Assembly (NCBI RefSeq): GCF_021405525.1
Contig: NZ_JAGQAG010000001.1
Location: forward strand, 806,001 to 870,000
Origin: Ruegeria pomeroyi
GTDB taxonomy: Bacteria; Pseudomonadota; Alphaproteobacteria; Rhodobacterales; Rhodobacteraceae
Reading direction: 5' to 3'
DNA: 64,000 nt
Shown here: piece by piece, positions 1 through 64,000 of the stretch
How positions within the stretch are numbered: the first letter of the stretch is position 1
Layout of the letters: the number at the start of each line of letters is the position of its first letter
Notes under the pieces: model-generated
The model's database searches: none
What the model saw: only the letters and a program-made list of their open reading frames with translations
What the model was told of the DNA's origin: nothing
Position numbers and translations under genes: made by a program

Positions 1-2
1 AG

Positions 3-2219
3 GCCTATACCATCGACCTGCTGTCCGAGATCGAGAAGGAATCGGGCCAGAACATCGGGCTGCACATGACCGGCGGTCTGACGCTGGCGGGCACGCCCGA
101 ACGCTGGGAATGGCTGCAGGCGAACTATCGCATTTTTCAGTCCATCGGTATCGACGACTGCGAGCTTCTGACCCCTGAAGAGGCGCAGCGCCGATGCCCC
201 ATCATGTCGACCGATGGCGTTCTGGGCGCGATGTGGGCCGACCGAGAAGGCTATATCGACACCACCGGCACGGTGCAGGCCTATGCCACCGCCGCCCGCA
301 AGCGCGGCGCTGAGTATTACGAGGACACCAAGGTCGAACAGCTGATCCAGACCGCCGACGGCTGGCAGGTGGTCACCGACAAGGGCACGATCACTTGCGA
401 ACACGTGGTCAATGCCGCCGGTCTCTGGGCCAAGCAGGTGGGCCGAATGGCGGGCGTCGAACTGCCGGTGTCGCCGCTGAAACACCACTACCTGATCACC
501 GATACGGTGCCCGAGGTGGCAGCGGCGGAATTCGAAATGCCGATGACCGTCGATCTCGAAGGTTTCACCTATATGCGGCAGGATCAGAAGGGCATTCTGG
601 TCGGTATCTACGAGATCAACCACGAACATTGGGCGATGGACGGCGCGCCCTGGAACTATGGTGAGGAGCTGTTCCAGGAACAGCTCGACCGGATCGAGAA
701 CGAGCTGATGCTGGGCTTTGCCCGCTACCCCTCGATCCAGGACGTAGGCATCAAGACCTGGGTCAACGGCGCCTTCACCTTTTCGCCCGATGGCAACCCG
801 CTGGTCGGCCCGGTTCCGGGCAAGCGCGGCTATTGGTCGGCTTGCGCGGTCATGGCGGGCTTCCTCCAGGGTGGCGGCGTCGGCAAGACTCTGGCCGAGT
901 GGATGATCCATGGCGAGCCCGAGGCGGACGCCTGGTCGATGGACGTGGCGCGCTATGGCGACTATGCGCAGAACAAGCGCTACATCCGGGAAACCACCGG
1001 CCAGTTCTATTCCCGCCGCTTCGTGATGTCTTACCCAAATGAGCAGCTTCCGGCGGGTCGACCGCTGAAAATGGCCCCGGCGCATGACGCGATGACGGCC
1101 GCGGGCTGTCGATGGGGCGTCAGCTGGGATCTCGAAGTGCCGCTCTACTTCGCGCCCTCCGAGGATTTCGTCGAGAACCTGACGCTGAAACGCTCGAACG
1201 CGCACCCGATCGTGGCCGAGGAATGCCGGGTGATCCGCGAGGGCGTGGGCCTGATGGATATCACCGGCTTTTCCCGGTTCGAGGTCTCGGGTCCCAACGC
1301 CGAAGCTTGGCTGGACAAGCTTTTTGCCACCAAGCTGCCCGCGCCGGGGCGCGCGCGCCTTGCCGTGATGCTCAGCGAGACGGGCCGCCTCAAGGGCGAC
1401 CTGACGCTGCTCAACTGGGGCGACGGAACATGGTGGATCATGGGCTCCTATTACCTGCGGGCCTGGCATATGCGCTGGTTCAACGACCATCTCGACGATG
1501 GGGTGGCTGTCCGTGATCTGGGCGAGGAGATCTGCGGTTTTGCTCTTGTCGGCCCGAAATCCCGCGCTGTGATAGAGAAACTGGCCGAACAGGATATCTC
1601 GGACCTGAAATTCATGGGCTGCGGCGACTTTGACATCGGTCTTGTCCGCGCCCGCGTCGCCCGCATGTCGGTCACCGGCGAGATGGGCTACGAGATCAAC
1701 TGCCGCTATGGCGAGCACATCGCGCTACGCCGGATGCTGCTGGAGGCCGGCGCGGGCGAGGGAATCCGCGAGGTGGGTTTCAACGCCTTGCTCTCGACCC
1801 GGATCGAAAAGAGCTTTGGTATCTGGTCGGCGGAATTCACCCAGGATCGCACCCCCGGCATGACCGCCATGGACCGCTGGATCGCCTGGGACAAGGGCGA
1901 TTTCATCGGCCGCGCGGCTGCGATTGCCGAGCGCGACGGCAATGGCCCGGCCCGGGTGCAGGTGACACTGGAGGTCGAAGCGGCCGACGCCGATGCCTCG
2001 GGCTATGAGCCGGTCTGGGCGGATGGCACGCAGATCGGTTTTGTCACCTCGGGTGCCTATGGCCATTACACCGGCAAGTCGCTGGCAATGGCGCTGGTGG
2101 ACCGGGACAGGGCACAACCGGGTACGAAGGTCAGTGTACATGTCGTGGGCGTCGAACGACCCGCCAAGATCATCGCACCCTCGCCCTATGATCCCGACGG
2201 CAAGGCGATGCGCGGATGA
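3..2219 (+). CDS. GcvT-family FAD-dependent oxidoreductase (dimethylglycine/sarcosine dehydrogenase-like), 5' end missing
   Basis: The reading frame is open from base 3, so the start lies upstream of the window; family members are about 810 residues, so roughly 75-90 residues including the FAD dinucleotide-binding GxGxxG are missing. The visible N-terminal half (to about nt 1000) is a DAO-type flavoprotein ending in a segment with SPDGNPLVGPVPG and GGGVGKTLAEWM. The C-terminal half (from about nt 1060) is a GcvT/aminomethyltransferase domain (VIREGVGLMDITGFSRFEV, then TGEMGYEINC). Such two-domain enzymes oxidise N-methyl groups of dimethylglycine- or sarcosine-like amines and pass formaldehyde to tetrahydrofolate. 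The stop overlaps the next start (ATGA), so it is co-translated with the MttB-family methyltransferase. The true substrate cannot be read from sequence. Confidence 0.88.
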   Translation, partial: AYTIDLLSEIEKESGQNIGLHMTGGLTLAGTPERWEWLQANYRIFQSIGIDDCELLTPEEAQRRCPIMSTDGVLGAMWADREGYIDTTGTVQAYATAARKRGAEYYEDTKVEQLIQTADGWQVVTDKGTITCEHVVNAAGLWAKQVGRMAGVELPVSPLKHHYLITDTVPEVAAAEFEMPMTVDLEGFTYMRQDQKGILVGIYEINHEHWAMDGAPWNYGEELFQEQLDRIENELMLGFARYPSIQDVGIKTWVNGAFTFSPDGNPLVGPVPGKRGYWSACAVMAGFLQGGGVGKTLAEWMIHGEPEADAWSMDVARYGDYAQNKRYIRETTGQFYSRRFVMSYPNEQLPAGRPLKMAPAHDAMTAAGCRWGVSWDLEVPLYFAPSEDFVENLTLKRSNAHPIVAEECRVIREGVGLMDITGFSRFEVSGPNAEAWLDKLFATKLPAPGRARLAVMLSETGRLKGDLTLLNWGDGTWWIMGSYYLRAWHMRWFNDHLDDGVAVRDLGEEICGFALVGPKSRAVIEKLAEQDISDLKFMGCGDFDIGLVRARVARMSVTGEMGYEINCRYGEHIALRRMLLEAGAGEGIREVGFNALLSTRIEKSFGIWSAEFTQDRTPGMTAMDRWIAWDKGDFIGRAAAIAERDGNGPARVQVTLEVEAADADASGYEPVWADGTQIGFVTSGAYGHYTGKSLAMALVDRDRAQPGTKVSVHVVGVERPAKIIAPSPYDPDGKAMRG

Positions 2220-3739
2220 GCGGCGGGCGGCGGGGCAGGCGGGCACGGACCGACGCCCCGGCGCCGGCCCGCCAGGTCGATTACCGCAACCTGCGCAACC
2301 CGTTCCCGCCGATGGCGGCCTTTTCCGACGACCGGATCGAGGCGCTGCACGAGGCGGCGCTGAGCGTGCTTGAAGATTTGGGGATCATGGTTCTGCATCC
2401 CGGCGCACGGGATCTCTATCGGCAGGGTGGTGCCCGTATCGACGGCGAGATGGTTTACATGGGCCGCGACGTGGTCGAGGCGGCGCTGGTCAGCGCGCCG
2501 AAGTCCATCCGAATGCGCGGCGCCGTGCCCGACCGCGACGTGGTGCTGGAACTGGGCCGAATGGCGTTTCAGCCCGGTGCCGGTTGCCCGCATGCCACCG
2601 ACCTGACGCGCGGCCGCCGCCCCGGCACCATCGCCGATTTCCGCGAACTGGTGCAGATCACCCAGAGTTTCGACGTGCTGCACATGGTGCCGCCGCTGGT
2701 CGAGGCGCAGGACGTGCCGATGCATCTGCGACACATGGCAATGACCGAGGTCGAACTGACCCAGTCCGACAAGGTGCCCTTCCTCTATTCGCGCGGCACG
2801 CCGCAGGTGATGGACGGGTTCGAGATGATCCGAGATTTCCGGGGCATGTCGGATGCGGAGTTCCGCTCCGAGCCGTGGAGTTACACGATCATCAACACCA
2901 ATTCTCCACGCACGCTGGACCTGCCGATGGCGCAGGGGCTGATCGACTTTGCCCGCCATGGCCAGTTGGCGATTGTCACCCCCTTTACCCTGATGGGCGC
3001 GATGGCGCCGGTGACGGTGGCGGGCGCCATGACGCTCAGCCATGCCGAGGCGCTGGCGGCCATCACGCTCAGCCAGTTGGCGCAGCCCGGCGCGCCGGTC
3101 TGCTACGGCACCTTCACCAGCAACGTGGACATGAAATCGGGCGCTCCGGCCTTTGGCACGCCCGAGCATTTCACCGCTTCTCTGGTGGCCGGGCAATTGG
3201 CGCGGCGCATCGGCCTGCCCTGGCGTTGCGCCGGGGGGAGTGCCGCCAATATCAACGACGCCCAGGCCGCGAACGAGACACAGTTCGGCCTCTGGGGCTG
3301 CCTGCTGGCCGGGACCACGGTGACGATACATTCGGCGGGCTGGCTCGAAGGGGGGCTTACCGTCTCATACGAAAAGATCATCACCGATCTGGAAGTGCTG
3401 CAAATGGTGGCCGAGCTCTGCGCGGGTACGCCCGCCACCGACGCGGATATCGCGCTGGATGCGCTACGCGAAGTGCAGCCGATGGGCCATTTCTTTGGTG
3501 CTGCACACACGATGGCGCGCTATCAGACCCAGTTCTATGAACCGCTGGTGGGAGACTGGTCGAATTTCGGTGCCTGGACCGAGCGCGGGGCAGTCGATGC
3601 CAATCATCGCGCCACTGGCATCTGGCGCGGGATCGTGGATAACTTCGACCCACCGCCCATGGACCCGGACCGGGTCGCGGCGTTGCAAGACTTCATCGCG
3701 CGCCGAACCGCCGAAGGGGGCGCCCCGCCCGAAAGCTGA
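2216..3739 (+). CDS. MttB-family (trimethylamine methyltransferase-like) methyltransferase
   Basis: This 507-residue protein matches the MttB superfamily in length and in segments such as RDVVLELGRMAFQPGAG and the C-terminal GHFFGAAHTMARYQTQFYEP. There is no in-frame amber codon, so it is not the pyrrolysine-containing trimethylamine enzyme but the non-Pyl type. The characterised non-Pyl members demethylate quaternary amines such as glycine betaine or proline betaine. The start overlaps the preceding stop by ATGA. No corrinoid protein gene is present nearby, so the methyl acceptor (corrinoid, or folate through the fused GcvT neighbour) is open. With the flanking FAD enzymes the likely role is stepwise removal of N-methyl groups from an osmolyte-like compound; that is inference from context. 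Confidence 0.85.
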   Translation: MSGGRRGRRARTDAPAPARQVDYRNLRNPFPPMAAFSDDRIEALHEAALSVLEDLGIMVLHPGARDLYRQGGARIDGEMVYMGRDVVEAALVSAPKSIRMRGAVPDRDVVLELGRMAFQPGAGCPHATDLTRGRRPGTIADFRELVQITQSFDVLHMVPPLVEAQDVPMHLRHMAMTEVELTQSDKVPFLYSRGTPQVMDGFEMIRDFRGMSDAEFRSEPWSYTIINTNSPRTLDLPMAQGLIDFARHGQLAIVTPFTLMGAMAPVTVAGAMTLSHAEALAAITLSQLAQPGAPVCYGTFTSNVDMKSGAPAFGTPEHFTASLVAGQLARRIGLPWRCAGGSAANINDAQAANETQFGLWGCLLAGTTVTIHSAGWLEGGLTVSYEKIITDLEVLQMVAELCAGTPATDADIALDALREVQPMGHFFGAAHTMARYQTQFYEPLVGDWSNFGAWTERGAVDANHRATGIWRGIVDNFDPPPMDPDRVAALQDFIARRTAEGGAPPES

Positions 3740-3750
3740 GGAGACCCGCC

Positions 3751-4425
3751 ATGGGCAGCAAACCGATCCTGCATCGCGACGATCCCAGCGCCGAGCCACT
3801 GGTGGGCAACATCAAGGTGACGCGTGACGACTGGCTGAACGTGGCGATGGATGTGCTGGTCTCGGACGGGGTCGAGCAGGTCAAGGTCCTGAACCTGGCC
3901 GAGCGGATGGCGGTCTCGCGCTCGTCGTTCTACTGGTATTTCAAGTCGCGCCAGGACCTGCTGGACGCGCTGCTGGCGAAATGGCAGGCCACCAATACCG
4001 CAGGCCTGATTGCGCAGACCGAGCTGCCTGCCGAGACCATAACCGCCGCGGTCTGCAACCTGTTTCACTGTGTTGTCGATCCGGCGCTGTTCGATACCGC
4101 GCTGGATTTCGCGGTGCGCGACTGGGCGCGTCGGTCGGGCAAGGTGCGGCGCTTGCTGGATCTGTCCGACAGCCGACGGCTTGAGGCTCTGACAGCCATG
4201 TTCCTGCGCTATGGTTACAGCCAGATCGAGGCCGAGACCCGCGCCCGCGTGCTCTATTACATGCAGATCGGCTATGACCTGGCGCAGATGAACGAGCCGA
4301 TCGACCAGCGGCTGTCCTTTGTGCGGCACTATCTGTTTGTCTTTACCGGCGTGCAGGCCCGTGACGAAGAGGTCGCCGCCTTCAGCGCATTCGCTCGCGG
4401 TTTCTGGGAGGGACGACGACCATGA
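3751..4425 (+). CDS. TetR-family transcriptional regulator
   Basis: The 224-residue protein has an N-terminal TetR helix-turn-helix at about residues 30-75 (LNLAERMAVSRSSFYWYFKS, the usual position of the recognition helix) followed by an all-helical ligand domain. A good ribosome-binding site (gaggag) precedes the ATG. It sits inside the N-methyl-amine operon, 11 bp after the MttB-family gene and overlapping the next gene by ATGA, so it is most likely the local regulator and co-transcribed with its targets. The effector is unknown. Confidence 0.88.
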   Translation: MGSKPILHRDDPSAEPLVGNIKVTRDDWLNVAMDVLVSDGVEQVKVLNLAERMAVSRSSFYWYFKSRQDLLDALLAKWQATNTAGLIAQTELPAETITAAVCNLFHCVVDPALFDTALDFAVRDWARRSGKVRRLLDLSDSRRLEALTAMFLRYGYSQIEAETRARVLYYMQIGYDLAQMNEPIDQRLSFVRHYLFVFTGVQARDEEVAAFSAFARGFWEGRRP

Positions 4426-5726
4426 ACAGCCCCGACGCAATCATCATCGGCACAGGCGTGATCGGCGCGGCGATTGCATTCGAGATGGCCAAGGCAGGCT
4501 GGAAGACGCTGTCGCTGGATCGCAACGCACAGGTGGGCCACGGCTCGACCGCTGGATCCTGCGCCATCATCCGGATGCATTATTCCACCTTCGAAGGTAC
4601 GGCCCTTGCCTGGGAGGGCTATCACTATTGGCGCGACTGGGCCGAGTACCTAGGCCTGCCCGAGGGGGCGGATCTGGCGCGGTTTCGGCAGACCGGTTGC
4701 CTGGTGATGAAGACCGAGGCCAATGATCAGATGGTCAAGCATATCCGCTGTTCGGCCGAACTGGGCATCCCGTTCGAGGAATGGAGCGCCGAAGAAGTTC
4801 AGGCTCGCCTGCCGATTTATGCAATGGACAGCTATGCGCCTGCCCGGCGGTTGGATGATCCGGAGTTCGGCAAACCCAATGGCGGTCGGATGGGGGGCGC
4901 GGTTTTCTGGCCCAATGGCGGCTATGTCACTGATCCGGCGCTGAGTGCGCAGAACCTCATGGATGCGGCGCGTCTATACGGGGCGTCGGTGCGCAACCGT
5001 GCCGAGGTGGTGGAGATCCTGCAATCGGGCGGACGGGTGGCCGGGGTAAAGCTGGCCAGCGGCGAGGAAGTCCACGCCCCCGTGGTGATCAACGTGGCGG
5101 GACCGGGCTCGGCCATCGTCAATCGCATGGCGGGCGTCACCGGAGACATGACCATCCAGACCCGCCCGCTGCGGCAGGAAGTGGTGCATCTGCCCGCACC
5201 CGAAGGGTTCGATTTCGAAGCGCAGGGTACCATCGTCTCGGACAGCGATATCGCCTGCTATTGCCGGCCGGAGCAAGGCAATCACATCCTGATAGGGTCA
5301 GAGGACCCCGCCTGCGACCCGCATCAGTGGTGCGAGGATGATCTGGATTATGATCGCAACTTCACCGATCAGTGGACAACCCAGGCCATGCGCTATGCCC
5401 AGCGGGTGCCGAGCCTGGGTATCCCGTCGCGGATGCGCGGCGTGGTGGATCTCTACGATGCCTCGACCGACTGGATCCCGATCTATGACAAGTCTTCGCT
5501 GCCGGGGTTCTACATGGCCTGCGGCACCAGCGGGAACCAGTACAAGAACGCCCCCATCGCGGGCAAGATGATGGCCGCGCTGGTGCGTTATTGCGAGGAA
5601 GGCGGCGATCACGACGCCGCGCCGCTCCAGTTCGAACTGCCCTATATCGGGTGCCGTATCGACGTGGGTTTCTACTCACGCAAGCGGCCGGTCAATCAGG
5701 AGAGCAGCTTCTCGGTCCTGGGATAG
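4422..5726 (+). CDS. FAD-dependent amine oxidoreductase (DAO / sarcosine oxidase beta-like)
   Basis: The 434-residue protein starts with a Rossmann FAD motif (AIIIGTGVIGAAIAFEMAKA) and ends with the DAO-family C-terminal pattern (GFYMACGTSGNQYKNAPIAG). Enzymes of this family oxidise secondary or tertiary amines such as sarcosine, with transfer of hydride to FAD. It overlaps the TetR gene by ATGA and closes the operon that contains the GcvT-type dehydrogenase and MttB-type methyltransferase, so a role in the same demethylation sequence is likely. It ends before the convergent indolepyruvate oxidoreductase gene; the gap contains the dispersed hairpin module. Exact substrate is not deducible. 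Confidence 0.85.
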   Translation: MNSPDAIIIGTGVIGAAIAFEMAKAGWKTLSLDRNAQVGHGSTAGSCAIIRMHYSTFEGTALAWEGYHYWRDWAEYLGLPEGADLARFRQTGCLVMKTEANDQMVKHIRCSAELGIPFEEWSAEEVQARLPIYAMDSYAPARRLDDPEFGKPNGGRMGGAVFWPNGGYVTDPALSAQNLMDAARLYGASVRNRAEVVEILQSGGRVAGVKLASGEEVHAPVVINVAGPGSAIVNRMAGVTGDMTIQTRPLRQEVVHLPAPEGFDFEAQGTIVSDSDIACYCRPEQGNHILIGSEDPACDPHQWCEDDLDYDRNFTDQWTTQAMRYAQRVPSLGIPSRMRGVVDLYDASTDWIPIYDKSSLPGFYMACGTSGNQYKNAPIAGKMMAALVRYCEEGGDHDAAPLQFELPYIGCRIDVGFYSRKRPVNQESSFSVLG

Positions 5727-5845
5727 CGCTGTCAAACGGCGCGCCTTCGGCGCAAGACAATGTCTCGTCGTCGTTCCTCTTCCTCGGAGCGTGGGGGGAG
5801 GTGATGATCCTGCGCGGGTACGGTGGGGATGAGAGGGCAGATGCC

Positions 5846-5922
5846 TCCGGCGGGAGTATTTCGGACCAGAAAGAAGCGGGAACGATGCTGCTTCTTTCTG
5901 GTCACAAATACTCAATCCGCCG
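5846..5922. repeat. Dispersed hairpin module, copy 1 (bidirectional terminator candidate)
   Basis: Left arm 5854-5877 (GAGTATTTCGGACCAGAAAG...) and right arm 5890-5913 form a 24-bp inverted repeat with two mismatches and a 12-nt loop. It lies between convergent genes (amine oxidase and indolepyruvate oxidoreductase). The same arms recur at 24525-24589 and one arm recurs near 46774. A GCGCC-TTC-GGCGC hairpin lies upstream, just after the amine oxidase stop. Confidence 0.75.
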
Positions 5923-5947
5923 TCGCGGCAAGTGCAGGCGCAGAGGA

Positions 5948-8900
5948 TCAAGCCTGGTCGAGGCGGCTGGCTATGTCTGCTTGTACGCGTCTGACCGCGT
6001 CAACCCGAACCGGACCATAGCCGCGAATTTCGCCTGCCAGGGTCAGGATGGCGTGCCAGTTGGCCTCGTTATCTTTCGTGCATTCCCGCTGCATCCGGTC
6101 GAGCAGGGAGAGATACCAGGCAAGCGTTTCACGGTGCAGACGCGCCTCGGAATGGTAGCCGAACGGGTTGAGTGCCGTGCCGCGCAGCGGTTTGGCACGG
6201 GCGAGCAGGCTGAGAACCGGGCGCAACCAGGGGCCGAAGCCTCGTTTCAACGGCCTGCCACGCGCGTCCTTTCCATGTGCCAGCAGGGGCGGGGCGAGGT
6301 GGTAGGTGAGTTTGACGTCACCCTCGAACTGCTCTTGCAGGTCCTTCTGAAAGTGGTCCGTGGCCATCAGTCGGGCGACTTCGTATTCGTCCTTGCAGGC
6401 CATGAAGCGGAAGAGGTTGCGGGCGGCCTCGGCAATCAACGCCTCCGAGGCCTCCGGCAGGGCCTGGCGCAATGCGGCGATGCGGTTGGTAAACCGCGTG
6501 GCATAGGCGGCATTCTGATAGTCCGTCAGGAACGCAGCCCGACGGGCGAGCATCTGGTCGAGGGTTTCCTCTGCCTCCGGGGTGGCGCTTTCGACGTCGA
6601 GCCGCGCGGGATCCTCGGCAAGCGCCCGGCCCGCGGCAAAAGCGAGGCGGTTCTTTTCCACCGCCACGCCGTTGAGCAGGATCGCCTGTGCCAGTGCGCT
6701 GCGGCTCACCGGCACCAGCCCCCGCTGCCAAGCGTAGCCCAGCATCATCACATTGGCGAAGACCGCGTCGCCCAGCAGCTGTTCGGCGGTCTGGTTGGCG
6801 TCGAAACCGCTGACGTTCTCGGTGCCGACCACGGCGCGGATGGCGGCCTCGCGCGTGTCGATCTTCAGCTGCGCGTCGCGATGCAGCACCAGATCGCCGG
6901 TGGGCATTTCGGCCCGGTTCAGCACCACCTTTGTGCCGTTGCGGTAGTGAGCCGAGGCCTTGGGCGCGGAACTGACCACCATGTCACAGCCGATCACCGC
7001 ATCGGCGCCGCCGGTGTCGATGCGCACCTGGTGCAGGGCGTCGGGCTTGGCGCCGAGGCGTATGTAGCTGAGAACAGTGCCGAATTTCTGTGCAAACCCG
7101 GTGAAATCCAGAACCGAGGCCCCCAGCCCCTCGAGATGGGCGGCCATGGTGATCAGCGCGCCAACGGTGACGACGCCGGTGCCGCCGACCCCGGTGACCA
7201 GCAGGTCGAACGGGTCGGACAGTGCAGGCAGGGTCGGTTCGGACAGGCCGCTTTCCAGCTGCTCCAGATCCAGTTTGACCGCGCGCTTGCGCCGGGTAGC
7301 GCCCTCGACGGTGACAAAGCTGGGGCAGAACCCGTTCAGGCAGGAGAAGTCCTTGTTGCAGGAGCTGAGGTTGATCTTGCGCTTGCGGCCCAGGGGGGTC
7401 TCGCGCGGCTCGACGCTGAGGCAGTTGGAGGCAACCGAACAGTCGCCGCAGCCCTCGCAGACCAGATCGTTGATCCAGGCAAACCGGGCGGGATCCTCGA
7501 TCTTGCCGCGCTTGCGGCGGCGGCGTTTCTCGGTGGCACAGGTCTGTTCATAGATCAGCACGGTGACGCCGTTGATCTCGCGCAGCTCTTTTTGCACCGG
7601 CATCAGCTCGGCCCGGTCGTGGAACGTGGTGCCGGCGGGGAAATCGGCGCGCGAGAATTTCGTGATATCGTCCGAGACCAGCGCGATGCGCGCGACCCCC
7701 TCGGCGCGGCAGGTCTGGGCGATGCCCGAGACGCTGACCGGCCCGTCCACCGGCTGGCCGCCGGTCATCGCAACCGCGTCGTTATAGAGGATCTTGTAGG
7801 TGATATTGGTGCCCGCCGCGACCGCCTGCCGGATCGCGAGGGAGCCGGAGTGATACCAGGTGCCTTCGCCCAGGTTCTGGAAGATGTGCTTGCCGCCATT
7901 AAATTTGCTGGCCACCACATGCGGCACGCCTTCGCCGCCCATCTGGGCGTATCCGTCGGTGTCGCGGTTCATCCAGCTGGCCATGACATGGCAGCCGATG
8001 CCGCTGTTGGCGCGCGAGCCTTCGGGCACCTTGGTCGAAGTGTTATGCGGGCAGCCCGAGCAGAAATAGGGGGTGCGGGTGGCGCCGGGCACCGCGATCA
8101 CGGGCGGCGGCGTTTCGGTCAGCGCGCGGGCACGGGCGGGCAGGTTCTCCTCTGGGAAGAACGCATCCAGACGGGCGGCCACGATTGGCGCCAGCATCAG
8201 CGGGCTCAACTCGCCGGTCCAGGGGATCAGCGGTTCGCCCTGTTCGTCGTATTTGCCGACCATCCGGTGCGGTTTGTCGCCCGGCCAGTCATAAAAATAC
8301 TCCTTGAACTGGCTCTCGATGATGCCGCGCTTTTCCTCGACGACCAGCACCTCCTGCTTGCCGCGCACAAAGCGAAGCGCGTTGCGGCGGGCCAGCGGCC
8401 AGACCATGCCGACCTTGTAGATGTCGATGCCAAGCGCACGGCACTTATCCTCGTTCAGACCCAAGAGGCGCAGTGCCTCCATCAGGTCGAGATGCCCCTT
8501 GCCGGTGGTGACAAAGCCAAAGCGGGCGTTGGGCAGGTCATGGATGCGCCGGTCGATCGGGTTTTCCTCGGCAAAGGCGCGCACGGCGCGCAGCTTGGCC
8601 TGAATGCGGGTCTCGATCTCGGGGCTGGGCAGATCGGCGCGGCGCACATGCAGGCCACCCGCGGGCAGGTCGATCTGTGGCAGGGTGAACTGGCGGTCCG
8701 GGCGCAGTTCGACCGAGCGGCCGCTTTCCACCGTTTCGCTGATCGCCTTGAACCCGACCCAGGTGCCCGAGAAGCGCGACAGCGCCAGGCCATATTCGCC
8801 GAACTCCAGGTATTCTTCGACCGAGGCCGGGTTCAGCGTCGGCATGAACCAGGCCATGAAGGCCACGTCGGACTGGTGCGGCATCGAGCTGGAGACGCAG

Positions 8901-9361
8901 CCATGATCGTCGCCCGCCACCACCAGCACGCCGCCCTTGGGCGCGCTGCCATAGGCGTTGCCGTGCTTCAGCGCATCGCCCGAGCGGTCCACCCCCGGCC
9001 CCTTGCCGTACCACATCGAAAAGATGCCCTCGTGCTGGCAATCGGGGTCCAGCACCGCCTGTTGCGCGCCCAGCACGGCGGTGGCGCCCAGATCCTCGTT
9101 CACGGCGGGCATGAAGGTGATGCGGTCTTGCTCCAGCCGTGCCTTGGCGCGCCACATCTCCAGATCCAGCCCACCCAGCGGCGAGCCGCGATAGCCTGAC
9201 ACAAAGCCAGCGGTGTTCAGCCCGGCAGCGCGGTCGCGGCGGGCCTGATCCATCATGATCCGCACCAGCGCCTGGGTTCCGGTCAGGAACACGCGGCCGG
9301 TGGTCTGGTCGTAACGGTCCTCCAGCGTATAGCTGCGCAGGGCGGGGGCAGGGTGGGTCAT
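5948..9361 (-). CDS. Indolepyruvate:ferredoxin oxidoreductase, fused IorA-IorB type
   Basis: The 1137-residue protein oxidatively decarboxylates aryl-2-oxoacids (indolepyruvate, phenylpyruvate) to aryl-acetyl-CoA using TPP and [4Fe-4S] clusters. Visible parts: an N-terminal IorA-like pyrimidine domain, a TPP-binding region (YNDAVAMTGGQPVDG), a cysteine-rich stretch at about residues 630-665 (CEGCGDCSVASNC, later CNKDFSCLNGFC), and a C-terminal IorB-like gamma domain (VTGVGGTGVVTVG). The fused single-chain form is common in proteobacteria. It is transcribed away from a Lrp/AsnC regulator 130 bp upstream, the usual arrangement for amino-acid-responsive control. It probably serves degradation of aromatic amino acids after transamination. 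Confidence 0.93.
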   Translation of the reverse strand: MTHPAPALRSYTLEDRYDQTTGRVFLTGTQALVRIMMDQARRDRAAGLNTAGFVSGYRGSPLGGLDLEMWRAKARLEQDRITFMPAVNEDLGATAVLGAQQAVLDPDCQHEGIFSMWYGKGPGVDRSGDALKHGNAYGSAPKGGVLVVAGDDHGCVSSSMPHQSDVAFMAWFMPTLNPASVEEYLEFGEYGLALSRFSGTWVGFKAISETVESGRSVELRPDRQFTLPQIDLPAGGLHVRRADLPSPEIETRIQAKLRAVRAFAEENPIDRRIHDLPNARFGFVTTGKGHLDLMEALRLLGLNEDKCRALGIDIYKVGMVWPLARRNALRFVRGKQEVLVVEEKRGIIESQFKEYFYDWPGDKPHRMVGKYDEQGEPLIPWTGELSPLMLAPIVAARLDAFFPEENLPARARALTETPPPVIAVPGATRTPYFCSGCPHNTSTKVPEGSRANSGIGCHVMASWMNRDTDGYAQMGGEGVPHVVASKFNGGKHIFQNLGEGTWYHSGSLAIRQAVAAGTNITYKILYNDAVAMTGGQPVDGPVSVSGIAQTCRAEGVARIALVSDDITKFSRADFPAGTTFHDRAELMPVQKELREINGVTVLIYEQTCATEKRRRRKRGKIEDPARFAWINDLVCEGCGDCSVASNCLSVEPRETPLGRKRKINLSSCNKDFSCLNGFCPSFVTVEGATRRKRAVKLDLEQLESGLSEPTLPALSDPFDLLVTGVGGTGVVTVGALITMAAHLEGLGASVLDFTGFAQKFGTVLSYIRLGAKPDALHQVRIDTGGADAVIGCDMVVSSAPKASAHYRNGTKVVLNRAEMPTGDLVLHRDAQLKIDTREAAIRAVVGTENVSGFDANQTAEQLLGDAVFANVMMLGYAWQRGLVPVSRSALAQAILLNGVAVEKNRLAFAAGRALAEDPARLDVESATPEAEETLDQMLARRAAFLTDYQNAAYATRFTNRIAALRQALPEASEALIAEAARNLFRFMACKDEYEVARLMATDHFQKDLQEQFEGDVKLTYHLAPPLLAHGKDARGRPLKRGFGPWLRPVLSLLARAKPLRGTALNPFGYHSEARLHRETLAWYLSLLDRMQRECTKDNEANWHAILTLAGEIRGYGPVRVDAVRRVQADIASRLDQA

Positions 9362-9490
9362 TTGAGTTTCCTGATCGCGGTGGTTGGTGGCGCTGCGCGA
9401 AAGGATAATCCGGGATGAGTGAAAATCGGTGCCAGAAACTCCGGGTTTGCCCGGGTCTGCCGGATAAACTATTCATCAAAGGTCAATGAT

Positions 9491-9970
9491 GTGAAACAAC
9501 AGACCGAATCCATGCAATTAGATGACCGTGACCGTCGAATCCTGACCCTGCTTCAGCAGGACAGCCGTATCTCGAATGCCGATCTGGCCGAGGCGGTGGG
9601 CATGTCGGCCTCGGCGCTGTGGCGCCGGGTGCGCGCGTTTGAAGAGGCGGGGGTGATCACCCGCTATGGCGCGGTGGTCGATCCGGGGGCGATGGGGCTA
9701 GATTTCGAGGCCATCGTGCATGTGCATCTGACCCGGCACGATCCGGACGGGATCGTCGCCTTTATCCGCGCTATCGAGACCGCGCCCGAGGTGCAGGAAT
9801 GTTACGCCACCACCGGTCAGGCCGATTATCATCTGCGGGTGCTCTGCCCGGATCTGGCGGCCTATAATATCTTTCTTGAACGCTTCCTGTTTCGTCTGCC
9901 TGCAGTGGCCAGCGCCCAGACGAATGTCGTTTTGCGAACGATCAAGCGTAGCCGTCCGGTCACGTTGTGA
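9491..9970 (+). CDS. Lrp/AsnC-family transcriptional regulator
   Basis: It carries an N-terminal winged helix-turn-helix (LDDRDRRILTLLQQDSRISN, then LAEAVGMSASALWRRVRAFE) and a C-terminal RAM domain (VQECYATTGQADYHLRVLC), the signature architecture of Lrp-type feast/famine regulators. The frame is open further upstream, but the family normally begins close to the LDDRDR segment; GTG at 9491 follows an aaagg ribosome-binding site, and ATG 9512 is an alternative. It is divergent from the indolepyruvate oxidoreductase gene and is the obvious candidate to control it in response to an amino acid. Confidence 0.9.
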   Translation: MKQQTESMQLDDRDRRILTLLQQDSRISNADLAEAVGMSASALWRRVRAFEEAGVITRYGAVVDPGAMGLDFEAIVHVHLTRHDPDGIVAFIRAIETAPEVQECYATTGQADYHLRVLCPDLAAYNIFLERFLFRLPAVASAQTNVVLRTIKRSRPVTL

Positions 9971-10296
9971 CGACCTGATGTTCCCACTATGAGAACAGAT
10001 TTCGGAGACGGTCAGGCTCGGGTCGAAAGCGATCCGTTCGAAGCGCCGATACAAGAAAAACACCCTAGTCCGGGACAATACCATTCGTGGTATCGCCCGG
10101 TATTAGCATGATCCCGATCTGTGGTCCGTATGTCGATTCGAAGGTAGAACCGTTGCCTGCATGGTCTGGCTGGCTGGCGACCTTCGCGCCGTATTTGCGA
10201 GATGTCGTTGGGTGGTTTGATCCCGCAGTTCTGGCCGGCCCCCGGAAATTCCAAGATTCTCCGTCGCGGTTTTGCTGCCGGAAAACGGGCGAGAGT
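9971..10296. other. 326-bp gap with no recognisable feature
   Basis: Between the Lrp-type gene and the DUF3307-like gene I see only short overlapping frames without a plausible start, ribosome-binding site or recognisable domain. No tRNA, repeat or strong hairpin is evident. Confidence 0.5.
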
Positions 10297-10692
10297 TTAG
10301 TGGGCGAATTCGACCCAGGCCCAGGCCATGGCCAGATAGGTTAGCTGGTGCAGAAACTGGTCGAAGCCCATCGCATACCAGTATTTTGCCTGATTGGGTT
10401 GCAACGCGTTTCGATCAGAGTAGCTGGCCTTGCCATAGTCGATATTGAAATGAACCACCCATTCCAAGACCGCTATGACCAATGCGAACACCGCCGGCGC
10501 GCCGACCACCAGGAAAAGCAAGACCGATCCTAATGCATGGATCCCTGCATGCTGGGCGCGGCCTAAATGCCAATACTGGCAGCGACCGGACAACATTCTT
10601 GGTGTCTGCAGGAAGAAGTCTGCAAACATATGCTTGACTTGCAAAAGACCAAGCACCAACAGCAGCGAGGCTATGGTAACAGGCAAGAACAC
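10297..10692 (-). CDS. Small DUF3307-like integral membrane protein
   Basis: The 131-residue protein has about four hydrophobic segments. It carries the conserved pattern of the DUF3307 family, LLQVKHMFADFFLQTPRM near residue 18 and a second polar motif EWVVHFNIDYGK near residue 80, followed by DQFLHQLTYL. The family has no assigned function. It is transcribed divergently from the large ABC-like gene and has no other partner here. Assignment is from motif resemblance only. Confidence 0.7.
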   Translation of the reverse strand: MFLPVTIASLLLVLGLLQVKHMFADFFLQTPRMLSGRCQYWHLGRAQHAGIHALGSVLLFLVVGAPAVFALVIAVLEWVVHFNIDYGKASYSDRNALQPNQAKYWYAMGFDQFLHQLTYLAMAWAWVEFAH

Positions 10693-10843
10693 TCCTCCAT
10701 CCGCGTTCCTGAACCCACCTTAGCGCAGGATTCGGGGGCTGCAAAAGGAACTCGTTCACAAATAAAGCCGATTGACCAAACGTAAATGCGATTGCCAGGC
10801 CGTATTAGGCCGCGATAGCTTCGAACTGGGGCGCCGCCTTTTG

Positions 10844-13800
10844 GTGACGGTCAAACAGTACAAGTCCGATTTGGGGGTCGGAGCCATAGAACGCACTTTG
10901 TTCCGTTTTATCTGGAAGTACTCCAGACGCGATCAGCTGATCCTGCTGATGGTGACGGCGACGCTGTTTCCGCTTCTCTACCTCACGTTGGAGCTTCCCA
11001 AACGCATCATCAACGACGCTATCGGCGCCGCCAGTTCCACCATCGAGGTTTGGGGCTTCACCTTTGACCAGGTAACCTACCTGGCCATCCTCTGCGCTGC
11101 CTTCCTGATCTCGGTCACTGCGCATGGGCTGATGAAGATGCGGATCAACACGATGAAAGGCGTGATGTCCGAACGGATGTTGCGCCGGTTCCGCTATCTG
11201 CTGATCACTCGGGCGCTGCGGTTTCCACAGCCCTATTTCGAGCGTGTCAGCCAAGGTGAGCTGGTGTCGATGATCACCGCCGAAAGCGAGCCGATGGGCG
11301 GGTTGATGGGCGATGCGATCAGCCAGCCGGTCTTGCAGGCCGGGCAGATGATCACGATCCTGTCCTTTCTTTTCCTGCAAAGCCCGTGGTTCGGGCTGGC
11401 TGCCGTCGCGCTGATCCCGCTTCAGGCCTGGCTGATCCCGCGCATGCAGCGCCAGATCAACCTGCTCAACAAGAAGCGCATCCAGGAGGTGCGCGTTCTC
11501 GCCGCGCAGATCGGCGAAAACGCGGCCGGCGCGGCGACGCTGCGATCCAATGCCGGCTGGCCCTGGCGGATGTCGATGATCAGCTATCAGCTGGGGCGGC
11601 TGTTCAGCATCCGCTTCGACATCTACCAGAAAAAGTTCTTCATGAAGTTCGTGAACAACTTCATCGGGCAGCTGACGCCGTTCCTGTTCTATTCGATCGG
11701 CGGCTATCTGGTGTTGCAGGGCAGCGTGTCACTGGGGGCGCTGGTGGCGGCGCTTGCAGCGTACAAGGATTTGTCGAGCCCCTGGAAAGAGTTGCTGACC
11801 TATTACAATCAGACACAGGACATGTCGCTGCGCTGGGAGGTGATCCTGGACCGGTTCGCACCGCCGGGTATGATCGACGAAGACAAGTTCAGCGGTTTCC
11901 CCGAAGAGCGCCCGCGCCTGACCGGCGATATCGTGCTCGACAAGGTTTCGGTCCGTGATGCCGATGGCAATCTGGTGCTGGACGATCTCGACCTGACCCT
12001 GCCGGGCGGCAAGGTGATCGGTATCGCCGCCAGCAGCGAAGAGGATCGCCGCGCCCTGTCCGAACTGCTCACGCGTGAGGTATTGCCGGCCAGCGGACAG
12101 GTGCGGATCGGCGAGGTCGGACTGTCGGATCTGCACCAGATGGTGGTGGCCTCAAGGATCGGTCATGCAACCTCGCGCCCGGTGCTGTTCCAGGGCACCT
12201 TCGGGGAAAACGTGACGATGCCGGTCCGGGTGCGCCCTCAGGGTGACAGCGGCGAGCCGGGCTTTCACGCCGAAACCTTGCGTGCGGGCAACAGCGCCGA
12301 TCCCTATCACAGTGACTGGCTGGAGCCGGGCCTCGCGGGCTTCGATGATGCCCGTGCGCTGCGCGACTGGTGGCTGAAGCTGGTCGAGGGGCTGGGTTCG
12401 GGTGCGGCACTCTATCGTCGCGGCGCCGAGCAGGTCTTTGCCGAGGCCGATCACCCCGAACTGGCGGCGCGGCTGGTGGCGCTGCGGCCGGTCATTCAGG
12501 AGGCGGCAGAGCGCGCGGGACTTGCCGGGCAGGCGCATTTCTTTGACCCCGACCAGTACAACCCGGCGCTGCCGGTGGCCGAGAACCTGCTTTTTGCCAC
12601 CCCGCGCGCGGCCTTCACGCCCGAGGTTCTGGCCGGTCAGACCGATTTTCTGGCCCAGATCCGTCAGATCGGGCTGGACGAGCCGCTGGTGCGCCTGACC
12701 CAGGACGTGATCGACATGCTGCGCCAGATCTTCGGGCTGGACGGCACCGACCACCCGCTGTTCCGCAAGCTGAATCTGGATGTGCGCACCTACGAGACCG
12801 CATTGGAACTGGTGGAAAAGACCCGCGACGACGGCGCTCGGGCGCTGGAGGATGCGCAACTGGCCAGCCTGCTTGCGGTGCCGTTCCGGATCTCGGCAGA
12901 CCAGATCGGCCCGGCCTTCTCCGACGAGATCAAGGCGCGCATCTTGGAACTGCGCAAGAGCCACTCGGCCGAGTTGATGCGCAGTCTGGACGATGTTTTT
13001 GCCCCGCTCGACCCCGACGCCTTTGCGCCCGGTCTGAACGTGCTGGAAAACGCTTTGTTCGGCAAGGTGAGCGAGGTGGGCGGTGCGCGGTCGGACGAAT
13101 TGCGCAAGATGATCGCCGAGGTGCTGGACGAACATGGCCTGCGACCTCTGGTGATCCAGCTGATCTATGATCTGCCCGTCACGCTGGGTGGGCAGAATGT
13201 GCCGGCGATTTTTGCAGAACCGCTGGCCTTTACCCGCGCGACAATCAAGAAGCCCGACATCCTGCTGCTCGACCGGGCGCTGGCAAGTTATGATATGCAG
13301 ACCCAAATCGCTGTGTACCGCAATCTTCGCGCGTTGCTGCCCGAGACGACATTGATCTATCTTAACGATGCGTTCGAGAATCCGGACGTTTTCGACCTCT
13401 ATATCGAGGTCCAGCAAGGCCGGATCGTGACCGAGGAAGTGCCGAAAAAACAGGAGGAAGAGGACAGCGTCGCCTCGGCCGATCTCAGCCGCAAGGTCCG
13501 CACGCTGGAGCAGACGCCGCTGTTCTCGGGCCTCGACCGGCGGCAGCTGCGGCTGCTTGCCTTTGGTGCGCGCTGGTACTCGGCCAAGGCGGGCGAGGTG
13601 GTGTTCCTGAAGGACGACCAACCCACCGACGGCGCCTATATGATGATCGAGGGTGAGGCGGGGTTGTACCTGCCGCGCGAGGGGCAGGAGGATCAGTTGA
13701 TCGTGACGGTCGGGCCAGGCCGCCTTGTGGGCGAATTGGGCCTGATCCGCAAGGAACCGCGCGCCCTGAGCATGGTGGCGGCCACCGATATCACCTGTCT

Positions 13801-13897
13801 GCGCATTGGCGAGGAAGAGTTCCTGGCAGTGGTCGAGAATGACGCTGCAACCGCGTTCAAGCTGTTGCAGGTGGTGGCGGGCTACGTGTCGAACTGA
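10844..13897 (+). CDS. ABC-exporter-like membrane protein with degenerate ATPase domain and C-terminal cyclic-nucleotide-binding domain
   Basis: About 1017 residues from GTG 10844; the frame is open to TTG 10772 and the start is uncertain because neither has a strong ribosome-binding site. An ABC type-1 transmembrane region spans nt 10900-11850 (LITRALRFPQPYFERVSQGE is typical). The nucleotide-binding domain follows but its catalytic motifs are eroded: the Walker A site at 12020 reads GIAASSEEDRRAL with no GxxGxGKS/T; the signature at 13178 is VTLGGQNVP; Walker B at 13259 is ILLLDRALASYD with Arg where the catalytic Glu belongs. About 320 residues separate the Q-loop-like segment from the signature, against roughly 50 normally. 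The C-terminus (13500-13890) is a Crp-like cNMP domain (GRLVGELGLIRKEPRALSMV). It may be a regulated channel or scaffold rather than an active pump; the function is unknown. Confidence 0.85.
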   Translation: MTVKQYKSDLGVGAIERTLFRFIWKYSRRDQLILLMVTATLFPLLYLTLELPKRIINDAIGAASSTIEVWGFTFDQVTYLAILCAAFLISVTAHGLMKMRINTMKGVMSERMLRRFRYLLITRALRFPQPYFERVSQGELVSMITAESEPMGGLMGDAISQPVLQAGQMITILSFLFLQSPWFGLAAVALIPLQAWLIPRMQRQINLLNKKRIQEVRVLAAQIGENAAGAATLRSNAGWPWRMSMISYQLGRLFSIRFDIYQKKFFMKFVNNFIGQLTPFLFYSIGGYLVLQGSVSLGALVAALAAYKDLSSPWKELLTYYNQTQDMSLRWEVILDRFAPPGMIDEDKFSGFPEERPRLTGDIVLDKVSVRDADGNLVLDDLDLTLPGGKVIGIAASSEEDRRALSELLTREVLPASGQVRIGEVGLSDLHQMVVASRIGHATSRPVLFQGTFGENVTMPVRVRPQGDSGEPGFHAETLRAGNSADPYHSDWLEPGLAGFDDARALRDWWLKLVEGLGSGAALYRRGAEQVFAEADHPELAARLVALRPVIQEAAERAGLAGQAHFFDPDQYNPALPVAENLLFATPRAAFTPEVLAGQTDFLAQIRQIGLDEPLVRLTQDVIDMLRQIFGLDGTDHPLFRKLNLDVRTYETALELVEKTRDDGARALEDAQLASLLAVPFRISADQIGPAFSDEIKARILELRKSHSAELMRSLDDVFAPLDPDAFAPGLNVLENALFGKVSEVGGARSDELRKMIAEVLDEHGLRPLVIQLIYDLPVTLGGQNVPAIFAEPLAFTRATIKKPDILLLDRALASYDMQTQIAVYRNLRALLPETTLIYLNDAFENPDVFDLYIEVQQGRIVTEEVPKKQEEEDSVASADLSRKVRTLEQTPLFSGLDRRQLRLLAFGARWYSAKAGEVVFLKDDQPTDGAYMMIEGEAGLYLPREGQEDQLIVTVGPGRLVGELGLIRKEPRALSMVAATDITCLRIGEEEFLAVVENDAATAFKLLQVVAGYVSN

Positions 13898-13918
13898 CAC
13901 GATGCGCGAGCGGCATGG

Positions 13919-13988
13919 GCCGTTTTCCGGCTCGGAAAACGGCTTGGAAAACGTTGTTTTCCAGGACGGAATTTTTGCAAAATTCCGT
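13919..13988. terminator. Three consecutive perfect hairpins between convergent genes
   Basis: Stem 1: 13919-13943, GCCGTTTTCCG with its exact complement, loop GCT. Stem 2: 13945-13963, TGGAAAAC / GTTTTCCA, loop GTT. Stem 3: 13966-13988, ACGGAATTTT / AAAATTCCGT, loop TGC, followed by GCCCC. They fill the space between the ABC-like gene and the convergent acyl-CoA dehydrogenase and fit a bidirectional intrinsic terminator. Confidence 0.8.
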
Positions 13989-13992
13989 GCCC

Positions 13993-15150
13993 CTACTGAC
14001 CGGCCAGACCCATCTGCCGAACCGCCAGATCGCGCAGGATTTCTTCCGAGCCACCGCCGATCGCCATCACCTTGACCTCGCGCCAGACCCGTTCAACCGG
14101 GTTTCCGGTCAAGTACCCGGCGCCGCCGAAGATCTGCAATCCTTCCGAGGCCACGAATTCCAGCGCCTTGGTCGCCTGCACCTTGGCCTTGGCGATCTCG
14201 GCCGCAGGCATCAGCCCCTGGTTCATCGCCCAGCAAATCCGCTCCAGATAGGCCTCGGTCATGTCGATCCGCGACGACATTTCGGCGAATTTGTGGGCGA
14301 TCACCTGATGTTCGATCAGCCGCTTGCCAAATGTCCGCCGCGCACGCGCCCAGTCAAGCGCGGCGCGATAGCAGACCCGCATCATGCCAAGGCTACCGGC
14401 CACCATCGCCAACCGTTCGTGGTTGAAATTGTTCATGATCGCCAGGAAGCCCTTGTTTTCGGGGCCGATCAGGGCCGCCTCGGGCACGTGGCAATCGTCG
14501 AAATGCAGCATGGCCTGGGTCGAACAATGCCACCCCATCTTGCCGCCTAGCGGGGTGCGTGAAAAACCGGGCGTTTCCGCCTCTATCAGGAACAGCGAGA
14601 TGCCCGCCAGGCCCGGTCCGCCGGTGCGGGCGCCGACCACGTACCACTGCGCGTCCATCCCCCCGGTGATATAGGCCTTGGCACCATTCAGCACCCAGCC
14701 ACCCGCCGCCCGCTCCGCCCGCGTGCTCAGATTGGCCACATCAGACCCGCCCCCAGGCTCGGTGATCGCGAGCGCCGAGTTCATCTCGCCCCTGACGATC
14801 CGGGGCAGGACGTTTTGCCGGAATGCTTCGGGCGCGAACCGGACCATCGGGCCCAGCGAGATCATCCGACCACCGACCGCCGCGGCCACCCCCGAGGCAC
14901 CGCAGCCAAAGGCCAGTTCGGCATAGTCGCAGCGCATGAAGGCGTCGTCGAACCCCAGTCCGCCATATTCCTCGGGGATGCCAAAGCCGAACACGCCCAG
15001 TTCGCCCAGTTTCTGGTGCAGTTCCCAGGGCACGGCCTGTGCGGCCTCCCACTCCTCCACATGCGGGGTGACCTCGGTGGCGAAAAACGCTGCAAGCGTG
15101 TCGCGAAAGGCCTGACGCTCGGGCGTCATGAAGGGAGAGGGGCAGGTCAT
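13993..15150 (-). CDS. Acyl-CoA dehydrogenase
   Basis: The 385-residue flavoprotein has the typical three-part acyl-CoA dehydrogenase fold. The FAD/substrate signature ALAITEPGGGSDVANLSTRA lies near residue 125, and the C-terminal signature EGLQIFGGAGYLTGNPVERV lies near the end. The start (MTCPSPFMTPERQ) overlaps the TetR stop by ATGA, so both are one transcript, divergent from the acyl-CoA carboxylase genes. It should introduce the 2,3 double bond into an acyl-CoA that then feeds the carboxylase. By context the substrate may be a branched or terpenoid acyl-CoA; this is inference. Confidence 0.92.
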   Translation of the reverse strand: MTCPSPFMTPERQAFRDTLAAFFATEVTPHVEEWEAAQAVPWELHQKLGELGVFGFGIPEEYGGLGFDDAFMRCDYAELAFGCGASGVAAAVGGRMISLGPMVRFAPEAFRQNVLPRIVRGEMNSALAITEPGGGSDVANLSTRAERAAGGWVLNGAKAYITGGMDAQWYVVGARTGGPGLAGISLFLIEAETPGFSRTPLGGKMGWHCSTQAMLHFDDCHVPEAALIGPENKGFLAIMNNFNHERLAMVAGSLGMMRVCYRAALDWARARRTFGKRLIEHQVIAHKFAEMSSRIDMTEAYLERICWAMNQGLMPAAEIAKAKVQATKALEFVASEGLQIFGGAGYLTGNPVERVWREVKVMAIGGGSEEILRDLAVRQMGLAGQ

Positions 15151-15776
15151 GGCGCATCCTTTGCGGGCAGGGGGGTCAGCTGGCTTTCCATCATCCCGGC
15201 GAACCGGTCCACCATCCGCGCCAGATAGGCAGGGTCGGTGACGAAACGTTCGTGCAGGACCAGACCGCGCAGAAAGTTCCGGGTCATGCTCCACAACAGT
15301 TCGGCGTCGTCCGGTGCCGGGGCCGCCCCGACATAGGCGCGCGCGACCGAGGCGCGGCTTTGCCGGTCCCAGTCGTGCAGGCGGGTTTCTAGCAGGCGAT
15401 AAAGCTCGGCATCGGTGCGGCAGGCCACCAGAATCTCGACCATTGCCCGCCCCCCGGCGGCGTTCACCACCTGACCCCAGGCCCGGGTGATCAGATCGCG
15501 CACCGGTTCGGGGCTGGCGGCCTGCGCGGCGCGGCGTTCGACCGGGTCGAGCGCGCGTGCCAGCAATTCCATCGCGGTGGCCGCGACCAGCGCCTGCCGG
15601 GTTGGAAAGTGATGGGTGATCGCGCCACGCGACACGCCCGCCCGCTCCTGAATGCGGGCAAAGGTGGTCTCGGCATAGCCCAGCCGATCCAGACAGGCGA
15701 TGGTGGCCCGGATCACCTTGGCCTGGGTCGATCGGGATCGCCGGTCTTGCGGGGTCGGTTTCAGGGTCTCGGGCAT
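15147..15776 (-). CDS. TetR-family transcriptional regulator of the acyl-CoA carboxylase cluster
   Basis: The 209-residue protein has a canonical TetR DNA-binding domain at residues 15-65 (TTFARIQERAGVSRGAITHH). It is divergent from the AtuA-like gene, and an inverted repeat ACAGA-n8-TCTGT lies in the shared intergenic region. The arrangement suggests repression of both directions with release by an acyl-CoA or related intermediate. Confidence 0.9.
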   Translation of the reverse strand: MPETLKPTPQDRRSRSTQAKVIRATIACLDRLGYAETTFARIQERAGVSRGAITHHFPTRQALVAATAMELLARALDPVERRAAQAASPEPVRDLITRAWGQVVNAAGGRAMVEILVACRTDAELYRLLETRLHDWDRQSRASVARAYVGAAPAPDDAELLWSMTRNFLRGLVLHERFVTDPAYLARMVDRFAGMMESQLTPLPAKDAP

Positions 15777-15835
15777 CTGCCGTCACGTCACACTTATTTC
15801 GATTGACCGCGAGGGTCTCGGGAGGCAGCTTAAAA

Positions 15836-15853
15836 ACAGAACGGGCGGTCTGT
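15836..15853. promoter_or_regulatory. Probable TetR operator
   Basis: The sequence ACAGAACGGGCGGTCTGT has outer arms ACAGA / TCTGT plus a matching C/G pair inside, the form and length typical of TetR-family operators. It lies 37 bp upstream of the GTG start of the AtuA-like gene and 60 bp from the divergent TetR start. Confidence 0.65.
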
Positions 15854-15889
15854 AAAGTGGCTGCCGAAAGCCAGGGGAGAGAACGTCGC

Positions 15890-17653
15890 GTGACAGCAGC
15901 GTTGAGGATCGGCGGGGCCTGCGGTTTCTGGGGTGAGGCACCGCATGCGACGGCACAGCTTCTTGCGGCCGGGGTCGACGTGCTGGTCTATGACTACCTG
16001 GCCGAGATCACCATGTCGATCATGGCGCGCGCGCGGCTGAAGGATCCGGATCAGGGCTATGCCACCGATTTCGTGACCGAGGCGATGGGACCGAACCTGA
16101 AGACCATTGCCAGGCAAGGGGTGCGGGTGCTGTCGAATGCCGGCGGGGTGAACCCCGAGGCCTGCGCAGAGGCGCTGAGAGAGCGGATCGCGGCGGCGGG
16201 GTTGTCCCTGCGGGTGGCGGTGGTGACCGGCGACGATCTGCTGGCGCGCGCCTCGGAGTTTGCCGCATGCACCGAGATGTTCACCGGCGCTGCCATGCCT
16301 CCGCCCGAGCGGATCGCCTCGATGAACGCCTATCTGGGCGCGGCGCCGGTTGTGGCGGCGTTGCGGGCGGGGGCGGATATCGTGCTGACCGGGCGCTGTG
16401 CCGACAGCGCCCTGACACTTGCGGCCTGTGTGCACCGCTTTGGCTGGGGCCTGTCAGATCATGACCGGCTGGCGGCGGGGTCTCTGGCCGGGCATCTGCT
16501 GGAATGTGGTCCGCAGGCGACCGGGGGCAATTTCACCGATTGGGAAGCGGCGGGCGATCTGGCGCGGATCGGCTATCCGATCGCCGAGGTTGCCGCCGAT
16601 GGCGGTTTTGTCCTGACCAAGCCCGAGGGCAGCAGCGGGCTGGTGACCCCGGCTACGGTGGGCGAACAGATGCTGTACGAGATCGGCGATCCGCGCGCCT
16701 ATCTGCTGCCCGATGTGGTCTGCGATTTCTCGGGCGTGACCTTGGAACAGGCGGGGCCGGACCGGGTGCAGGTCAGCGGTGCGCGCGGGCGGGCGCCGAC
16801 CGGGCGGCTCAAGGTCTCGGTCACCTGGGCCGATGGCTATCGTGGCGGCATGGTGTTTCAGATGACCGGGCGCGACGCACGGGCCAAGGCGCAGGCCTTT
16901 GCCCAGGCCGGGCTGGACCGGGCAAAGGCGCGGCTGGCGGCGCTGGGCGCGCCAGACTATCGCGAGGTCTCGTTCGAGGCCTTTGGCGGGCGCCCGACCC
17001 CGGATGCGCCCGAAGAGGTCGCGTTCAAGGCGGCGGTGCGCCATGACGATGCACGCGCGGTGGGTCTGTTTCTCAAGGAACTTGTGGGCGCGGCGCTGGC
17101 GACACCGCCGGGCCTGCATTTCTTTACCGGTGCCGGGCGACCCCGGCCCTCGCCGGTGGTGGCGCTGTTCTCCTGCCTGATCCCGGCTGAGGCGGTGCGA
17201 TGCCGCGTCGTGCTGGACGGGGGAGAACTGTCCTTCGATCCACCCGAACAGCCGCTGCGCGAGGTTGAGGCGACACCAGCCCCCTGTCCGCCGCCGCCGG
17301 ATATGGAATTTGAGCTGGAGGCACGGCCACTTGAAGCTCTGGCCTGGGCCCGCTCCGGCGACAAGGGCGACAGCGCCAATATCGGCGTGCTGGCCCGCCA
17401 TCCCGAATACATGCCCTATATCTGGGCGGCCCTGTCGACCGAGGCGGTGATGAGATTTTTCGACGAAAAATCTCCCGCCCAAATCCAGCGTTTCTATCTG
17501 CCGGGCTGTCATGCCATGAATATCGTGCTGACAGGGGCGCTGGGCGGTGGAGGAGTGGCCAGCCTCAGAAACGATGCCCAGGGCAAGGCTTTTGCCCAAG
17601 AGCTTCTGTCCCTGCCGGTACCTGTTCCGGTCGGGTTGATCGCAAAGAACTAA
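15890..17653 (+). CDS. AtuA-family (acyclic terpene utilisation, DUF1446) protein
   Basis: 587 residues from GTG 15890, preceded by ggggaga; the frame is open further but the upstream part holds the operator. The N-terminus is the typical AtuA start (RIGGACGFWGEAPHATAQLL), and the C-terminal 100 residues form the AtuA-like ferredoxin-fold domain (ARSGDKGDSANIGVLARHPE). AtuA is required for citronellol/geraniol degradation in Pseudomonas, where it accompanies the geranyl-CoA carboxylase, but its biochemical role is not established. Here it leads an operon of carboxyltransferase, biotin carboxylase, nitronate-monooxygenase-like protein, TIGR03084-like protein and acyl-CoA dehydrogenase. A perfect palindrome (17452-17474) lies within its 3' part. 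Confidence 0.88.
   Translation: MTAALRIGGACGFWGEAPHATAQLLAAGVDVLVYDYLAEITMSIMARARLKDPDQGYATDFVTEAMGPNLKTIARQGVRVLSNAGGVNPEACAEALRERIAAAGLSLRVAVVTGDDLLARASEFAACTEMFTGAAMPPPERIASMNAYLGAAPVVAALRAGADIVLTGRCADSALTLAACVHRFGWGLSDHDRLAAGSLAGHLLECGPQATGGNFTDWEAAGDLARIGYPIAEVAADGGFVLTKPEGSSGLVTPATVGEQMLYEIGDPRAYLLPDVVCDFSGVTLEQAGPDRVQVSGARGRAPTGRLKVSVTWADGYRGGMVFQMTGRDARAKAQAFAQAGLDRAKARLAALGAPDYREVSFEAFGGRPTPDAPEEVAFKAAVRHDDARAVGLFLKELVGAALATPPGLHFFTGAGRPRPSPVVALFSCLIPAEAVRCRVVLDGGELSFDPPEQPLREVEATPAPCPPPPDMEFELEARPLEALAWARSGDKGDSANIGVLARHPEYMPYIWAALSTEAVMRFFDEKSPAQIQRFYLPGCHAMNIVLTGALGGGGVASLRNDAQGKAFAQELLSLPVPVPVGLIAKN
17452..17474. repeat. Perfect palindrome inside the AtuA-like coding region
   Basis: Arms GAGATTTTTC and GAAAAATCTC (10 bp each) flank the 3-nt loop GAC, followed by CCGCCC. 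The geometry equals that of 13966-13988 and 28851-28873. It encodes a locally hydrophilic insert-like stretch, MRFFDEKSPAQ. Confidence 0.7.
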
Positions 17654-17665
17654 GGCAGAGGGACC

Positions 17666-19285
17666 ATGCGTTTTATCAGCCAGCTCGACAGGGACAGCGA
17701 CAGCTATCGCCGCAACCGCGCCGATATGCTGGCGCTGGTGGATCGGCTCCGTGCCCTCGAGGCGCGGCCCATGGCGCTCAGCGAGGAGCGGCGCGCCCGG
17801 ATGGAGGCGCGCGGTCAGATCACCCCGCGCGACCGTCTGGCGCGGCTGCTGGACCCGGGTCTGCCTTTCGTGCAACTGCACAGCCTCGCGGGATACATGG
17901 TCGACAGCGCCGATCCCGAAACCTCGGTTCCCGGGGCCTCGGTCATCATCGGTATCGGCTTTGTCTCGGGCGTGCGCTGCATGGTGGTGGTCGATGACAG
18001 CGGCATCAAGGCCGGTGCCATGACCGAGATGACGGCCGCCGCTTTTCTCAGCGCGCAGGAGGTGGCGCTGAAACAGCGTCTTCCCTTCCTGCACCTTGTC
18101 GAAAGCGCGGGCGCCAATCTGATGGAATACCGGGTCGAGCTGTGGGCCCATGGCGGCAAGCTGTTTCGCAACCTTGCCCGGCTGTCGGCGGCGGGCATTC
18201 CCAATATCGCGGTGTTGCATGGCCCCTCGACCGCAGGGGGCGCCTATATGCCCGGTCTGGCCGATTACGTGGTGGGCGTGCGCAAGAACGGGATGGCGGC
18301 GCTGGCGGGGGCGGCGCTGGTGCATGCCGCCACCGGCGAGCGTGCCAATGACCGCGATCTGGGCGGGTCCGAGATGCATGCCCAGACCAGCGGTCTGGTG
18401 GAATACCTGGCCGAGGATGACGCCCACGGGATCGAGATCGCCCGTCAGGTGGTTGCCGCGCTCGACTGGAACAAGGCATTGCCCGCACGGCCCACGCCCG
18501 CCGAGATCGGGCCGCCGCTCGACCCCGAGGACCTGGCCGGGCTGGTCCCGGTCGATTACCGGGTGCCCTATGACATGCGCGAACTGGCGGCGCGGGTGGT
18601 GGATGGCGGGATCTTTCAGGACTTCAAGCCGCGCTATGGTGTCTCGACCGTCTGCCTGCAGGCGGCGATCCACGGGATCGCGGTGGGCATCATCGGCAAT
18701 AACGGCCCGATCGACCCCGATGGCGCCACCAAGGCGGCGCAGTTCATCCAGCTTTGCGGGCAATCCGATACGCCGTTGATCTTTCTCAACAACACGACCG
18801 GTTACATGGTCGGCACGGCCTATGAACAGGCCGGCATGATCAAGCATGGCGCCAAGATGATCCAGGCGGTCACCTCGGTCGATGTGCCGCGCATCACGCT
18901 CTATGTCGGCGCCAGCTTTGGGGCGGGCAATTACGGCATGTCCGGTTACGCCTATGAGCCTGATTTCCTGTTTGCCTGGCCCAACGCCACCACCGGTGTG
19001 ATGGGGGGCGAGCAGGCGGCGGGGACCATGGCCATGGTCGCCCGCGCCGGGGCCGCCCGCAAGGGGCAGGAACTCGACGAGGCGCGGCTGGCCAAGCAAT
19101 CGGCGATGATCGCGGCGCATTTCGACCGCCAGTCGGATGCGTTCTATACCTCGGGGCGCTGTCTGGATCACGGGGTGATCGACCCGCGCGACACCCGGCG
19201 GGTGCTGGGCTTCTGCCTGCACACCTGTCGCGAGGCGCGGGCACGCCGGGTCAAGCCCGGCTCATACGGGGTGGCGAGGTTCTGA
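17666..19285 (+). CDS. Acyl-CoA carboxylase carboxyltransferase (beta) subunit, geranyl/methylcrotonyl-CoA type
   Basis: The 539-residue protein has the two crotonase-like carboxyltransferase halves. These include oxyanion-hole glycine stretches such as GPSTAGGAYMPGLADYVVGV in the N half and VGASFGAGNYGMSGYAYEPD in the C half. Length and gapless colinearity match MCC/GCC beta subunits (LiuB/AtuC). It transfers carboxyl from biotin to a 3-methyl-2-enoyl-CoA. It is 12 bp after the AtuA-like gene and 2 bp before the biotin carboxylase, so the two subunits are made together. AtuA next door favours a geranyl-CoA-like substrate, but leucine-derived methylcrotonyl-CoA is not excluded; no isovaleryl-CoA lyase (HmgL) is present in the window. 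Confidence 0.9.
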   Translation: MRFISQLDRDSDSYRRNRADMLALVDRLRALEARPMALSEERRARMEARGQITPRDRLARLLDPGLPFVQLHSLAGYMVDSADPETSVPGASVIIGIGFVSGVRCMVVVDDSGIKAGAMTEMTAAAFLSAQEVALKQRLPFLHLVESAGANLMEYRVELWAHGGKLFRNLARLSAAGIPNIAVLHGPSTAGGAYMPGLADYVVGVRKNGMAALAGAALVHAATGERANDRDLGGSEMHAQTSGLVEYLAEDDAHGIEIARQVVAALDWNKALPARPTPAEIGPPLDPEDLAGLVPVDYRVPYDMRELAARVVDGGIFQDFKPRYGVSTVCLQAAIHGIAVGIIGNNGPIDPDGATKAAQFIQLCGQSDTPLIFLNNTTGYMVGTAYEQAGMIKHGAKMIQAVTSVDVPRITLYVGASFGAGNYGMSGYAYEPDFLFAWPNATTGVMGGEQAAGTMAMVARAGAARKGQELDEARLAKQSAMIAAHFDRQSDAFYTSGRCLDHGVIDPRDTRRVLGFCLHTCREARARRVKPGSYGVARF

Positions 19286-19287
19286 CG

Positions 19288-21267
19288 ATGCGATTTGACA
19301 CTCTGCTGATTGCCAACCGGGGCGAAATCGCGGCGCGGATCATCCGCACCGCCCGCGAGATGGGGCTGCGCACCGTGGCCGTCTACACCAGCGCCGATGC
19401 CGGGGCGCCGCATGTGGCGCTGGCCGATCACGCGGTCTGGATCGGCGAGGGGCCGGTGGGCGACAGCTATCTGAATGTCGAGCGCATCCTTGATGCCGCC
19501 CGGCAAAGCGGCGCCGGGGCCATCCATCCCGGCTATGGGTTCCTGTCCGAGAACGCCGGGTTTGCCCGCGCCGTGGCGGCGGCGGGGCTGGTCTTTGTCG
19601 GGCCGGACGCGGCGGCGATCGAGGCGATGGGCAACAAGGCCGAGGCCAAGCGGTTGATGCTGGCCGCCGGGGTTCCTTGCGTGTCGGGCTATCAGGGCGC
19701 CGATCAATCCGATGCCGCGCTGACGCGCGAGGCCGAACAGATCGGCTATCCGCTGATGGTCAAGGCCGCGGCTGGCGGCGGCGGGCGCGGCATGCGGCTG
19801 GTGCAGAGTTCCGACACCCTGACCGAGGCGCTGGCCCGCGCGCGGGCCGAGGCATTGGGCGCCTTCGGATCGGACGAGTTGATCCTGGAACGCGCCATCG
19901 TCGAACCGCGTCATGTGGAGTTTCAGGTCTTTGGCGATGCCCATGGTGCGCTGATCCATCTGGGCGAGCGGGACTGCTCGGTCCAGCGCCGCCACCAAAA
20001 GGTGATCGAAGAGGCGCCCTGCCCAGTGATGACACCCGATCTGCGCGCAGAGATGGGCGCTGCCGCCGTGGCCGCCGCCCGTGCGGTGGAGTATCGCGGC
20101 GCCGGTACGGTCGAGTTCCTGCTGGACGCGTCGGGCGGTTTCTATTTCCTCGAAATGAACACCCGGCTTCAGGTTGAACATCCGGTGACCGAGATGGTCA
20201 CCGGCCTCGATCTGGTGGCGCTGCAATTGCAGGTGGCGCAGGGCGATCCGCTGCCGCTGACGCAGGACGATCTGCGCATCGACGGCCACGCGATCGAGGT
20301 CCGGCTTTATGCCGAGGATCCGGCGGCGGGTTTCCTGCCCGCCATCGGGCCTGTCCTGCGTTGGCGCCCCGCTGACGGGGCGGGTCTGCGTGTCGATGCG
20401 GGCATCGCGCAGGGGCAGCAGATCGCGCCCCATTACGACCCGATGCTGGCCAAGATCATCGCCCATGGCCCTAGCCGCGCGGTGGCGCTGGCCCGTCTTG
20501 CGCGCGCGGTGGCCGATACGGTGCTGCTGGGCACCGCGACCAACAGTGCCTTTCTGGCCGACCTGCTGGCACTGCCCGAATTCGCCGAGGGCCGCGCCAC
20601 CACCGGTCTCTTGGCGCGCAGCTATCCCGAAGGTTATGGCGCAGACGCGCCCGAGCCGCGCGACGTGGCCCTGATGGTGGCGGTGCTGATGCAGCATGAC
20701 CGTGATACGGCGCTGGCGGCTGCTGGTCCGATCCCGCCCGAGCTTCTGGGTTGGACCAGCGCCCCGGTCCTGCCGCGCAGCCTGCGGGTCGAGACCGGCG
20801 GGCAGGTCTTTGACTGCACCGCGGGCGCCGGTCCGGGCGGCTGGCGGATCGGCGTTGCGGACGCGCAGTTCGAAATCGAGCTGGACCAGCGGGGCGACGG
20901 TCTGCGGGCGCGGCTGGGTGGCGAGACCCATGACCTGCTGGCGCATGTGGCGGGCGATACGGTGTACATGGCATCTGGCGCACAGCGACTGACCCTGCGC
21001 CGCCAGCGTCCCGGCGCGCCCGATGCCGAGGCGCTGGGCGGTGGCCGCGTCACCGCGCCGATGCCCGGTCTGGTGCAGTCGGTGTCGGTGGCCGAGGGGG
21101 GCGAGGTTGCCAAGGGCCAGACGCTTGCGGTGCTTGAGGCGATGAAGATGCAGCACCAGATCACTGCCCCGGTCGCGGGCCGGGTGACCCGGCAACATGT
21201 GGCACCCGGCGCGCAACTGGCGGCGGGCGATGTGATGTTCGAGATCGAAGAGGAAGAGAGCGCATGA
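19288..21267 (+). CDS. Acyl-CoA carboxylase biotin carboxylase/BCCP (alpha) subunit
   Basis: The 659-residue protein contains a biotin carboxylase domain (residues 1-450: FDTLLIANRGEIAARIIRTA, the ATP-grasp loop KAAAGGGGRGMRLV, and EMNTRLQVEHPVTEMVTGLD) and a C-terminal biotinyl domain with the biotinylation site EAMKMQH about 45 residues from the end. It carboxylates biotin with ATP and bicarbonate and pairs with the upstream carboxyltransferase. It overlaps the next gene by ATGA. The architecture matches AtuF/LiuD alpha subunits. Confidence 0.95.
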   Translation: MRFDTLLIANRGEIAARIIRTAREMGLRTVAVYTSADAGAPHVALADHAVWIGEGPVGDSYLNVERILDAARQSGAGAIHPGYGFLSENAGFARAVAAAGLVFVGPDAAAIEAMGNKAEAKRLMLAAGVPCVSGYQGADQSDAALTREAEQIGYPLMVKAAAGGGGRGMRLVQSSDTLTEALARARAEALGAFGSDELILERAIVEPRHVEFQVFGDAHGALIHLGERDCSVQRRHQKVIEEAPCPVMTPDLRAEMGAAAVAAARAVEYRGAGTVEFLLDASGGFYFLEMNTRLQVEHPVTEMVTGLDLVALQLQVAQGDPLPLTQDDLRIDGHAIEVRLYAEDPAAGFLPAIGPVLRWRPADGAGLRVDAGIAQGQQIAPHYDPMLAKIIAHGPSRAVALARLARAVADTVLLGTATNSAFLADLLALPEFAEGRATTGLLARSYPEGYGADAPEPRDVALMVAVLMQHDRDTALAAAGPIPPELLGWTSAPVLPRSLRVETGGQVFDCTAGAGPGGWRIGVADAQFEIELDQRGDGLRARLGGETHDLLAHVAGDTVYMASGAQRLTLRRQRPGAPDAEALGGGRVTAPMPGLVQSVSVAEGGEVAKGQTLAVLEAMKMQHQITAPVAGRVTRQHVAPGAQLAAGDVMFEIEEEESA

Positions 21268-22394
21268 ATTCCGACCTGTGCCGCAAACTGGGGATCGAGT
21301 TTCCGCTCTTTGCCTTCAGCCATTGCCGCGACGTGGTGGCCGCCGTCAGCCGGGCGGGCGGCATGGGCGTGTTCGGCGCCGTGCTCTATACGCCCGAACA
21401 GCTCAGGACCGAGCTGGAGTGGATCGACGCCCATTGCGGCGGCAAACCCTATGGTGTGGACCTGATCGTGCCGACCTCGATCCAGCGGCAGGGGGGCAGC
21501 GGGCCGGACGACGATCAGTTGCTGGCTGGGCTGCCCGCCGAGCATCTGGCCTTTGCCGAACAGGTGCTGGAGCGGGCAGGCGTGGGCGCCGACGATCTGG
21601 ACGAGCGCCGCCGCGCGCTGCTGCATATCTCGCGCAACCTCGATAGTGCGGGGGCTAAGGCGATGCTGGATGTTGCTTTTTCCTTTCCCATTCGGCTGAT
21701 TGCAAACGCGCTGGGCACGCCGCCACAGATCATGCTGGACCGCGCCCGTGCGGCGGGGGTGCCGGTGGCGGCGCTGGTGGGGTCGAAACAGCACGCCCAG
21801 CGGCAGGTCGCCGCCGGGGTCGACATTCTGGTCGCTGCCGGGGGCGAGGCCGGTGGCCATTGCGGCGAGGTCTCGACCATGGTGCTGGTGCCCGAGGTGG
21901 TCTCGGTCGCGGGCGAAACCCCGGTTCTGGCGGCGGGTGGTATCGTGACCGGCCGACAGATGGCGGCGGCGATGGCCATGGGCGCGGCAGGGGCCTGGTG
22001 CGGCTCGGTCTGGCTGACCACCGCCGAGGGCGAGCCCAGCCAGGTGGTCAAGGACAAGATGCTGGCGGCCTCGTCCTCGGATACGGTGCGCTCGCGCTCT
22101 CGCACGGGCAAGACCTCGCGCCAGCTGAAATCGGCCTGGACCGATGCGTGGGAAGCCGAAGGCCCCGCGCCGCTGCCGATGCCGCTGCAATCGCTGGTGG
22201 CCGAACCGGCGCTGGCCCGGATCGAGGCGCTGGCCCAGCGCGGCCATGCGGGTGCTGCCGACCTGGCCACCTATTGGGTCGGGCAGGGGGTCGGGCTGAT
22301 GACCCAGACCACATCCGCCGCCGAAGTGGTGCAGGAATTCAAACGCGACTACCTCGCCGCGACCGAGCGGCTGATGGCGACACTGGAGGGATAA
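21264..22394 (+). CDS. Nitronate monooxygenase / 2-nitropropane dioxygenase-like FMN protein
   Basis: The 376-residue TIM-barrel flavoprotein has family motifs including GGMGVFGAVLYTPEQL near the N-terminus and AGGEAGGHCGEVSTMVLVPE, which contains the conserved GGHCG loop with the presumed catalytic His, followed by AAGGIVTGRQMAAAMAMGAA. Members oxidise propionate-3-nitronate or act as enoyl reductases; several are encoded with acyl-CoA catabolic genes without known role. It is translationally coupled to the biotin carboxylase (ATGA) and 2 bp before the TIGR03084-like gene. Its job in this pathway is unknown. Confidence 0.85.
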   Translation: MNSDLCRKLGIEFPLFAFSHCRDVVAAVSRAGGMGVFGAVLYTPEQLRTELEWIDAHCGGKPYGVDLIVPTSIQRQGGSGPDDDQLLAGLPAEHLAFAEQVLERAGVGADDLDERRRALLHISRNLDSAGAKAMLDVAFSFPIRLIANALGTPPQIMLDRARAAGVPVAALVGSKQHAQRQVAAGVDILVAAGGEAGGHCGEVSTMVLVPEVVSVAGETPVLAAGGIVTGRQMAAAMAMGAAGAWCGSVWLTTAEGEPSQVVKDKMLAASSSDTVRSRSRTGKTSRQLKSAWTDAWEAEGPAPLPMPLQSLVAEPALARIEALAQRGHAGAADLATYWVGQGVGLMTQTTSAAEVVQEFKRDYLAATERLMATLEG

Positions 22395-22396
22395 GG

Positions 22397-23188
22397 ATGG
22401 AACAGGCAGGCGATTTTCTGGCCGAATGCCAGGCGCTGGACGCGGTGCTGGACGGGATGCGCGGCGCCGATTGGGACCGCCCTACCCAGTTCAAGGGCTG
22501 GACCCTGAACGACGTGCTGGTGCACCTGCATTTCTGGAACCGGATGGCGGATCTGTCGCTGACCGACCCGGTCGCCTTTCAGGCCCGCGCCGCCGAGACC
22601 CTGGCGGGCATCGGGCGCGATGGCTTTCGCGCCACCGAAAACGCGATGGTCACCGAACGCGGCGCCGATCTGCGCGCCGCCTGGGCCGCGCAATATACGG
22701 ATATGGCGGAACGCTGGTCGGCGCTTGACCCCAAGCAGCGGCTGCAATGGGTCGGTCCCGAAATGTCGGCGCGCTCGTCCATCACCGCGCGGCAGATGGA
22801 AACCTGGGCCCATGGGCAGGAAGTGTTCGACTGTCTTGGCGCCACCCGGACCGAGGCCGACAGGATCAGGAATATCGTGGTGCTGGGGGTGAACACCTTT
22901 GGCTGGTCATTCAAGGTACATGGCCGCCCGCAGCCCGAGATGATGCCCCGGCTGGAGCTGACCGCCCCCTCGGGCGCGCTGTGGGACTTCGGCGAACCGG
23001 GCGCGAACCGGATCGCCGGCCCGGCGGTCGAGTTTGCCCAGGTGGTGGCCCAGACCCGCAACATCGCCGATACCTCACTGGTGGTCGAAGGCCCGGTTGC
23101 CACCGAATGGATGGCCATCGCGCAATGTTTCGCGGGCGGGCCGGAAACCCCGCCCGCCAAGGGCGCGCGCCACCGCGTCGCGGGCTGA
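22397..23188 (+). CDS. TIGR03084-like protein (MDMPI/DinB-type fold)
   Basis: 263 residues from ATG 22397 (aagg just ahead). The N-terminal four-helix-bundle pattern FKGWTLNDVLVHLHFWNRMA and the later METWAHGQEVFDCLG supply histidines placed like the metal ligands of mycothiol-dependent maleylpyruvate isomerase and DinB proteins. This matches my memory of the TIGR03084 family, which I recall travelling with AtuA-like and acyl-CoA carboxylase genes in actinobacteria. The organism group does not make mycothiol, so a thiol-transferase role would need another thiol. Function unknown. Confidence 0.75.
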   Translation: MEQAGDFLAECQALDAVLDGMRGADWDRPTQFKGWTLNDVLVHLHFWNRMADLSLTDPVAFQARAAETLAGIGRDGFRATENAMVTERGADLRAAWAAQYTDMAERWSALDPKQRLQWVGPEMSARSSITARQMETWAHGQEVFDCLGATRTEADRIRNIVVLGVNTFGWSFKVHGRPQPEMMPRLELTAPSGALWDFGEPGANRIAGPAVEFAQVVAQTRNIADTSLVVEGPVATEWMAIAQCFAGGPETPPAKGARHRVAG

Positions 23189-23292
23189 GTGGAAAAGGAC
23201 GTAGCGTAGCGCCGCCGAAACGCCGCGTCACCCGGATTGGCGGGAATCGGGTGCGCGCGTAATTTCGGCGCAAACGCAAATTGGAGAATGTC

Positions 23293-24450
23293 ATGTCCCT
23301 TTTCAGCAGCACGGCCGCCTGGGTCACCGACGAACACCGCATGTTCGCCGAAGCGGCGGGCCGGTTCCTTGATGACGAACTGGTTCCCAACATCGAAACC
23401 TGGGTCGACAATGGTGTGGTTGACCGCGATTTCTGGCGCAAGGCCGGTGAGACCGGGCTGATGGCGGGCGCCATCCCAGAGGAGTTCGGCGGCGTCGGCG
23501 GCGGCATGGGGTTCGACGCGGTCACCATCTATGAACAAACCTCGCGCGGGGATGCGGGCTGGGGCTATGGCATCCAGTCGATCGTCACGCACTACATCAC
23601 CGCCTATGGCAGCGAGGAACAAAAGGCCAAATGGTTGCCGAAACTCGCCTCGGGCGAGATGGTGGGCGCCATCGCGATGACCGAACCGGGCACCGGCTCG
23701 GACCTGCAGGCGGTGCGCACCACCGCCGAGAAAGACGGCAATTCCTATCGGATCAACGGCTCCAAGATATTCATTACCAACGGCCAGACCGCCGATCTGA
23801 TCATCGTGGTGGCCAAGACCGACAAGACGTTGGGGTCCAAGGGCGTGTCGCTGATCGCGCTCGAAACCGAAGGCGCCGAAGGCTTTCGCCGGGGCCGCAA
23901 CCTCAAGAAACTGGGGATGAAGGCCAACGACACCGCCGAACTGTTCTTCGAAGACGTCAAGGTGCCGATGACCAACCTGATCGGACCGGAAGAAGGGCAT
24001 GGGTTCTACCAGCTGATGAAACAGCTGCCCTGGGAACGTCTGACCATCGGCATCATGGCGCTCGGCGCCATCGATTTTGCCCTCTCCGAGACGGTGAAAT
24101 ATGTTCAGGAGCGCAAGGCATTCGGCCAGCGGGTGATGGATTTTCAGAATACCCGGTTCAAGCTGGCCGAATGCAAGACCAAGGCCGAGGTGCTGCGCAG
24201 CTTTGTCAACGACTGCATCGCGCGGCTGGAGGCCGGGCAGCTCGACGCCACCACGGCCTCGATGGTGAAATACTACGGGTCCGAGGTGCAGAACGAGATC
24301 ATGCATGAATGCCTGCAACTTTTCGGCGGCTATGGCTTCATGATGGAATACCCGATCGCGCGGCTCTATGCCGATGCGCGGGTGCAGATGATCTATGGCG
24401 GCACCAACGAGGTGATGAAGGAACTGATCGCCCGCTCCATGGACGTCTGA
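23293..24450 (+). CDS. Acyl-CoA dehydrogenase
   Basis: The 385-residue enzyme has the FAD/substrate motif [20 protein letters not shown] near residue 125 and the C-terminal motif [23 protein letters not shown] 23293 follows a ggag ribosome-binding site; an in-frame TTG 12 bp upstream is less likely. It is the last gene of the carboxylase operon, after a 104-bp gap, and a second acyl-CoA dehydrogenase sits in the divergent arm. Two dehydrogenases suit a route with two oxidation steps on related acyl-CoAs. Confidence 0.93.
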
Positions 24451-24496
24451 CCCGTTCGCAATCAAATCGTGCGCCTGCGGCGCGCTCGATCCTTTG

Positions 24497-24628
24497 TTGA
24501 GGGACGCTGTCCCTCAAACTCCCTGGAGTATTTGCAACCAGAAAGAAGCCAGAGCCGGATTTGCGCTTCTTTCTGGTCGGAAATACTCCGGGGTGAATTG
24601 CCCGCAGGGCAAGAGGGGCAGCGCCCCT
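24497..24628. repeat. Dispersed hairpin module, copy 2, symmetrical (bidirectional terminator)
   Basis: From left to right: a perfect hairpin 24497-24517 (TTGAGGGAC-GCT-GTCCCTCAA); the long inverted repeat 24525-24549 / 24565-24589 (GGAGTATTT..CCAGAAAGAAGC and its complement, two mismatches in 25); and a mirror hairpin 24614-24628 (AGGGGC-AGC-GCCCCT). It separates the convergent acyl-CoA dehydrogenase and LysR genes. The order hairpin, ACTCCC, GAGTATTT arm is shared with 46746-46796. Confidence 0.8.
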
Positions 24629-24632
24629 GTTC

Positions 24633-25529
24633 TTATGTAAATGCCTCTTGCAGCCATTCTCGGAACGAGTCGAGCGGCGGCGCGATCATGCGTTCCTTTG
24701 GCCAGACCAGGTAATAGCTCCCCAGGCTTATGGCGGGCCCGTCATGGGCAGTGACCAACCGGCCCCGGGCCAGATCATATTCAACCAGATAGCTTGGCAA
24801 GAGCGCCACGCCCAGCCCGTTGGCCACTGCCGGGATCATGGTCGAGAACTGGTCGAACAGCATGCCGCGCAGCCCCGGCGCCGCAAGGCCATGGACCGCG
24901 AACCAGCGTTCCCAGGCATCCGGGCGGGTGTCGAGATGCAAAAGCGGAGCCGTGCGCAGCCAGCCGGGATCGTCGGTGGCTTGCCGCAGTTCGGGCGCGC
25001 AGACCGGCAAAACCTCCTCGCGCATGATCTTGAGATAGTCGACACCGGCCCAGTCGCGTCGTCCGAAATGGATGGCGGCATCGAAGGGTTCGCTGGCAAA
25101 ATCGAAAGGTTTCAGCCGGGTGCTGAGGTTGACCGAGACTTCCGGGTGGCGGCGGGCGAAATCCTGCAATCGCGGCGCCAGCCAATGCATGCCGAAGGCA
25201 GGCAGGATCGACAGGCTGAGCGTGCCGCCGGTCGGGTTGGCCTTGAGCTTGAGCGAGGCCTGCGCCAGCTGGGTCAGCGCGGTGCGGGCGGTCTGCACAT
25301 ATTCCTGTGCCGCAGGCGTCAGGTGGAGCCGCACGTGGTCGCGTTGGATCAATTTGACGCCCAGTTGTTCTTCCATCGTCTTCAGCTGCCGGCTGATCGC
25401 GCTTTGGGTCAGGGCCAGTTCCTCGGCGGCGGCCGAGGCGCTGCCCAGCCGGTCGACCGCCTCCAGAGCCAGCAGCGAGGAAATCGAGGGGAGGAAGCGG
25501 CGGGGGGCAATCACTTGAGTTTTCCTCAT
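24633..25529 (-). CDS. LysR-family transcriptional regulator (GcvA-like)
   Basis: The 298-residue protein has an N-terminal winged helix-turn-helix (SASAAAEELALTQSAISRQL, residues 28-47) and a type-2 periplasmic-binding-like effector domain; the pattern LPSISSLLALEAVDRLGSAS resembles GcvA-type regulators. It is divergent from the aminotransferase gene with 81 bp between starts, the classic LysR arrangement, so it likely controls the aminotransferase/E1/acyltransferase operon. The effector is not known. Confidence 0.9.
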   Translation of the reverse strand: MRKTQVIAPRRFLPSISSLLALEAVDRLGSASAAAEELALTQSAISRQLKTMEEQLGVKLIQRDHVRLHLTPAAQEYVQTARTALTQLAQASLKLKANPTGGTLSLSILPAFGMHWLAPRLQDFARRHPEVSVNLSTRLKPFDFASEPFDAAIHFGRRDWAGVDYLKIMREEVLPVCAPELRQATDDPGWLRTAPLLHLDTRPDAWERWFAVHGLAAPGLRGMLFDQFSTMIPAVANGLGVALLPSYLVEYDLARGRLVTAHDGPAISLGSYYLVWPKERMIAPPLDSFREWLQEAFT

Positions 25530-25610
25530 ACCTTTTGACTGGAATATCACTGGTTTTTGCCGCGATCCAGCGCGATCTAATGCGGGAAACTCCTGATGGT
25601 GGGGAAGGCG

Positions 25611-26774
25611 ATGAACGGTTACGGCGAATCTGGATTTCGGCGCGCAGGGCGTCTTGATGGAATCGAGCTGTCCGAGATCGTGCAGATCTCGGAACGGGCG
25701 GCGCAGTTGCGGTCCGGCGGCGCCGATATTGTTGCGCTCAGCACCGGCGAGCCGGACTTTCCGACGCCGGATCACGTGATCGAGGCTGCGCACGGGGCGG
25801 CGCTGGCGGGGCAGACCCGCTATCCGGCCACGGCGGGTACACCTGCCCTGCGCGCGGCGATTGCCTCTGATGCGGGGGTGGAGCCTGCCAATGTGATCGT
25901 TTCGACCGGGGCCAAACAGGTGCTGGCGGGCGCGTTCCTGGCCACGCTCGACCCGGGCGACGAGGTGATCACGACGGCGCCGTTCTGGACCAGCTATGCC
26001 GATATGGTGCGGCTGGCGGGCGGCGTGCCGGTGGTGCTGGATTGTCCGGGCGATCAGGGGTTCAAGCTGACGCCCGCGCAGTTGGAGGCCGCGATCACCC
26101 CCCGCACCCGCTGGCTGTTGCTCAACACGCCATCGAACCCCACCGGCGCCATCTATTCTCAGGCCGAGTTGCAGGCGCTGGGTGCGGTGCTGGAGCGTCA
26201 ACCGCATGTCTGGGTGATCTCGGACGAGATTTACCAACATCTGGCCTATGTGCCCTTCACCCCCTTTGTGCGGGCGGTGCCAGAACTGGCCGATCGCACC
26301 CTGATCGTGAACGGGGTGTCCAAGGCCTATTCGATGACCGGCTGGCGCATCGGATGGGGTATCGGCCCGGCCCCGCTGATCAAGGCGATGGTGGCGGTAC
26401 AGGGGCAGATCACCTCGGGCGCCTGCTCCATCGCGCAGGCGGCGGCCCTGGCGGCACTGACCGGGCCGCAGGACCTGCTGGCCGAGCGGCGGGCCGAGAT
26501 GCGGTCGCGGCGCGATCTGGTGGTTGCGGGGTTGAATGCGGCTGGGCTGGATTGTGCGTCGCCCGATGGCGCGTTCTATGTGTTTCCGAAGACACCCGCG
26601 CAGATGCCGGTCGATCATGAATTCTGCCATTACCTGCTGGACAATGCCGGGGTGGCGCTGGTGCCGGGGCGGGCCTTTGGCACGCTGGGGCATTTGCGCC
26701 TGTCCTTCGCTTATGCGAGGCAGAGTCTGGAAGAGGGGCTTGCCCGTATCGCCCGCGCCACCGCCGCGTTGTAA
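25611..26774 (+). CDS. Class I/II PLP-dependent aminotransferase (aspartate aminotransferase family)
   Basis: 387 residues from ATG 25611, chosen because ggggaagg precedes it; ATG 25596 is in frame upstream. Motifs include the substrate loop STGEPDFPTPDHVI, the PLP-binding Asp/Tyr in VWVISDEIYQHLAY and the Schiff-base lysine in NGVSKAYSMTGWRIGW. It converts an amino acid to its 2-oxoacid. It is 37 bp ahead of a fused 2-oxoacid dehydrogenase E1, which suggests its oxoacid product is the substrate of E1. Amino acid specificity cannot be told from sequence. Confidence 0.9.
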   Translation: MNGYGESGFRRAGRLDGIELSEIVQISERAAQLRSGGADIVALSTGEPDFPTPDHVIEAAHGAALAGQTRYPATAGTPALRAAIASDAGVEPANVIVSTGAKQVLAGAFLATLDPGDEVITTAPFWTSYADMVRLAGGVPVVLDCPGDQGFKLTPAQLEAAITPRTRWLLLNTPSNPTGAIYSQAELQALGAVLERQPHVWVISDEIYQHLAYVPFTPFVRAVPELADRTLIVNGVSKAYSMTGWRIGWGIGPAPLIKAMVAVQGQITSGACSIAQAAALAALTGPQDLLAERRAEMRSRRDLVVAGLNAAGLDCASPDGAFYVFPKTPAQMPVDHEFCHYLLDNAGVALVPGRAFGTLGHLRLSFAYARQSLEEGLARIARATAAL

Positions 26775-26811
26775 CAAGGGGCATCGCCCAAGCATAAGAG
26801 AAGGCCGAGCC

Positions 26812-29004
26812 ATGGACCGCGCCCAGATCGTACATGAAAACTTCCTCAGCCGGGTCGCGGCGGGCGACCTGCCTGCCGGGGTCCCACCGCGCCCGGGTCT
26901 GTCGCGAGAGCAGGCGGTGTCTCTTTATCGCTCGCAGGTGCTCAGCCGTGCGCTTGACCGGACCAGCCGGGCCATGCAGAAAGCGGGGCAGGGGTTCTAT
27001 ACCATCGGGTCGTCGGGGCATGAGGGGATGGCGGCGGTGGCGCAGGCCCTGCGCCCGACCGACATCGCCTTTCTGCATTACCGCGATGCGGCGTTCCAGA
27101 TCGCGCGGGCGGAGCAGGTGCCGGGCCAGCAGATCGCCTGGGACATGCTGCTCAGCTTTGCCTGTTCCAAGGAGGACCCGACCTCGGGCGGGCGGCACAA
27201 GGTGCTGGGGTCCAAGGCGCTGATGATCCCGCCGCAGACCTCGACCATTGCCAGCCACCTGCCCAAGGCGGTGGGCGCGGCCTATAGCCTGGGTGCGGCG
27301 CGGCGGCACCCCCCCGAACACCGGCAATTGCCCGAGGACGGGATTGCCATGTGCTCCTTTGGCGATGCCTCGGCCAACCATTCCACGGCGCAGGGCGCGA
27401 TCAACACGGCGGGTTGGACCAGCGTGCAGTCGATCCCGCTGCCGCTCCTCTTTGTGTGCGAGGATAACGGGATCGGGATCTCGACCAAGACGCCCAGAGG
27501 CTGGATCCAGGCCTCGATGCAGCATCGGCCCGGTATCCGCTATTTCCAGGCCAACGGGCTGGACATTTACGAGACCTATGCCGTGGCGCAAGAGGCCGCC
27601 GAATATGTCCGCACCCGACGCAAACCGGCCTTCCTGCATCTGAAAACCGTGCGGCTCTATGGTCATGCCGGGGCGGATGTGCCGACCACCTATTTGACCC
27701 GCGCCGAAGTCGAGGCCGAGGAGGCAAATGATCCGCTGCTGCATAGCGTGCGGCTGCTCGCCGAGGACGGCGCGCTGACACCGGAGGAGGCGCTGGCGAT
27801 CTATGAACAGACCTGCGCCCGCACCGACCGCATTGCCGCCGAGGCCGCGACCCGCCCGCACCTTGCCAGTGCGGGTGAGGTGGCAGCCAGCCTGATCCCG
27901 CCGAAACGGGACTGCAAACCCACCAATGGCCCCAGCGCCGAGGCGCGGGCAGCCACATTTGGTGGCGACCTGCGCGCCATGGACGAGCCGCAGCCGATGA
28001 GCCGCCTGATCAACTGGGCGCTGACCGATCTGATGCTGGAACATGGCGAAATCGTCTGCATGGGCGAGGATGTGGGCCGCAAGGGGGGCGTCTATGGCGT
28101 GACCCAGAAGCTGCAACAACGGTTCGGCCCCGACCGGATGATCGACACGCTGTTGGACGAGCAGTCCATTCTGGGGTTGGCCATCGGCATGGGCCATAAC
28201 GGGTTCCTGCCGATCCCCGAGATCCAGTTCCTCGCCTATCTGCACAATGCCGAGGATCAGATCCGGGGCGAGGCCGCGACGCTGCCGTTCTTCTCGAACG
28301 GGCAGTTTTCGAACCCGATGGTGCTGCGCATCGCGGGGCTGGGATACCAGAAGGGGTTCGGTGGGCATTTCCACAATGACAACTCGCTCGCGGTGCTGCG
28401 CGACATTCCCGGTGTGATCATCGCCTGCCCCTCGACCGGGGCGGATGCGGCGCAGATGCTGCGCGAATGCGTGCGGCTGGCGCGCGAGGAGCAACGGGTG
28501 GTGGTGTTCCTCGAACCCATCGCGCTCTACCCGATGCGCGATTTGCACGGGGCGCAGGATGGTGGTTGGATGACCACCTATCCCTCGCCCGACCGGCGCA
28601 TCGCGCTGGGCGAGGTCGGGGTGCATGGCGATGGCACCGATCTGGCCATTGTCACCTATGGCAACGGGAACTACCTGTCCAAACAGGCGCTGCCCGAGAT
28701 CGAGGCGGCGGGGGTCAAGGCGCGGATCATCGACCTGCGCTGGTTGGCGCCACTGCCCGCCGAGGCGCTGCGCGCGGCCACGCAAGGGTGCAAACACGTG
28801 CTGATCGTCGACGAATGCCGCCGCACCGGCAGCCAGTCCGAGGCGCTGATGACTTTCTTCTGCGAAGAAAGTCGCGCCCCCGCGACCGCCCGCGTGGTGG
28901 CCGAGGATTGCTTCATTGCCACCGGCCCGGCCTATGCTGCCCCGCTGCCGTCCAAGGACGGCATCGTGGCCGCCGCGCTGACGCTCACCGGAGTTGCGAA
29001 ATGA
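26812..29004 (+). CDS. Fused 2-oxoacid dehydrogenase E1 component (alpha + beta)
   Basis: The 730-residue protein joins an E1-alpha half (GFYTIGSSGHEGMAAVAQAL, TPP motif starting GDASANHSTAQGA and ending CEDNGIGIS) to an E1-beta half from about residue 390 (ICMGEDVGRKGGVYGVTQKL, then PEIQFLAYLHNAEDQI). It resembles branched-chain 2-oxoacid dehydrogenase E1, which decarboxylates with TPP and acylates the lipoyl group of E2. No E2 or E3 gene is nearby; instead the next gene, overlapping by ATGA, is a malonyltransferase-fold protein. A perfect 10-bp palindrome (28851-28873) lies inside the beta half. Confidence 0.9.
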   Translation: MDRAQIVHENFLSRVAAGDLPAGVPPRPGLSREQAVSLYRSQVLSRALDRTSRAMQKAGQGFYTIGSSGHEGMAAVAQALRPTDIAFLHYRDAAFQIARAEQVPGQQIAWDMLLSFACSKEDPTSGGRHKVLGSKALMIPPQTSTIASHLPKAVGAAYSLGAARRHPPEHRQLPEDGIAMCSFGDASANHSTAQGAINTAGWTSVQSIPLPLLFVCEDNGIGISTKTPRGWIQASMQHRPGIRYFQANGLDIYETYAVAQEAAEYVRTRRKPAFLHLKTVRLYGHAGADVPTTYLTRAEVEAEEANDPLLHSVRLLAEDGALTPEEALAIYEQTCARTDRIAAEAATRPHLASAGEVAASLIPPKRDCKPTNGPSAEARAATFGGDLRAMDEPQPMSRLINWALTDLMLEHGEIVCMGEDVGRKGGVYGVTQKLQQRFGPDRMIDTLLDEQSILGLAIGMGHNGFLPIPEIQFLAYLHNAEDQIRGEAATLPFFSNGQFSNPMVLRIAGLGYQKGFGGHFHNDNSLAVLRDIPGVIIACPSTGADAAQMLRECVRLAREEQRVVVFLEPIALYPMRDLHGAQDGGWMTTYPSPDRRIALGEVGVHGDGTDLAIVTYGNGNYLSKQALPEIEAAGVKARIIDLRWLAPLPAEALRAATQGCKHVLIVDECRRTGSQSEALMTFFCEESRAPATARVVAEDCFIATGPAYAAPLPSKDGIVAAALTLTGVAK
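28851..28873. repeat. Perfect palindrome inside the E1 coding region
   Basis: Arms GACTTTCTTC and GAAGAAAGTC flank loop TGC and are followed by GCGCCCCC. It encodes MTFFCEESRAP. Arm length, loop length and the trailing GCCC match the palindromes at 13966 and 17452 although the arm sequences differ. Confidence 0.7.
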
Positions 29005-30038
29005 CCCGTACCGCTGTCGTGATCTGTCCCGGCCGGGGTACCTATAACAAACCGGAACTGGGCTATCTGCACCGCCACCACGGCGCCCGGATGGACATGT
29101 TCCGCGCCTTTGACACCATCCGCGCAGAGGCCGGGCAGGAGGCAGTCACCGCGTTGGACGGGGCCGAGCGGTATACGGTCGGCAAATACTCGCGCGGCGA
29201 TGTGGCCTCGCCGCTGATCTATGCCGCCGCGTTGGCTGATGCGCAGGCGCTGGCCGAGGATATCGAGGTGGTTGCTGTCACCGGCAATTCGATGGGCTGG
29301 TATATCGCGCTGGCTGCCGCCGGGGCGCTGAGCCCGGAAAACGGGTTCCGGGTGGTCAACACCATGGGCACGCTGATGCAGGAACGGCTGATCGGCGGGC
29401 AGCTGGTCTATCCCTTCACCGGAGAGGATTGGGCGAATGACCCGGCGCGCAAGGCGGCGCTGCTGGCGGATGTGGCGCGGATCGACGCCATGCCGGGGCA
29501 CGATCTGGCCCTGTCCATCGACCTGGGGGGCATGCTGGTGCTGGCCGGAAATGAGGCAGGGCTGTCGGCCTTCGAGGCGGCGCAACCGGTGGCGCAGGAA
29601 CGCTTCCCGATGCGACTGGCCAATCACGCCGCCTTTCACACCCGCTTGCAGGCACCGGTTGCCGCCGAGGGGCGGCAACGGCTGGGCGCGGGCCTCTTCA
29701 CCCAGCCCACCCGCCCGATGATCGACGGGCGCGGCAAGATCTGGTGGCCGGGCGCCACCGATACCGGGGCGCTGTGGGACTATACACTGGGCCATCAGGT
29801 GACCGAACCTTATGATTTCACCCGCGCCGTGCAGACCGCCGCGCGTGAATTTGCGCCCGACCTGTTCATCGTCACCGGTCCCGGCGCCACGCTTGGCGGT
29901 GCGGTGGCGCAGTCGCTGGTGCTGGCCGATTGGCGTGGCATGAGCGACAAGGCGACGTTTCAGGCGCGCCAAGCCGAGGTGCCCTTGCTGGTGGCGATGG
30001 GGCGCGACGATCAACGCGGACTTGTCACCGCCGTCTGA
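29001..30038 (+). CDS. Acyltransferase of the malonyl-CoA:ACP transacylase (FabD) fold
   Basis: The 345-residue protein starts AVVICPGRGTYNKPELGY, recalling the FabD opening. The nucleophile elbow VTGNSMGWYIALAAAGAL (Gly-x-Ser-x-Gly) lies near residue 98, and a His in LANHAAFHTRLQAPV lies near residue 210, the arrangement of the Ser-His pair of MCAT enzymes. It overlaps the E1 gene by ATGA. Its acyl donor may be the product of the E1 reaction, with transfer to an unknown acceptor. No acyl carrier protein or ketosynthase is present, so this is not a polyketide or fatty-acid locus in the normal sense. Precise function unknown. Confidence 0.75.
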   Translation: MTRTAVVICPGRGTYNKPELGYLHRHHGARMDMFRAFDTIRAEAGQEAVTALDGAERYTVGKYSRGDVASPLIYAAALADAQALAEDIEVVAVTGNSMGWYIALAAAGALSPENGFRVVNTMGTLMQERLIGGQLVYPFTGEDWANDPARKAALLADVARIDAMPGHDLALSIDLGGMLVLAGNEAGLSAFEAAQPVAQERFPMRLANHAAFHTRLQAPVAAEGRQRLGAGLFTQPTRPMIDGRGKIWWPGATDTGALWDYTLGHQVTEPYDFTRAVQTAAREFAPDLFIVTGPGATLGGAVAQSLVLADWRGMSDKATFQARQAEVPLLVAMGRDDQRGLVTAV

Positions 30039-30081
30039 GTGCCTAAGACGTAGATATCCCTCTTGCAGACGAGACCCGGTC

Positions 30082-31359
30082 ATGTCGGACAATACCCGCA
30101 ACCTCTGGCATCTGACCTCGGCTGAGCAGGTCACCGCGCCGCCGCTGGCGGGGGATGTCACCGCCGATCTGGTGTTGATCGGTGGCGGCTATACGGGCCT
30201 GTCGGCGGCGCTTCATGCCGCGGAGCAGGGCGCCGATGTACGGCTGGTCGAGGCCGAGATGCCGGGCCATGGCGGCTCGGGCCGCAATGTCGGACTGGCC
30301 AATGCGGGCCTGTGGCTGCCGCCCGACGATATCCGCGCCCATCTGGGCAACGGGGCGGGCGACCGGTTGATCGCGCTGCTGGCCGGGGCGCCGGGAATGG
30401 TGTTCGATCTGATCGACCGGCACGGTATCGCCTGCGAGCCGGTGCGGGGCGGTACGCTGCATTGCGCGCATTCCCTCTCGGGCCTCGCCGATCTGAAACG
30501 CCGCCACGCGCAACTGACCGCCAGCGGCGCGCCTGTCGAACTGCTCTCGGCCGCAGAGACCGCGCGCCGTACCGGGTCGGCCGCGTTTCACGGCGCGCTC
30601 TTTGATCCGCGCGCGGGCACCATCCAGCCGCTGGCCTATGCCTGCGGGCTGGCCCGTGCCGCGCAGGCGGCGGGGGCGCAGCTGCACGGGCAAAGTCCGG
30701 CGCTGGAGGTGGAACATTATGACGGGGTCTGGCAGGTGCGCACGCCCGGTGGCAGCATCCGCGCGGGCAAGCTGATCCAGGCCACCAACGCCTATCACCG
30801 GGGGGTGGCCCGACGAAAGCCTGCCCATGTGCCAGTGCACTATTTCCAATATGCTACCGATCCGCTGCCCGCCGAGATCCGTGCCGCGATCCTGCCGGGC
30901 GGCGAGGGGTGTTGGGATACCGGGTTGATCATGACCTCGTTCCGGCTGGACCGGGCGGGGCGGATGATCATCGGCGGCATGGGGGCGCTGGACCATCCGG
31001 CCAGCGGCATCCACCGGGCCTGGGTGCGGCGCAAGCTTGCGCAGCTCTATCCAGCCTTGTCAGGGCAACCGCTGGTCACCGGCTGGCATGGGCGCATCGC
31101 GATGACCGGCGATCACATCCCCAAGATCACCCGCCCCGGCCCCGGCGCGCTGGCGGCGCATGGCTATTCCGGGCGCGGCATCGGGCCGGGAACCCTGTTC
31201 GGCAAGGCCATGGCCGAGGCGCTGCTGAGTGGTGACGAAACCAACCTGCCGATCCCCGCCATCGACAACCATGCCGAGCGCTGGACCGCCCTGCAACAGG
31301 CCTATGTGGAAACCGGCGCCACGCTGATGCACCTGATCCGGGCGCGCGTGGGCTACTGA
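30082..31359 (+). CDS. FAD-dependent oxidoreductase (DAO family, PuuB-like)
   Basis: The 425-residue protein has an internal Rossmann motif VLIGGGYTGLSAALHAAEQG at residues 33-52, preceded by a 30-residue leader with LWHLTSAEQVTAPPL, which resembles gamma-glutamylputrescine oxidase and related enzymes. The C-terminus carries HGYSGRGIGPGTLFGKAMAE, the FAD-closing segment. It follows the malonyltransferase-fold gene by 43 bp and meets the convergent LysR gene with a 7-bp overlap. Probable amine oxidation; the substrate is unknown. Confidence 0.82.
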   Translation: MSDNTRNLWHLTSAEQVTAPPLAGDVTADLVLIGGGYTGLSAALHAAEQGADVRLVEAEMPGHGGSGRNVGLANAGLWLPPDDIRAHLGNGAGDRLIALLAGAPGMVFDLIDRHGIACEPVRGGTLHCAHSLSGLADLKRRHAQLTASGAPVELLSAAETARRTGSAAFHGALFDPRAGTIQPLAYACGLARAAQAAGAQLHGQSPALEVEHYDGVWQVRTPGGSIRAGKLIQATNAYHRGVARRKPAHVPVHYFQYATDPLPAEIRAAILPGGEGCWDTGLIMTSFRLDRAGRMIIGGMGALDHPASGIHRAWVRRKLAQLYPALSGQPLVTGWHGRIAMTGDHIPKITRPGPGALAAHGYSGRGIGPGTLFGKAMAEALLSGDETNLPIPAIDNHAERWTALQQAYVETGATLMHLIRARVGY

Positions 31360-32264
31360 GCGCCGCGTTGCAGCCGGGCGGCGATTGCCTCGACCCGGGC
31401 GCGCAGCCAGCGATGGGCCGGATCGGCGGTCGAGCGTTCGTGCCAGACCATGTAGATCGACACCGGATCGCAGGCAAAGGGCAGCGGCGCGCAATCCAGC
31501 GCCGCCAGCGGCCCCAGCTTCATCAGCGTGGTATCGGTCGAGATCAGGTCGCTGCCTTTGACAAAGGCGGGGATGGCGCCGAAATGTGGTAAAATCACCG
31601 TGGGTGGGCGTATCTGGCTTTGATCCACGCCGCGCATCACCACATTGGCGCTGCGTCCGTCGCTGAATCGCACCTCGACATGTTCGGCGGCACAATAGCT
31701 CTGCCAGCTGTCGGGCGGGCTGCGATGACTGGCGTCATAGTAGATTTGCAACGGGCTGGTGAACAGGTGCCGCTGATAGATATCGGGCCCATCCGGCGGC
31801 AGCGGCGTCAGCACCAGCTGGCAGCGGTCGCTGCGCAACAGGGCCGGATCGGGCACGCCCGAGGGGACGAAGCCAAGGCTCAGCCGTACTCCTTCGGAGC
31901 GGGCGCGGTGCAACAGTTCGGGAAAGATCAGCTCGCGTTGCAGGTCGTTGGCGGCGATGTCGAAATGCATCGCTTCGCCCAGCGGGTCAAAGGGGCGGGC
32001 ATCGGTCAGCGACTTGATCCCGTCCAGCACCCGCTGCACCGGTTCGCGTAGCGACAGTGCCCGTTCGGTGGGCGTCAACCCCTGGCCCGATCGTACGAAC
32101 AGCGGATCACCCAGCACCGCGCGCAGCTTGGCCAGCGTATGGCTGACCGCCGATTGGGTGACGCCCAGCCGGTCGGCCGCGCGCGAGACCGAGCTTTCTT
32201 CGAGGATGACCAGAAAGCAGCGCAGCACCTTGCCATCGAGATCGGTGAAATCGAATTTGTTCAT
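31353..32264 (-). CDS. LysR-family regulator divergent from the reductive dehalogenase
   Basis: The 303-residue protein has the helix-turn-helix SSVSRAADRLGVTQSAVSHT and the NodD/NahR-like opening LDGKVLRCFLVILEESSVSR. NahR- and NodD-like LysR proteins often sense aromatic compounds. The start codon faces the dehalogenase gene with 75 bp between starts, and an inverted repeat TTCATG-n15-CATGAA covers its own start. Control of the dehalogenase by an aromatic ligand is the natural reading, but inferred. Confidence 0.88.
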   Translation of the reverse strand: MNKFDFTDLDGKVLRCFLVILEESSVSRAADRLGVTQSAVSHTLAKLRAVLGDPLFVRSGQGLTPTERALSLREPVQRVLDGIKSLTDARPFDPLGEAMHFDIAANDLQRELIFPELLHRARSEGVRLSLGFVPSGVPDPALLRSDRCQLVLTPLPPDGPDIYQRHLFTSPLQIYYDASHRSPPDSWQSYCAAEHVEVRFSDGRSANVVMRGVDQSQIRPPTVILPHFGAIPAFVKGSDLISTDTTLMKLGPLAALDCAPLPFACDPVSIYMVWHERSTADPAHRWLRARVEAIAARLQRGAQ

Positions 32265-32286
32265 GAGATTTATGACTAAACATGAA
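32260..32286. promoter_or_regulatory. Candidate LysR binding site
   Basis: The arms TTCATG (32260-32265) and CATGAA (32281-32286) are separated by 15 bp between the divergent LysR and dehalogenase genes. The left arm includes the LysR start codon. It is a LysR-type spaced dyad; the assignment is by position only. Confidence 0.45.
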
Positions 32287-32339
32287 TGGTTTTACTGTCC
32301 ATTCCACGTTACGCCGGATGGGCATTCAGGAGGCGCCGG

Positions 32340-35300
32340 ATGGGTATTCGCTTTTTCTCGGACCGCGATAGGCCCGTTCATATGGGTCCCTATCCGCTGG
32401 AGCGGCTCGCCCGGCGCGATGGCGCCGCGGATCTGGCTGGCGTTCCGCAAATGCCTGTGCTCAGCTTTCACCGGCCCGAGCAGCCCGAGAGCATCGTCAA
32501 CGCGATGGGCGAGTTTCAGGCGATGCTGGATGCGATCCGCGACGGGCTGGTCAACCCGGCCCGCGCCGAGATCCCTTCCGATCCCCAGGAGCGCGCCAAC
32601 CATCTGAAAGCGTTTGGGTATTTCAATGACGCCTCGATGATGGGTTGCGGACCCTTGCCGGCCGGGGCGCTGTTGCCGGCACCCCGACGCAACCCCGATA
32701 TCGACCGGCTGGCCGAGGCGCTGCGGACCCGGCAGACCAAGACGCTGGCCTCGGGTATCGACGTGATCATGGCCGACCTCAAGGAGAGCATGGAGGCGCC
32801 GCCACGCCCGATCGAGGGGCACCGGCACGCGATTGTCTTTCTCTACGAACATCACCGCGACCCCGAGGCGGACGAACTGGGAACAGAGTGGATAAGGGAC
32901 GCGCAGGACCATCGTGCCTGTCTGCTTGCCAGCGAAAACGCGGTGGTGATCGCCAATTACATCCGCCTTCTGGGCTATGACGCGCGGGCGCATACCGCCA
33001 TGTCAAGCGATGTCGATCTGGGGCGGCTGGCGCTGGCGGCGGGGCTGGTGACGCTTGAGGGCGGGCAACTGGCCGCGCCCTGGCTGGGGCGCCGTTTTGG
33101 CCTGGCCGCCGTCACCACCGAAATGGAACTGGCCCACGACCGCCCCTTGACGCCACTGGCCGCGCAGTCCTGGGCCGCCACACGCGGCCCGGCCTGGTGG
33201 CTGGGCAAGGGGTTCGCCAAAAGCGGGCTGAACCGCGACCCCTATGCCCGGCGGCGCTATGTGGACGGGGCACACCCGTTCGAGCGGCTGCACCGGGTCG
33301 AGACGCCCACCACCTATATCGACGAGGCCAATGTGGCCCGTGTGCCCAAATGCGCCGACATGTTCGCCCGCGCCCAGTTCGGCGATATGGGCAAGGCCCT
33401 GCAAGAGGGGGCCAAGGGCGGTCACTATGTGCGCAAGGCGGCGCCCAGCTTTGCCCAGCGGCGGGCGCTGGGGGCGTTCGTCTTGCTTCAGGATGGCGAC
33501 AGCGCCGATGTGCCCCGCCCGGTCGATCCGCGCCGCAATGCCGCCAACCTCAAGGCGGCGAGCTATTTCCTGGGCATCGACGCCGTCGGCCTCAGCCGCT
33601 GCCCGACCTGGACCTGGTACAGCCATGACGCCACCGGCGAGGCAATTACCCCGCCGCATGATCAGGCGATCAGCATGATCGTCGATCAGGGCTATGAGAC
33701 GATGGAAGGGTCGAGCGGCGACGACTGGATCGCGGTGGCGCAATCCATGCGCGCTTACTTGCGCTTTTCGCTGTTGGGGGGTGTGATCGCGCAGCAGATC
33801 CGCAATCTGGGTTACAAGGCCAAGGCCCATACGGTGATGGATGGCGAGGTATTGCAACCGCCGCTCCTGCTGCTGTCGGGCCTGGGCGAGGTCAGCCGCA
33901 TCGGCGAAGTGATCCTGAACCCGTTCCTGGGCCCGCGCCTGAAATCGGGGGCGGTGACCACCGACATGCCGATGAGCCATGACAAGCCCATCGACTTTGG
34001 TCTGCAACGGTTCTGCGAGGCCTGCAACAAATGCGCCCGCGAATGCCCCTCGGGGGCGATCACCGCCGGGCCCAAGCGGATGTTCAACGGCTACGAGATC
34101 TGGAAATCCGACAGTCAGAAATGCGCCACCTATCGCATCACCACCCAGGGAGGCGCCATGTGCGGGCGCTGCATGAAGACCTGCCCGTGGAACCTCGAAG
34201 GGTTGTTTGCCGAACGCCCCTTTCGCTGGGCTGCGATGACGATCCCGGCGGCGGCCCCGGCGCTGGCGCGGCTCGACGATGCGCTGGGTCATGGCGGGCT
34301 GAACGAGGTCAAGAGATGGTGGTGGGATATCGAGTTGCAGCCCGATGGCGCCTATCGCCCGACCGCCGGGCCAGTGAACCGGCGTGACCTGCAACGGGAT
34401 CTGGACCTGAAATATGAGGATCAGACGCTGGCCGTCTATCCCGCGCCGCTGGCGCCGCATCCCTGGCCCTATCCGTTTCCGATGGACCGTGAGGCGGGGA
34501 TCGCCGCCTATCAGGCGATGATCAGCGCCGACGAATACCGGGCGCGGCTGGCATCTGGCGACCGGTCGATGGTGCATCGTTATACCGTACCCGATGCGGA
34601 CAGTGCGCCAGTGATCCGGGTCGAGGTGACGCGGGCCGAGAAGATGACGGCTGAGATCACCAAATACGAGTTTGCTGCCCCAGACGGCGCGCCGCTGCCC
34701 GAATGGACGGCGGGCGCGCATCTGGATGTGCTGGTCGCGCCCGAGTTCCTGCGTCAGTATTCGATGTCGGGCGACCCGGAGGATCGCGCCACCTATCAGA
34801 TCGGGGTGCTGCGCGAGGATGCGGGGCGGGGCGGCTCAAGGCTGATGCATCGCATCTTTACGCCGGGCCGGCGGGTATTCATCTCGAAACCGATCAATCA
34901 CTTCGAACTGGAGGAGCGCGCGACGCGCACATTCCTGATGGGCGGCGGCATCGGCATCACCCCGATGATCGCCTTTGCCCACCGCTTGCACGCGCTGGGG
35001 GCCGACTTCGAGCTGCATTATTCCGTCCCCAGCCGCGCCAGCGCCGGATATCTCGAGGATCTTGGCGCGATGCCCTGGGCCCATCATGTGCAGTTGCATG
35101 TCTCGGATGAGGGGTCGCGCGCCGATCTGGATACGGTTCTGGCGGGGTATCGGCCCGGCTGGCACGTTTATACCTGCGGTCCCGAGCGCTATATAGATGG
35201 GGTGATGCAGGCTGCCGAACGACAAGGCTTCCCCGAAGAGGCGCGGCATCTGGAATACTTCTCGGTCCCCGAACAGCCCGCGTATGAAAACCACCCCTTT

Positions 35301-35558
35301 ACGCTGAAACTCACCCAGTCAGGGCGCGAGATCACTGTGCCCGCGGATCAGGACGCGGCGCAGGTGTTGAACGCGAGCGGGATCCCTATCGACGTGAAAT
35401 GTTCGGACGGGATCTGCGGCGTCTGCAAATGCGGGTTGATCGCGGGCGCGGTCGAACATCGCGATTTCGTGCTGTCAAGGAAACAGCGCGAGAGCGCGAT
35501 CATCCTCTGCCAATCCCGCGCGGCAGAACCGGGCGGGGTGGTCGAGATCGACCCGTAG
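32340..35558 (+). CDS. rdhA: Self-sufficient cobalamin-dependent reductive dehalogenase fused to an NAD(P)H reductase (NpRdhA/BhbA type)
   Basis: 1072 residues; ATG 32340 follows aggagg. Residues 158-280 and 430-550 look like two copies of the cobalamin-binding fold. Iron-sulfur motifs: C559-x2-C562-x2-C565-x3-C569-P, then C595, C608-x2-C611-x3-C615-P. From about 745 a phthalate-dioxygenase-reductase-like module follows: RQYSMSG (FMN), MGGGIGITPMIAFAH (NAD) and a plant-type [2Fe-2S] site C1021/C1026/C1029/C1057. S469, Y473, K535 and R599 have exactly the spacing of the catalytic S422/Y426/K488/R552 that I recall for Nitratireductor NpRdhA. That enzyme uses B12 to debrominate ortho-halophenols in the cytoplasm. 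No Tat signal and no RdhB anchor are present, so this is catabolic, not respiratory. Divergent LysR regulator. Epoxyqueuosine reductase is excluded by length and fusion. Confidence 0.93.
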   Translation: MGIRFFSDRDRPVHMGPYPLERLARRDGAADLAGVPQMPVLSFHRPEQPESIVNAMGEFQAMLDAIRDGLVNPARAEIPSDPQERANHLKAFGYFNDASMMGCGPLPAGALLPAPRRNPDIDRLAEALRTRQTKTLASGIDVIMADLKESMEAPPRPIEGHRHAIVFLYEHHRDPEADELGTEWIRDAQDHRACLLASENAVVIANYIRLLGYDARAHTAMSSDVDLGRLALAAGLVTLEGGQLAAPWLGRRFGLAAVTTEMELAHDRPLTPLAAQSWAATRGPAWWLGKGFAKSGLNRDPYARRRYVDGAHPFERLHRVETPTTYIDEANVARVPKCADMFARAQFGDMGKALQEGAKGGHYVRKAAPSFAQRRALGAFVLLQDGDSADVPRPVDPRRNAANLKAASYFLGIDAVGLSRCPTWTWYSHDATGEAITPPHDQAISMIVDQGYETMEGSSGDDWIAVAQSMRAYLRFSLLGGVIAQQIRNLGYKAKAHTVMDGEVLQPPLLLLSGLGEVSRIGEVILNPFLGPRLKSGAVTTDMPMSHDKPIDFGLQRFCEACNKCARECPSGAITAGPKRMFNGYEIWKSDSQKCATYRITTQGGAMCGRCMKTCPWNLEGLFAERPFRWAAMTIPAAAPALARLDDALGHGGLNEVKRWWWDIELQPDGAYRPTAGPVNRRDLQRDLDLKYEDQTLAVYPAPLAPHPWPYPFPMDREAGIAAYQAMISADEYRARLASGDRSMVHRYTVPDADSAPVIRVEVTRAEKMTAEITKYEFAAPDGAPLPEWTAGAHLDVLVAPEFLRQYSMSGDPEDRATYQIGVLREDAGRGGSRLMHRIFTPGRRVFISKPINHFELEERATRTFLMGGGIGITPMIAFAHRLHALGADFELHYSVPSRASAGYLEDLGAMPWAHHVQLHVSDEGSRADLDTVLAGYRPGWHVYTCGPERYIDGVMQAAERQGFPEEARHLEYFSVPEQPAYENHPFTLKLTQSGREITVPADQDAAQVLNASGIPIDVKCSDGICGVCKCGLIAGAVEHRDFVLSRKQRESAIILCQSRAAEPGGVVEIDP

Positions 35559-35567
35559 GCTTGCGGC

Positions 35568-36596
35568 CTATGCGCGCGGTGGCCCCAGCGAGCCGCGCAG
35601 AACGACGCGGGTATCCAGTCGCTGCCCCTGTCCCGGCGTGCCCTCTGACACCATCGAGATCAGGGCACGCGCAGCGCGGGTACCCATCTGTCGATGTGGA
35701 ACATGCACGGTGGTCAGGCCCGGGCTGCACACCTTGGCCAGTTCGATATCGTCAAAGCCGGTGATCGAGACATCGCCCGGCACGTCATATCCCATCTCCT
35801 TGGCCCGTCCCATGGCGCCGACAGCCAGCACGTCATTGCCGCACATCACAACGGTCGGGCGGGGCGTACGCTGCATCAGGGCCTCGAACGCGGCGGCGCC
35901 CTCGTCGATGCCATAGGCGGTTTCCACAAGGCTCAGCGCGTCGGGGTCCAGTCCCGCCTCGTCCATGGCCGCGCGGATTGCGGCCACCCGGGCGCGGGCG
36001 CGGTCGTTGCCCGCCTGTTCGGCGCTGATCACGCCGATATGGCGATGGCCGTCCGCGATCACCCGTCGGGCAAGGTCCAGCATTGCGGAATGGTTGTCGA
36101 ACCCGATCGTGGGCACCGGCGCATTCGGGTCGTGGACCCAGGCCACGAGGGTCGGAATGCCGCGCCGGTTGAGAAAGTCGTAGAGCGCCGGATCGCGATG
36201 GGCGCCGATCAGGAACAACCCGTCGGCGCCGCGCGCCACCAGGGTGCGAATCTGCTCCTCCTCCAGATCGGCGCGATATGAAGAGGAGGCCACCAGCAAC
36301 GTGATCCCCTTCAGCCGCAACTCCTCCTGAAAGGCCTGAAGACCTCGGGCAAAGATCGCGTTCTCCATGGTCGGGATCACGGCGCCGATGGTGTTGGTGC
36401 GTTTCGCGGCCAGGGCGCGGGCACCGAAATTGGGCGAATACCCAAGGTCGCGCACCGCCTGCAAAACCCGGTTGCGGGTCTCCTCGATGACCCGGTCGGG
36501 CGTGTTCAGACAGCGCGAAACCGTTGCCGTCGACACGCCCGCGCGCCGGGCCACATCGGCCAGGGTCGGGGTGCGTTCGGTTGGCGGCGCGGTCAT
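35568..36596 (-). CDS. LacI-family transcriptional regulator of the DHPS cluster
   Basis: About 342 residues from ATG 36596; ATG 36611 is an alternative and the frame is open to 36659. It has the LacI headpiece (LADVARRAGVSTATVSRCLN) with the hinge YSPNFGARALAAKRT and a periplasmic-binding-like effector domain (VPGDVSITGFDDIELAKVCS). Two matching palindromic operators lie between it and the divergent DHPS/TRAP operon. Repression relieved by DHPS or a catabolite is the likely logic. Confidence 0.92.
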   Translation of the reverse strand: MTAPPTERTPTLADVARRAGVSTATVSRCLNTPDRVIEETRNRVLQAVRDLGYSPNFGARALAAKRTNTIGAVIPTMENAIFARGLQAFQEELRLKGITLLVASSSYRADLEEEQIRTLVARGADGLFLIGAHRDPALYDFLNRRGIPTLVAWVHDPNAPVPTIGFDNHSAMLDLARRVIADGHRHIGVISAEQAGNDRARARVAAIRAAMDEAGLDPDALSLVETAYGIDEGAAAFEALMQRTPRPTVVMCGNDVLAVGAMGRAKEMGYDVPGDVSITGFDDIELAKVCSPGLTTVHVPHRQMGTRAARALISMVSEGTPGQGQRLDTRVVLRGSLGPPRA

Positions 36597-36663
36597 GCTG
36601 AGCGGTTCCATCGGGTTGAGGGCGGTAGGGTCCGATATCCCATCCGCTGGGAACAGCATAGCG

Positions 36664-36700
36664 TGTAAGCGCTTGCATCGTCAAATGTAAGCGCTTACAT
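36664..36700. promoter_or_regulatory. Tandem LacI-type operators over the DHPS operon promoter
   Basis: The palindromes TGTAAGCGCTTGCA (36664-36677) and ATGTAAGCGCTTACAT (36685-36700, perfect) lie 22 bp apart centre to centre, two helical turns. They carry the central CG-flanked AAGCGCTT typical of LacI/GalR operators. A possible promoter TTGCAT (36674-36679), 16 bp, TACATT (36696-36701) is embedded in them, so binding would block transcription. Confidence 0.85.
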
Positions 36701-36740
36701 TGCTAGGGCGAATCGTGTTTTTGCCCATCCGGAGGACCCG

Positions 36741-36929
36741 ATGCTTTTGATCTCGGCCGCACTCTTTGCCCTGTTTGCCCTGAATGTGGGCCTTGGCTCT
36801 GTCGGGGTCGGGCCGATGCTGGGGGATGTTGGTGAAATGCTGGTTCTGTTCGCCGCTGCAATCGCGTTTGTGGTGGCCATTCTGCAACGGGAAGCCGCAG
36901 CGAAGAGCAAGACAAACCAGCGGCCCTGA
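36741..36929 (+). CDS. Small membrane protein at the head of the DHPS/TRAP operon
   Basis: The 62-residue protein starts at ATG 36741 with a strong ggagg ribosome-binding site. It has two hydrophobic segments (residues 2-25 and 31-48) and a short basic C-terminus REAAAKSKTNQRP. It lies directly behind the operators and 23 bp before the TRAP binding-protein gene. I do not recognise a family; a role with the transporter or in membrane assembly is a guess from position. Confidence 0.7.
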   Translation: MLLISAALFALFALNVGLGSVGVGPMLGDVGEMLVLFAAAIAFVVAILQREAAAKSKTNQRP

Positions 36930-36952
36930 TCTGTCCAAATGGGAGGAAATAC

Positions 36953-38098
36953 ATGAAAGACGACCGGACCGGACTTGCGTCCGCGACACGCCGCAACTTT
37001 CTGAAACTGGCCGGCAGCGGCAGCTTTACCGCCGCCATGGTGGCCGGCGCGGCGGGGACCCTGTGGTCGACCGAGGCCGCAGCGCAGACCGCCAAGGAAG
37101 AGAAGGAACGTGAAGCCGCCGCATCGCATGTGATGACGGTGGCGACGGCCTATGTGCTGGGCGCGTCACGCAGCTATCCGATCATGCAGCTGGACCTCAA
37201 GGAGAACATCCAGAACGCCACCAACGGCAAGGTCTATGTGAAACTGGCGCCGGGCGGCCAGCTGGGCGCCGGTGGCGCGCTGGTGCAAAAGGTGCAGGGC
37301 GGCACCATCCAGGCGGCGCAGCATTCGCTGTCGAATTTCGCCCCCTTCGCCAGCGCAGTCGACCTGATCAACATGCCGTATTTCTGCGGCTCGAACCAGC
37401 GGTTCACCAACCTCGTGTCGTCGGATGCCTGGAAGTCCGAGGTGCATCCCAAGGTCGAGGCTGCGGGCTTCAAGGCGCTGTTCTATATCGTGATCGACCC
37501 GCGCGTCGTGGCCGTGCGCAAGGGTGGCAACGCGGTGATCACGCCGGGCGATCTGGCAGGGGTCAAGTTCCGCGTGCCGGGCTCGAAGATGCTGCAACAG
37601 TATTACCGCATGGTCGGCGCCAACCCGACGCCGGTGGCCTGGGGCGAGACGCCCTCGGCGATCAAGCAGGGCGTGGCCGATGCGCTCGACCCGTCGGTCG
37701 GCGCGCTTTATGTCTTTGGCTTCAAGGACATCCTCAGCCATGTGACCTTTACCCAGGCGGTGCCCGACAGCCAGGTGTTCTCGATGAACCTGGAATGGTT
37801 CAACGGGCTTCCGGCAGACGTGCAGGAAGGCATCATGTTCGCGGGCGAGGTCACCTCGCAGCAGAACCTGGCCAAGGTGCCCGCCGCGCGTGCCTATGCG
37901 ATGTCGGAACTGACCAAATCCGGGGTCGAGTTCCATTCGCTGTCCGCCGACCAACTGGCCGAATGGCAGGCGACCGGCGGTTATCAGCGCTCGGAATGGG
38001 ACAGCTTCAAGACCGAACTGGCCGGGTCGATGGATGCCTTTGCCCGCCTCGAAGAGGCCGCCGGCACCATGGGCCGCTATTACGTGCACGACGCCTGA
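36953..38098 (+). CDS. hpsK: TRAP transporter substrate-binding protein (DctP family), Tat-exported
   Basis: The 381-residue protein has a twin-arginine signal TRRNFLKLAGSGSFTAAMV and a cleavage region near AAAQT. The mature part is a TRAP/DctP solute receptor (MQLDLKENIQNATNGKVYVK; GDLAGVKFRVPGSKMLQQYY contains the conserved carboxylate-binding Arg region). It is followed by dctQ- and dctM-type genes and then the DHPS dehydrogenases, so 2,3-dihydroxypropane-1-sulfonate is the expected ligand. The hpsK symbol follows my recollection of the Ruegeria naming. A strong hairpin after the stop would keep this subunit in excess over the membrane parts. Confidence 0.88.
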   Translation: MKDDRTGLASATRRNFLKLAGSGSFTAAMVAGAAGTLWSTEAAAQTAKEEKEREAAASHVMTVATAYVLGASRSYPIMQLDLKENIQNATNGKVYVKLAPGGQLGAGGALVQKVQGGTIQAAQHSLSNFAPFASAVDLINMPYFCGSNQRFTNLVSSDAWKSEVHPKVEAAGFKALFYIVIDPRVVAVRKGGNAVITPGDLAGVKFRVPGSKMLQQYYRMVGANPTPVAWGETPSAIKQGVADALDPSVGALYVFGFKDILSHVTFTQAVPDSQVFSMNLEWFNGLPADVQEGIMFAGEVTSQQNLAKVPAARAYAMSELTKSGVEFHSLSADQLAEWQATGGYQRSEWDSFKTELAGSMDAFARLEEAAGTMGRYYVHDA

Positions 38099-38107
38099 TC
38101 GGGCACT

Positions 38108-38140
38108 GGCCGGCGCCTGGGACGGCGCCGGCCCTTTCCT
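38108..38140 (+). terminator. Intra-operon attenuator after the binding-protein gene
   Basis: A 10-bp GC-rich perfect stem, GGCCGGCGCC (38108-38117) with GGCGCCGGCC (38124-38133), loop TGGGAC, is followed by CTTTCCTT. This is a typical partial terminator or 3' stabiliser between a binding-protein gene and its permease genes. Confidence 0.75.
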
Positions 38141-38205
38141 TACCCGCATGACGCCATCAACCGGGCCTCCGGCAACGGATGCCCCTCGCCCGGAGGGAGG
38201 GACGC

Positions 38206-38721
38206 GTGAGCCTTATCCTGAATGCCCTGAACCGGAATGCCGAGCGCTGGGCGCTCCTGGTGTTCTACGTGATGCTTGTCGTCACCATGGCCATCGAGGT
38301 GCTGCGGCGCGAGATCTTCGCCTATTCCTCGATCTGGGGAGAGGAGATCGTGCGCTATTCCTTCATCTACCTCGCCTGGATCGGCGCCGCCTCGGCGGTG
38401 AAGGAACGGGGCCATATCCGCATCGACGTGCTGATGCATTACCTGGGCCGCCGGGCCAAGGCGCTGCTCTATATCTTTGGCGATCTGGTGATGTTCGTGG
38501 TGGCGGTCATCGCGCTGTACTGGTCGTTCGAAACGGTGCTGGTCTCGGCCAAGTTCGGATCGGTCAGTCACGGCCTGCGCATCTCGATGGTGTGGTTCCT
38601 GATGGCGGTGCCGGTGGGCTTTTCGCTGATGATCCTGCGACTGGTGCAATCCTTCCTGCGCGATTTGCGCAGCCTTCGTGACGGCACGCCCGTCTACGAG
38701 GGCGACAAACTGTTCGATTGA
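38206..38721 (+). CDS. hpsL: TRAP transporter small permease (DctQ family)
   Basis: 171 residues from GTG 38206, chosen over ATG 38179 because ggaggg lies at the right distance. It has four hydrophobic helices and the conserved DctQ features WGEEIVRYSFIYLAWIGAA and KERGHIRIDVL. It forms the membrane complex with the DctM subunit encoded 10 bp downstream. Confidence 0.9.
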   Translation: MSLILNALNRNAERWALLVFYVMLVVTMAIEVLRREIFAYSSIWGEEIVRYSFIYLAWIGAASAVKERGHIRIDVLMHYLGRRAKALLYIFGDLVMFVVAVIALYWSFETVLVSAKFGSVSHGLRISMVWFLMAVPVGFSLMILRLVQSFLRDLRSLRDGTPVYEGDKLFD

Positions 38722-38731
38722 GAGGGCGGTC

Positions 38732-40060
38732 ATGCTTTGGAACACCCTCAATCAGACGGTTGAACTGGGCTGGGATTTCTACCTGCCGGTGATCCTGTTC
38801 GTGGGCCTCATCGCGCTGGCGGTGCCGGTCTGGGCCGCCATCGGGGCGGCGGCGATCACCATGTTGATCATGTCGGGGGACATGCCGCTGAGCGCGGTGG
38901 GCGAGAGCCTGTTCACCGGCATCGACGCCTTTGCGCTGACAGCGGTGCCGCTGTTCATCCTGACCGGTGACGTGCTGGTGCGCACGGGGCTTTCGCGCAA
39001 GTTCCTGGACGTGGCCGAGGCGCTGACGCAATTCGCCAAGGGCGGGTTCGGCTCGGCCACGGTGCTGGTCTGCGGCATGTTTGCGGCCATCTCGGGTTCG
39101 GACGCTGCGGGGGCCGCCGCCGTGGGCCGGATGACCATCGACCGGCTGGTCGAGTCGGGCTATCCCCGGCCCTATGCCTGTGCGCTGGTGGCGGCGGGGG
39201 CCTGTACCGGCATCCTGATCCCGCCTTCGATCGCCTATATCATCATCGGTCTGGTGCTGGGTATCTCGGCCTCGACCCTGTTTCTGGCCGCGCTCATTCC
39301 GGGCCTGTGCATCCTGATCTCGATCCTGGTCACCAATGTGGTGATGAACCGCATCAACGGCTGGGAGGGCGGCGGCAATATCTCGGCCGCCGAATACGTG
39401 GGCAATCTGGGCCGGGCGCTGAAATCCGGCTGGTATGCCTTCATCGTGCCGGGGATCATCTTTTACGGCATCTTCTCGGGCCGGCTGACGCCGACCGAGG
39501 CGGGTGCCACCGCTGTTGTCGTCACCATCCTGATGGGCTTCATCCTGCGCACCCTGTCGCTGTCCGACTTCCCGGCGATGCTGGTCAGCTCGGCCAAGGT
39601 GAACGGGGTTATCCTGCCGATCATCGCCTTTTCCGCCCCCCTGGCCGAGGCGCTGGCGATCATGGGCGTGCCGCAGGGATTTGTCGCCGCAGTCACCGGC
39701 ATGACCGAAGAACCCTGGCTGTTGATCCTGCTGATGATCGGCATCCTGATCGCGGCGGGCTGCGTCATGGAGACGACGCCCAATATCGTGATCCTGGCCC
39801 CGATCCTGAAGCCGCTGGCCGACAATATCGGCATGAACGAGATCCAGTTCTGCATCATGATGATCACCGCGCTGGGTGTGGGCTTCATCACGCCGCCGCT
39901 GGGGCTGAACCTGTTCGTGGTCTCCGGCATCACCGGCGAGTCGATCCTCAAGATCGCCGCCCGCGCTGTTCCCTTCGTCTTGTTCATGCTGCTGGTGGTG
40001 CTGCTCATCGCCTATCTGCCCGCCATTTCCACCACGCTCTTGCCCGATATCTACAAATAG
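38732..40060 (+). CDS. hpsM: TRAP transporter large permease (DctM family)
   Basis: The 442-residue protein has about twelve hydrophobic segments and DctM hallmarks: PLFILTGDVLVRTGLSRKFL, ISGSDAAGAAAVG, LIPPSIAYIIIG, GCVMETTPNIVILAPILKPL and GFITPPLGLNLFVVSGI. It forms the Na+-coupled translocation pathway of the TRAP system. It is 12 bp ahead of hpsN, so uptake and the first oxidation are co-expressed. Confidence 0.93.
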   Translation: MLWNTLNQTVELGWDFYLPVILFVGLIALAVPVWAAIGAAAITMLIMSGDMPLSAVGESLFTGIDAFALTAVPLFILTGDVLVRTGLSRKFLDVAEALTQFAKGGFGSATVLVCGMFAAISGSDAAGAAAVGRMTIDRLVESGYPRPYACALVAAGACTGILIPPSIAYIIIGLVLGISASTLFLAALIPGLCILISILVTNVVMNRINGWEGGGNISAAEYVGNLGRALKSGWYAFIVPGIIFYGIFSGRLTPTEAGATAVVVTILMGFILRTLSLSDFPAMLVSSAKVNGVILPIIAFSAPLAEALAIMGVPQGFVAAVTGMTEEPWLLILLMIGILIAAGCVMETTPNIVILAPILKPLADNIGMNEIQFCIMMITALGVGFITPPLGLNLFVVSGITGESILKIAARAVPFVLFMLLVVLLIAYLPAISTTLLPDIYK

Positions 40061-40072
40061 GACGCCCCCGGT

Positions 40073-41380
40073 ATGACCATCGAATACCTCAAGAAAGCTT
40101 CGCTTACCTCGAAATCCGATGCCTCGGACGTGCAAGAGACGGTGCGCGCGATCCTCGCCGATATCGAGGCGGGCGGGGATCAGGTCGCGCTGGACTATGC
40201 CGCCAAGTTCGACCGCTACGAGGGCAGCATCATCCTGTCGCCCGCAGAGATCGAGGCCGCCTGCGCGCTGGTGCCGGAAAAGCTCAAGGCCGATATCCGC
40301 TTTGCCCATGACAATGTGCGCCGCTTTGCCGAGACGCAGAAGGCGACGCTGACCGATGTCGAGCTCGAGGTGGTGCCGGGCGTGATCACCGGACAAAAGG
40401 CGATCCCGGTGGACGCGGCGGGCTGCTATGTGCCCGGCGGGCGCTATAGCCATATTGCCAGCGCCATCATGACCGTGACCACGGCCAAGGTGGCGGGGTG
40501 CAAACATATCATGGCCTGCTCGCCGCCGCGTCCCGGTGTCGGCGTGGCGCCTGCCATCGTTTATGCCGCCCATATCTGTGGCGCCGACACGATCATGGCA
40601 ATCGGCGGTGTGCAGGGGGTGGCGGCCATGGCCTTTGGCCTGTTTGGCCTGCCCAAGGCGAAAATCCTGGTTGGTCCCGGCAACCAGTTCGTGGCCGAGG
40701 CCAAGCGGATGCTGTTCGGGCGTGTCGGCATCGACATGATCGCGGGCCCCACCGACAGCCTGATCCTGGCCGACAAGACCGCCGATCCGCATATCGTGAC
40801 CACCGATCTGGTGAGCCAGGCCGAGCATGGCTACAACTCGCCCGTCTGGCTGGTGACCGATGATCGCGCGCTGGCGGAAAAGGTGATCGAGATGATCCCG
40901 GCCTATATCGCCGACCTGCCCGAGGTGAACCGCGACAATGCCGCCGCCGCGTGGCGCGATTATGCCGAGGTGATCCTGTGCGCCGACCGCGAGGAGATGG
41001 CTGCCACCTCGGACCGTTACGCGCCCGAGCACCTGACGGTGATGGCCGACGACCTGGATTGGTGGCTCGACCGGCTCAGCTGTTATGGATCGTTGTTCCT
41101 GGGCGAAGAAAGCACCGTCAGCTATGGCGACAAGGCGGCGGGCACCAACCACGTGCTGCCGACAAGCGGCGCCGCCAGCTATACCGGGGGCCTCAGCGTG
41201 CACAAATACATGAAGATCGTGACCTGGCAGCGTGGCACCCGCGAGGGCTACAAGCCCGTGGCCGAGGCCACCGCCCGCATCGCCCGGCTTGAGGGGATGG
41301 AGGGCCATGCCCGCGCCGCCGATGTGCGGCTGGCCAAGTATTTCCCCGACGAGACCTTTGACCTGACCGCCAATGGCTGA
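40073..41380 (+). CDS. hpsN: Sulfopropanediol 3-dehydrogenase (DHPS 3-dehydrogenase), HisD family
   Basis: The 435-residue protein is a histidinol-dehydrogenase-family enzyme with the zinc-binding DLVSQAEHGYNSPVWLV and the segment LPTSGAASYTGGLSVHKYM. HpsN oxidises (R)-DHPS with NAD in two steps to (R)-sulfolactate. It follows a TRAP transporter and precedes two further dehydrogenases, the hps order, and no other histidine biosynthesis gene is near, so a role in histidine synthesis is unlikely. It overlaps hpsO by 8 bp. Confidence 0.9.
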   Translation: MTIEYLKKASLTSKSDASDVQETVRAILADIEAGGDQVALDYAAKFDRYEGSIILSPAEIEAACALVPEKLKADIRFAHDNVRRFAETQKATLTDVELEVVPGVITGQKAIPVDAAGCYVPGGRYSHIASAIMTVTTAKVAGCKHIMACSPPRPGVGVAPAIVYAAHICGADTIMAIGGVQGVAAMAFGLFGLPKAKILVGPGNQFVAEAKRMLFGRVGIDMIAGPTDSLILADKTADPHIVTTDLVSQAEHGYNSPVWLVTDDRALAEKVIEMIPAYIADLPEVNRDNAAAAWRDYAEVILCADREEMAATSDRYAPEHLTVMADDLDWWLDRLSCYGSLFLGEESTVSYGDKAAGTNHVLPTSGAASYTGGLSVHKYMKIVTWQRGTREGYKPVAEATARIARLEGMEGHARAADVRLAKYFPDETFDLTANG

Positions 41381-42134
41381 CTCTGGCTATCTCTTCTCGG
41401 TGCGGGGCCGGGTGGCCTGTGTCACCGGCGCCAGTTCCGGCCTTGGCCGGCGCGCGGCGACGGTGCTGGCGCAGGCTGGCGCACGGGTGGTGGGCGTGGC
41501 CCGGCGCGCCGATGCGCTGGCCGAATGGCAGGCCGAGGCGGGGAGCGAAACCCATGCCATTCCCTATGACCTGTCGGACCGCGACGGGTTGGAGGGGCTG
41601 GCGCACCAGGTCGCAGCGCCCTTTGGCCCGCCCGACATTCTGATTCACGCCGCCGGCATCAACACCCGCCAGCCCGCCGATGAGGTCACGCCCGAAGGCT
41701 GGGACATCACCCTGACCCTGAACCTGTCGGTGCCGTTCTTCCTCAGCCAGTATCTGGTCCCGGGGATGAAGGCGCGCGGCTGGGGCCGGATCGTCAATTT
41801 CGCCTCGCTCCAGACAACCCGGGCCTTTCCCGGCGGCATCGCCTATGGCGCGTCCAAGGGCGGTGTGGCCCAGATGACCCGCGCCATGGCCGAGGCCTGG
41901 TCTCCGCACGGAATTACCGCCAACGCGCTGGGGCCGGGTTTTTTCCGGACCGAGCTGACGGCGCCTGTCTTTGCCGATCCCGCGCGCGCGGCGCGCAACG
42001 CGGCGCAGACCTGTCTCGGCCGCAATGGAGAGCCCGAGGATCTGGACGGGCCGTTGTTGTTCCTTTGCTCCGAGGCGTCGGCCTATGTCACCGGTCAGGT
42101 GCTGATGGTGGATGGAGGATATACCGCGAAATGA
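41373..42134 (+). CDS. hpsO: Short-chain dehydrogenase, probable DHPS 2-dehydrogenase
   Basis: The 253-residue classical SDR has the cofactor motif VTGASSGLGRRAATVLAQAG, the NAG-equivalent HAAGINTRQ, catalytic Ser in NFASLQTTR and YxxxK in IAYGASKGGVAQM. In the published DHPS pathway two dehydrogenases (HpsO and HpsP) interconvert the enantiomers through the 2-oxo compound so that HpsN receives the R form. It is coupled to neighbours on both sides (8-bp overlap with hpsN, ATGA with hpsP). Confidence 0.87.
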   Translation: MADSGYLFSVRGRVACVTGASSGLGRRAATVLAQAGARVVGVARRADALAEWQAEAGSETHAIPYDLSDRDGLEGLAHQVAAPFGPPDILIHAAGINTRQPADEVTPEGWDITLTLNLSVPFFLSQYLVPGMKARGWGRIVNFASLQTTRAFPGGIAYGASKGGVAQMTRAMAEAWSPHGITANALGPGFFRTELTAPVFADPARAARNAAQTCLGRNGEPEDLDGPLLFLCSEASAYVTGQVLMVDGGYTAK

Positions 42135-43129
42135 AGGCGCTGGTTTACACGGGCCCCGAAACGCTTGCGCTGCGCGAGATGCCCAACCCGGTCGCGGGGC
42201 CGGGCGAACAGCTGATCCGCATCGCGCAGGTGGGGATCTGCGGCTCGGACATGCATGCCTATCTGGGCCACGATGCGCGCCGCCCGGCGCCGCTGATCCT
42301 GGGTCACGAGGTGGCCGGTGTGATCGTGGGTGGGCCGCGCGACGGCGAGCGGGTCACCGTGAACCCTCTGGTCACTTGCGGCGACTGCCCGGCCTGCCGC
42401 ACGGGACGCGACAACCTGTGCCCCGCCCGCCAGATCATCTCGATGCCCCCGCGCGAGGGCGGCTTTGCCGAATATGTGGCGATGCCCGAGGGCAATCTGG
42501 TCACTGTCCCCGACCCCGTCCCGCTGGCCAAGGCGGCACTGGCCGAACCCATCGCCTGCGGCTGGCACACGGTGCGCCTGTCCCTGGCCGCGCTATCCGG
42601 TGCGCGTGACACGGCGCTGGTACTGGGAGGCGGGGCGATCGGGCTGGGCGCCGCACTCTGCCTGGCGGCGCAGGGCGTACCGCAGGTCACCGTGGTCGAG
42701 CCGAACCCCGCCCGCCGCGCCTATCTGGGCGACCGCTGCGGCCAGCATGCGGTCGATGCTGCGCCAGAGGGGTCGCAATTCGATCTGGTGATCGACGGGG
42801 TGGGCTATGCCGCCACCCGCGCCGCTGCCTCGGCCCATGTGCGCCCCGGCGGTGTGATCGGCCATATCGGCCTGGGCGAGGATACCGGTGGCCTCGATAT
42901 CCGGCGGATGACCCTGCAAGAGATCACCTTTATCGGGACCTATACCTATACCGCCGAGGATTTCCGCCAGACCGCGCAGGCAATCTTTGACGGCCGCCTC
43001 GGCCCGCTTGACTGGACCGAGGCGCGCCGGCTGGAACAGGGTGCCGAGGCCTTTGCCGATATCCGCGCGGGCCGGGTGGCGGCACCCAAGGTCCTGCTGG
43101 TTCCCGACACCGACCCGGAAAGGAGTTAG
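42131..43129 (+). CDS. hpsP: Zinc-type medium-chain dehydrogenase, probable DHPS 2-dehydrogenase
   Basis: 332 residues. It has the catalytic zinc site (VGICGSDMHAYLGHD, then GHEVAGVIVG), four structural-zinc cysteines in CGDCPACRTGRDNLC, and the Rossmann motif ALVLGGGAIGLGAALCLAAQ. Its start overlaps the hpsO stop by ATGA. It is paired with HpsO as the second DHPS C2 dehydrogenase of the racemising step. The final codons lie 3 bp before the universal-stress gene. Confidence 0.87.
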   Translation: MKALVYTGPETLALREMPNPVAGPGEQLIRIAQVGICGSDMHAYLGHDARRPAPLILGHEVAGVIVGGPRDGERVTVNPLVTCGDCPACRTGRDNLCPARQIISMPPREGGFAEYVAMPEGNLVTVPDPVPLAKAALAEPIACGWHTVRLSLAALSGARDTALVLGGGAIGLGAALCLAAQGVPQVTVVEPNPARRAYLGDRCGQHAVDAAPEGSQFDLVIDGVGYAATRAAASAHVRPGGVIGHIGLGEDTGGLDIRRMTLQEITFIGTYTYTAEDFRQTAQAIFDGRLGPLDWTEARRLEQGAEAFADIRAGRVAAPKVLLVPDTDPERS

Positions 43130-43132
43130 GCC

Positions 43133-43537
43133 ATGTATCACCGCATCCTTGTTGCCCTGTCGCTGGAACACGGGATCAGCGAGCGGGCGCTGGAAACCGC
43201 CCGCGCCCTGGCCGCGGAGGACGCTACCATCCGCGCCGTCCACGTGATCGAGCCGCCCAACCCGGCGGTCCGCGCCTATCTGGACGCCGATCTGGTGGCC
43301 AAGGCCCGCGCCGATGCCGAGGCGCGGTTGCGCGCCCGCGTGGCCGATGCGCCCGGGGTCGAACCGGTGTTGCTGAGCGGTCATTCCAGCCGCGCGCTGA
43401 CCGAATATGCCACCGACATGGGCATCGACCTGATCATCGTCGGCTCGCACCGGCCCGGCCTCAGCGACTATTTTCTGGGCACCACCGCCGCCCGCGTTGT
43501 TCGCCACGCGCCCTGTACCGTGATGGTGCTGCGCTAG
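43133..43537 (+). CDS. Universal stress protein (UspA family)
   Basis: The 134-residue single-domain Usp protein starts YHRILVALSLEHGISERAL and ends with the ATP-binding-type pattern (DLIIVGSHRPGLSDYFLGTTAARVVRHAPCTVMVLR read in parts: IIVGSHRP, GTTAARVVRHA). It sits within the DHPS operon between hpsP and the FMN dehydrogenase. A regulatory or protective role in this operon is not established. Confidence 0.9.
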   Translation: MYHRILVALSLEHGISERALETARALAAEDATIRAVHVIEPPNPAVRAYLDADLVAKARADAEARLRARVADAPGVEPVLLSGHSSRALTEYATDMGIDLIIVGSHRPGLSDYFLGTTAARVVRHAPCTVMVLR

Positions 43538-43580
43538 GGAACGGCCCAACCCGCAGGACGACTAGGAAAGAGCCCAGGCC

Positions 43581-44735
43581 ATGCTGCGCCAGACCGGCAT
43601 TCATTCCAGCGAGGACGCCCGCAGGCTGGCGCGCAGGCGCCTGCCCTGGATGGTGTTCGACTATATCGACGGCTCGGCCGGCGAAGAGCATGGCGCGATG
43701 CTGGCGCGCCGGGCCATTCAGGATATTCGCCTGACGCCCCGGGTGCTGCGCAACGTCAGCCGGCGAGAGCTGCGGGTGCAGCTCTTCGACAAGCTGGCAG
43801 TGCGCCCCTTTGGCATCAGCCCGATGGGCATGTGCAACCTGTCCACCCCCGGCGCCGATCTGATGCTGGCCCGGCTGGCCGCAAGGGACCGGGTGCCGCA
43901 TGGCGTCTCGACCGTGGCCTCGACCGACATGGAAACCCTGCTCAAGGTCTCGGGCGGCATGGCCTGGTTCCAGCTTTATTTCAGCGGCGATGGCAGCGGC
44001 ACCATGAAACTGGTCGAGCGCGCCCGTGCGGCCGGCTATGGCACGCTGGTGCTGACCGTCGATGTGCCCGAGGTGGGCCGCCGCCCGCGCGAACTGCGGC
44101 ACGGGTTCAAGATGCCGTTCCGCATCGGTCCCCGTCAATTCGTCGATTTCGCGCTGCATCCGCGCTGGTCCCTGTCCACGCTGATCCGGGGGCGGCCGCA
44201 GATGGCCAATTTCGACGGGCGGGATTATGTTTTCGACCGTACCGAGAGCCGTGCCGCCGCCGATTGGACGACATTCGAGCGCCTGCGCGCCGCCTGGCCC
44301 GGAAAGCTGGTGGTCAAAGGCGTGCTGCACCCCGATGATGCGCTGCGCCTAAAGGCGCTGGGCGCCGATGCGATCCAGGTCTCCAGCCATGGTTGCCGGC
44401 AGCTTGACGCCGCACCCCCCGCGATCGAGGCGCTGGCCGCGATCCGACAAGCGGTCGGCCCCAGCTATCCGCTGTTCTATGACAGTGGCATCCGCAGCGG
44501 CGAGGATGTGGTCAAGGCCTATGCGATGGGGGCCGATTTCGTGTTCCTCGGCCGCCCGCTCCTTTATGCCATGGCGGCGGGGGGCGAGGCAGGGCTGCAC
44601 CAGCTGTGGGACGTGCTGGCGCAGGAGGTCAGCCTGACACTGGCGCAGCTGGGCCTGACTGAGATGGCCGCGCTGCGCGAACGTGCCCTACCGGATAACG
44701 GGGATCAGGCTGTGCAGGCCGCCATCAGCCGATAG
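43581..44735 (+). CDS. slcD: FMN-dependent alpha-hydroxyacid dehydrogenase, probable sulfolactate dehydrogenase
   Basis: The 384-residue lactate/glycolate oxidase-family protein carries the substrate-binding Tyr in VFDYIDGSAGEEHG, the FMN-binding GMAWFQLYF, the active-site His in IQVSSHGCRQLDA with its Arg, and the C-terminal phosphate site YDSGIRSGEDVVKAYAMGA. In DHPS catabolism sulfolactate must be oxidised to sulfopyruvate, and membrane-linked SlcD does this; placement after the hps genes supports that. By sequence alone L-lactate or mandelate dehydrogenase is possible. It meets the agmatinase gene convergently with a 31-bp coding overlap. Confidence 0.75.
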   Translation: MLRQTGIHSSEDARRLARRRLPWMVFDYIDGSAGEEHGAMLARRAIQDIRLTPRVLRNVSRRELRVQLFDKLAVRPFGISPMGMCNLSTPGADLMLARLAARDRVPHGVSTVASTDMETLLKVSGGMAWFQLYFSGDGSGTMKLVERARAAGYGTLVLTVDVPEVGRRPRELRHGFKMPFRIGPRQFVDFALHPRWSLSTLIRGRPQMANFDGRDYVFDRTESRAAADWTTFERLRAAWPGKLVVKGVLHPDDALRLKALGADAIQVSSHGCRQLDAAPPAIEALAAIRQAVGPSYPLFYDSGIRSGEDVVKAYAMGADFVFLGRPLLYAMAAGGEAGLHQLWDVLAQEVSLTLAQLGLTEMAALRERALPDNGDQAVQAAISR

Positions 44736-45553
44736 ACGATCTGGGCGGCGGTGAAATCCCAGGCAGCATTGCCGTCGGGCGCCAGTTCCACCACGTCAAG
44801 GCCAACGCATCTGCGGCCCTTGAGCGCGTGTTCGACCAGGTGCAGTGACTGATAATAGCCAAGGCCGCCGGGCACCGGCGTGCCGGTTGCGGGCATCTGG
44901 GCCGGGTCCAGCCCGTCGACATCGAAGCTGACATAGACCAGTTCGGGGAAATCTTCGGGCAGGTCGACGGCGTGGATATTGGTGGTGACCAGCTCCTCGG
45001 CATCCTTGTAGAACACGCCGTGTTTGGCGCGCTCGTCCATTTCCTGCTGGCAGAGGGCGCGGACGCCGAATTGCGCCAGCCGAATACCCTCCTCGGCAAG
45101 CAGGTGCATGACCGAGGCATGGCTGTGTTTCTCGCCCTGATAGGCGATGCGCAGGTCGGCATGGGCGTCGATCTGCACCAGCCCCAGCGGCTGACTCAGG
45201 GCGCGCGCCACGCCCATCACCGCGCCATAACTCAGCGAATGTTCACCTCCCAGCGTCACCGGCACCCGGCCTGCGCGGATGGCGGCTTCGGTCCGTTGGG
45301 CGAGGCGCTCCATCACCTCGGGCAGCGGGCCGTCGCAGTCGAGCGGGGCTTCGGTGAAGATGCCCTGCGCGCAGGGTTCGGCGCCGTTGGTGATGCGTTC
45401 CAGCTCGTTTGACGCTTCGATGATCGCACCGGGCCCCCCCGCCGTGCCCGCGCCGTAAGAGACGGTGCGTTCCAGCGGAACGGGGATGATCCGGAAACGG
45501 GCGTCCTCGCCGCGCTCGGATGCGGTCAGTTCGCTGTCGAGGAAGATGCTCAT
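44705..45553 (-). CDS. speB: Agmatinase (ureohydrolase family)
   Basis: 282 residues from ATG 45553; the frame is open upstream, but this start overlaps the preceding stop by ATGA. Binuclear manganese motifs are visible: GGEHSLSYG, DAHADLR and SFDVDGLDPAQMPATGTPVP. It hydrolyses agmatine to putrescine and urea. Arginine decarboxylase is encoded on the same strand 3 kb upstream and carboxynorspermidine decarboxylase immediately upstream, which supports agmatinase over guanidinobutyrase. Confidence 0.87.
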   Translation of the reverse strand: MSIFLDSELTASERGEDARFRIIPVPLERTVSYGAGTAGGPGAIIEASNELERITNGAEPCAQGIFTEAPLDCDGPLPEVMERLAQRTEAAIRAGRVPVTLGGEHSLSYGAVMGVARALSQPLGLVQIDAHADLRIAYQGEKHSHASVMHLLAEEGIRLAQFGVRALCQQEMDERAKHGVFYKDAEELVTTNIHAVDLPEDFPELVYVSFDVDGLDPAQMPATGTPVPGGLGYYQSLHLVEHALKGRRCVGLDVVELAPDGNAAWDFTAAQIVYRLMAACTA

Positions 45554-46719
45554 GAGAGACGGTCCTTGAAGTCGGAATAGTCGAATTGGCGCACGATGCG
45601 CAGCGCGTCGGTCTCGCTGTTCCACAGCGCGATCGTGGGCAGGGGCACGCCGTTGAAAGTGTTGGTCTTGACCATCGAGTAATGCGCCTGGTCGAGAAAG
45701 GCGAAGCGCTGGCCGATGGTCAACGGCTTGTCCCAGGTGTAATCGCCGATCACATCGCCCGCCAGGCAGGAGGGGCCGCCCAGGCGATAGGTATGGCCGC
45801 TCTCGGCCTCGTCCATCAGGGCGGGGCGATAAGGCGCCTCGATCACATCGGGCATGTGGCAGGTGGCCGAGATATCGGTGATGGCGAGGTCCATGCCATT
45901 GGTCGGCAGGTCGAGGATTTCACCGACGAGGATTCCGGCATCCAGCGCCACCGCCTCTCCCGGTTCAAGATAGACGTCGACACCGTGTTTTTCCCGGATA
46001 CCCTTGATGAAGTGCACCAGCGCGTCGCGGTCGTAATCGGCGCGGGTGATGTGATGACCGCCACCGAAGTTGAGCCATTTGAGGCCGGGCAGGTAGGGGG
46101 CGAGTTTTGGCTCCACCGCCGCCCAGGTCCGTGCGAGCGGGTCGAACCCCTGTTCGCAGAGCGTGTGCATGTGCAGCCCGTCGACGCCTGCCAAGGCTTC
46201 GGGCGTCAGCAAACTGACCGGGGTGCCGAGCCGCGAACAGGGCGCGCAGGGGTCGTATTTGGCGATCTCGCCCTCGGAATGTTCGGGGTTGATCCTGAGA
46301 CCCACCTGAACGCCCGCCGCCTGGGCGCGGGTCAGGAAGCGGTCCTTTTGTGCCGGGCTGTTGAAGATGATGTGATCGCTGAGCGACAGGATCTCGTCGA
46401 TATCCTGTTCCTTGTACCCGGCGCAGAAGGTGGCGACCTCGCCGCCATATTCCTCGCGCCCCAGCCGCGCCTCGTAGATGCCGCTGGCGCAGGTGCCGCC
46501 GAGGTATTGGCGCACGAGGGGCGCGAGGGCGAACATGGAAAACGCCTTGAGCGCCGACAGCACATGCGTGCCGGAGCGGTCGGAGATATCCTTGAGGATC
46601 GCCAGATTGCGCTCGATGGCGACCTCGTCGACCACGAAACAGGGGGTAGGCACGCGGGAGAGGTCAAAGTGGCGGAAGGCGCCAGCGTCTCCTGCCTGGG
46701 TCTGCATCACATCTGCCAT
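45550..46719 (-). CDS. nspC: Carboxynorspermidine/carboxyspermidine decarboxylase
   Basis: The 389-residue fold-III PLP decarboxylase has the Schiff-base Lys in VLSALKAFSMFALAP. Family-specific segments are YEARLGREEYGGEVATFCAG, LNFGGGHHITRADYD, YLEPGEAVALDAGILVGEIL and GPSCLAGDVIGDY. It decarboxylates carboxyspermidine to spermidine (or carboxynorspermidine to norspermidine). It is co-encoded with agmatinase (ATGA overlap) and the carboxyspermidine dehydrogenase upstream. A hairpin module lies in the 104-bp gap to that gene. Confidence 0.93.
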   Translation of the reverse strand: MADVMQTQAGDAGAFRHFDLSRVPTPCFVVDEVAIERNLAILKDISDRSGTHVLSALKAFSMFALAPLVRQYLGGTCASGIYEARLGREEYGGEVATFCAGYKEQDIDEILSLSDHIIFNSPAQKDRFLTRAQAAGVQVGLRINPEHSEGEIAKYDPCAPCSRLGTPVSLLTPEALAGVDGLHMHTLCEQGFDPLARTWAAVEPKLAPYLPGLKWLNFGGGHHITRADYDRDALVHFIKGIREKHGVDVYLEPGEAVALDAGILVGEILDLPTNGMDLAITDISATCHMPDVIEAPYRPALMDEAESGHTYRLGGPSCLAGDVIGDYTWDKPLTIGQRFAFLDQAHYSMVKTNTFNGVPLPTIALWNSETDALRIVRQFDYSDFKDRLS

Positions 46720-46745
46720 TTCCGGCGCCTCCGCTGGAGGAGAGG

Positions 46746-46796
46746 CCGGGGGGCGCTGCCCCCCGGACCCCCCGAGGTATTTTTAAACAGAAGAAA
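46746..46796. repeat. Dispersed hairpin module, copy 3 (half)
   Basis: The perfect hairpin CCGGGGGGC-GCT-GCCCCCCGG (46746-46766) is followed by ACCCCCC and GAGGTATTTTTAAACAGAAG, one arm of the repeat seen at 5854 and 24525. The right-hand arm is missing. Here the module lies inside an operon between two minus-strand polyamine genes. Confidence 0.65.
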
Positions 46797-46823
46797 GGGC
46801 GCGGGCGCCCGTTGCCCACAAGG

Positions 46824-48035
46824 TCAGAAAGAGACCGGACCGTCGAGTTCATGGACCTGCCACGGCAGGCCGTGATTGTTCAGCATGTCCATGAAGTCAT
46901 CGGGGTCGAGCTGTTCCATGTTCCACACGCCCGGTTCCACCCAGTTGCCCTTGAGCACCTGCGCCGCGCCGATCATGGCGGGGACACCGGTGGTGTAGGA
47001 AACCGCCTGGCTGCCCACTTCGCGGAAGCATTCCTCGTGGTCGCAGATGTTGTAGATGTAATAGGTCTTCTCGCCCGATCCGTCCTTGGCCTGACCCGTG
47101 GCGATATCGCCGATGCAGGCCTTGCCCTTGGTTTCCTCGGCCAGCGTGCCGGGATCGGGCAGCAGGGTTTTGAGGAACTGGATCGGGATGATTTCCTTGC
47201 CGTCATGCATGACCGGGTCGATGCGGGTCATGCCGACGTTTTCCAGCACCTTGGCGTGCATGATATAGGCATCGCCGAATGTCATCCAGAAGCGGGCGCG
47301 CTCGATCTCGGGGAAGTGGGTCGAGAGGCTCTCCAGTTCCTCGTGATACATCAGGTACATGTTCTTGGGCCCGATGCCGGGGAAATCGAATTCGACCTTG
47401 TGGGTCATCGCAGGCGTGACCTGCCAGGAGCCGTTTTCCCAGTGCCGCGCCTCGGCCAGAACCTCGCGCAGGTTGATCTCGGGGTTGAAATTGGTGGCGA
47501 ATGCCTGCTCGTTCGAGCCGCCATTGGCATCCAGCACGTCGATCTGGCGGATGGTTTCGAGCTTATGCTTTTTCAGCCAGGTGGCAAAGACCGAGGTAAC
47601 GCCCGGATCGAAGCCCGAGCCGAGGATGGCGGTAAGGCCCGCTTCCTTGAACTTGTCCTGATAGGCCCATTGCCAGTGGTATTCGAACTTGGCCACATCC
47701 TCGGGCTCATAGTTGGCGGTGTCCAGGTAGTGGCACCCGGCCTCGAGGCAGGCATCCATCAGCTTGAGGTCCTGATAGGGCAGGGCGAGGTTCACGAGGA
47801 TCTCGGCGCCTGTCTCCTTGATGAGCGCGACGGTGGCGGCCACGTCCATCGCATCCAGCGCGGCGGTCTTGATGCTGACCCCGGTGCGCTCCTTGACCGA
47901 GGCGGCGATGGCGTCGCATTTCGCCTTGGTCCGGCTGGCCAGAGTGATCTCGGTAAAGATGTCGGAATTCATGGCCATCTTGTGAACGGCGGCGTGGCTG
48001 ACGCCACCTGCGCCGACAACGAGTGTTTTGCCCAT
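46824..48035 (-). CDS. Carboxynorspermidine/carboxyspermidine dehydrogenase (saccharopine dehydrogenase family)
   Basis: The 403-residue protein begins with the Rossmann motif KTLVVGAGGVSHAAVHKMAM. It has the saccharopine-dehydrogenase-like core LVNLALPYQDLKLMDACLEA and GSGFDPGVTSVFATWL. Family members form a reductive imine between putrescine or diaminopropane and aspartate semialdehyde using NADPH. With the decarboxylase downstream it makes spermidine without S-adenosylmethionine decarboxylase. A gaggag ribosome-binding site precedes the ATG. Confidence 0.93.
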   Translation of the reverse strand: MGKTLVVGAGGVSHAAVHKMAMNSDIFTEITLASRTKAKCDAIAASVKERTGVSIKTAALDAMDVAATVALIKETGAEILVNLALPYQDLKLMDACLEAGCHYLDTANYEPEDVAKFEYHWQWAYQDKFKEAGLTAILGSGFDPGVTSVFATWLKKHKLETIRQIDVLDANGGSNEQAFATNFNPEINLREVLAEARHWENGSWQVTPAMTHKVEFDFPGIGPKNMYLMYHEELESLSTHFPEIERARFWMTFGDAYIMHAKVLENVGMTRIDPVMHDGKEIIPIQFLKTLLPDPGTLAEETKGKACIGDIATGQAKDGSGEKTYYIYNICDHEECFREVGSQAVSYTTGVPAMIGAAQVLKGNWVEPGVWNMEQLDPDDFMDMLNNHGLPWQVHELDGPVSF

Positions 48036-48210
48036 GGGAAGGTCTCCTCTGGCTGGTGGGTTATTCGTAATCAGGTGTATCTCTTATCGGACGAGACTAA
48101 CACCGTTGCGGAGTAATCAGGTGGTTCGGTTGTGACTGTGCCTGAACAGGTGTTGGCTGTTGTTCGTGCCCAGTTAGTTTCAGTGTTTCCGCGTAGCAAG
48201 AAAAACATGG

Positions 48211-48759
48211 CTATGATCCATTTCTATGAAGACCTGCAAGAATTTCATCGTAGATGTTCTGCATCTGAGTAGTGCAGGAAGCCAAGGCGGCATATGTTAC
48301 TCGATCAAAAAACGATGCAATGCGACCCAATCTCTCGGTTGTTGCCTCAATCTCGGCCAAGGTGAGGTTCACTTGGATGTCGTTCATCATGGTAAAGATC
48401 ACAACACTTGTCCGTGCACCGTCGTTCACACGAAAGCCGCTGATCTCGTGCGCGAGCCGGTTCCGAATGTGAAGGCCGCCCGCGACCTGCCTGTGGATCT
48501 CGTCAATGACATCCATATGCATGGGTTTGTGTTGCGCGATGGTCTTGTGCAGGTCTTGCCAACGATCCAATGAACGAAGGATGCCATGGGTCGGCTGGTG
48601 CCCTGCGGCGTCTTCCAGTTGCGTGATGGACTGTCTCAACTCTTCTTCAAGATACGACCACATGAAGAAATGCGCGCCCACCGCTTCATGCAGATCGCGC
48701 AAGCCGAGCGCCTCAGGGATTGATGGCCCGCCGTAGTCGCAGATCGGTCTTTGTTTCAT
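48211..48759 (-). CDS. Uncharacterised protein with an RX4H motif
   Basis: 182 residues from ATG 48759, which overlaps the arginine decarboxylase stop by ATGA. It is predicted helical, with GAHFFMWSYLEEELRQSITQ near residue 30 and IRNRLAHEISGFRVND near residue 105. The R-N-R-L-A-H string fits the RX4-6H motif of HEPN-domain RNases, though similar strings occur in unrelated families. The base composition of this gene looks less GC-rich than its neighbours. It is not a recognised polyamine gene. I cannot assign a function. Confidence 0.7.
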   Translation of the reverse strand: MKQRPICDYGGPSIPEALGLRDLHEAVGAHFFMWSYLEEELRQSITQLEDAAGHQPTHGILRSLDRWQDLHKTIAQHKPMHMDVIDEIHRQVAGGLHIRNRLAHEISGFRVNDGARTSVVIFTMMNDIQVNLTLAEIEATTERLGRIASFFDRVTYAALASCTTQMQNIYDEILAGLHRNGS

Positions 48760-50645
48760 TCGTAATAGGTATAGCCGTTGATGCTGTCGCGATAGGCGCC
48801 GATGATCAGCTTGCGCTCGTTTGCCTTGAGGCAGCCGTTCGAAATGGCGCCGTCGACCAGCTTGCGAAAGGCGGCGACGCAATCGGCCGGGTCGTATTCG
48901 ACGTAAGAGAGCACCTCGGAGATGGTGTCGCCCTCCTGCTCGTGCAGCAGGTCGAACCCGCCATCGGCGCGCAGGTCGATGGTGACCACGTTGGTGTCGC
49001 CAAAGAGGTTGTGCAGATCGCCCAGCGTTTCCTGATAGGCGCCGACGAAGAAAACGCCGAGGTAATAGTCCTGATCCTCGGGTAGGGAGTGCACAGGCAA
49101 GGACGGCGACACGCCATCGGCAAGGATGAAGCGGTCGACCTTGCCGTCGCTGTCGCAGGTGATGTCGGACAGGACCGCGCGGCGGTCGGGCGCCTCATTC
49201 AGCATCTGCAAGGGCACGATCGGGTGCAGCTGGTCGATGGCCCAGACATCGGGCAGCGACTGGAACAGGGAAAAGTTGCAGTGGTAGATATCTGCGATCT
49301 TTTCCATCTGGGCGTCCAGATCGGTCTCGGCCTCGACCTCGGCCACCATGGTCTTGATCCGCGCCATCAGCGACAGATAGATCCGTTCGGCCCGGGCCAT
49401 CTGGCGCAGATCGACATAGCCACGGCGGAATAGCGCCCGCAATTCGTTGCGATAAAAGGTGGCGTCGTTCCAGCATTCCTGAAGCCGCGCGGGCGTCAGG
49501 TACCCGTTCACCGCCGCCAGGTCGGTGACCAGATGGTGATCGTCGGGCTCGGTGCCCGGCGCGGTGGGCGCGTCGTACAGCGTGCTTTCGAGCACGTTGA
49601 ACACCAGCAGCGACGAGGTTGCCACCACCGCGCGGCCGCTTTCGGTGACGATGGTGGGATGCGCGATGCCGGCCTCGTCCATCGCATAGGCCACTGTTTC
49701 CACCACATTGGCGCAATATTCCTCGACCGTGTAGTTGATCGAGTTCTCGGTGGCGCGCTTCTCGCCGGTGTAATCGACGCCCATGCCGCCGCCCAGATCC
49801 AGATGGCTGAGCGGCACGCCCTCGGCGCTGAGTTCGGTGAAATAGCGGCAGGCCTCGCCCACGGCGCGGCGCACGTCGTTGACGTCGGGTACCTGGCTGC
49901 CCAGATGCGAGTGTTGCAGTTTCAGGCAATGGATCAGCCCGGCATCGCGCAGCTTGTCGACCACGCGCACCAACTGGTCGGTATTCATTCCGAACGAGGA
50001 GCGGTCGCCGGAGCTTTCTTCCCATTTGCCGCTGATCTGGTTGGTGAGCTTCACGCGCACGCCCAGAAGCGGCTCGATCCCCAGCTCGTTATAGACCTCG
50101 ATGACGGTATCGGCCTCTTTCGGGCTTTCCAGCACGATCACGGTGTTGAAGCCCAGTTTGCGGCTGAGGATGGCCAGCCGGATGAACTCGGCATCCTTGA
50201 CCCCGTTGCAGACGATCAGCGCGTCCGAGGCCAGCTTGTGCGCCAGCGCGATCACCAGTTCGGGTTTCGAACCGGCCTCAAGCCCGTAACTGTAGCGATG
50301 GCCAAACTCGACGATACGGTCGATCACCTGCGCCTGCTGATTGACCTTGATCGGGAACACGCCGCGATAGGCGCCCTTGTAGCCCGAGCGCCTGATGGCA
50401 TCGGCAAAGCTGTCGTTGATATGGGCGATCTCGTTTTCCAGATAGGAACTGATCCGCAGGATCATCGGCGCGCGGATGCCGCGCTGTTCCAGATCGTGCA
50501 GAATGCCGGGCAGGCTGACCGCATCGGCCTCGGGGCGGAGCGGGTTTTTCAGCCCGATCTCACCCTCTTCTGTCACCACAATCAGGCCCTTGCCCCATTT
50601 GTCCACGCCATAGATGGAATGCGGTGCGTCAAGAGGATGTTTCAA
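48756..50645 (-). CDS. speA: Biosynthetic arginine decarboxylase
   Basis: 629 residues from TTG 50645, chosen because aggaaagg precedes it and the length fits the family; the frame is open to TTG 50741 (661 residues). This fold-III PLP enzyme shows the PLP Lys in GVFPIKVNQQAQVIDRIV, the glycine loop LDLGGGMGVDYTG, TESGRAVVATSSLLVFN, and CDSDGKVDRFILADG near the C-terminus. It converts arginine to agmatine, feeding the agmatinase encoded downstream on the same strand. It has no in-window regulator of its own. Confidence 0.92.
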   Translation of the reverse strand: MKHPLDAPHSIYGVDKWGKGLIVVTEEGEIGLKNPLRPEADAVSLPGILHDLEQRGIRAPMILRISSYLENEIAHINDSFADAIRRSGYKGAYRGVFPIKVNQQAQVIDRIVEFGHRYSYGLEAGSKPELVIALAHKLASDALIVCNGVKDAEFIRLAILSRKLGFNTVIVLESPKEADTVIEVYNELGIEPLLGVRVKLTNQISGKWEESSGDRSSFGMNTDQLVRVVDKLRDAGLIHCLKLQHSHLGSQVPDVNDVRRAVGEACRYFTELSAEGVPLSHLDLGGGMGVDYTGEKRATENSINYTVEEYCANVVETVAYAMDEAGIAHPTIVTESGRAVVATSSLLVFNVLESTLYDAPTAPGTEPDDHHLVTDLAAVNGYLTPARLQECWNDATFYRNELRALFRRGYVDLRQMARAERIYLSLMARIKTMVAEVEAETDLDAQMEKIADIYHCNFSLFQSLPDVWAIDQLHPIVPLQMLNEAPDRRAVLSDITCDSDGKVDRFILADGVSPSLPVHSLPEDQDYYLGVFFVGAYQETLGDLHNLFGDTNVVTIDLRADGGFDLLHEQEGDTISEVLSYVEYDPADCVAAFRKLVDGAISNGCLKANERKLIIGAYRDSINGYTYYE

Positions 50646-50878
50646 TCGGGTCGGCCTTTCCTGCGGCTGGGGCTCCGGTGTCGGTCGCCCTTTAAAGGCG
50701 GGGTTCGATTCGTCCAAGGCCAAACTTGCGGTGACCGCCAAGAGGCGAGCGAAATGGACTTCGGGTCGTTCGCGACCTGTTTTCCTGGTCGTTTTCAGGT
50801 CAGCATAACCAAGGATCGCAACAACTTGAAACCGTTTGTGGCGATTTGCCGGGAAACGGATGCGGATGGCGCGTGATG

Positions 50879-51547
50879 TTACCCGTTGCGCTGTTCCATA
50901 TGCTCGGCCAGCGAGTCGCGGGCGCCATGGATATGCTCGGCCGTCAGGGCGGCGGCGCGTTCGGCCTCTCCCCTGGCGCAGGCGTCGAGAATGGCCAGAT
51001 GCTCGCGGCGGGCGCGCTCCATCCCGTCGCTCAGCACCAGTTGCGCGCGCAGATAGCGGTCGATCCGGTCCATCGCGTTTTCGATGACCCCCAGGTGATA
51101 GGGCAGGGCCGAGGCGCGGTAGAGCGTTTCGTGAAACTCGCGGTTCAGGTCGCCATAGTGCATCGGGTCGCTGGCGGCGGCAAAGCGTTCCAGACAGGCG
51201 CGGGCGGTGTCCAGCACCTCGGTCGTCATGTTGGGCACGGCCCGGCGCATCACCTCGGCCTCGACCAGCGCGCGGAAATCGAAGATCTCGGTCGCCTCGG
51301 CCATCGACAGGCCCGCCACCACGGCGCCCTTGTAGCGTTCGGTTTTCACCAGACCCTGCTGCTCCAGCATGGTCAGCGCCTCGCGCACCGGGATGCGGCT
51401 GGTGTTGAAGCTGCGGGCGATCTCGTCTTGGCGTAGCGGTTCACCATCGGCCAGGTCGCCCTCGACAATCGCGCGGCGCAGGGCGGCAAAGATGATACTG
51501 GCCGCCGAGGCCGAGCGTCCGATGTCAACGGTTTGAAATTTCGCCAT
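50879..51547 (-). CDS. GntR-family (FCD subfamily) regulator of hydroxyproline genes
   Basis: The 222-residue protein has an N-terminal GntR winged helix (GEPLRQDEIARSFNTSRIPV, REALTMLEQQGLVKTERYKG) and an all-helical FCD ligand domain with metal-binding-type His and Asp residues (YGDLNREFHETLYRAS). It is divergent from the hydroxyproline operon, and a dyad typical for FCD regulators lies between them. It probably represses the operon until a hydroxyproline catabolite binds. Confidence 0.9.
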   Translation of the reverse strand: MAKFQTVDIGRSASAASIIFAALRRAIVEGDLADGEPLRQDEIARSFNTSRIPVREALTMLEQQGLVKTERYKGAVVAGLSMAEATEIFDFRALVEAEVMRRAVPNMTTEVLDTARACLERFAAASDPMHYGDLNREFHETLYRASALPYHLGVIENAMDRIDRYLRAQLVLSDGMERARREHLAILDACARGEAERAAALTAEHIHGARDSLAEHMEQRNG

Positions 51548-51622
51548 TTTCCACGCTGTCAGCTACCGCTTTTCCCGCAGGCTAACGCAACACGGCGGGG
51601 ATGTAAAAATTTTATATTGAAT

Positions 51623-51641
51623 ATTGGATACAATATCCGAT
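51623..51641. promoter_or_regulatory. Candidate GntR operator
   Basis: The dyad ATTGGATA-CAA-TATCCGAT (one mismatch) lies between the divergent GntR gene and the hydroxyproline operon, in an otherwise AT-rich stretch (51601-51650). TTGGATACAA inside it resembles the TTGTATACAA-type sites of FCD regulators. Confidence 0.6.
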
Positions 51642-51699
51642 ACCAAGAGAATATCACGACTCAGGGCGGGTCCGGTGATCCGCGATGAAAGGACATTCC

Positions 51700-52650
51700 A
51701 TGACCCAGACCGTTTTCTCCGGCACCATGCCGGCGCTGATGACCCCCTGCACCCCCGACCGCCGCCCCGATTTCGACGCGCTGGTGCGCAAGGGGCGCGA
51801 GATGATTGCCGCGGGCATGTCGGCGGTGGTCTATTGCGGCTCGATGGGGGACTGGCCGCTGTTGACCGATGCCGAGCGGATGGAGGGCGTCGCGCGCCTG
51901 ACTGCCGCCGGGGTGCCGGTGATCGTTGGCACCGGCGCGGTCAACACCGCCTCGGCCGTTGCCCATGCCCGCCACGCGGCCGAGGTCGGCGCGCGCGGTC
52001 TGATGGTGATCCCACGCGTGTTGTCGCGCGGCAGTTCGATGGCGGCGCAGCGCGCCCATTTCGCGGCGATCCTGTCGGCGGCGCCTGACCTGCCCGCCGT
52101 GATCTACAACAGCCCCTATTACGGCTTTGCCACCCGCGCCGATCTGTTCTTTGACCTGCGCCGTTCGCACCCAAACCTGATCGGGTTCAAGGAGTTCGGC
52201 GGTAAGGCCGACTTGCGCTATGCCGCCGAGGCGATCACCTCGCAGGACGATGGCGTGACACTGATGGTCGGGGTCGACACCGCCGTCTATCATGGCTTCG
52301 TCAATTGTGGGGCCGAAGGGGCGATCACCGGCATCGGCAACGCGCTGCCGCGCGAGGTGCTGCATCTGGTGGCGCTCTGCCAGCAGGCGGCAGCGGGCGA
52401 TCCGGTGGCGCGGCAGCGCGCGCAGGAGCTGGAAGAGGCGCTGGGGGTATTGTCGTCCTTTGACGAGGGGCCGGACCTGGTCCTGTACTACAAGCACCTG
52501 ATGGTGCTGAACGGCGAGCCGGAATACAGCCTGCATTTCAACGAGTCTGATGTGCTGAGCGACAGCCAGCGTGGCTATGTCGAGCGGCAATACGCCCTGT
52601 TCCGCGCCTGGTATGCCGGTTGGTCGCAGCAGCTCGACCTGGCGGCCTGA
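51700..52650 (+). CDS. DapA-family deaminase/dehydratase, probable delta1-pyrroline-4-hydroxy-2-carboxylate deaminase
   Basis: 316 residues from ATG 51700 (gaaagga ahead). The DapA-type TIM barrel has the Schiff-base Lys164 in NLIGFKEFGG and the Tyr motif VIYNSPYYGF. In trans-4-hydroxyproline catabolism this family deaminates the cyclic imine formed by D-hydroxyproline oxidation, giving 2-oxoglutarate semialdehyde. The epimerase, oxidase and semialdehyde dehydrogenase genes follow in order, so this function is strongly indicated over lysine biosynthesis or sugar-acid aldolase roles. Confidence 0.85.
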   Translation: MTQTVFSGTMPALMTPCTPDRRPDFDALVRKGREMIAAGMSAVVYCGSMGDWPLLTDAERMEGVARLTAAGVPVIVGTGAVNTASAVAHARHAAEVGARGLMVIPRVLSRGSSMAAQRAHFAAILSAAPDLPAVIYNSPYYGFATRADLFFDLRRSHPNLIGFKEFGGKADLRYAAEAITSQDDGVTLMVGVDTAVYHGFVNCGAEGAITGIGNALPREVLHLVALCQQAAAGDPVARQRAQELEEALGVLSSFDEGPDLVLYYKHLMVLNGEPEYSLHFNESDVLSDSQRGYVERQYALFRAWYAGWSQQLDLAA

Positions 52651-52660
52651 GGCGACGGGG

Positions 52661-54091
52661 ATGGAGTATCGCAATCTCATCGGCGGCGACTGGGTCGCCT
52701 GCGGCACGGGCCGCGCCAATGTGAACCCCTCGGATGTGACCGACATCATCGGTCACGCCGCTCAGGCCGGGGAAGGGGAGTTGGACGCTGCCATCGCCGC
52801 CGCCCATGCTGCTGCGCCGATCTGGGCCGCATCGACCCCGCAACAGCGCTTCGATGCGCTTGATTTCACCGGCACCGAATTGCTGGCCCGCAAGGAGGAG
52901 CTGGGGCGGCTCTTGTCGCGGGAAGAGGGCAAGACGCTGGCCGAGGGGATCGGCGAGGTGGCGCGGGCCGGGCAGATCTTCAAGTTCTTTGCCGGTGAGG
53001 CGCTGCGCCAGACCGGCGACCGGCTGGCCTCGGTTCGGCCCGGTGTCGAGGTCGAAGTCACCCGCGCGCCGGTGGGCGTGGTGGGCCTGATCACGCCCTG
53101 GAACTTTCCCATCGCCATCCCGGCCTGGAAAATCGCCCCGGCGCTGGCCCATGGCAATGCGGTGGTGCTGAAACCCGCCGACCTGGTGCCGGGTTGCGCC
53201 CATGCGCTGGTCGAGATCCTGTCGCGTTCCGGTCTACCCTCAGGCGTGGTGAACCTGGTGATGGGGCGCGGGTCCGAGTTGGGCCCGCGTCTGGTATCGG
53301 ACGCGCGGGTGGACGCGATTTCCTTCACCGGGTCGGTGCCCACCGGGCGCGGTATCGCGGCGGCCTGTGGCGCGGCGATGAAGAAGGTGCAGCTGGAGAT
53401 GGGCGGCAAGAACCCGATGGTGGTTCTGGACGATGCCGATCTGGATCTGGCGGTGGCCGCCTGTCTCAATGGCGCGTTCTTCTCGACCGGCCAGCGCTGC
53501 ACCGCCTCTTCGCGGTTGATCGTGACCGAGGGTGTGCATGACCGTTTCGTGGCGGCGCTGGCGGCGGCGATGCGCGATCTTCGGGTGGGCGATGCGCTGG
53601 ACCCGGCAACCCAGATGGGGCCGGTGGTGGACGCGCGGCAGTTGGAGCAGAACCTGGGCTATATCGAGATCGCGCGAAGTGAAGGCGGCACTGTCACTGG
53701 CGGCGAACGGTTGGCGCTGGACAAGGACGGGTTCTACATGGCCCCGGCGCTGGTGACCGAGACCACGCCCGACATGCGCATCAACCGCGAAGAGGTGTTT
53801 GGCCCCGTCGCCTCGGTTCTTCGCGTGCGGGATTATGACGAGGCTTTGGCGGTGGCCAACGATACCGAATTCGGCCTGTCGGCGGGGATCTGCACCACCT
53901 CGCTGAAACATGCGAGCCATTTCAAGGCCAATGCGCGCGCGGGCATGGTGATGGTCAACCTGCCCACGGCTGGGGTGGACTATCATGTGCCTTTTGGCGG
54001 CACCAAGGGGTCAAGCCACGGGGCGCGCGAACAGGGGACCTATGCCGCCGAGTTCTACACCACCGTCAAGACCGCCTATACGCTGCCATGA
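52661..54091 (+). CDS. 2-oxoglutarate semialdehyde dehydrogenase (ALDH superfamily)
   Basis: The 476-residue protein has full ALDH motifs: VGLITPWNFPIAIPAWKIAP, FTGSVPTGRG, the general-base Glu in LEMGGKNPMVV, the nucleophile Cys in STGQRCTASSRLIV and EEVFGPVASV. It oxidises 2-oxoglutarate semialdehyde to 2-oxoglutarate with NAD(P), the last step of hydroxyproline breakdown. It is 10 bp after the deaminase gene and overlaps the oxidase gene by ATGA. Confidence 0.88.
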   Translation: MEYRNLIGGDWVACGTGRANVNPSDVTDIIGHAAQAGEGELDAAIAAAHAAAPIWAASTPQQRFDALDFTGTELLARKEELGRLLSREEGKTLAEGIGEVARAGQIFKFFAGEALRQTGDRLASVRPGVEVEVTRAPVGVVGLITPWNFPIAIPAWKIAPALAHGNAVVLKPADLVPGCAHALVEILSRSGLPSGVVNLVMGRGSELGPRLVSDARVDAISFTGSVPTGRGIAAACGAAMKKVQLEMGGKNPMVVLDDADLDLAVAACLNGAFFSTGQRCTASSRLIVTEGVHDRFVAALAAAMRDLRVGDALDPATQMGPVVDARQLEQNLGYIEIARSEGGTVTGGERLALDKDGFYMAPALVTETTPDMRINREEVFGPVASVLRVRDYDEALAVANDTEFGLSAGICTTSLKHASHFKANARAGMVMVNLPTAGVDYHVPFGGTKGSSHGAREQGTYAAEFYTTVKTAYTLP

Positions 54092-55332
54092 CACGCGGTG
54101 CCGAGGTCATCGTCACCGGGGCTGGCGTGGTCGGCATCACCTGCGCGCTGGCCCTGCAAGGGGCCGGGTGTGTGGTCACGGTGCTGGACCGCAAGGGGGT
54201 CGCGGCCGAGGCGTCGGCGGGCAATGCCGGGGCTTTTGCCTTTGCCGATGTGATCCCGCTGGCGACGCCGGGGATCATGCGAAAGGCGCCGAAATGGCTG
54301 CTTGATCCGCTGGGTCCGCTGTCGGTGCCGCCCGGCTATGCCGCGCAGATTGCCCCCTGGATGGTCCGGTTCTGGCGGGCCAGTTGGCGCGACCGCTATG
54401 ACAGTGCGTTGGCAGCACAAGCGGCGCTGATGCGGCTGAGCGCCGAGGCGCTGGACACGCTGATTGCCGAGACCGGCGCGCGGGCGCTGGTCCGCGACGA
54501 GGGGCAGTTGCAGCTCTATGAAGGGCCGCGCGCCTATGAGGCGAGCCTGCCCGGCTGGGAGACCCGCGCCGCCCATGGCGTCGCCTTCCGCCTGCTCGAC
54601 CGGCCCGGGGCGATTGCCGAGATCCAGCCGGGCCTGTCTCCGCGCTTCACCCATGCCGGGTTCACCCCGGGCTGGCGCAATGTGACCGACCCGGCGCAAT
54701 GGGTCGCGCATCTGGCGGATGTGTTCCGGGCGCGGGGCGGTCGGATCGAGATCGCCGACGTCCGCGCGTTGCGCCAAGAGGGCGAGACGGTGGTGCTCGA
54801 CTGTGCCGATGGTGCCCGCCGGGCGGACCGGGCGGTGATCTGCGCCGGGGCATGGTCGCATCACCTGGCGCGGACACTCGGCGATGACATCCCGCTGGAG
54901 ACCGAGCGCGGCTATAACACCACCCTGCCTGCGGGGGCTTTCGATCTGCGCACGCATCTGACCTTTCCCGATCACGGTTTTGTCGTCTCGCGCATCGGGC
55001 AGGGGGTGCGTGTCGGCGGCGCGGTCGAGCTGGGCGGGTTGAAACGCCCACCCAACTGGCGCCGGGCCGGGGTGCTGCTGGACAAGGCGCGCGGGTTCCT
55101 GCCCGGTCTGCGGGTCGAGGGCGGGACACAGTGGATGGGGTTCCGCCCGTCTCTGCCCGACAGCCTGCCGGTGATCGGCCCGGCCCCGTGCGCGGATCGC
55201 GTCACCTATGCCTTTGGTCATGGCCATCTGGGCCTGACCCAATCGGCGGGCACGGCGGCGCTGGTCGCCGCGCTTGTCACCGGGGCCGCGTCCCGGATCG
55301 ACCTTTCCCCCTATGCTGCAACCCGTTTCTGA
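54088..55332 (+). CDS. FAD-dependent cis-4-hydroxy-D-proline oxidase/dehydrogenase (DadA-like)
   Basis: The 414-residue DAO-family flavoprotein has the N-terminal VIVTGAGVVGITCALALQGA and a C-terminal FAD segment (GPAPCADRVTYAFGHGHLGL). It oxidises the D-epimer produced by the epimerase to delta1-pyrroline-4-hydroxy-2-carboxylate. Position between the semialdehyde dehydrogenase and the epimerase gene (6-bp gap) supports this; by family alone it could be a general D-amino-acid dehydrogenase. Confidence 0.85.
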   Translation: MTRGAEVIVTGAGVVGITCALALQGAGCVVTVLDRKGVAAEASAGNAGAFAFADVIPLATPGIMRKAPKWLLDPLGPLSVPPGYAAQIAPWMVRFWRASWRDRYDSALAAQAALMRLSAEALDTLIAETGARALVRDEGQLQLYEGPRAYEASLPGWETRAAHGVAFRLLDRPGAIAEIQPGLSPRFTHAGFTPGWRNVTDPAQWVAHLADVFRARGGRIEIADVRALRQEGETVVLDCADGARRADRAVICAGAWSHHLARTLGDDIPLETERGYNTTLPAGAFDLRTHLTFPDHGFVVSRIGQGVRVGGAVELGGLKRPPNWRRAGVLLDKARGFLPGLRVEGGTQWMGFRPSLPDSLPVIGPAPCADRVTYAFGHGHLGLTQSAGTAALVAALVTGAASRIDLSPYAATRF

Positions 55333-55338
55333 GGCATC

Positions 55339-56340
55339 ATGACCCAGTTCACCTTTTCCTGTATCGACGGCCATACCTGCGGCAATCCGGTGCGTGTGGT
55401 CACCGGCGGCGCGCCGCGTCTGGACGGCGCCACCATGCTGGAGCGCCGGGCGCATTTCCTGGCCGAGTTCGACTGGATCCGCACTGGCCTGATGTTCGAG
55501 CCGCGCGGCCATGACCAGATGTCGGGCAGCATCCTCTATCCGCCGACGCGCGAGGATTGCGATGTGGGGGTTCTCTATATCGAGACCTCGGGCTGCCTGC
55601 CGATGTGCGGGCATGGCACCATCGGCACGGTGACAACCGCCATCGAACACGGGCTGGTCACGCCGCGTGTGCCGGGTGTGCTGCGGCTCGACACGCCCGC
55701 CGGGTTGGTGGTGGCGGAATACCGGCAAGAGGGGCGGTTTGTCGAAGAGGTGCGGCTGACCAATGTGCCCGCCTATCTGCATGCCTCGGGTCTGAGCGCC
55801 CATGTCGAGGGGCTGGGCGAGGTCACGGTCGATGTGGCCTATGGCGGCAATTTCTATGCCATTGTCGAGCCGCAGGCGGTGTTCCGCGATATTGCCGATC
55901 ACCGGGCGTTGGATTTGGTGGGGTGGAGCCCGCGCCTGCGCGCGGCGCTGAACGCGAAGTACCAGTTCATCCACCCCGAGAAACCCGAGATTCGGGGGCT
56001 GTCGCATATCCTGTGGACAGGGCAACCGACCCAGCCCGGCGCCGATGCGCGCAACGCGGTGTTCTATGGTGACAAGGCGATTGACCGGTCGCCCTGTGGC
56101 ACCGGAACCTCGGCCCGGATGGCGCAGCTGGCGGCGCGGGGTGCGTTGCGTCCCGGCGACGATTTCGTGCACGAGTCCATCATCGGCTCGCTGTTTCATG
56201 GCCGGGTCGAAGCGGCGGCAGAGGTGGGCGGCAGGCCGGGTATCATCCCCTCGATTGGCGGCTGGGCGCGGGTCACCGGCTTCAACACCATCTTCATTGA
56301 CGCGCGCGACCCCTATGCCCATGGTTTCGTCGTGGCCTGA
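55339..56340 (+). CDS. 4-hydroxyproline 2-epimerase (proline racemase family, Cys/Cys)
   Basis: The 333-residue protein carries both catalytic cysteines of the family: C90 in [12 protein letters not shown] and C253 in [13 protein letters not shown]. It interconverts trans-4-hydroxy-L-proline and cis-4-hydroxy-D-proline without cofactor. The operon context (D-amino-acid oxidase and deaminase) favours hydroxyproline over proline as substrate. Confidence 0.9.
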
Positions 56341-56353
56341 ACAGGGAGGTGGG

Positions 56354-58027
56354 ATGGCACACTGCATCGTGGCGGCCCGGGCGTCGGGGCCGGTTCTGGT
56401 CTGTGACGAGGGGCTGAGTTTCTGGGGCGGGGTCGATCCCGAGACGGGCCGGGTGATCGACGCGCACCACCCGCAGCACGGTGCGGCGCTGGCCGGGGCG
56501 GTGGTGATGATGCCGACCAGCCGGGGCTCCTGCTCGGGCAGTGGCGTGCTGCTGGCGCTGGCGCTGAATGGCCACGCCCCGGCGGCTCTCGTGTTCCGCG
56601 AGGGAGAGGATATCCTGACCCTTGGCGCCCTGGTCGCGGCCTGGATGTATGACCGGCCCGTCGCGGTGCTGCGCCTGTCGGCGGCGGAATACGAGGCGCT
56701 GGCGAAGGAGCCTTTGGCCGAGGTGACGCCTGACCGGCTGACGGCGGGGGCGCTGACGCTGACACTGGAACCGCTCTCGGGTGAGGTGCTGGACCTGAGT
56801 GCTGCGGATCGCGCCATGCTCTCCGAGGCGGCCACGCCGCCGGTGCGGCTGGCGATGCGGATCATCTGCGCCATGGCGGCGGCGCAGGGGGCCGAACGGT
56901 TGACCGATGTCAGCCGCGCCCATATCGACGGCTGTATCTATCACAGCGAGGCCAATCTGCGTTTTGCCGAGGATATGGCCGCGATGGGCGGACGGGTCTG
57001 TATTCCCACCACCATGAACGCGATCTCGGTCGATCATGCCAACTGGCGCGCGCAGGGCGTGCCGCCGGCGTTCGGCGGGCCGGCCAGCCGGCTGGCCGAT
57101 GCCTATCTGCGCATGGGCGCGCGGCCCAGTTTCACCTGCGCGCCCTATCTGCTGGCGGACATACCACAGGCGGGCGAAGCCATCGCCTGGGCCGAGTCGA
57201 ACGCGGTTGTCTATGCCAACAGCGTGCTGGCCGCGCGCAGCGTCAAACATCCCGATTACCTCGACCTGTGCATGGCGCTGACCGGGCGCGCGCCGCTGGC
57301 AGGGGTCTATCTGGACGCCAACCGCAAGGCGCAGGTGGAAATCCGGGTAGAGCGGCCCGAGAGGGCAGATGATGCGTTCTGGCCCTTGCTCGGCTATCTG
57401 GCCGGGCGGCTGGCGCCGGATCGTATCCCTCTCCTCACCGGGCTGGAGGACAGCGCGCCGTCCGAGGATGACCTCAAGGCGCTTTGCGCCGCCTTTGGCA
57501 CCACCTCGGCGGCGGCGATGCTGCATGTGGCGGGGGTGACACCCGAGGCTGATGGCGCCCTGGCCGAAGGCGCGGCGCGTATGGCAATCGAACCGGGCGA
57601 CTTCGCCCGCGCTTGGGCGCAGTTCAACCCCGGGCCCGAGCGGGTGGAACTGGTCGCCATCGGCAGCCCGCATGCCTCGGCCAATGAATGCAGGATTCTG
57701 GCGGATCTGCTGGACGGGCGCCGGATCGCCGAAGGGACCGCCGCCATTGTCACGATCGGCCGGGGCGAGCGCGACAAGTTGGCGGGCGACGGGGTGCTGG
57801 CGCGCCTGCAAGCCTCGGGCGTGCAGGTGATCCCGGACCTCTGCTGGTGTTCGGTGACCGAGCCGGTGCTGCCACCCGCCACACGCACAATCATGACCAA
57901 TTCGGGCAAATACGCCCATTACGGGCCGGGCCTGTCGGGCCGCGCCATGCGGTTCGGCGGCCTTGCGCACTGCGCCGAGGCGGCCGTGAGCGGGCATGCG
58001 CCGGGGCGTCCCGGCTGGATTAGCTGA
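56354..58027 (+). CDS. Aconitase X, fused type; probable cis-3-hydroxy-L-proline dehydratase
   Basis: 557 residues from ATG 56354 (agggaggtggg ahead). The N-terminal about 130 residues are the small swivel domain (DUF126-like: [20 protein letters not shown]). The rest is the large AcnX domain (DUF521-like: [20 protein letters not shown]; cysteines in FTCAPYLL and [11 protein letters not shown], the region of iron-sulfur ligands). Fused AcnX proteins in hydroxyproline clusters dehydrate cis-3-hydroxy-L-proline to delta1-pyrroline-2-carboxylate. The reductase for that product is not in the window. Confidence 0.88.
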
Positions 58028-58039
58028 GAAGGCAGAAAA

Positions 58040-59065
58040 ATGCGCAGCAGCAAGACCATCCATGTGATCTCCGCCCATGCCGAGGGCGAGGTGGGCGATG
58101 TCATCGTTGGCGGTGTCGCGCCTCCGCCGGGCGAGACCCTGTGGGAGCAGCGCAACTGGATCGCGCGCGACGGGCGGTTGAGGAATTTCATGCTGAACGA
58201 GCCGCGTGGTGGCGTGTTCCGGCATGTCAACCTGCTGGTGCCGCCCAAGGACCCGCGCGCCGATGCCGCCTTCATCATCATGGAGCCCGAGGACACGCCG
58301 CCGATGTCGGGGTCGAACTCTATCTGCGTGTCAACCGTGCTGCTCGACAGCGGCTTGGTGGAAATGGTCGAGCCGGTGACCGAACTGGTGCTCGAAGCGC
58401 CAGGCGGGCTGGTGCATGTGCGGGCCGAATGCCGAAACGGCAAGGCCGAGCGCATATTCGTGCGCAACCTGCCCTCCTTTGCGGCGCAGCTCGACGTTGC
58501 GCTGGATGTGCCGGGGGTGGGGCGGGTGACGGTCGATACCGCCTTTGGCGGTGACAGTTTCGTTGTGGTGCGACCGCAGGATGTGGGGGTCGAGATCGCC
58601 CGAGACCGGGCGCGTGATCTGGCCGAGATGGGGATTGCCATCACCAATGCGGCCAATGCGCAGCTGGGCTTTCACCACCCGGAAAACCCTGAGTGGCGGC
58701 ATATCTCTTTTTGCCTCTTTGCTGGCGAGATCGAACGGCGGGACGGGGTCTTGCGCGCCGCCTCTGCCGTGGCGATCCAGCCCGGAAAGATCGACCGTTC
58801 GCCGACCGGCACCGCCGTGTCGGCGCGTATGGCGATCCTGCATGCGCGGGGCGAGATGGCCGAGGGGGAACAGTTTGTCGCGATCTCGATCATCGGGTCC
58901 GAATTCTCGGGTCGCATTGCCGGGCTGACAAGCGTCGGCGACCACCCGGCAATCCTTCCCGAGATTTCGGGGCGGGGCTGGATCACTGGCATTCACCAGC
59001 ACATGCTGGACCCCAGCGACCCCTGGCCCGAGGGATACCGCCTGCGCGACACTTGGGGAGTCTGA
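58040..59065 (+). CDS. Proline racemase-family protein with Ser/Thr active site (3-hydroxyproline dehydratase/epimerase candidate)
   Basis: The 341-residue protein is colinear with the 4-hydroxyproline epimerase, but both catalytic cysteines are replaced: S90 in [10 protein letters not shown] and T256 in [13 protein letters not shown]. Within the family Cys/Cys enzymes are racemases or epimerases, Cys/Thr enzymes are trans-3-hydroxy-L-proline dehydratases, and Ser/Cys enzymes are reported as 3-hydroxyproline epimerases (from memory). The Ser/Thr pair does not fit these. Neighbouring aconitase X suggests a 3-hydroxyproline substrate. It is the last gene of the hydroxyproline operon. Confidence 0.82.
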
Positions 59066-59120
59066 CACGTGATTTCATTTTGTTTTCGTAAATAAATTAT
59101 AAAATACAAAGCGATACATG

Positions 59121-59142
59121 AAACTAAAAATTTAGTTTGACA
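59121..59142 (+). promoter_or_regulatory. Inverted repeat overlapping a -35 box before the ABC transporter operon
   Basis: AAACTAAA-AA-TTTAGTTT (59121-59138) is a perfect 8-bp dyad. It abuts TTGACA (59137-59142), an exact -35 consensus; the -10 is weak (around 59160-59168). The 59070-59140 stretch is strongly AT-rich. An operator for a DeoR/GlpR-type repressor is plausible. Confidence 0.55.
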
Positions 59143-59223
59143 ACTTGCGCGCCCATGTGAAAGCTAAATGACAGTCAGGTGCCGCAGAGCATTTCTGGCA
59201 TTGCAGACAACAGGGAGGAAAAG

Positions 59224-60957
59224 ATGCGCAGGTATCTTTTGTCCGCAGCCGCGGTATGCGCCGTGGTCGCGGGACAGGCAGCCTATGCCGACGAGGCCGC
59301 TGCCAAGAAATGGATTGACGAAGAGTTCCAGCCCTCGGTCCTGTCCAAGGACGAGCAAATGGCCGAGATGCAATGGTTCATCAAGGCGGCCGAACCTTAT
59401 GCGGGTATGGAAATCAACGTGCTGTCCGAGGGCATTCCCACGCACAGCTACGAATCCGAAGTGCTGACCAAGGCCTTCGAGGAAATCACCGGCATCAAGG
59501 TGAATCACCAGATCCTGGGCGAGGGCGAGGTCGTTCAGGCCGTGCAGACCCAGATGCAGACCAAGCGGAACCTGTATGACGCCTATGTCAACGATTCCGA
59601 CCTGATCGGCACCCATTCGCGCCTGCAACTGGCCTATAACCTGACCGACATGATGGCGGGCGACTTCAAGGACGTGACCAACCCCGGTCTCGACCTGGAC
59701 GATTTCATGGGCACCCAGTTCACCACCGGTCCCGATGGTGATCTGTACCAGCTGCCCGATCAGCAGTTCGCCAACCTCTACTGGTTCCGCAAGGACTGGT
59801 TCGACCGCGAGGATCTGAAGGCGGCGTTCAAGGCCAAATACGGCTATGAGCTGGGCGTGCCGGTCAACTGGTCGGCCTACGAGGATATCGCCGAGTTCTT
59901 CAGCGAGGACGTCAAGGAAATCGACGGCACCGCGATCTATGGCCACATGGATTACGGCAAGCGCGCGCCTGACCTCGGCTGGCGGATGACCGACGCCTGG
60001 CTGTCGATGGCCGGTGCCGGGTCCAAGGGGGAACCCAACGGTATCCCGATCGACGAATGGGGCATCCGCATGGAAGCGGGCTCGTGCAACCCGGCGGGCG
60101 CCAGCGTGACCCGTGGCGGCGCGGCAAACGGCCCGGCGGCGGTCTATGCGATCCGCAAATGGGATGAATGGCTGCGCAAATATGCGCCTCCGGGTGCGGC
60201 GTCCTATGACTTCTACCAGTCGCTGCCGGCGCTGGCGCAGGGCAACGTGGCTCAGCAGATCTTCTGGTACACCGCCTTTACCGCCGACATGGTGAAGCCG
60301 CAGTCCGAAGGCAACAACACCGTGGACGGCGACGGCAACCCGCTGTGGCGGATGGCGCCCAGCCCGCACGGCCCCTATTGGGAAGACGGTCAGAAGGTCG
60401 GCTATCAGGACGTGGGATCGTGGACCATCCTCAACTCCACCCCGCTGGATCGTGCGCAGGCGGCCTGGCTCTATGCCCAGTTCGTGGTCTCCAAGACCGT
60501 CGACGTGAAGAAAAGCCATGTTGGCCTGACCTTCATCCGCGACAGCTCGGTCAATCACGAGAGCTTCTCGGAACGCGCGCCGAAACTGGGTGGCCTGGTG
60601 GAATTCTACCGCTCGCCGGACCGGGTGCGCTGGTCGCCTACCGGCATCAACGTTCCGGATTATCCCAAGCTGGCCCAGATCTGGTGGCAGCAGATCGGCG
60701 ACGTGAACTCGGGTGCCTTTACCCCGCAAGAGGCGATGGACCGTCTGGCGTTCGAAATGGACACCGTGATGGCCCGGATGCAGGCAGCGGACGAGGCGGC
60801 GAATGTCTATGGCGGCTGCGGCCCTCGCCTGAACGAAGAGAAGGACGCGGAGTGGTGGTTCGCCAATGGCGGCGCCAAGCCCAAGCTGGACAACGAAAAG
60901 CCGCAGGGCGAGACCGTCAACTATGACGAGCTGGTCGCCCGCTGGGCCAAGAACTGA
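59224..60957 (+). CDS. glpV: ABC transporter substrate-binding protein, GlpV (glycerol) type
   Basis: 577 residues from ATG 59224 with gggagg ahead; the signal peptide is MRRYLLSAAAVCAVVAGQAA with cleavage near AYA/DE. The length, well above the usual 420 of family-1 binding proteins, and segments such as EINVLSEGIPTHSYESEVL and YDFYQSLPALAQGNVAQQIF fit the GlpV receptors of alphaproteobacterial GlpSTPQV glycerol transporters. It is followed by two ATPase genes and a permease in glp order. Glycerol is the inferred substrate; glpD, glpK and a second permease would lie beyond the window. Confidence 0.82.
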   Translation: MRRYLLSAAAVCAVVAGQAAYADEAAAKKWIDEEFQPSVLSKDEQMAEMQWFIKAAEPYAGMEINVLSEGIPTHSYESEVLTKAFEEITGIKVNHQILGEGEVVQAVQTQMQTKRNLYDAYVNDSDLIGTHSRLQLAYNLTDMMAGDFKDVTNPGLDLDDFMGTQFTTGPDGDLYQLPDQQFANLYWFRKDWFDREDLKAAFKAKYGYELGVPVNWSAYEDIAEFFSEDVKEIDGTAIYGHMDYGKRAPDLGWRMTDAWLSMAGAGSKGEPNGIPIDEWGIRMEAGSCNPAGASVTRGGAANGPAAVYAIRKWDEWLRKYAPPGAASYDFYQSLPALAQGNVAQQIFWYTAFTADMVKPQSEGNNTVDGDGNPLWRMAPSPHGPYWEDGQKVGYQDVGSWTILNSTPLDRAQAAWLYAQFVVSKTVDVKKSHVGLTFIRDSSVNHESFSERAPKLGGLVEFYRSPDRVRWSPTGINVPDYPKLAQIWWQQIGDVNSGAFTPQEAMDRLAFEMDTVMARMQAADEAANVYGGCGPRLNEEKDAEWWFANGGAKPKLDNEKPQGETVNYDELVARWAKN

Positions 60958-60970
60958 TCTGGCTTCCTGA

Positions 60971-61031
60971 TGGGCGGGGCGTGTGTGGCCCGCCCACCCT
61001 CAGCCCCGGGGAACCTTCCGGTCTCCGGGGC
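60971..61031 (+). terminator. Two hairpins between binding-protein and ATPase genes (attenuator)
   Basis: Stem TGGGCGGG / CCCGCCCA (60971-60978 with 60989-60996, 10-nt loop) and stem GCCCCGG / CCGGGGC (61003-61009 with 61025-61031). They suggest partial termination or 3'-end protection, giving excess binding protein. Confidence 0.65.
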
Positions 61032-61069
61032 CTCTCTGACCAAAAGAACCGGCCGAAAGCTTTGGGACG

Positions 61070-62134
61070 ATGGCACTCGAACTCAGAAACGTAACCAAGC
61101 GCGTCGGCGCCGACCTGCATATCAAGGAGACCTCGCTGGTCCTTGAGACGGGTCACTTCAATGTCCTGCTTGGCGCGACCGGCGCGGGCAAGACCTCGCT
61201 GATCAAGATGATGGCCGGGCTCGATCCGGTGGCCAGCGGTCAGATCCTGATGGACGGTCAGGACGTGACCGGGCAGAGCACCCAGAAACGCAATATCAGC
61301 CTGGTGCACCAGTTTTTCATCAATTACCCGCATATGACGGTGTTCGACAATATCGCCTCGCCGCTCAAGGTGGCGGGCCTGCCGAAATCCGAGATTCAGG
61401 GCCGGGTGGAACATGCCGCCGATATTCTGAAGCTGCGCCCGATGCTGCACCGGCGCCCGCACGAGTTGTCGGGCGGCCAGCAGCAGCGCACCGCGCTGGC
61501 CCGCGCCATTGCCAAGGAAAGCCGCGCGGTGTTCCTCGACGAACCGCTGGCCAATCTTGACTATAAACTGCGCGAGGAGTTGCGCGACCAGCTGCCCGAG
61601 CTTTTCGCGGGCCGGGGCGCGGTGGTGGTCTATGCCACATCGGAACCCGAAGAGGCGCTCTTGTTGGGCGGTCATACCGCGTTGATGGAGGATGGCCGGG
61701 TGACCCAGTTCGGCCGCACCGCCGAGATCTATCGCGATCCGGCCAATGTGCTGGCGGCACGGGTGTTTTCGGACCCTCCGATCAACACGGCCAAGATCGT
61801 CAAGCAGGGCGATACCGCCCGCATGGGCACCGATGTCACCTGGACTCTGACCGGCGCTGCTGCCGGTCTGGCGGACGGGCCATACATGATTGCGATCCGG
61901 CCCCATCACGTGTCGCCGGTCGCCTCGCCCGAAGCCACCGTCACCCTGTCGGGGCGGGTGCAAGTGACCGAGCTGTCCGGCTCGGAAAGCTCGGCGCATT
62001 TCGACACGGGCAGCGGCAGCTGGGTGTCGCTTGCTCCGGGCGTTCACCCGTACCGGGTGGGCGAAATGCATGATTTCCATATGGATCCGTCGGCGGCTTA
62101 TGTGTTTGCGCCCGATGGCTCCCGCGTGGCGTGA
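61070..62134 (+). CDS. glpS: ABC transporter ATPase, GlpS type
   Basis: The 354-residue MalK-like ATPase has Walker A LLGATGAGKTSLIKMM, an intact signature ELSGGQQQRTALARAI and Walker B VFLDEPLANLDYKLRE. A C-terminal TOBE-type regulatory domain follows (MIAIRPHHVSPVASPEATV). It pairs with the second ATPase encoded 7 bp downstream as a heterodimer. Confidence 0.87.
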   Translation: MALELRNVTKRVGADLHIKETSLVLETGHFNVLLGATGAGKTSLIKMMAGLDPVASGQILMDGQDVTGQSTQKRNISLVHQFFINYPHMTVFDNIASPLKVAGLPKSEIQGRVEHAADILKLRPMLHRRPHELSGGQQQRTALARAIAKESRAVFLDEPLANLDYKLREELRDQLPELFAGRGAVVVYATSEPEEALLLGGHTALMEDGRVTQFGRTAEIYRDPANVLAARVFSDPPINTAKIVKQGDTARMGTDVTWTLTGAAAGLADGPYMIAIRPHHVSPVASPEATVTLSGRVQVTELSGSESSAHFDTGSGSWVSLAPGVHPYRVGEMHDFHMDPSAAYVFAPDGSRVA

Positions 62135-62141
62135 GGCGCAG

Positions 62142-63227
62142 ATGGCGAAAATTACCCTCTCCAAGCTGCGGCACAGCTATTATCCGAACCCGAAATCGCC
62201 CGATGACTATGCATTGAAGGAGATCGACCTCGACTGGACCGACGGCGGCGCCTATGCGCTGCTTGGCCCCTCGGGTTGTGGCAAGTCCACGCTGCTGAAC
62301 ATCATCTCGGGCCTGCTGGTCCCGTCCGAAGGGCGGATCCTGTTCGACGGCCTGGACGTGACCGAACTGCCGCCCGACAAGCGCAACATCGCGCAGGTGT
62401 TCCAGTTCCCGGTGATCTACGACACGATGACCGTTTACGACAACCTCGCCTTTCCCCTGCGCAACCGGGGCCGGGACGAGGCCACGGTACGCGAGCGCGT
62501 GACCGCGATTGCCGAGATGCTGGAACTGTCCGACCTGCTCGATCGCAAGGCCGCGCATCTGAGCCCGGACAACAAGCAGAAGATCTCGATGGGGCGCGGG
62601 CTGGTGCGCCAGGACGTCAATGTAGTGATGTTCGACGAGCCGCTGACCGTGATCGACCCGCATCTGAAGTGGAAGCTGCGCTCCAAACTCAAGGAACTGC
62701 ACCAGCGGGTGCGGGCCACCATGATCTATGTCACCCATGACCAGACCGAGGCGCTGACATTCGCCGATCAGGTGGTGGTGATGCAGGAGGGCGAGGTGGT
62801 GCAGATTGGCACCCCCGTCGAACTGTTCGACAGGCCGGCCCATACCTTTGTGGGCCATTTCATCGGCTCGCCCGGCATGAACATCCTGCCCGCCGACGTG
62901 TCGGACGGGGTGGCACGGTTCGCCGGTGAGGCGATCCCGCTCGAAGGGCCGATCACCGCGGCGCCCGGCGCCCGGACCGAGATCGGCATCCGCCCCGAAT
63001 TTGTCTCGCTGGGACAGTCCGGCCTGCCTGCGACGGTCACCAAGGTCTCGGATGTGGGACGGCACACCGTGGTCGAATGCGAGGTCGCGGGCAGCCGCGT
63101 CAATGCCATCGTCAGTGGAGCCGGCCCTGAACGAGGTGCGATGGTGCAACTGGATTTCCGCCGCGACCAGACCCGGCTGTATGCCGATGGCTGGCTGGCG
63201 ACCGAGGCCGCGGAGGGCGCCGCATGA
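62142..63227 (+). CDS. glpT: ABC transporter ATPase with altered signature, GlpT type
   Basis: 361 residues from ATG 62142. Walker A ALLGPSGCGKSTLLN and Walker B VVMFDEPLTVIDPHLKW are normal, but the LSGGQ signature is replaced by LSPDNKQKISMGRG. This matches my recollection of GlpT partners in glycerol transporters, where only one of the two composite ATP sites is canonical. C-terminal TOBE region (EIGIRPEFVSLGQSGLPATV). Its stop overlaps the permease start by ATGA. Confidence 0.85.
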   Translation: MAKITLSKLRHSYYPNPKSPDDYALKEIDLDWTDGGAYALLGPSGCGKSTLLNIISGLLVPSEGRILFDGLDVTELPPDKRNIAQVFQFPVIYDTMTVYDNLAFPLRNRGRDEATVRERVTAIAEMLELSDLLDRKAAHLSPDNKQKISMGRGLVRQDVNVVMFDEPLTVIDPHLKWKLRSKLKELHQRVRATMIYVTHDQTEALTFADQVVVMQEGEVVQIGTPVELFDRPAHTFVGHFIGSPGMNILPADVSDGVARFAGEAIPLEGPITAAPGARTEIGIRPEFVSLGQSGLPATVTKVSDVGRHTVVECEVAGSRVNAIVSGAGPERGAMVQLDFRRDQTRLYADGWLATEAAEGAA

Positions 63228-64000
63228 AGACCGAAAATCAAAAGGCCTGGTTCTTTGTCCTGCCGGTGTTGTTGTTGGTGGCGTTCAACGCGCTGATCCC
63301 GATGATGACGGTGGTCAATTATTCGGTGCAAGAGACGTTCGGCGACAACCTGTTCTTCTGGCAGGGGCTGGGTTGGTTCGAGCAGATCCTGCGCTCGGAC
63401 CGGTTTCACGCGGCGCTGGGGCGGCAGTTCCTGTTCACCTTCCTGATCCTGATCATCGAGGTGCCGCTGGGCATCGCCATTGCGCTGTCGATGCCGCGCA
63501 AGGGGTTCTGGGTGCCGGTCTGTCTGGTGCTTATGGCCCTGCCGATGCTGATACCGTGGAACGTGGTGGGCGCGATGTGGAACATCTTTACCCTGCCCGA
63601 TATCGGCCTGTTGGGCTATTTCCTGAACCATGTCATCGGCATAAACTATGACATGACGCAGGATCCGCTGGCGGCCTGGATCACCATCGTCACCATGGAT
63701 GTCTGGCACTGGACCTCGCTGGTGGTGCTGCTCAGCTATGCGGGCCTCGTGTCGATCCCTGACGCCTACTATCAGGCGGCCAAGATCGACGGGGCGTCGA
63801 ACTGGGCGGTGTTCCGGTTCATCCAGCTGCCCAAGATGAAGACGGTTCTGACCATCGCGATCCTTCTCAGGTTCATGGATAGCTTCAACATCTATACCGA
63901 GCCTTTCGTGATGACCGGGGGCGGTCCCGGCAACTCGACCACGCTTTTGTCCATCGACCTGGTCAAGATCGCGCTGGGGCAGTTCGACCTGGGTCCGGCG
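63224..64000 (+). CDS. glpP: ABC transporter permease, GlpP type, 3' end beyond window
   Basis: The frame is open from ATG 63224 to the window end (259 residues visible; the family is about 290). There are six hydrophobic segments and the inner-membrane permease EAA-type loop YYQAAKIDGASNWAVFRFIQ, which docks on the ATPases. MTGGGPGNSTTLLSIDL near the end is typical of MalF-type permeases. It is translationally coupled to glpT. Confidence 0.87.
   Translation, partial: MKTENQKAWFFVLPVLLLVAFNALIPMMTVVNYSVQETFGDNLFFWQGLGWFEQILRSDRFHAALGRQFLFTFLILIIEVPLGIAIALSMPRKGFWVPVCLVLMALPMLIPWNVVGAMWNIFTLPDIGLLGYFLNHVIGINYDMTQDPLAAWITIVTMDVWHWTSLVVLLSYAGLVSIPDAYYQAAKIDGASNWAVFRFIQLPKMKTVLTIAILLRFMDSFNIYTEPFVMTGGGPGNSTTLLSIDLVKIALGQFDLGPA

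Follow-up and report, generated by a model that had tools for sequence, protein, structure and literature searches.

Organization of the rdhA locus

The analyzed stretch, referred to below as the window, is 64,000 nt of Ruegeria pomeroyi DNA (GCF_021405525.1, contig NZ_JAGQAG010000001.1, positions 806,001 to 870,000 of the forward strand). It carries rdhA, which encodes a fusion of a reductive dehalogenase with a phthalate-dioxygenase-reductase-like module (RdhA-PDOR) at 32340..35558 on the forward strand. The genes flanking rdhA are not catabolic but encode two regulators, a divergent LysR-family protein on the reverse strand (31353..32264; Pfam HTH_1 and LysR_substrate) and a LacI regulator, at distances of 75 and 9 bases, respectively.

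The open frame of rdhA extends from 32286 to 35558 and comprises 1090 aa, of which 1072 aa are encoded from the ATG at 32340. The start was placed at this ATG because AGGAGG precedes it at a spacing of 6 bases and because the upstream extension contains a stop at its ninth codon in 33 of the 36 aligned LysR-rdhA intergenic regions (window counted). The window is one of the three regions lacking that stop, and the start given in a first-pass annotation of this DNA was correct.

Domain architecture of RdhA

In phmmer searches, the N-terminal two thirds of the protein matched NpRdhA (E = 7.6e-160) and the C-terminal third matched phthalate dioxygenase reductase 2PIA (E = 9.3e-55), while the reductive dehalogenase model TIGR02486 of NCBIfam scored 196.2 bits (cut-off 160.35). 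These matches greatly exceed what chance would give and bear out the earlier view that a B12 core and a flavin/NAD(P)/[2Fe-2S] reductase are joined in one chain. The active cobalamin domain and the domain with two [4Fe-4S] clusters were located at 33510..34379 (about residues 391-680, limits approximate) by TIGR02486 and the alignment to NpRdhA, and the flavin, NAD(P) and [2Fe-2S] module at 34611..35528 by the match to 2PIA, all on the forward strand. The reductase module also matched the P450-reductase fusions 6LAA and 6KBH.

The two [4Fe-4S] motifs (34014..34184; cysteine alignment and Pfam Fer4_16) have the ligands C559, C562, C565 and C569, and C595, C608, C611 and C615, at the residues annotated before (C559-C569 and C595-C615), and all eight cysteines are in register with those of NpRdhA. 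The [2Fe-2S] motif (35400..35510; Pfam Fer2 and alignment) consists of C1021, C1026, C1029 and C1057. Self-alignment of the protein to its core domain revealed a vestigial duplicate of the cobalamin-binding domain at 32520..33209 on the same strand (about residues 61-290), which is 39% identical to the core cobalamin domain over 112 aa (E 2.5e-19) and carries D, C and G at the positions facing the catalytic S, Y and K. Such a vestigial duplicate of the B12 domain is a hallmark of catabolic RdhAs. It had been overlooked in the first-pass annotation.

The absence of a Tat signal and of an RdhB or respiratory context had also been proposed. Inspection by eye of the N-terminus (MGIRFFSDRDRPVHMGPYPLE) showed nothing Tat-like, and no RdhB gene directly flanks rdhA, since the LysR and LacI genes leave no space for one; the proposal on the respiratory context holds for these directly flanking genes. 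As judged from its sequence, the window protein has the architecture of a self-sufficient catabolic RdhA (RdhA-PDOR), with the core, the clusters, the duplicate, the fused PDOR and the S/Y/K/R residues all in place.

Catalytic residues and pocket walls

The window protein was aligned with the best 80 of 483 matching genome stretches and with five plasmid loci, taken from the eight plasmid records that have a single place covering at least 80% of the query, and NpRdhA (584 residues) was added to the resulting 86 sequences. The set leans to near relatives; in a subset of 43 sequences, all were at least 73% identical to the window protein save BhbA and the Nitratireductor sp. OM-1 enzyme (51%) and an Aminobacter sequence (59%).

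S469 and Y473 (33744..33758), K535 (33942..33944) and R599 (34134..34136) aligned with S422, Y426, K488 and R552 of NpRdhA, with equal spacings of 4, 62 and 126 residues around the Tyr. The correspondence put forward in the first-pass annotation was thereby confirmed, the four residues lining up with those of the NpRdhA cobalamin pocket. The NpRdhA numbering was verified on the NpRdhA sequence and against the available text of PMC7565698, according to which the hydroxyl of the bound substrate in NpRdhA complexes lies by S422, K488 and R552, and its halogen by Y426. In the alignment that includes the best 80 of 483, S469, M470, Y473, K535, R599 and F342 were invariant in 86 of 86 sequences, and so were all twelve cluster cysteines (eight [4Fe-4S] and four [2Fe-2S]).

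The pocket walls differed from those of NpRdhA at five sites, at which the window protein has M for F290, Y for F310, V for P311, V for A419 and V for N452. Among the 86 aligned sequences (best 80 of 483 included), the A419 site was occupied by V in 84 and S in 2, the N452 site by V in 84 and A in 2, the F310 site by Y in 84 and S in 2, the F290 site by M in 80, L in 4 and F in 2, and the P311 site by V in 54 and A in 32. Both exceptions at the A419, N452 and F310 sites (S, A and S) were BhbA and the OM-1 enzyme. In NpRdhA, A419 lines the second-halogen site, and the A419M variant shifts relative activity toward a mono-bromo substrate (PMC7565698, available text). Since the walls are unlike those of NpRdhA at all five sites and unlike those of BhbA at four of them, the substrates of these two enzymes are not simply transferable to the window protein.

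The AlphaFold model of the window protein, built from 38 rather similar sequences, was of moderate confidence overall (mean pLDDT 67.7), with values below 50 in the active-site stretches 452-463, 499-533 and 588-601; it was used for the fold only, and the pocket was judged from the sequence alignment. The 14 best PDB hits of the model in Foldseek were all NpRdhA chains (38-40% identity, target-normalised TM 0.82-0.84).

Comparison with known enzymes

Any novelty implied by the first-pass annotation was overstated: a protein of this architecture had already been produced, assayed and put to use for growth in 2023 (PMC10463259). In the accessible portion of that paper, JtRdhA of the marine bacterium Jhaorihella thermophila (WP_104007082) is self-sufficient, NADPH-dependent and active in air; it turns over bromo- and iodophenols, among them 3,5-dibromo-4-hydroxybenzoate and 3-bromo-4-hydroxyphenylacetate, and none of the chloro and fluoro compounds tested. 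By the paper's description rather than by sequence alignment, it is likened to the window protein as an RdhA-PDOR fusion from a marine bacterium, and the residues reported as kept in it (NpRdhA F291, S422, M423, Y426, K488 and R552; PMC10463259, same portion) are likewise present in the window protein. JtRdhA has been assayed, whereas the window protein is known from sequence alone.

The legend of figure 1 (a tree) in PMC10463259, as far as the accessible text goes, names RdhA of R. pomeroyi DSS-3 (AAV93904) and others as homologues, and AAV93904 is probably the orthologue of the window protein. A same-genus genome encodes a protein 94% identical to the window RdhA, with the same adjoining LysR. 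Homologues of bhbA are described as widespread across the Roseobacter clade in the available part of PMC13101508; together with the characterization of JtRdhA in 2023, this means that the window RdhA is not new in kind. Literature on Ruegeria, on debromination of bromophenol, bromotyrosine and tribromophenol, and on Rhodobacteraceae seawater metagenomes yielded no expression or activity data for the window RdhA, and none on its gene beyond PMC10463259 and PMC13101508; in the accessible text of PMC5643483, a reductive dehalogenase is named solely among the cited references.

BhbA (Comamonas sp. 7D-2 plasmid pBHB, WP_015585978) has the same architecture, 51% identity and the same catalytic and cluster residues as the window protein, but F/S/S/A at NpRdhA positions 290/310/419/452, where the window protein has M/Y/V/V. 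Its gene adjoins protocatechuate 4,5-dioxygenase genes on pBHB, whereas the window rdhA adjoins regulators; the related locus of Nitratireductor sp. OM-1 carries pobA and an extradiol dioxygenase gene. NpRdhA (Nitratireductor pacificus; 4RAS, 6ZXU and 6ZXX) has F/F/A/N at the same positions and no reductase module, and the RdhA part of the window protein is 44% identical to it over 584 compared residues.

The LysR regulator and the intergenic block

In 36 of the 86 loci (window counted; best 80 of 483 included), rdhA has a divergent LysR orthologue, 73-83% identical to the window LysR, at a distance of 73-77 bp. It was not found in the remaining 50 loci, of which four (L040, L048, L053 and L079) reach about 1 kb or less upstream. 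All five genomes found for the genus of the window, its own counted, have rdhA with the adjoining LysR gene.

Alignment of the 36 LysR-rdhA intergenic regions revealed a conserved block at 32271..32302, with a consensus of about TATGAttA.tCATGAATGG.TTTgctGTccAt. Averaged in blocks of ten, columns 31-70 had 1.29-1.68 bits per column, compared with 1.46-1.66 bits in columns 1-30, which are LysR codons, and 0.47 bits in the spacer at columns 81-90. The block fits a putative LysR operator plus promoter, although the 36 aligned regions are closely related. The earlier suggestion of a divergent LysR was thus strengthened by the adjoining orthologues and by the block between both genes, and this LysR probably controls the transcription of rdhA. 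The first-pass annotation had also taken it for a possible halophenol sensor.

Neighbourhood of rdhA

Downstream of rdhA, the window region 35568-43129 contains the LacI regulator gene and TRAP transporter genes, followed by HisD-like, SDR and zinc-alcohol-dehydrogenase-like genes. It resembles the Ruegeria hps cluster for dihydroxypropanesulfonate breakdown, and is apparently separate from rdhA.

In 35 of the 86 loci (best 80 of 483 included; e.g. L012, L016 and L031), a molybdenum hydroxylase operon was detected downstream of rdhA, at 600 bp or less in 32; its FAD and Mo subunits were identified by profile scan, and its [2Fe-2S] and MoaD-like genes by eye. As a candidate partner of rdhA it was rejected: the operon is absent from the window, and the genome encodes a 91% identical large subunit elsewhere, on contig C4. 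We therefore make no claim of a functional link. Relatives of PobA and LigAB lie near rdhA in only 2 of the 86 loci (best 80 of 483 included), L119 and L116, which are the query sources, and synteny therefore leaves the substrate of the marine clade unfixed.

Two further neighbours were observed. In eight loci, mostly of Shimia (L042, L044, L045, L046, L049, L051, L054 and L057), the gene immediately upstream of rdhA has the same orientation and belongs to the fumarylacetoacetate-hydrolase family (family scanned on the L057 copy). Genes of one cluster lie directly downstream of rdhA in L061, L062, L069 and L119 (Ahrensia, Oricola and Nitratireductor), the L062 copy matching Pfam DUF1932.

Distribution in the family and related genes in the host genome

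Matches to RdhA at E <= 1e-60 were found in 167 of the 394 sampled genomes of the family, 149 of them at E = 0 (own genome counted), and a few of these 149 were partial or contained stops. The other 18 had E values from 2.1e-143 to 8.5e-62, and some of them probably represent just the reductase module, or fragments. RdhA-PDOR is common in its bacterial family, and the window gene is a well-preserved, ordinary member. This supports aerobic debromination by a B12 enzyme as a common trait of the family rather than an exception confined to polluted or anoxic places.

The own genome also encodes a second reductive dehalogenase of 394 aa without a reductase module (G000:C1:2478781-2479965; L002:1000-2184). 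It is followed, in the same orientation, by what is presumably a pirin gene, judging by its appearance. This dehalogenase was matched at E <= 1e-60 in 54 of the 394 genomes, 37 of which also have RdhA-PDOR at E = 0, compared with 20.4 expected (Fisher p 8.5e-7, a value that ignores relatedness). Its motifs, CDICTACADACP (at 287) and CAICMRVCP (at 341), are almost the same as those of Ros_A3X954 of Roseobacter sp. MED193, CDICTKCADACP (at 283) and CAICMRVCP (at 337), the comparison being one of Fe-S motifs. In the available text of PMC13101508, Ros_A3X954 is a marine debrominase and highly oxygen-sensitive; unlike the window RdhA, it is nowhere described there with a fused reductase, and its Fe-S motifs lie at 283-345. 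A third, RDH-like protein (G000:C1:51829-52815; L003:1102-2088; 328 aa) scored 98 bits with TIGR02486 (cut-off 160) and 43 bits with QueG (cut-off 200).

For B12 synthesis, CobN and BluB scored above their cut-offs in the own genome, CobN being matched in two pieces, the second of which includes one TGA (frame of 1100 aa). For aromatic catabolism, PobA, PcaH and HmgA did so; both PobA copies were full-scoring (G000:C2:84842-86008 and G000:C4:150867-152033), and PobA and PcaH are on contigs other than that of rdhA.

Proposed function of RdhA

The window RdhA is very likely an RdhA-PDOR enzyme that works in the cytoplasm as a self-sufficient reductive debrominase, probably tolerates oxygen and acts on ortho-bromo or ortho-iodo phenolic acids. 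Electrons would pass from NAD(P)H to the flavin of the C-terminal module and on through the [2Fe-2S] and the two [4Fe-4S] clusters to the cobalamin. S469, K535 and R599 would grip the phenolate of the substrate and position one ortho-halogen over the cobalt, and Y473 would donate a proton, completing a reductive cleavage to the dehalogenated phenol and halide. The likeliest natural substrates would be compounds of this class such as 3-bromo- or 3,5-dibromo-4-hydroxybenzoate and 3-bromo-4-hydroxyphenylacetate, whose debrominated products may enter 4-hydroxybenzoate/protocatechuate or related catabolism. Sequence, residues, domains and synteny were observed directly, as was the presence of B12-synthesis and aromatic-catabolism genes in the own genome, and we infer the substrate, oxygen tolerance, inducer and downstream route. 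According to the available text of PMC10463259 and PMC7565698, the chemistry has been demonstrated for JtRdhA and NpRdhA, NADPH use for JtRdhA and the pocket roles for NpRdhA. The ortho-halophenol-like substrate first proposed is supported by homology to these assayed enzymes, but it calls for refinement, given that the chloro and fluoro compounds tested with JtRdhA were not turned over and that the pocket walls differ. Against the proposed function stand the regulators, in place of catabolic genes, on either side of rdhA and the location of PobA and PcaH on other contigs.

A respiratory dehalogenase, as membership in the RDH family TIGR02486 could suggest, is extremely improbable and is already contradicted by the predicted architecture, with its fused NAD(P)H reductase, its vestigial domain, an N-terminus without Tat-like features by eye and no space for an adjoining RdhB gene. 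The enzyme might instead serve to dehalogenate toxic bromophenols that the cells encounter on algae, without a growth benefit. Such detoxification would agree with neighbours that differ between genera and with the lack of a single catabolic operon across the 86 loci (best 80 of 483 included), but we regard it as unlikely, because the BhbA and OM-1 relatives are surrounded by aromatic catabolism genes and Escherichia coli W with JtRdhA grew on 3-bromo-4-hydroxyphenylacetate (PMC10463259, accessible portion).

A further, somewhat doubtful possibility is that, with the chemistry unchanged, the enzyme acts in the cell on a halogenated phenol derived from tyrosine, for instance 3-bromo-4-hydroxyphenylacetate, and not on free bromophenols or bromobenzoates; the pocket walls of the marine clade would then be altered to suit such a substrate. 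The V/V/Y set at the A419, N452 and F310 sites in 84 of 86 sequences (best 80 of 483 included), against S/A/S in BhbA and OM-1, points in this direction. HmgA is encoded in the own genome but has an ordinary role in tyrosine breakdown anyway, and no tyrosine-pathway gene was recognized among the neighbours of rdhA. In the accessible part of PMC10463259, the rate of JtRdhA with 3-bromo-4-hydroxyphenylacetate is 99% of the best, but by kcat/KM the enzyme favours dibromo- over monobromo-4-hydroxybenzoate.

Returning to the debrominase of ortho-bromo or ortho-iodo phenolic acids, we tentatively suggest that debromination by the marine RdhA-PDOR clade may be a near-housekeeping function. The clade would have a pocket type of its own (V, V and Y at the A419, N452 and F310 sites) that suits natural bromophenolics of the sea, for example catabolites of bromotyrosine, and would be served in the Ruegeria group by a dedicated LysR sensor, alongside the independent second reductive dehalogenase. 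The enzyme, the regulator and the operator-like block form a testable set in a culturable marine group.
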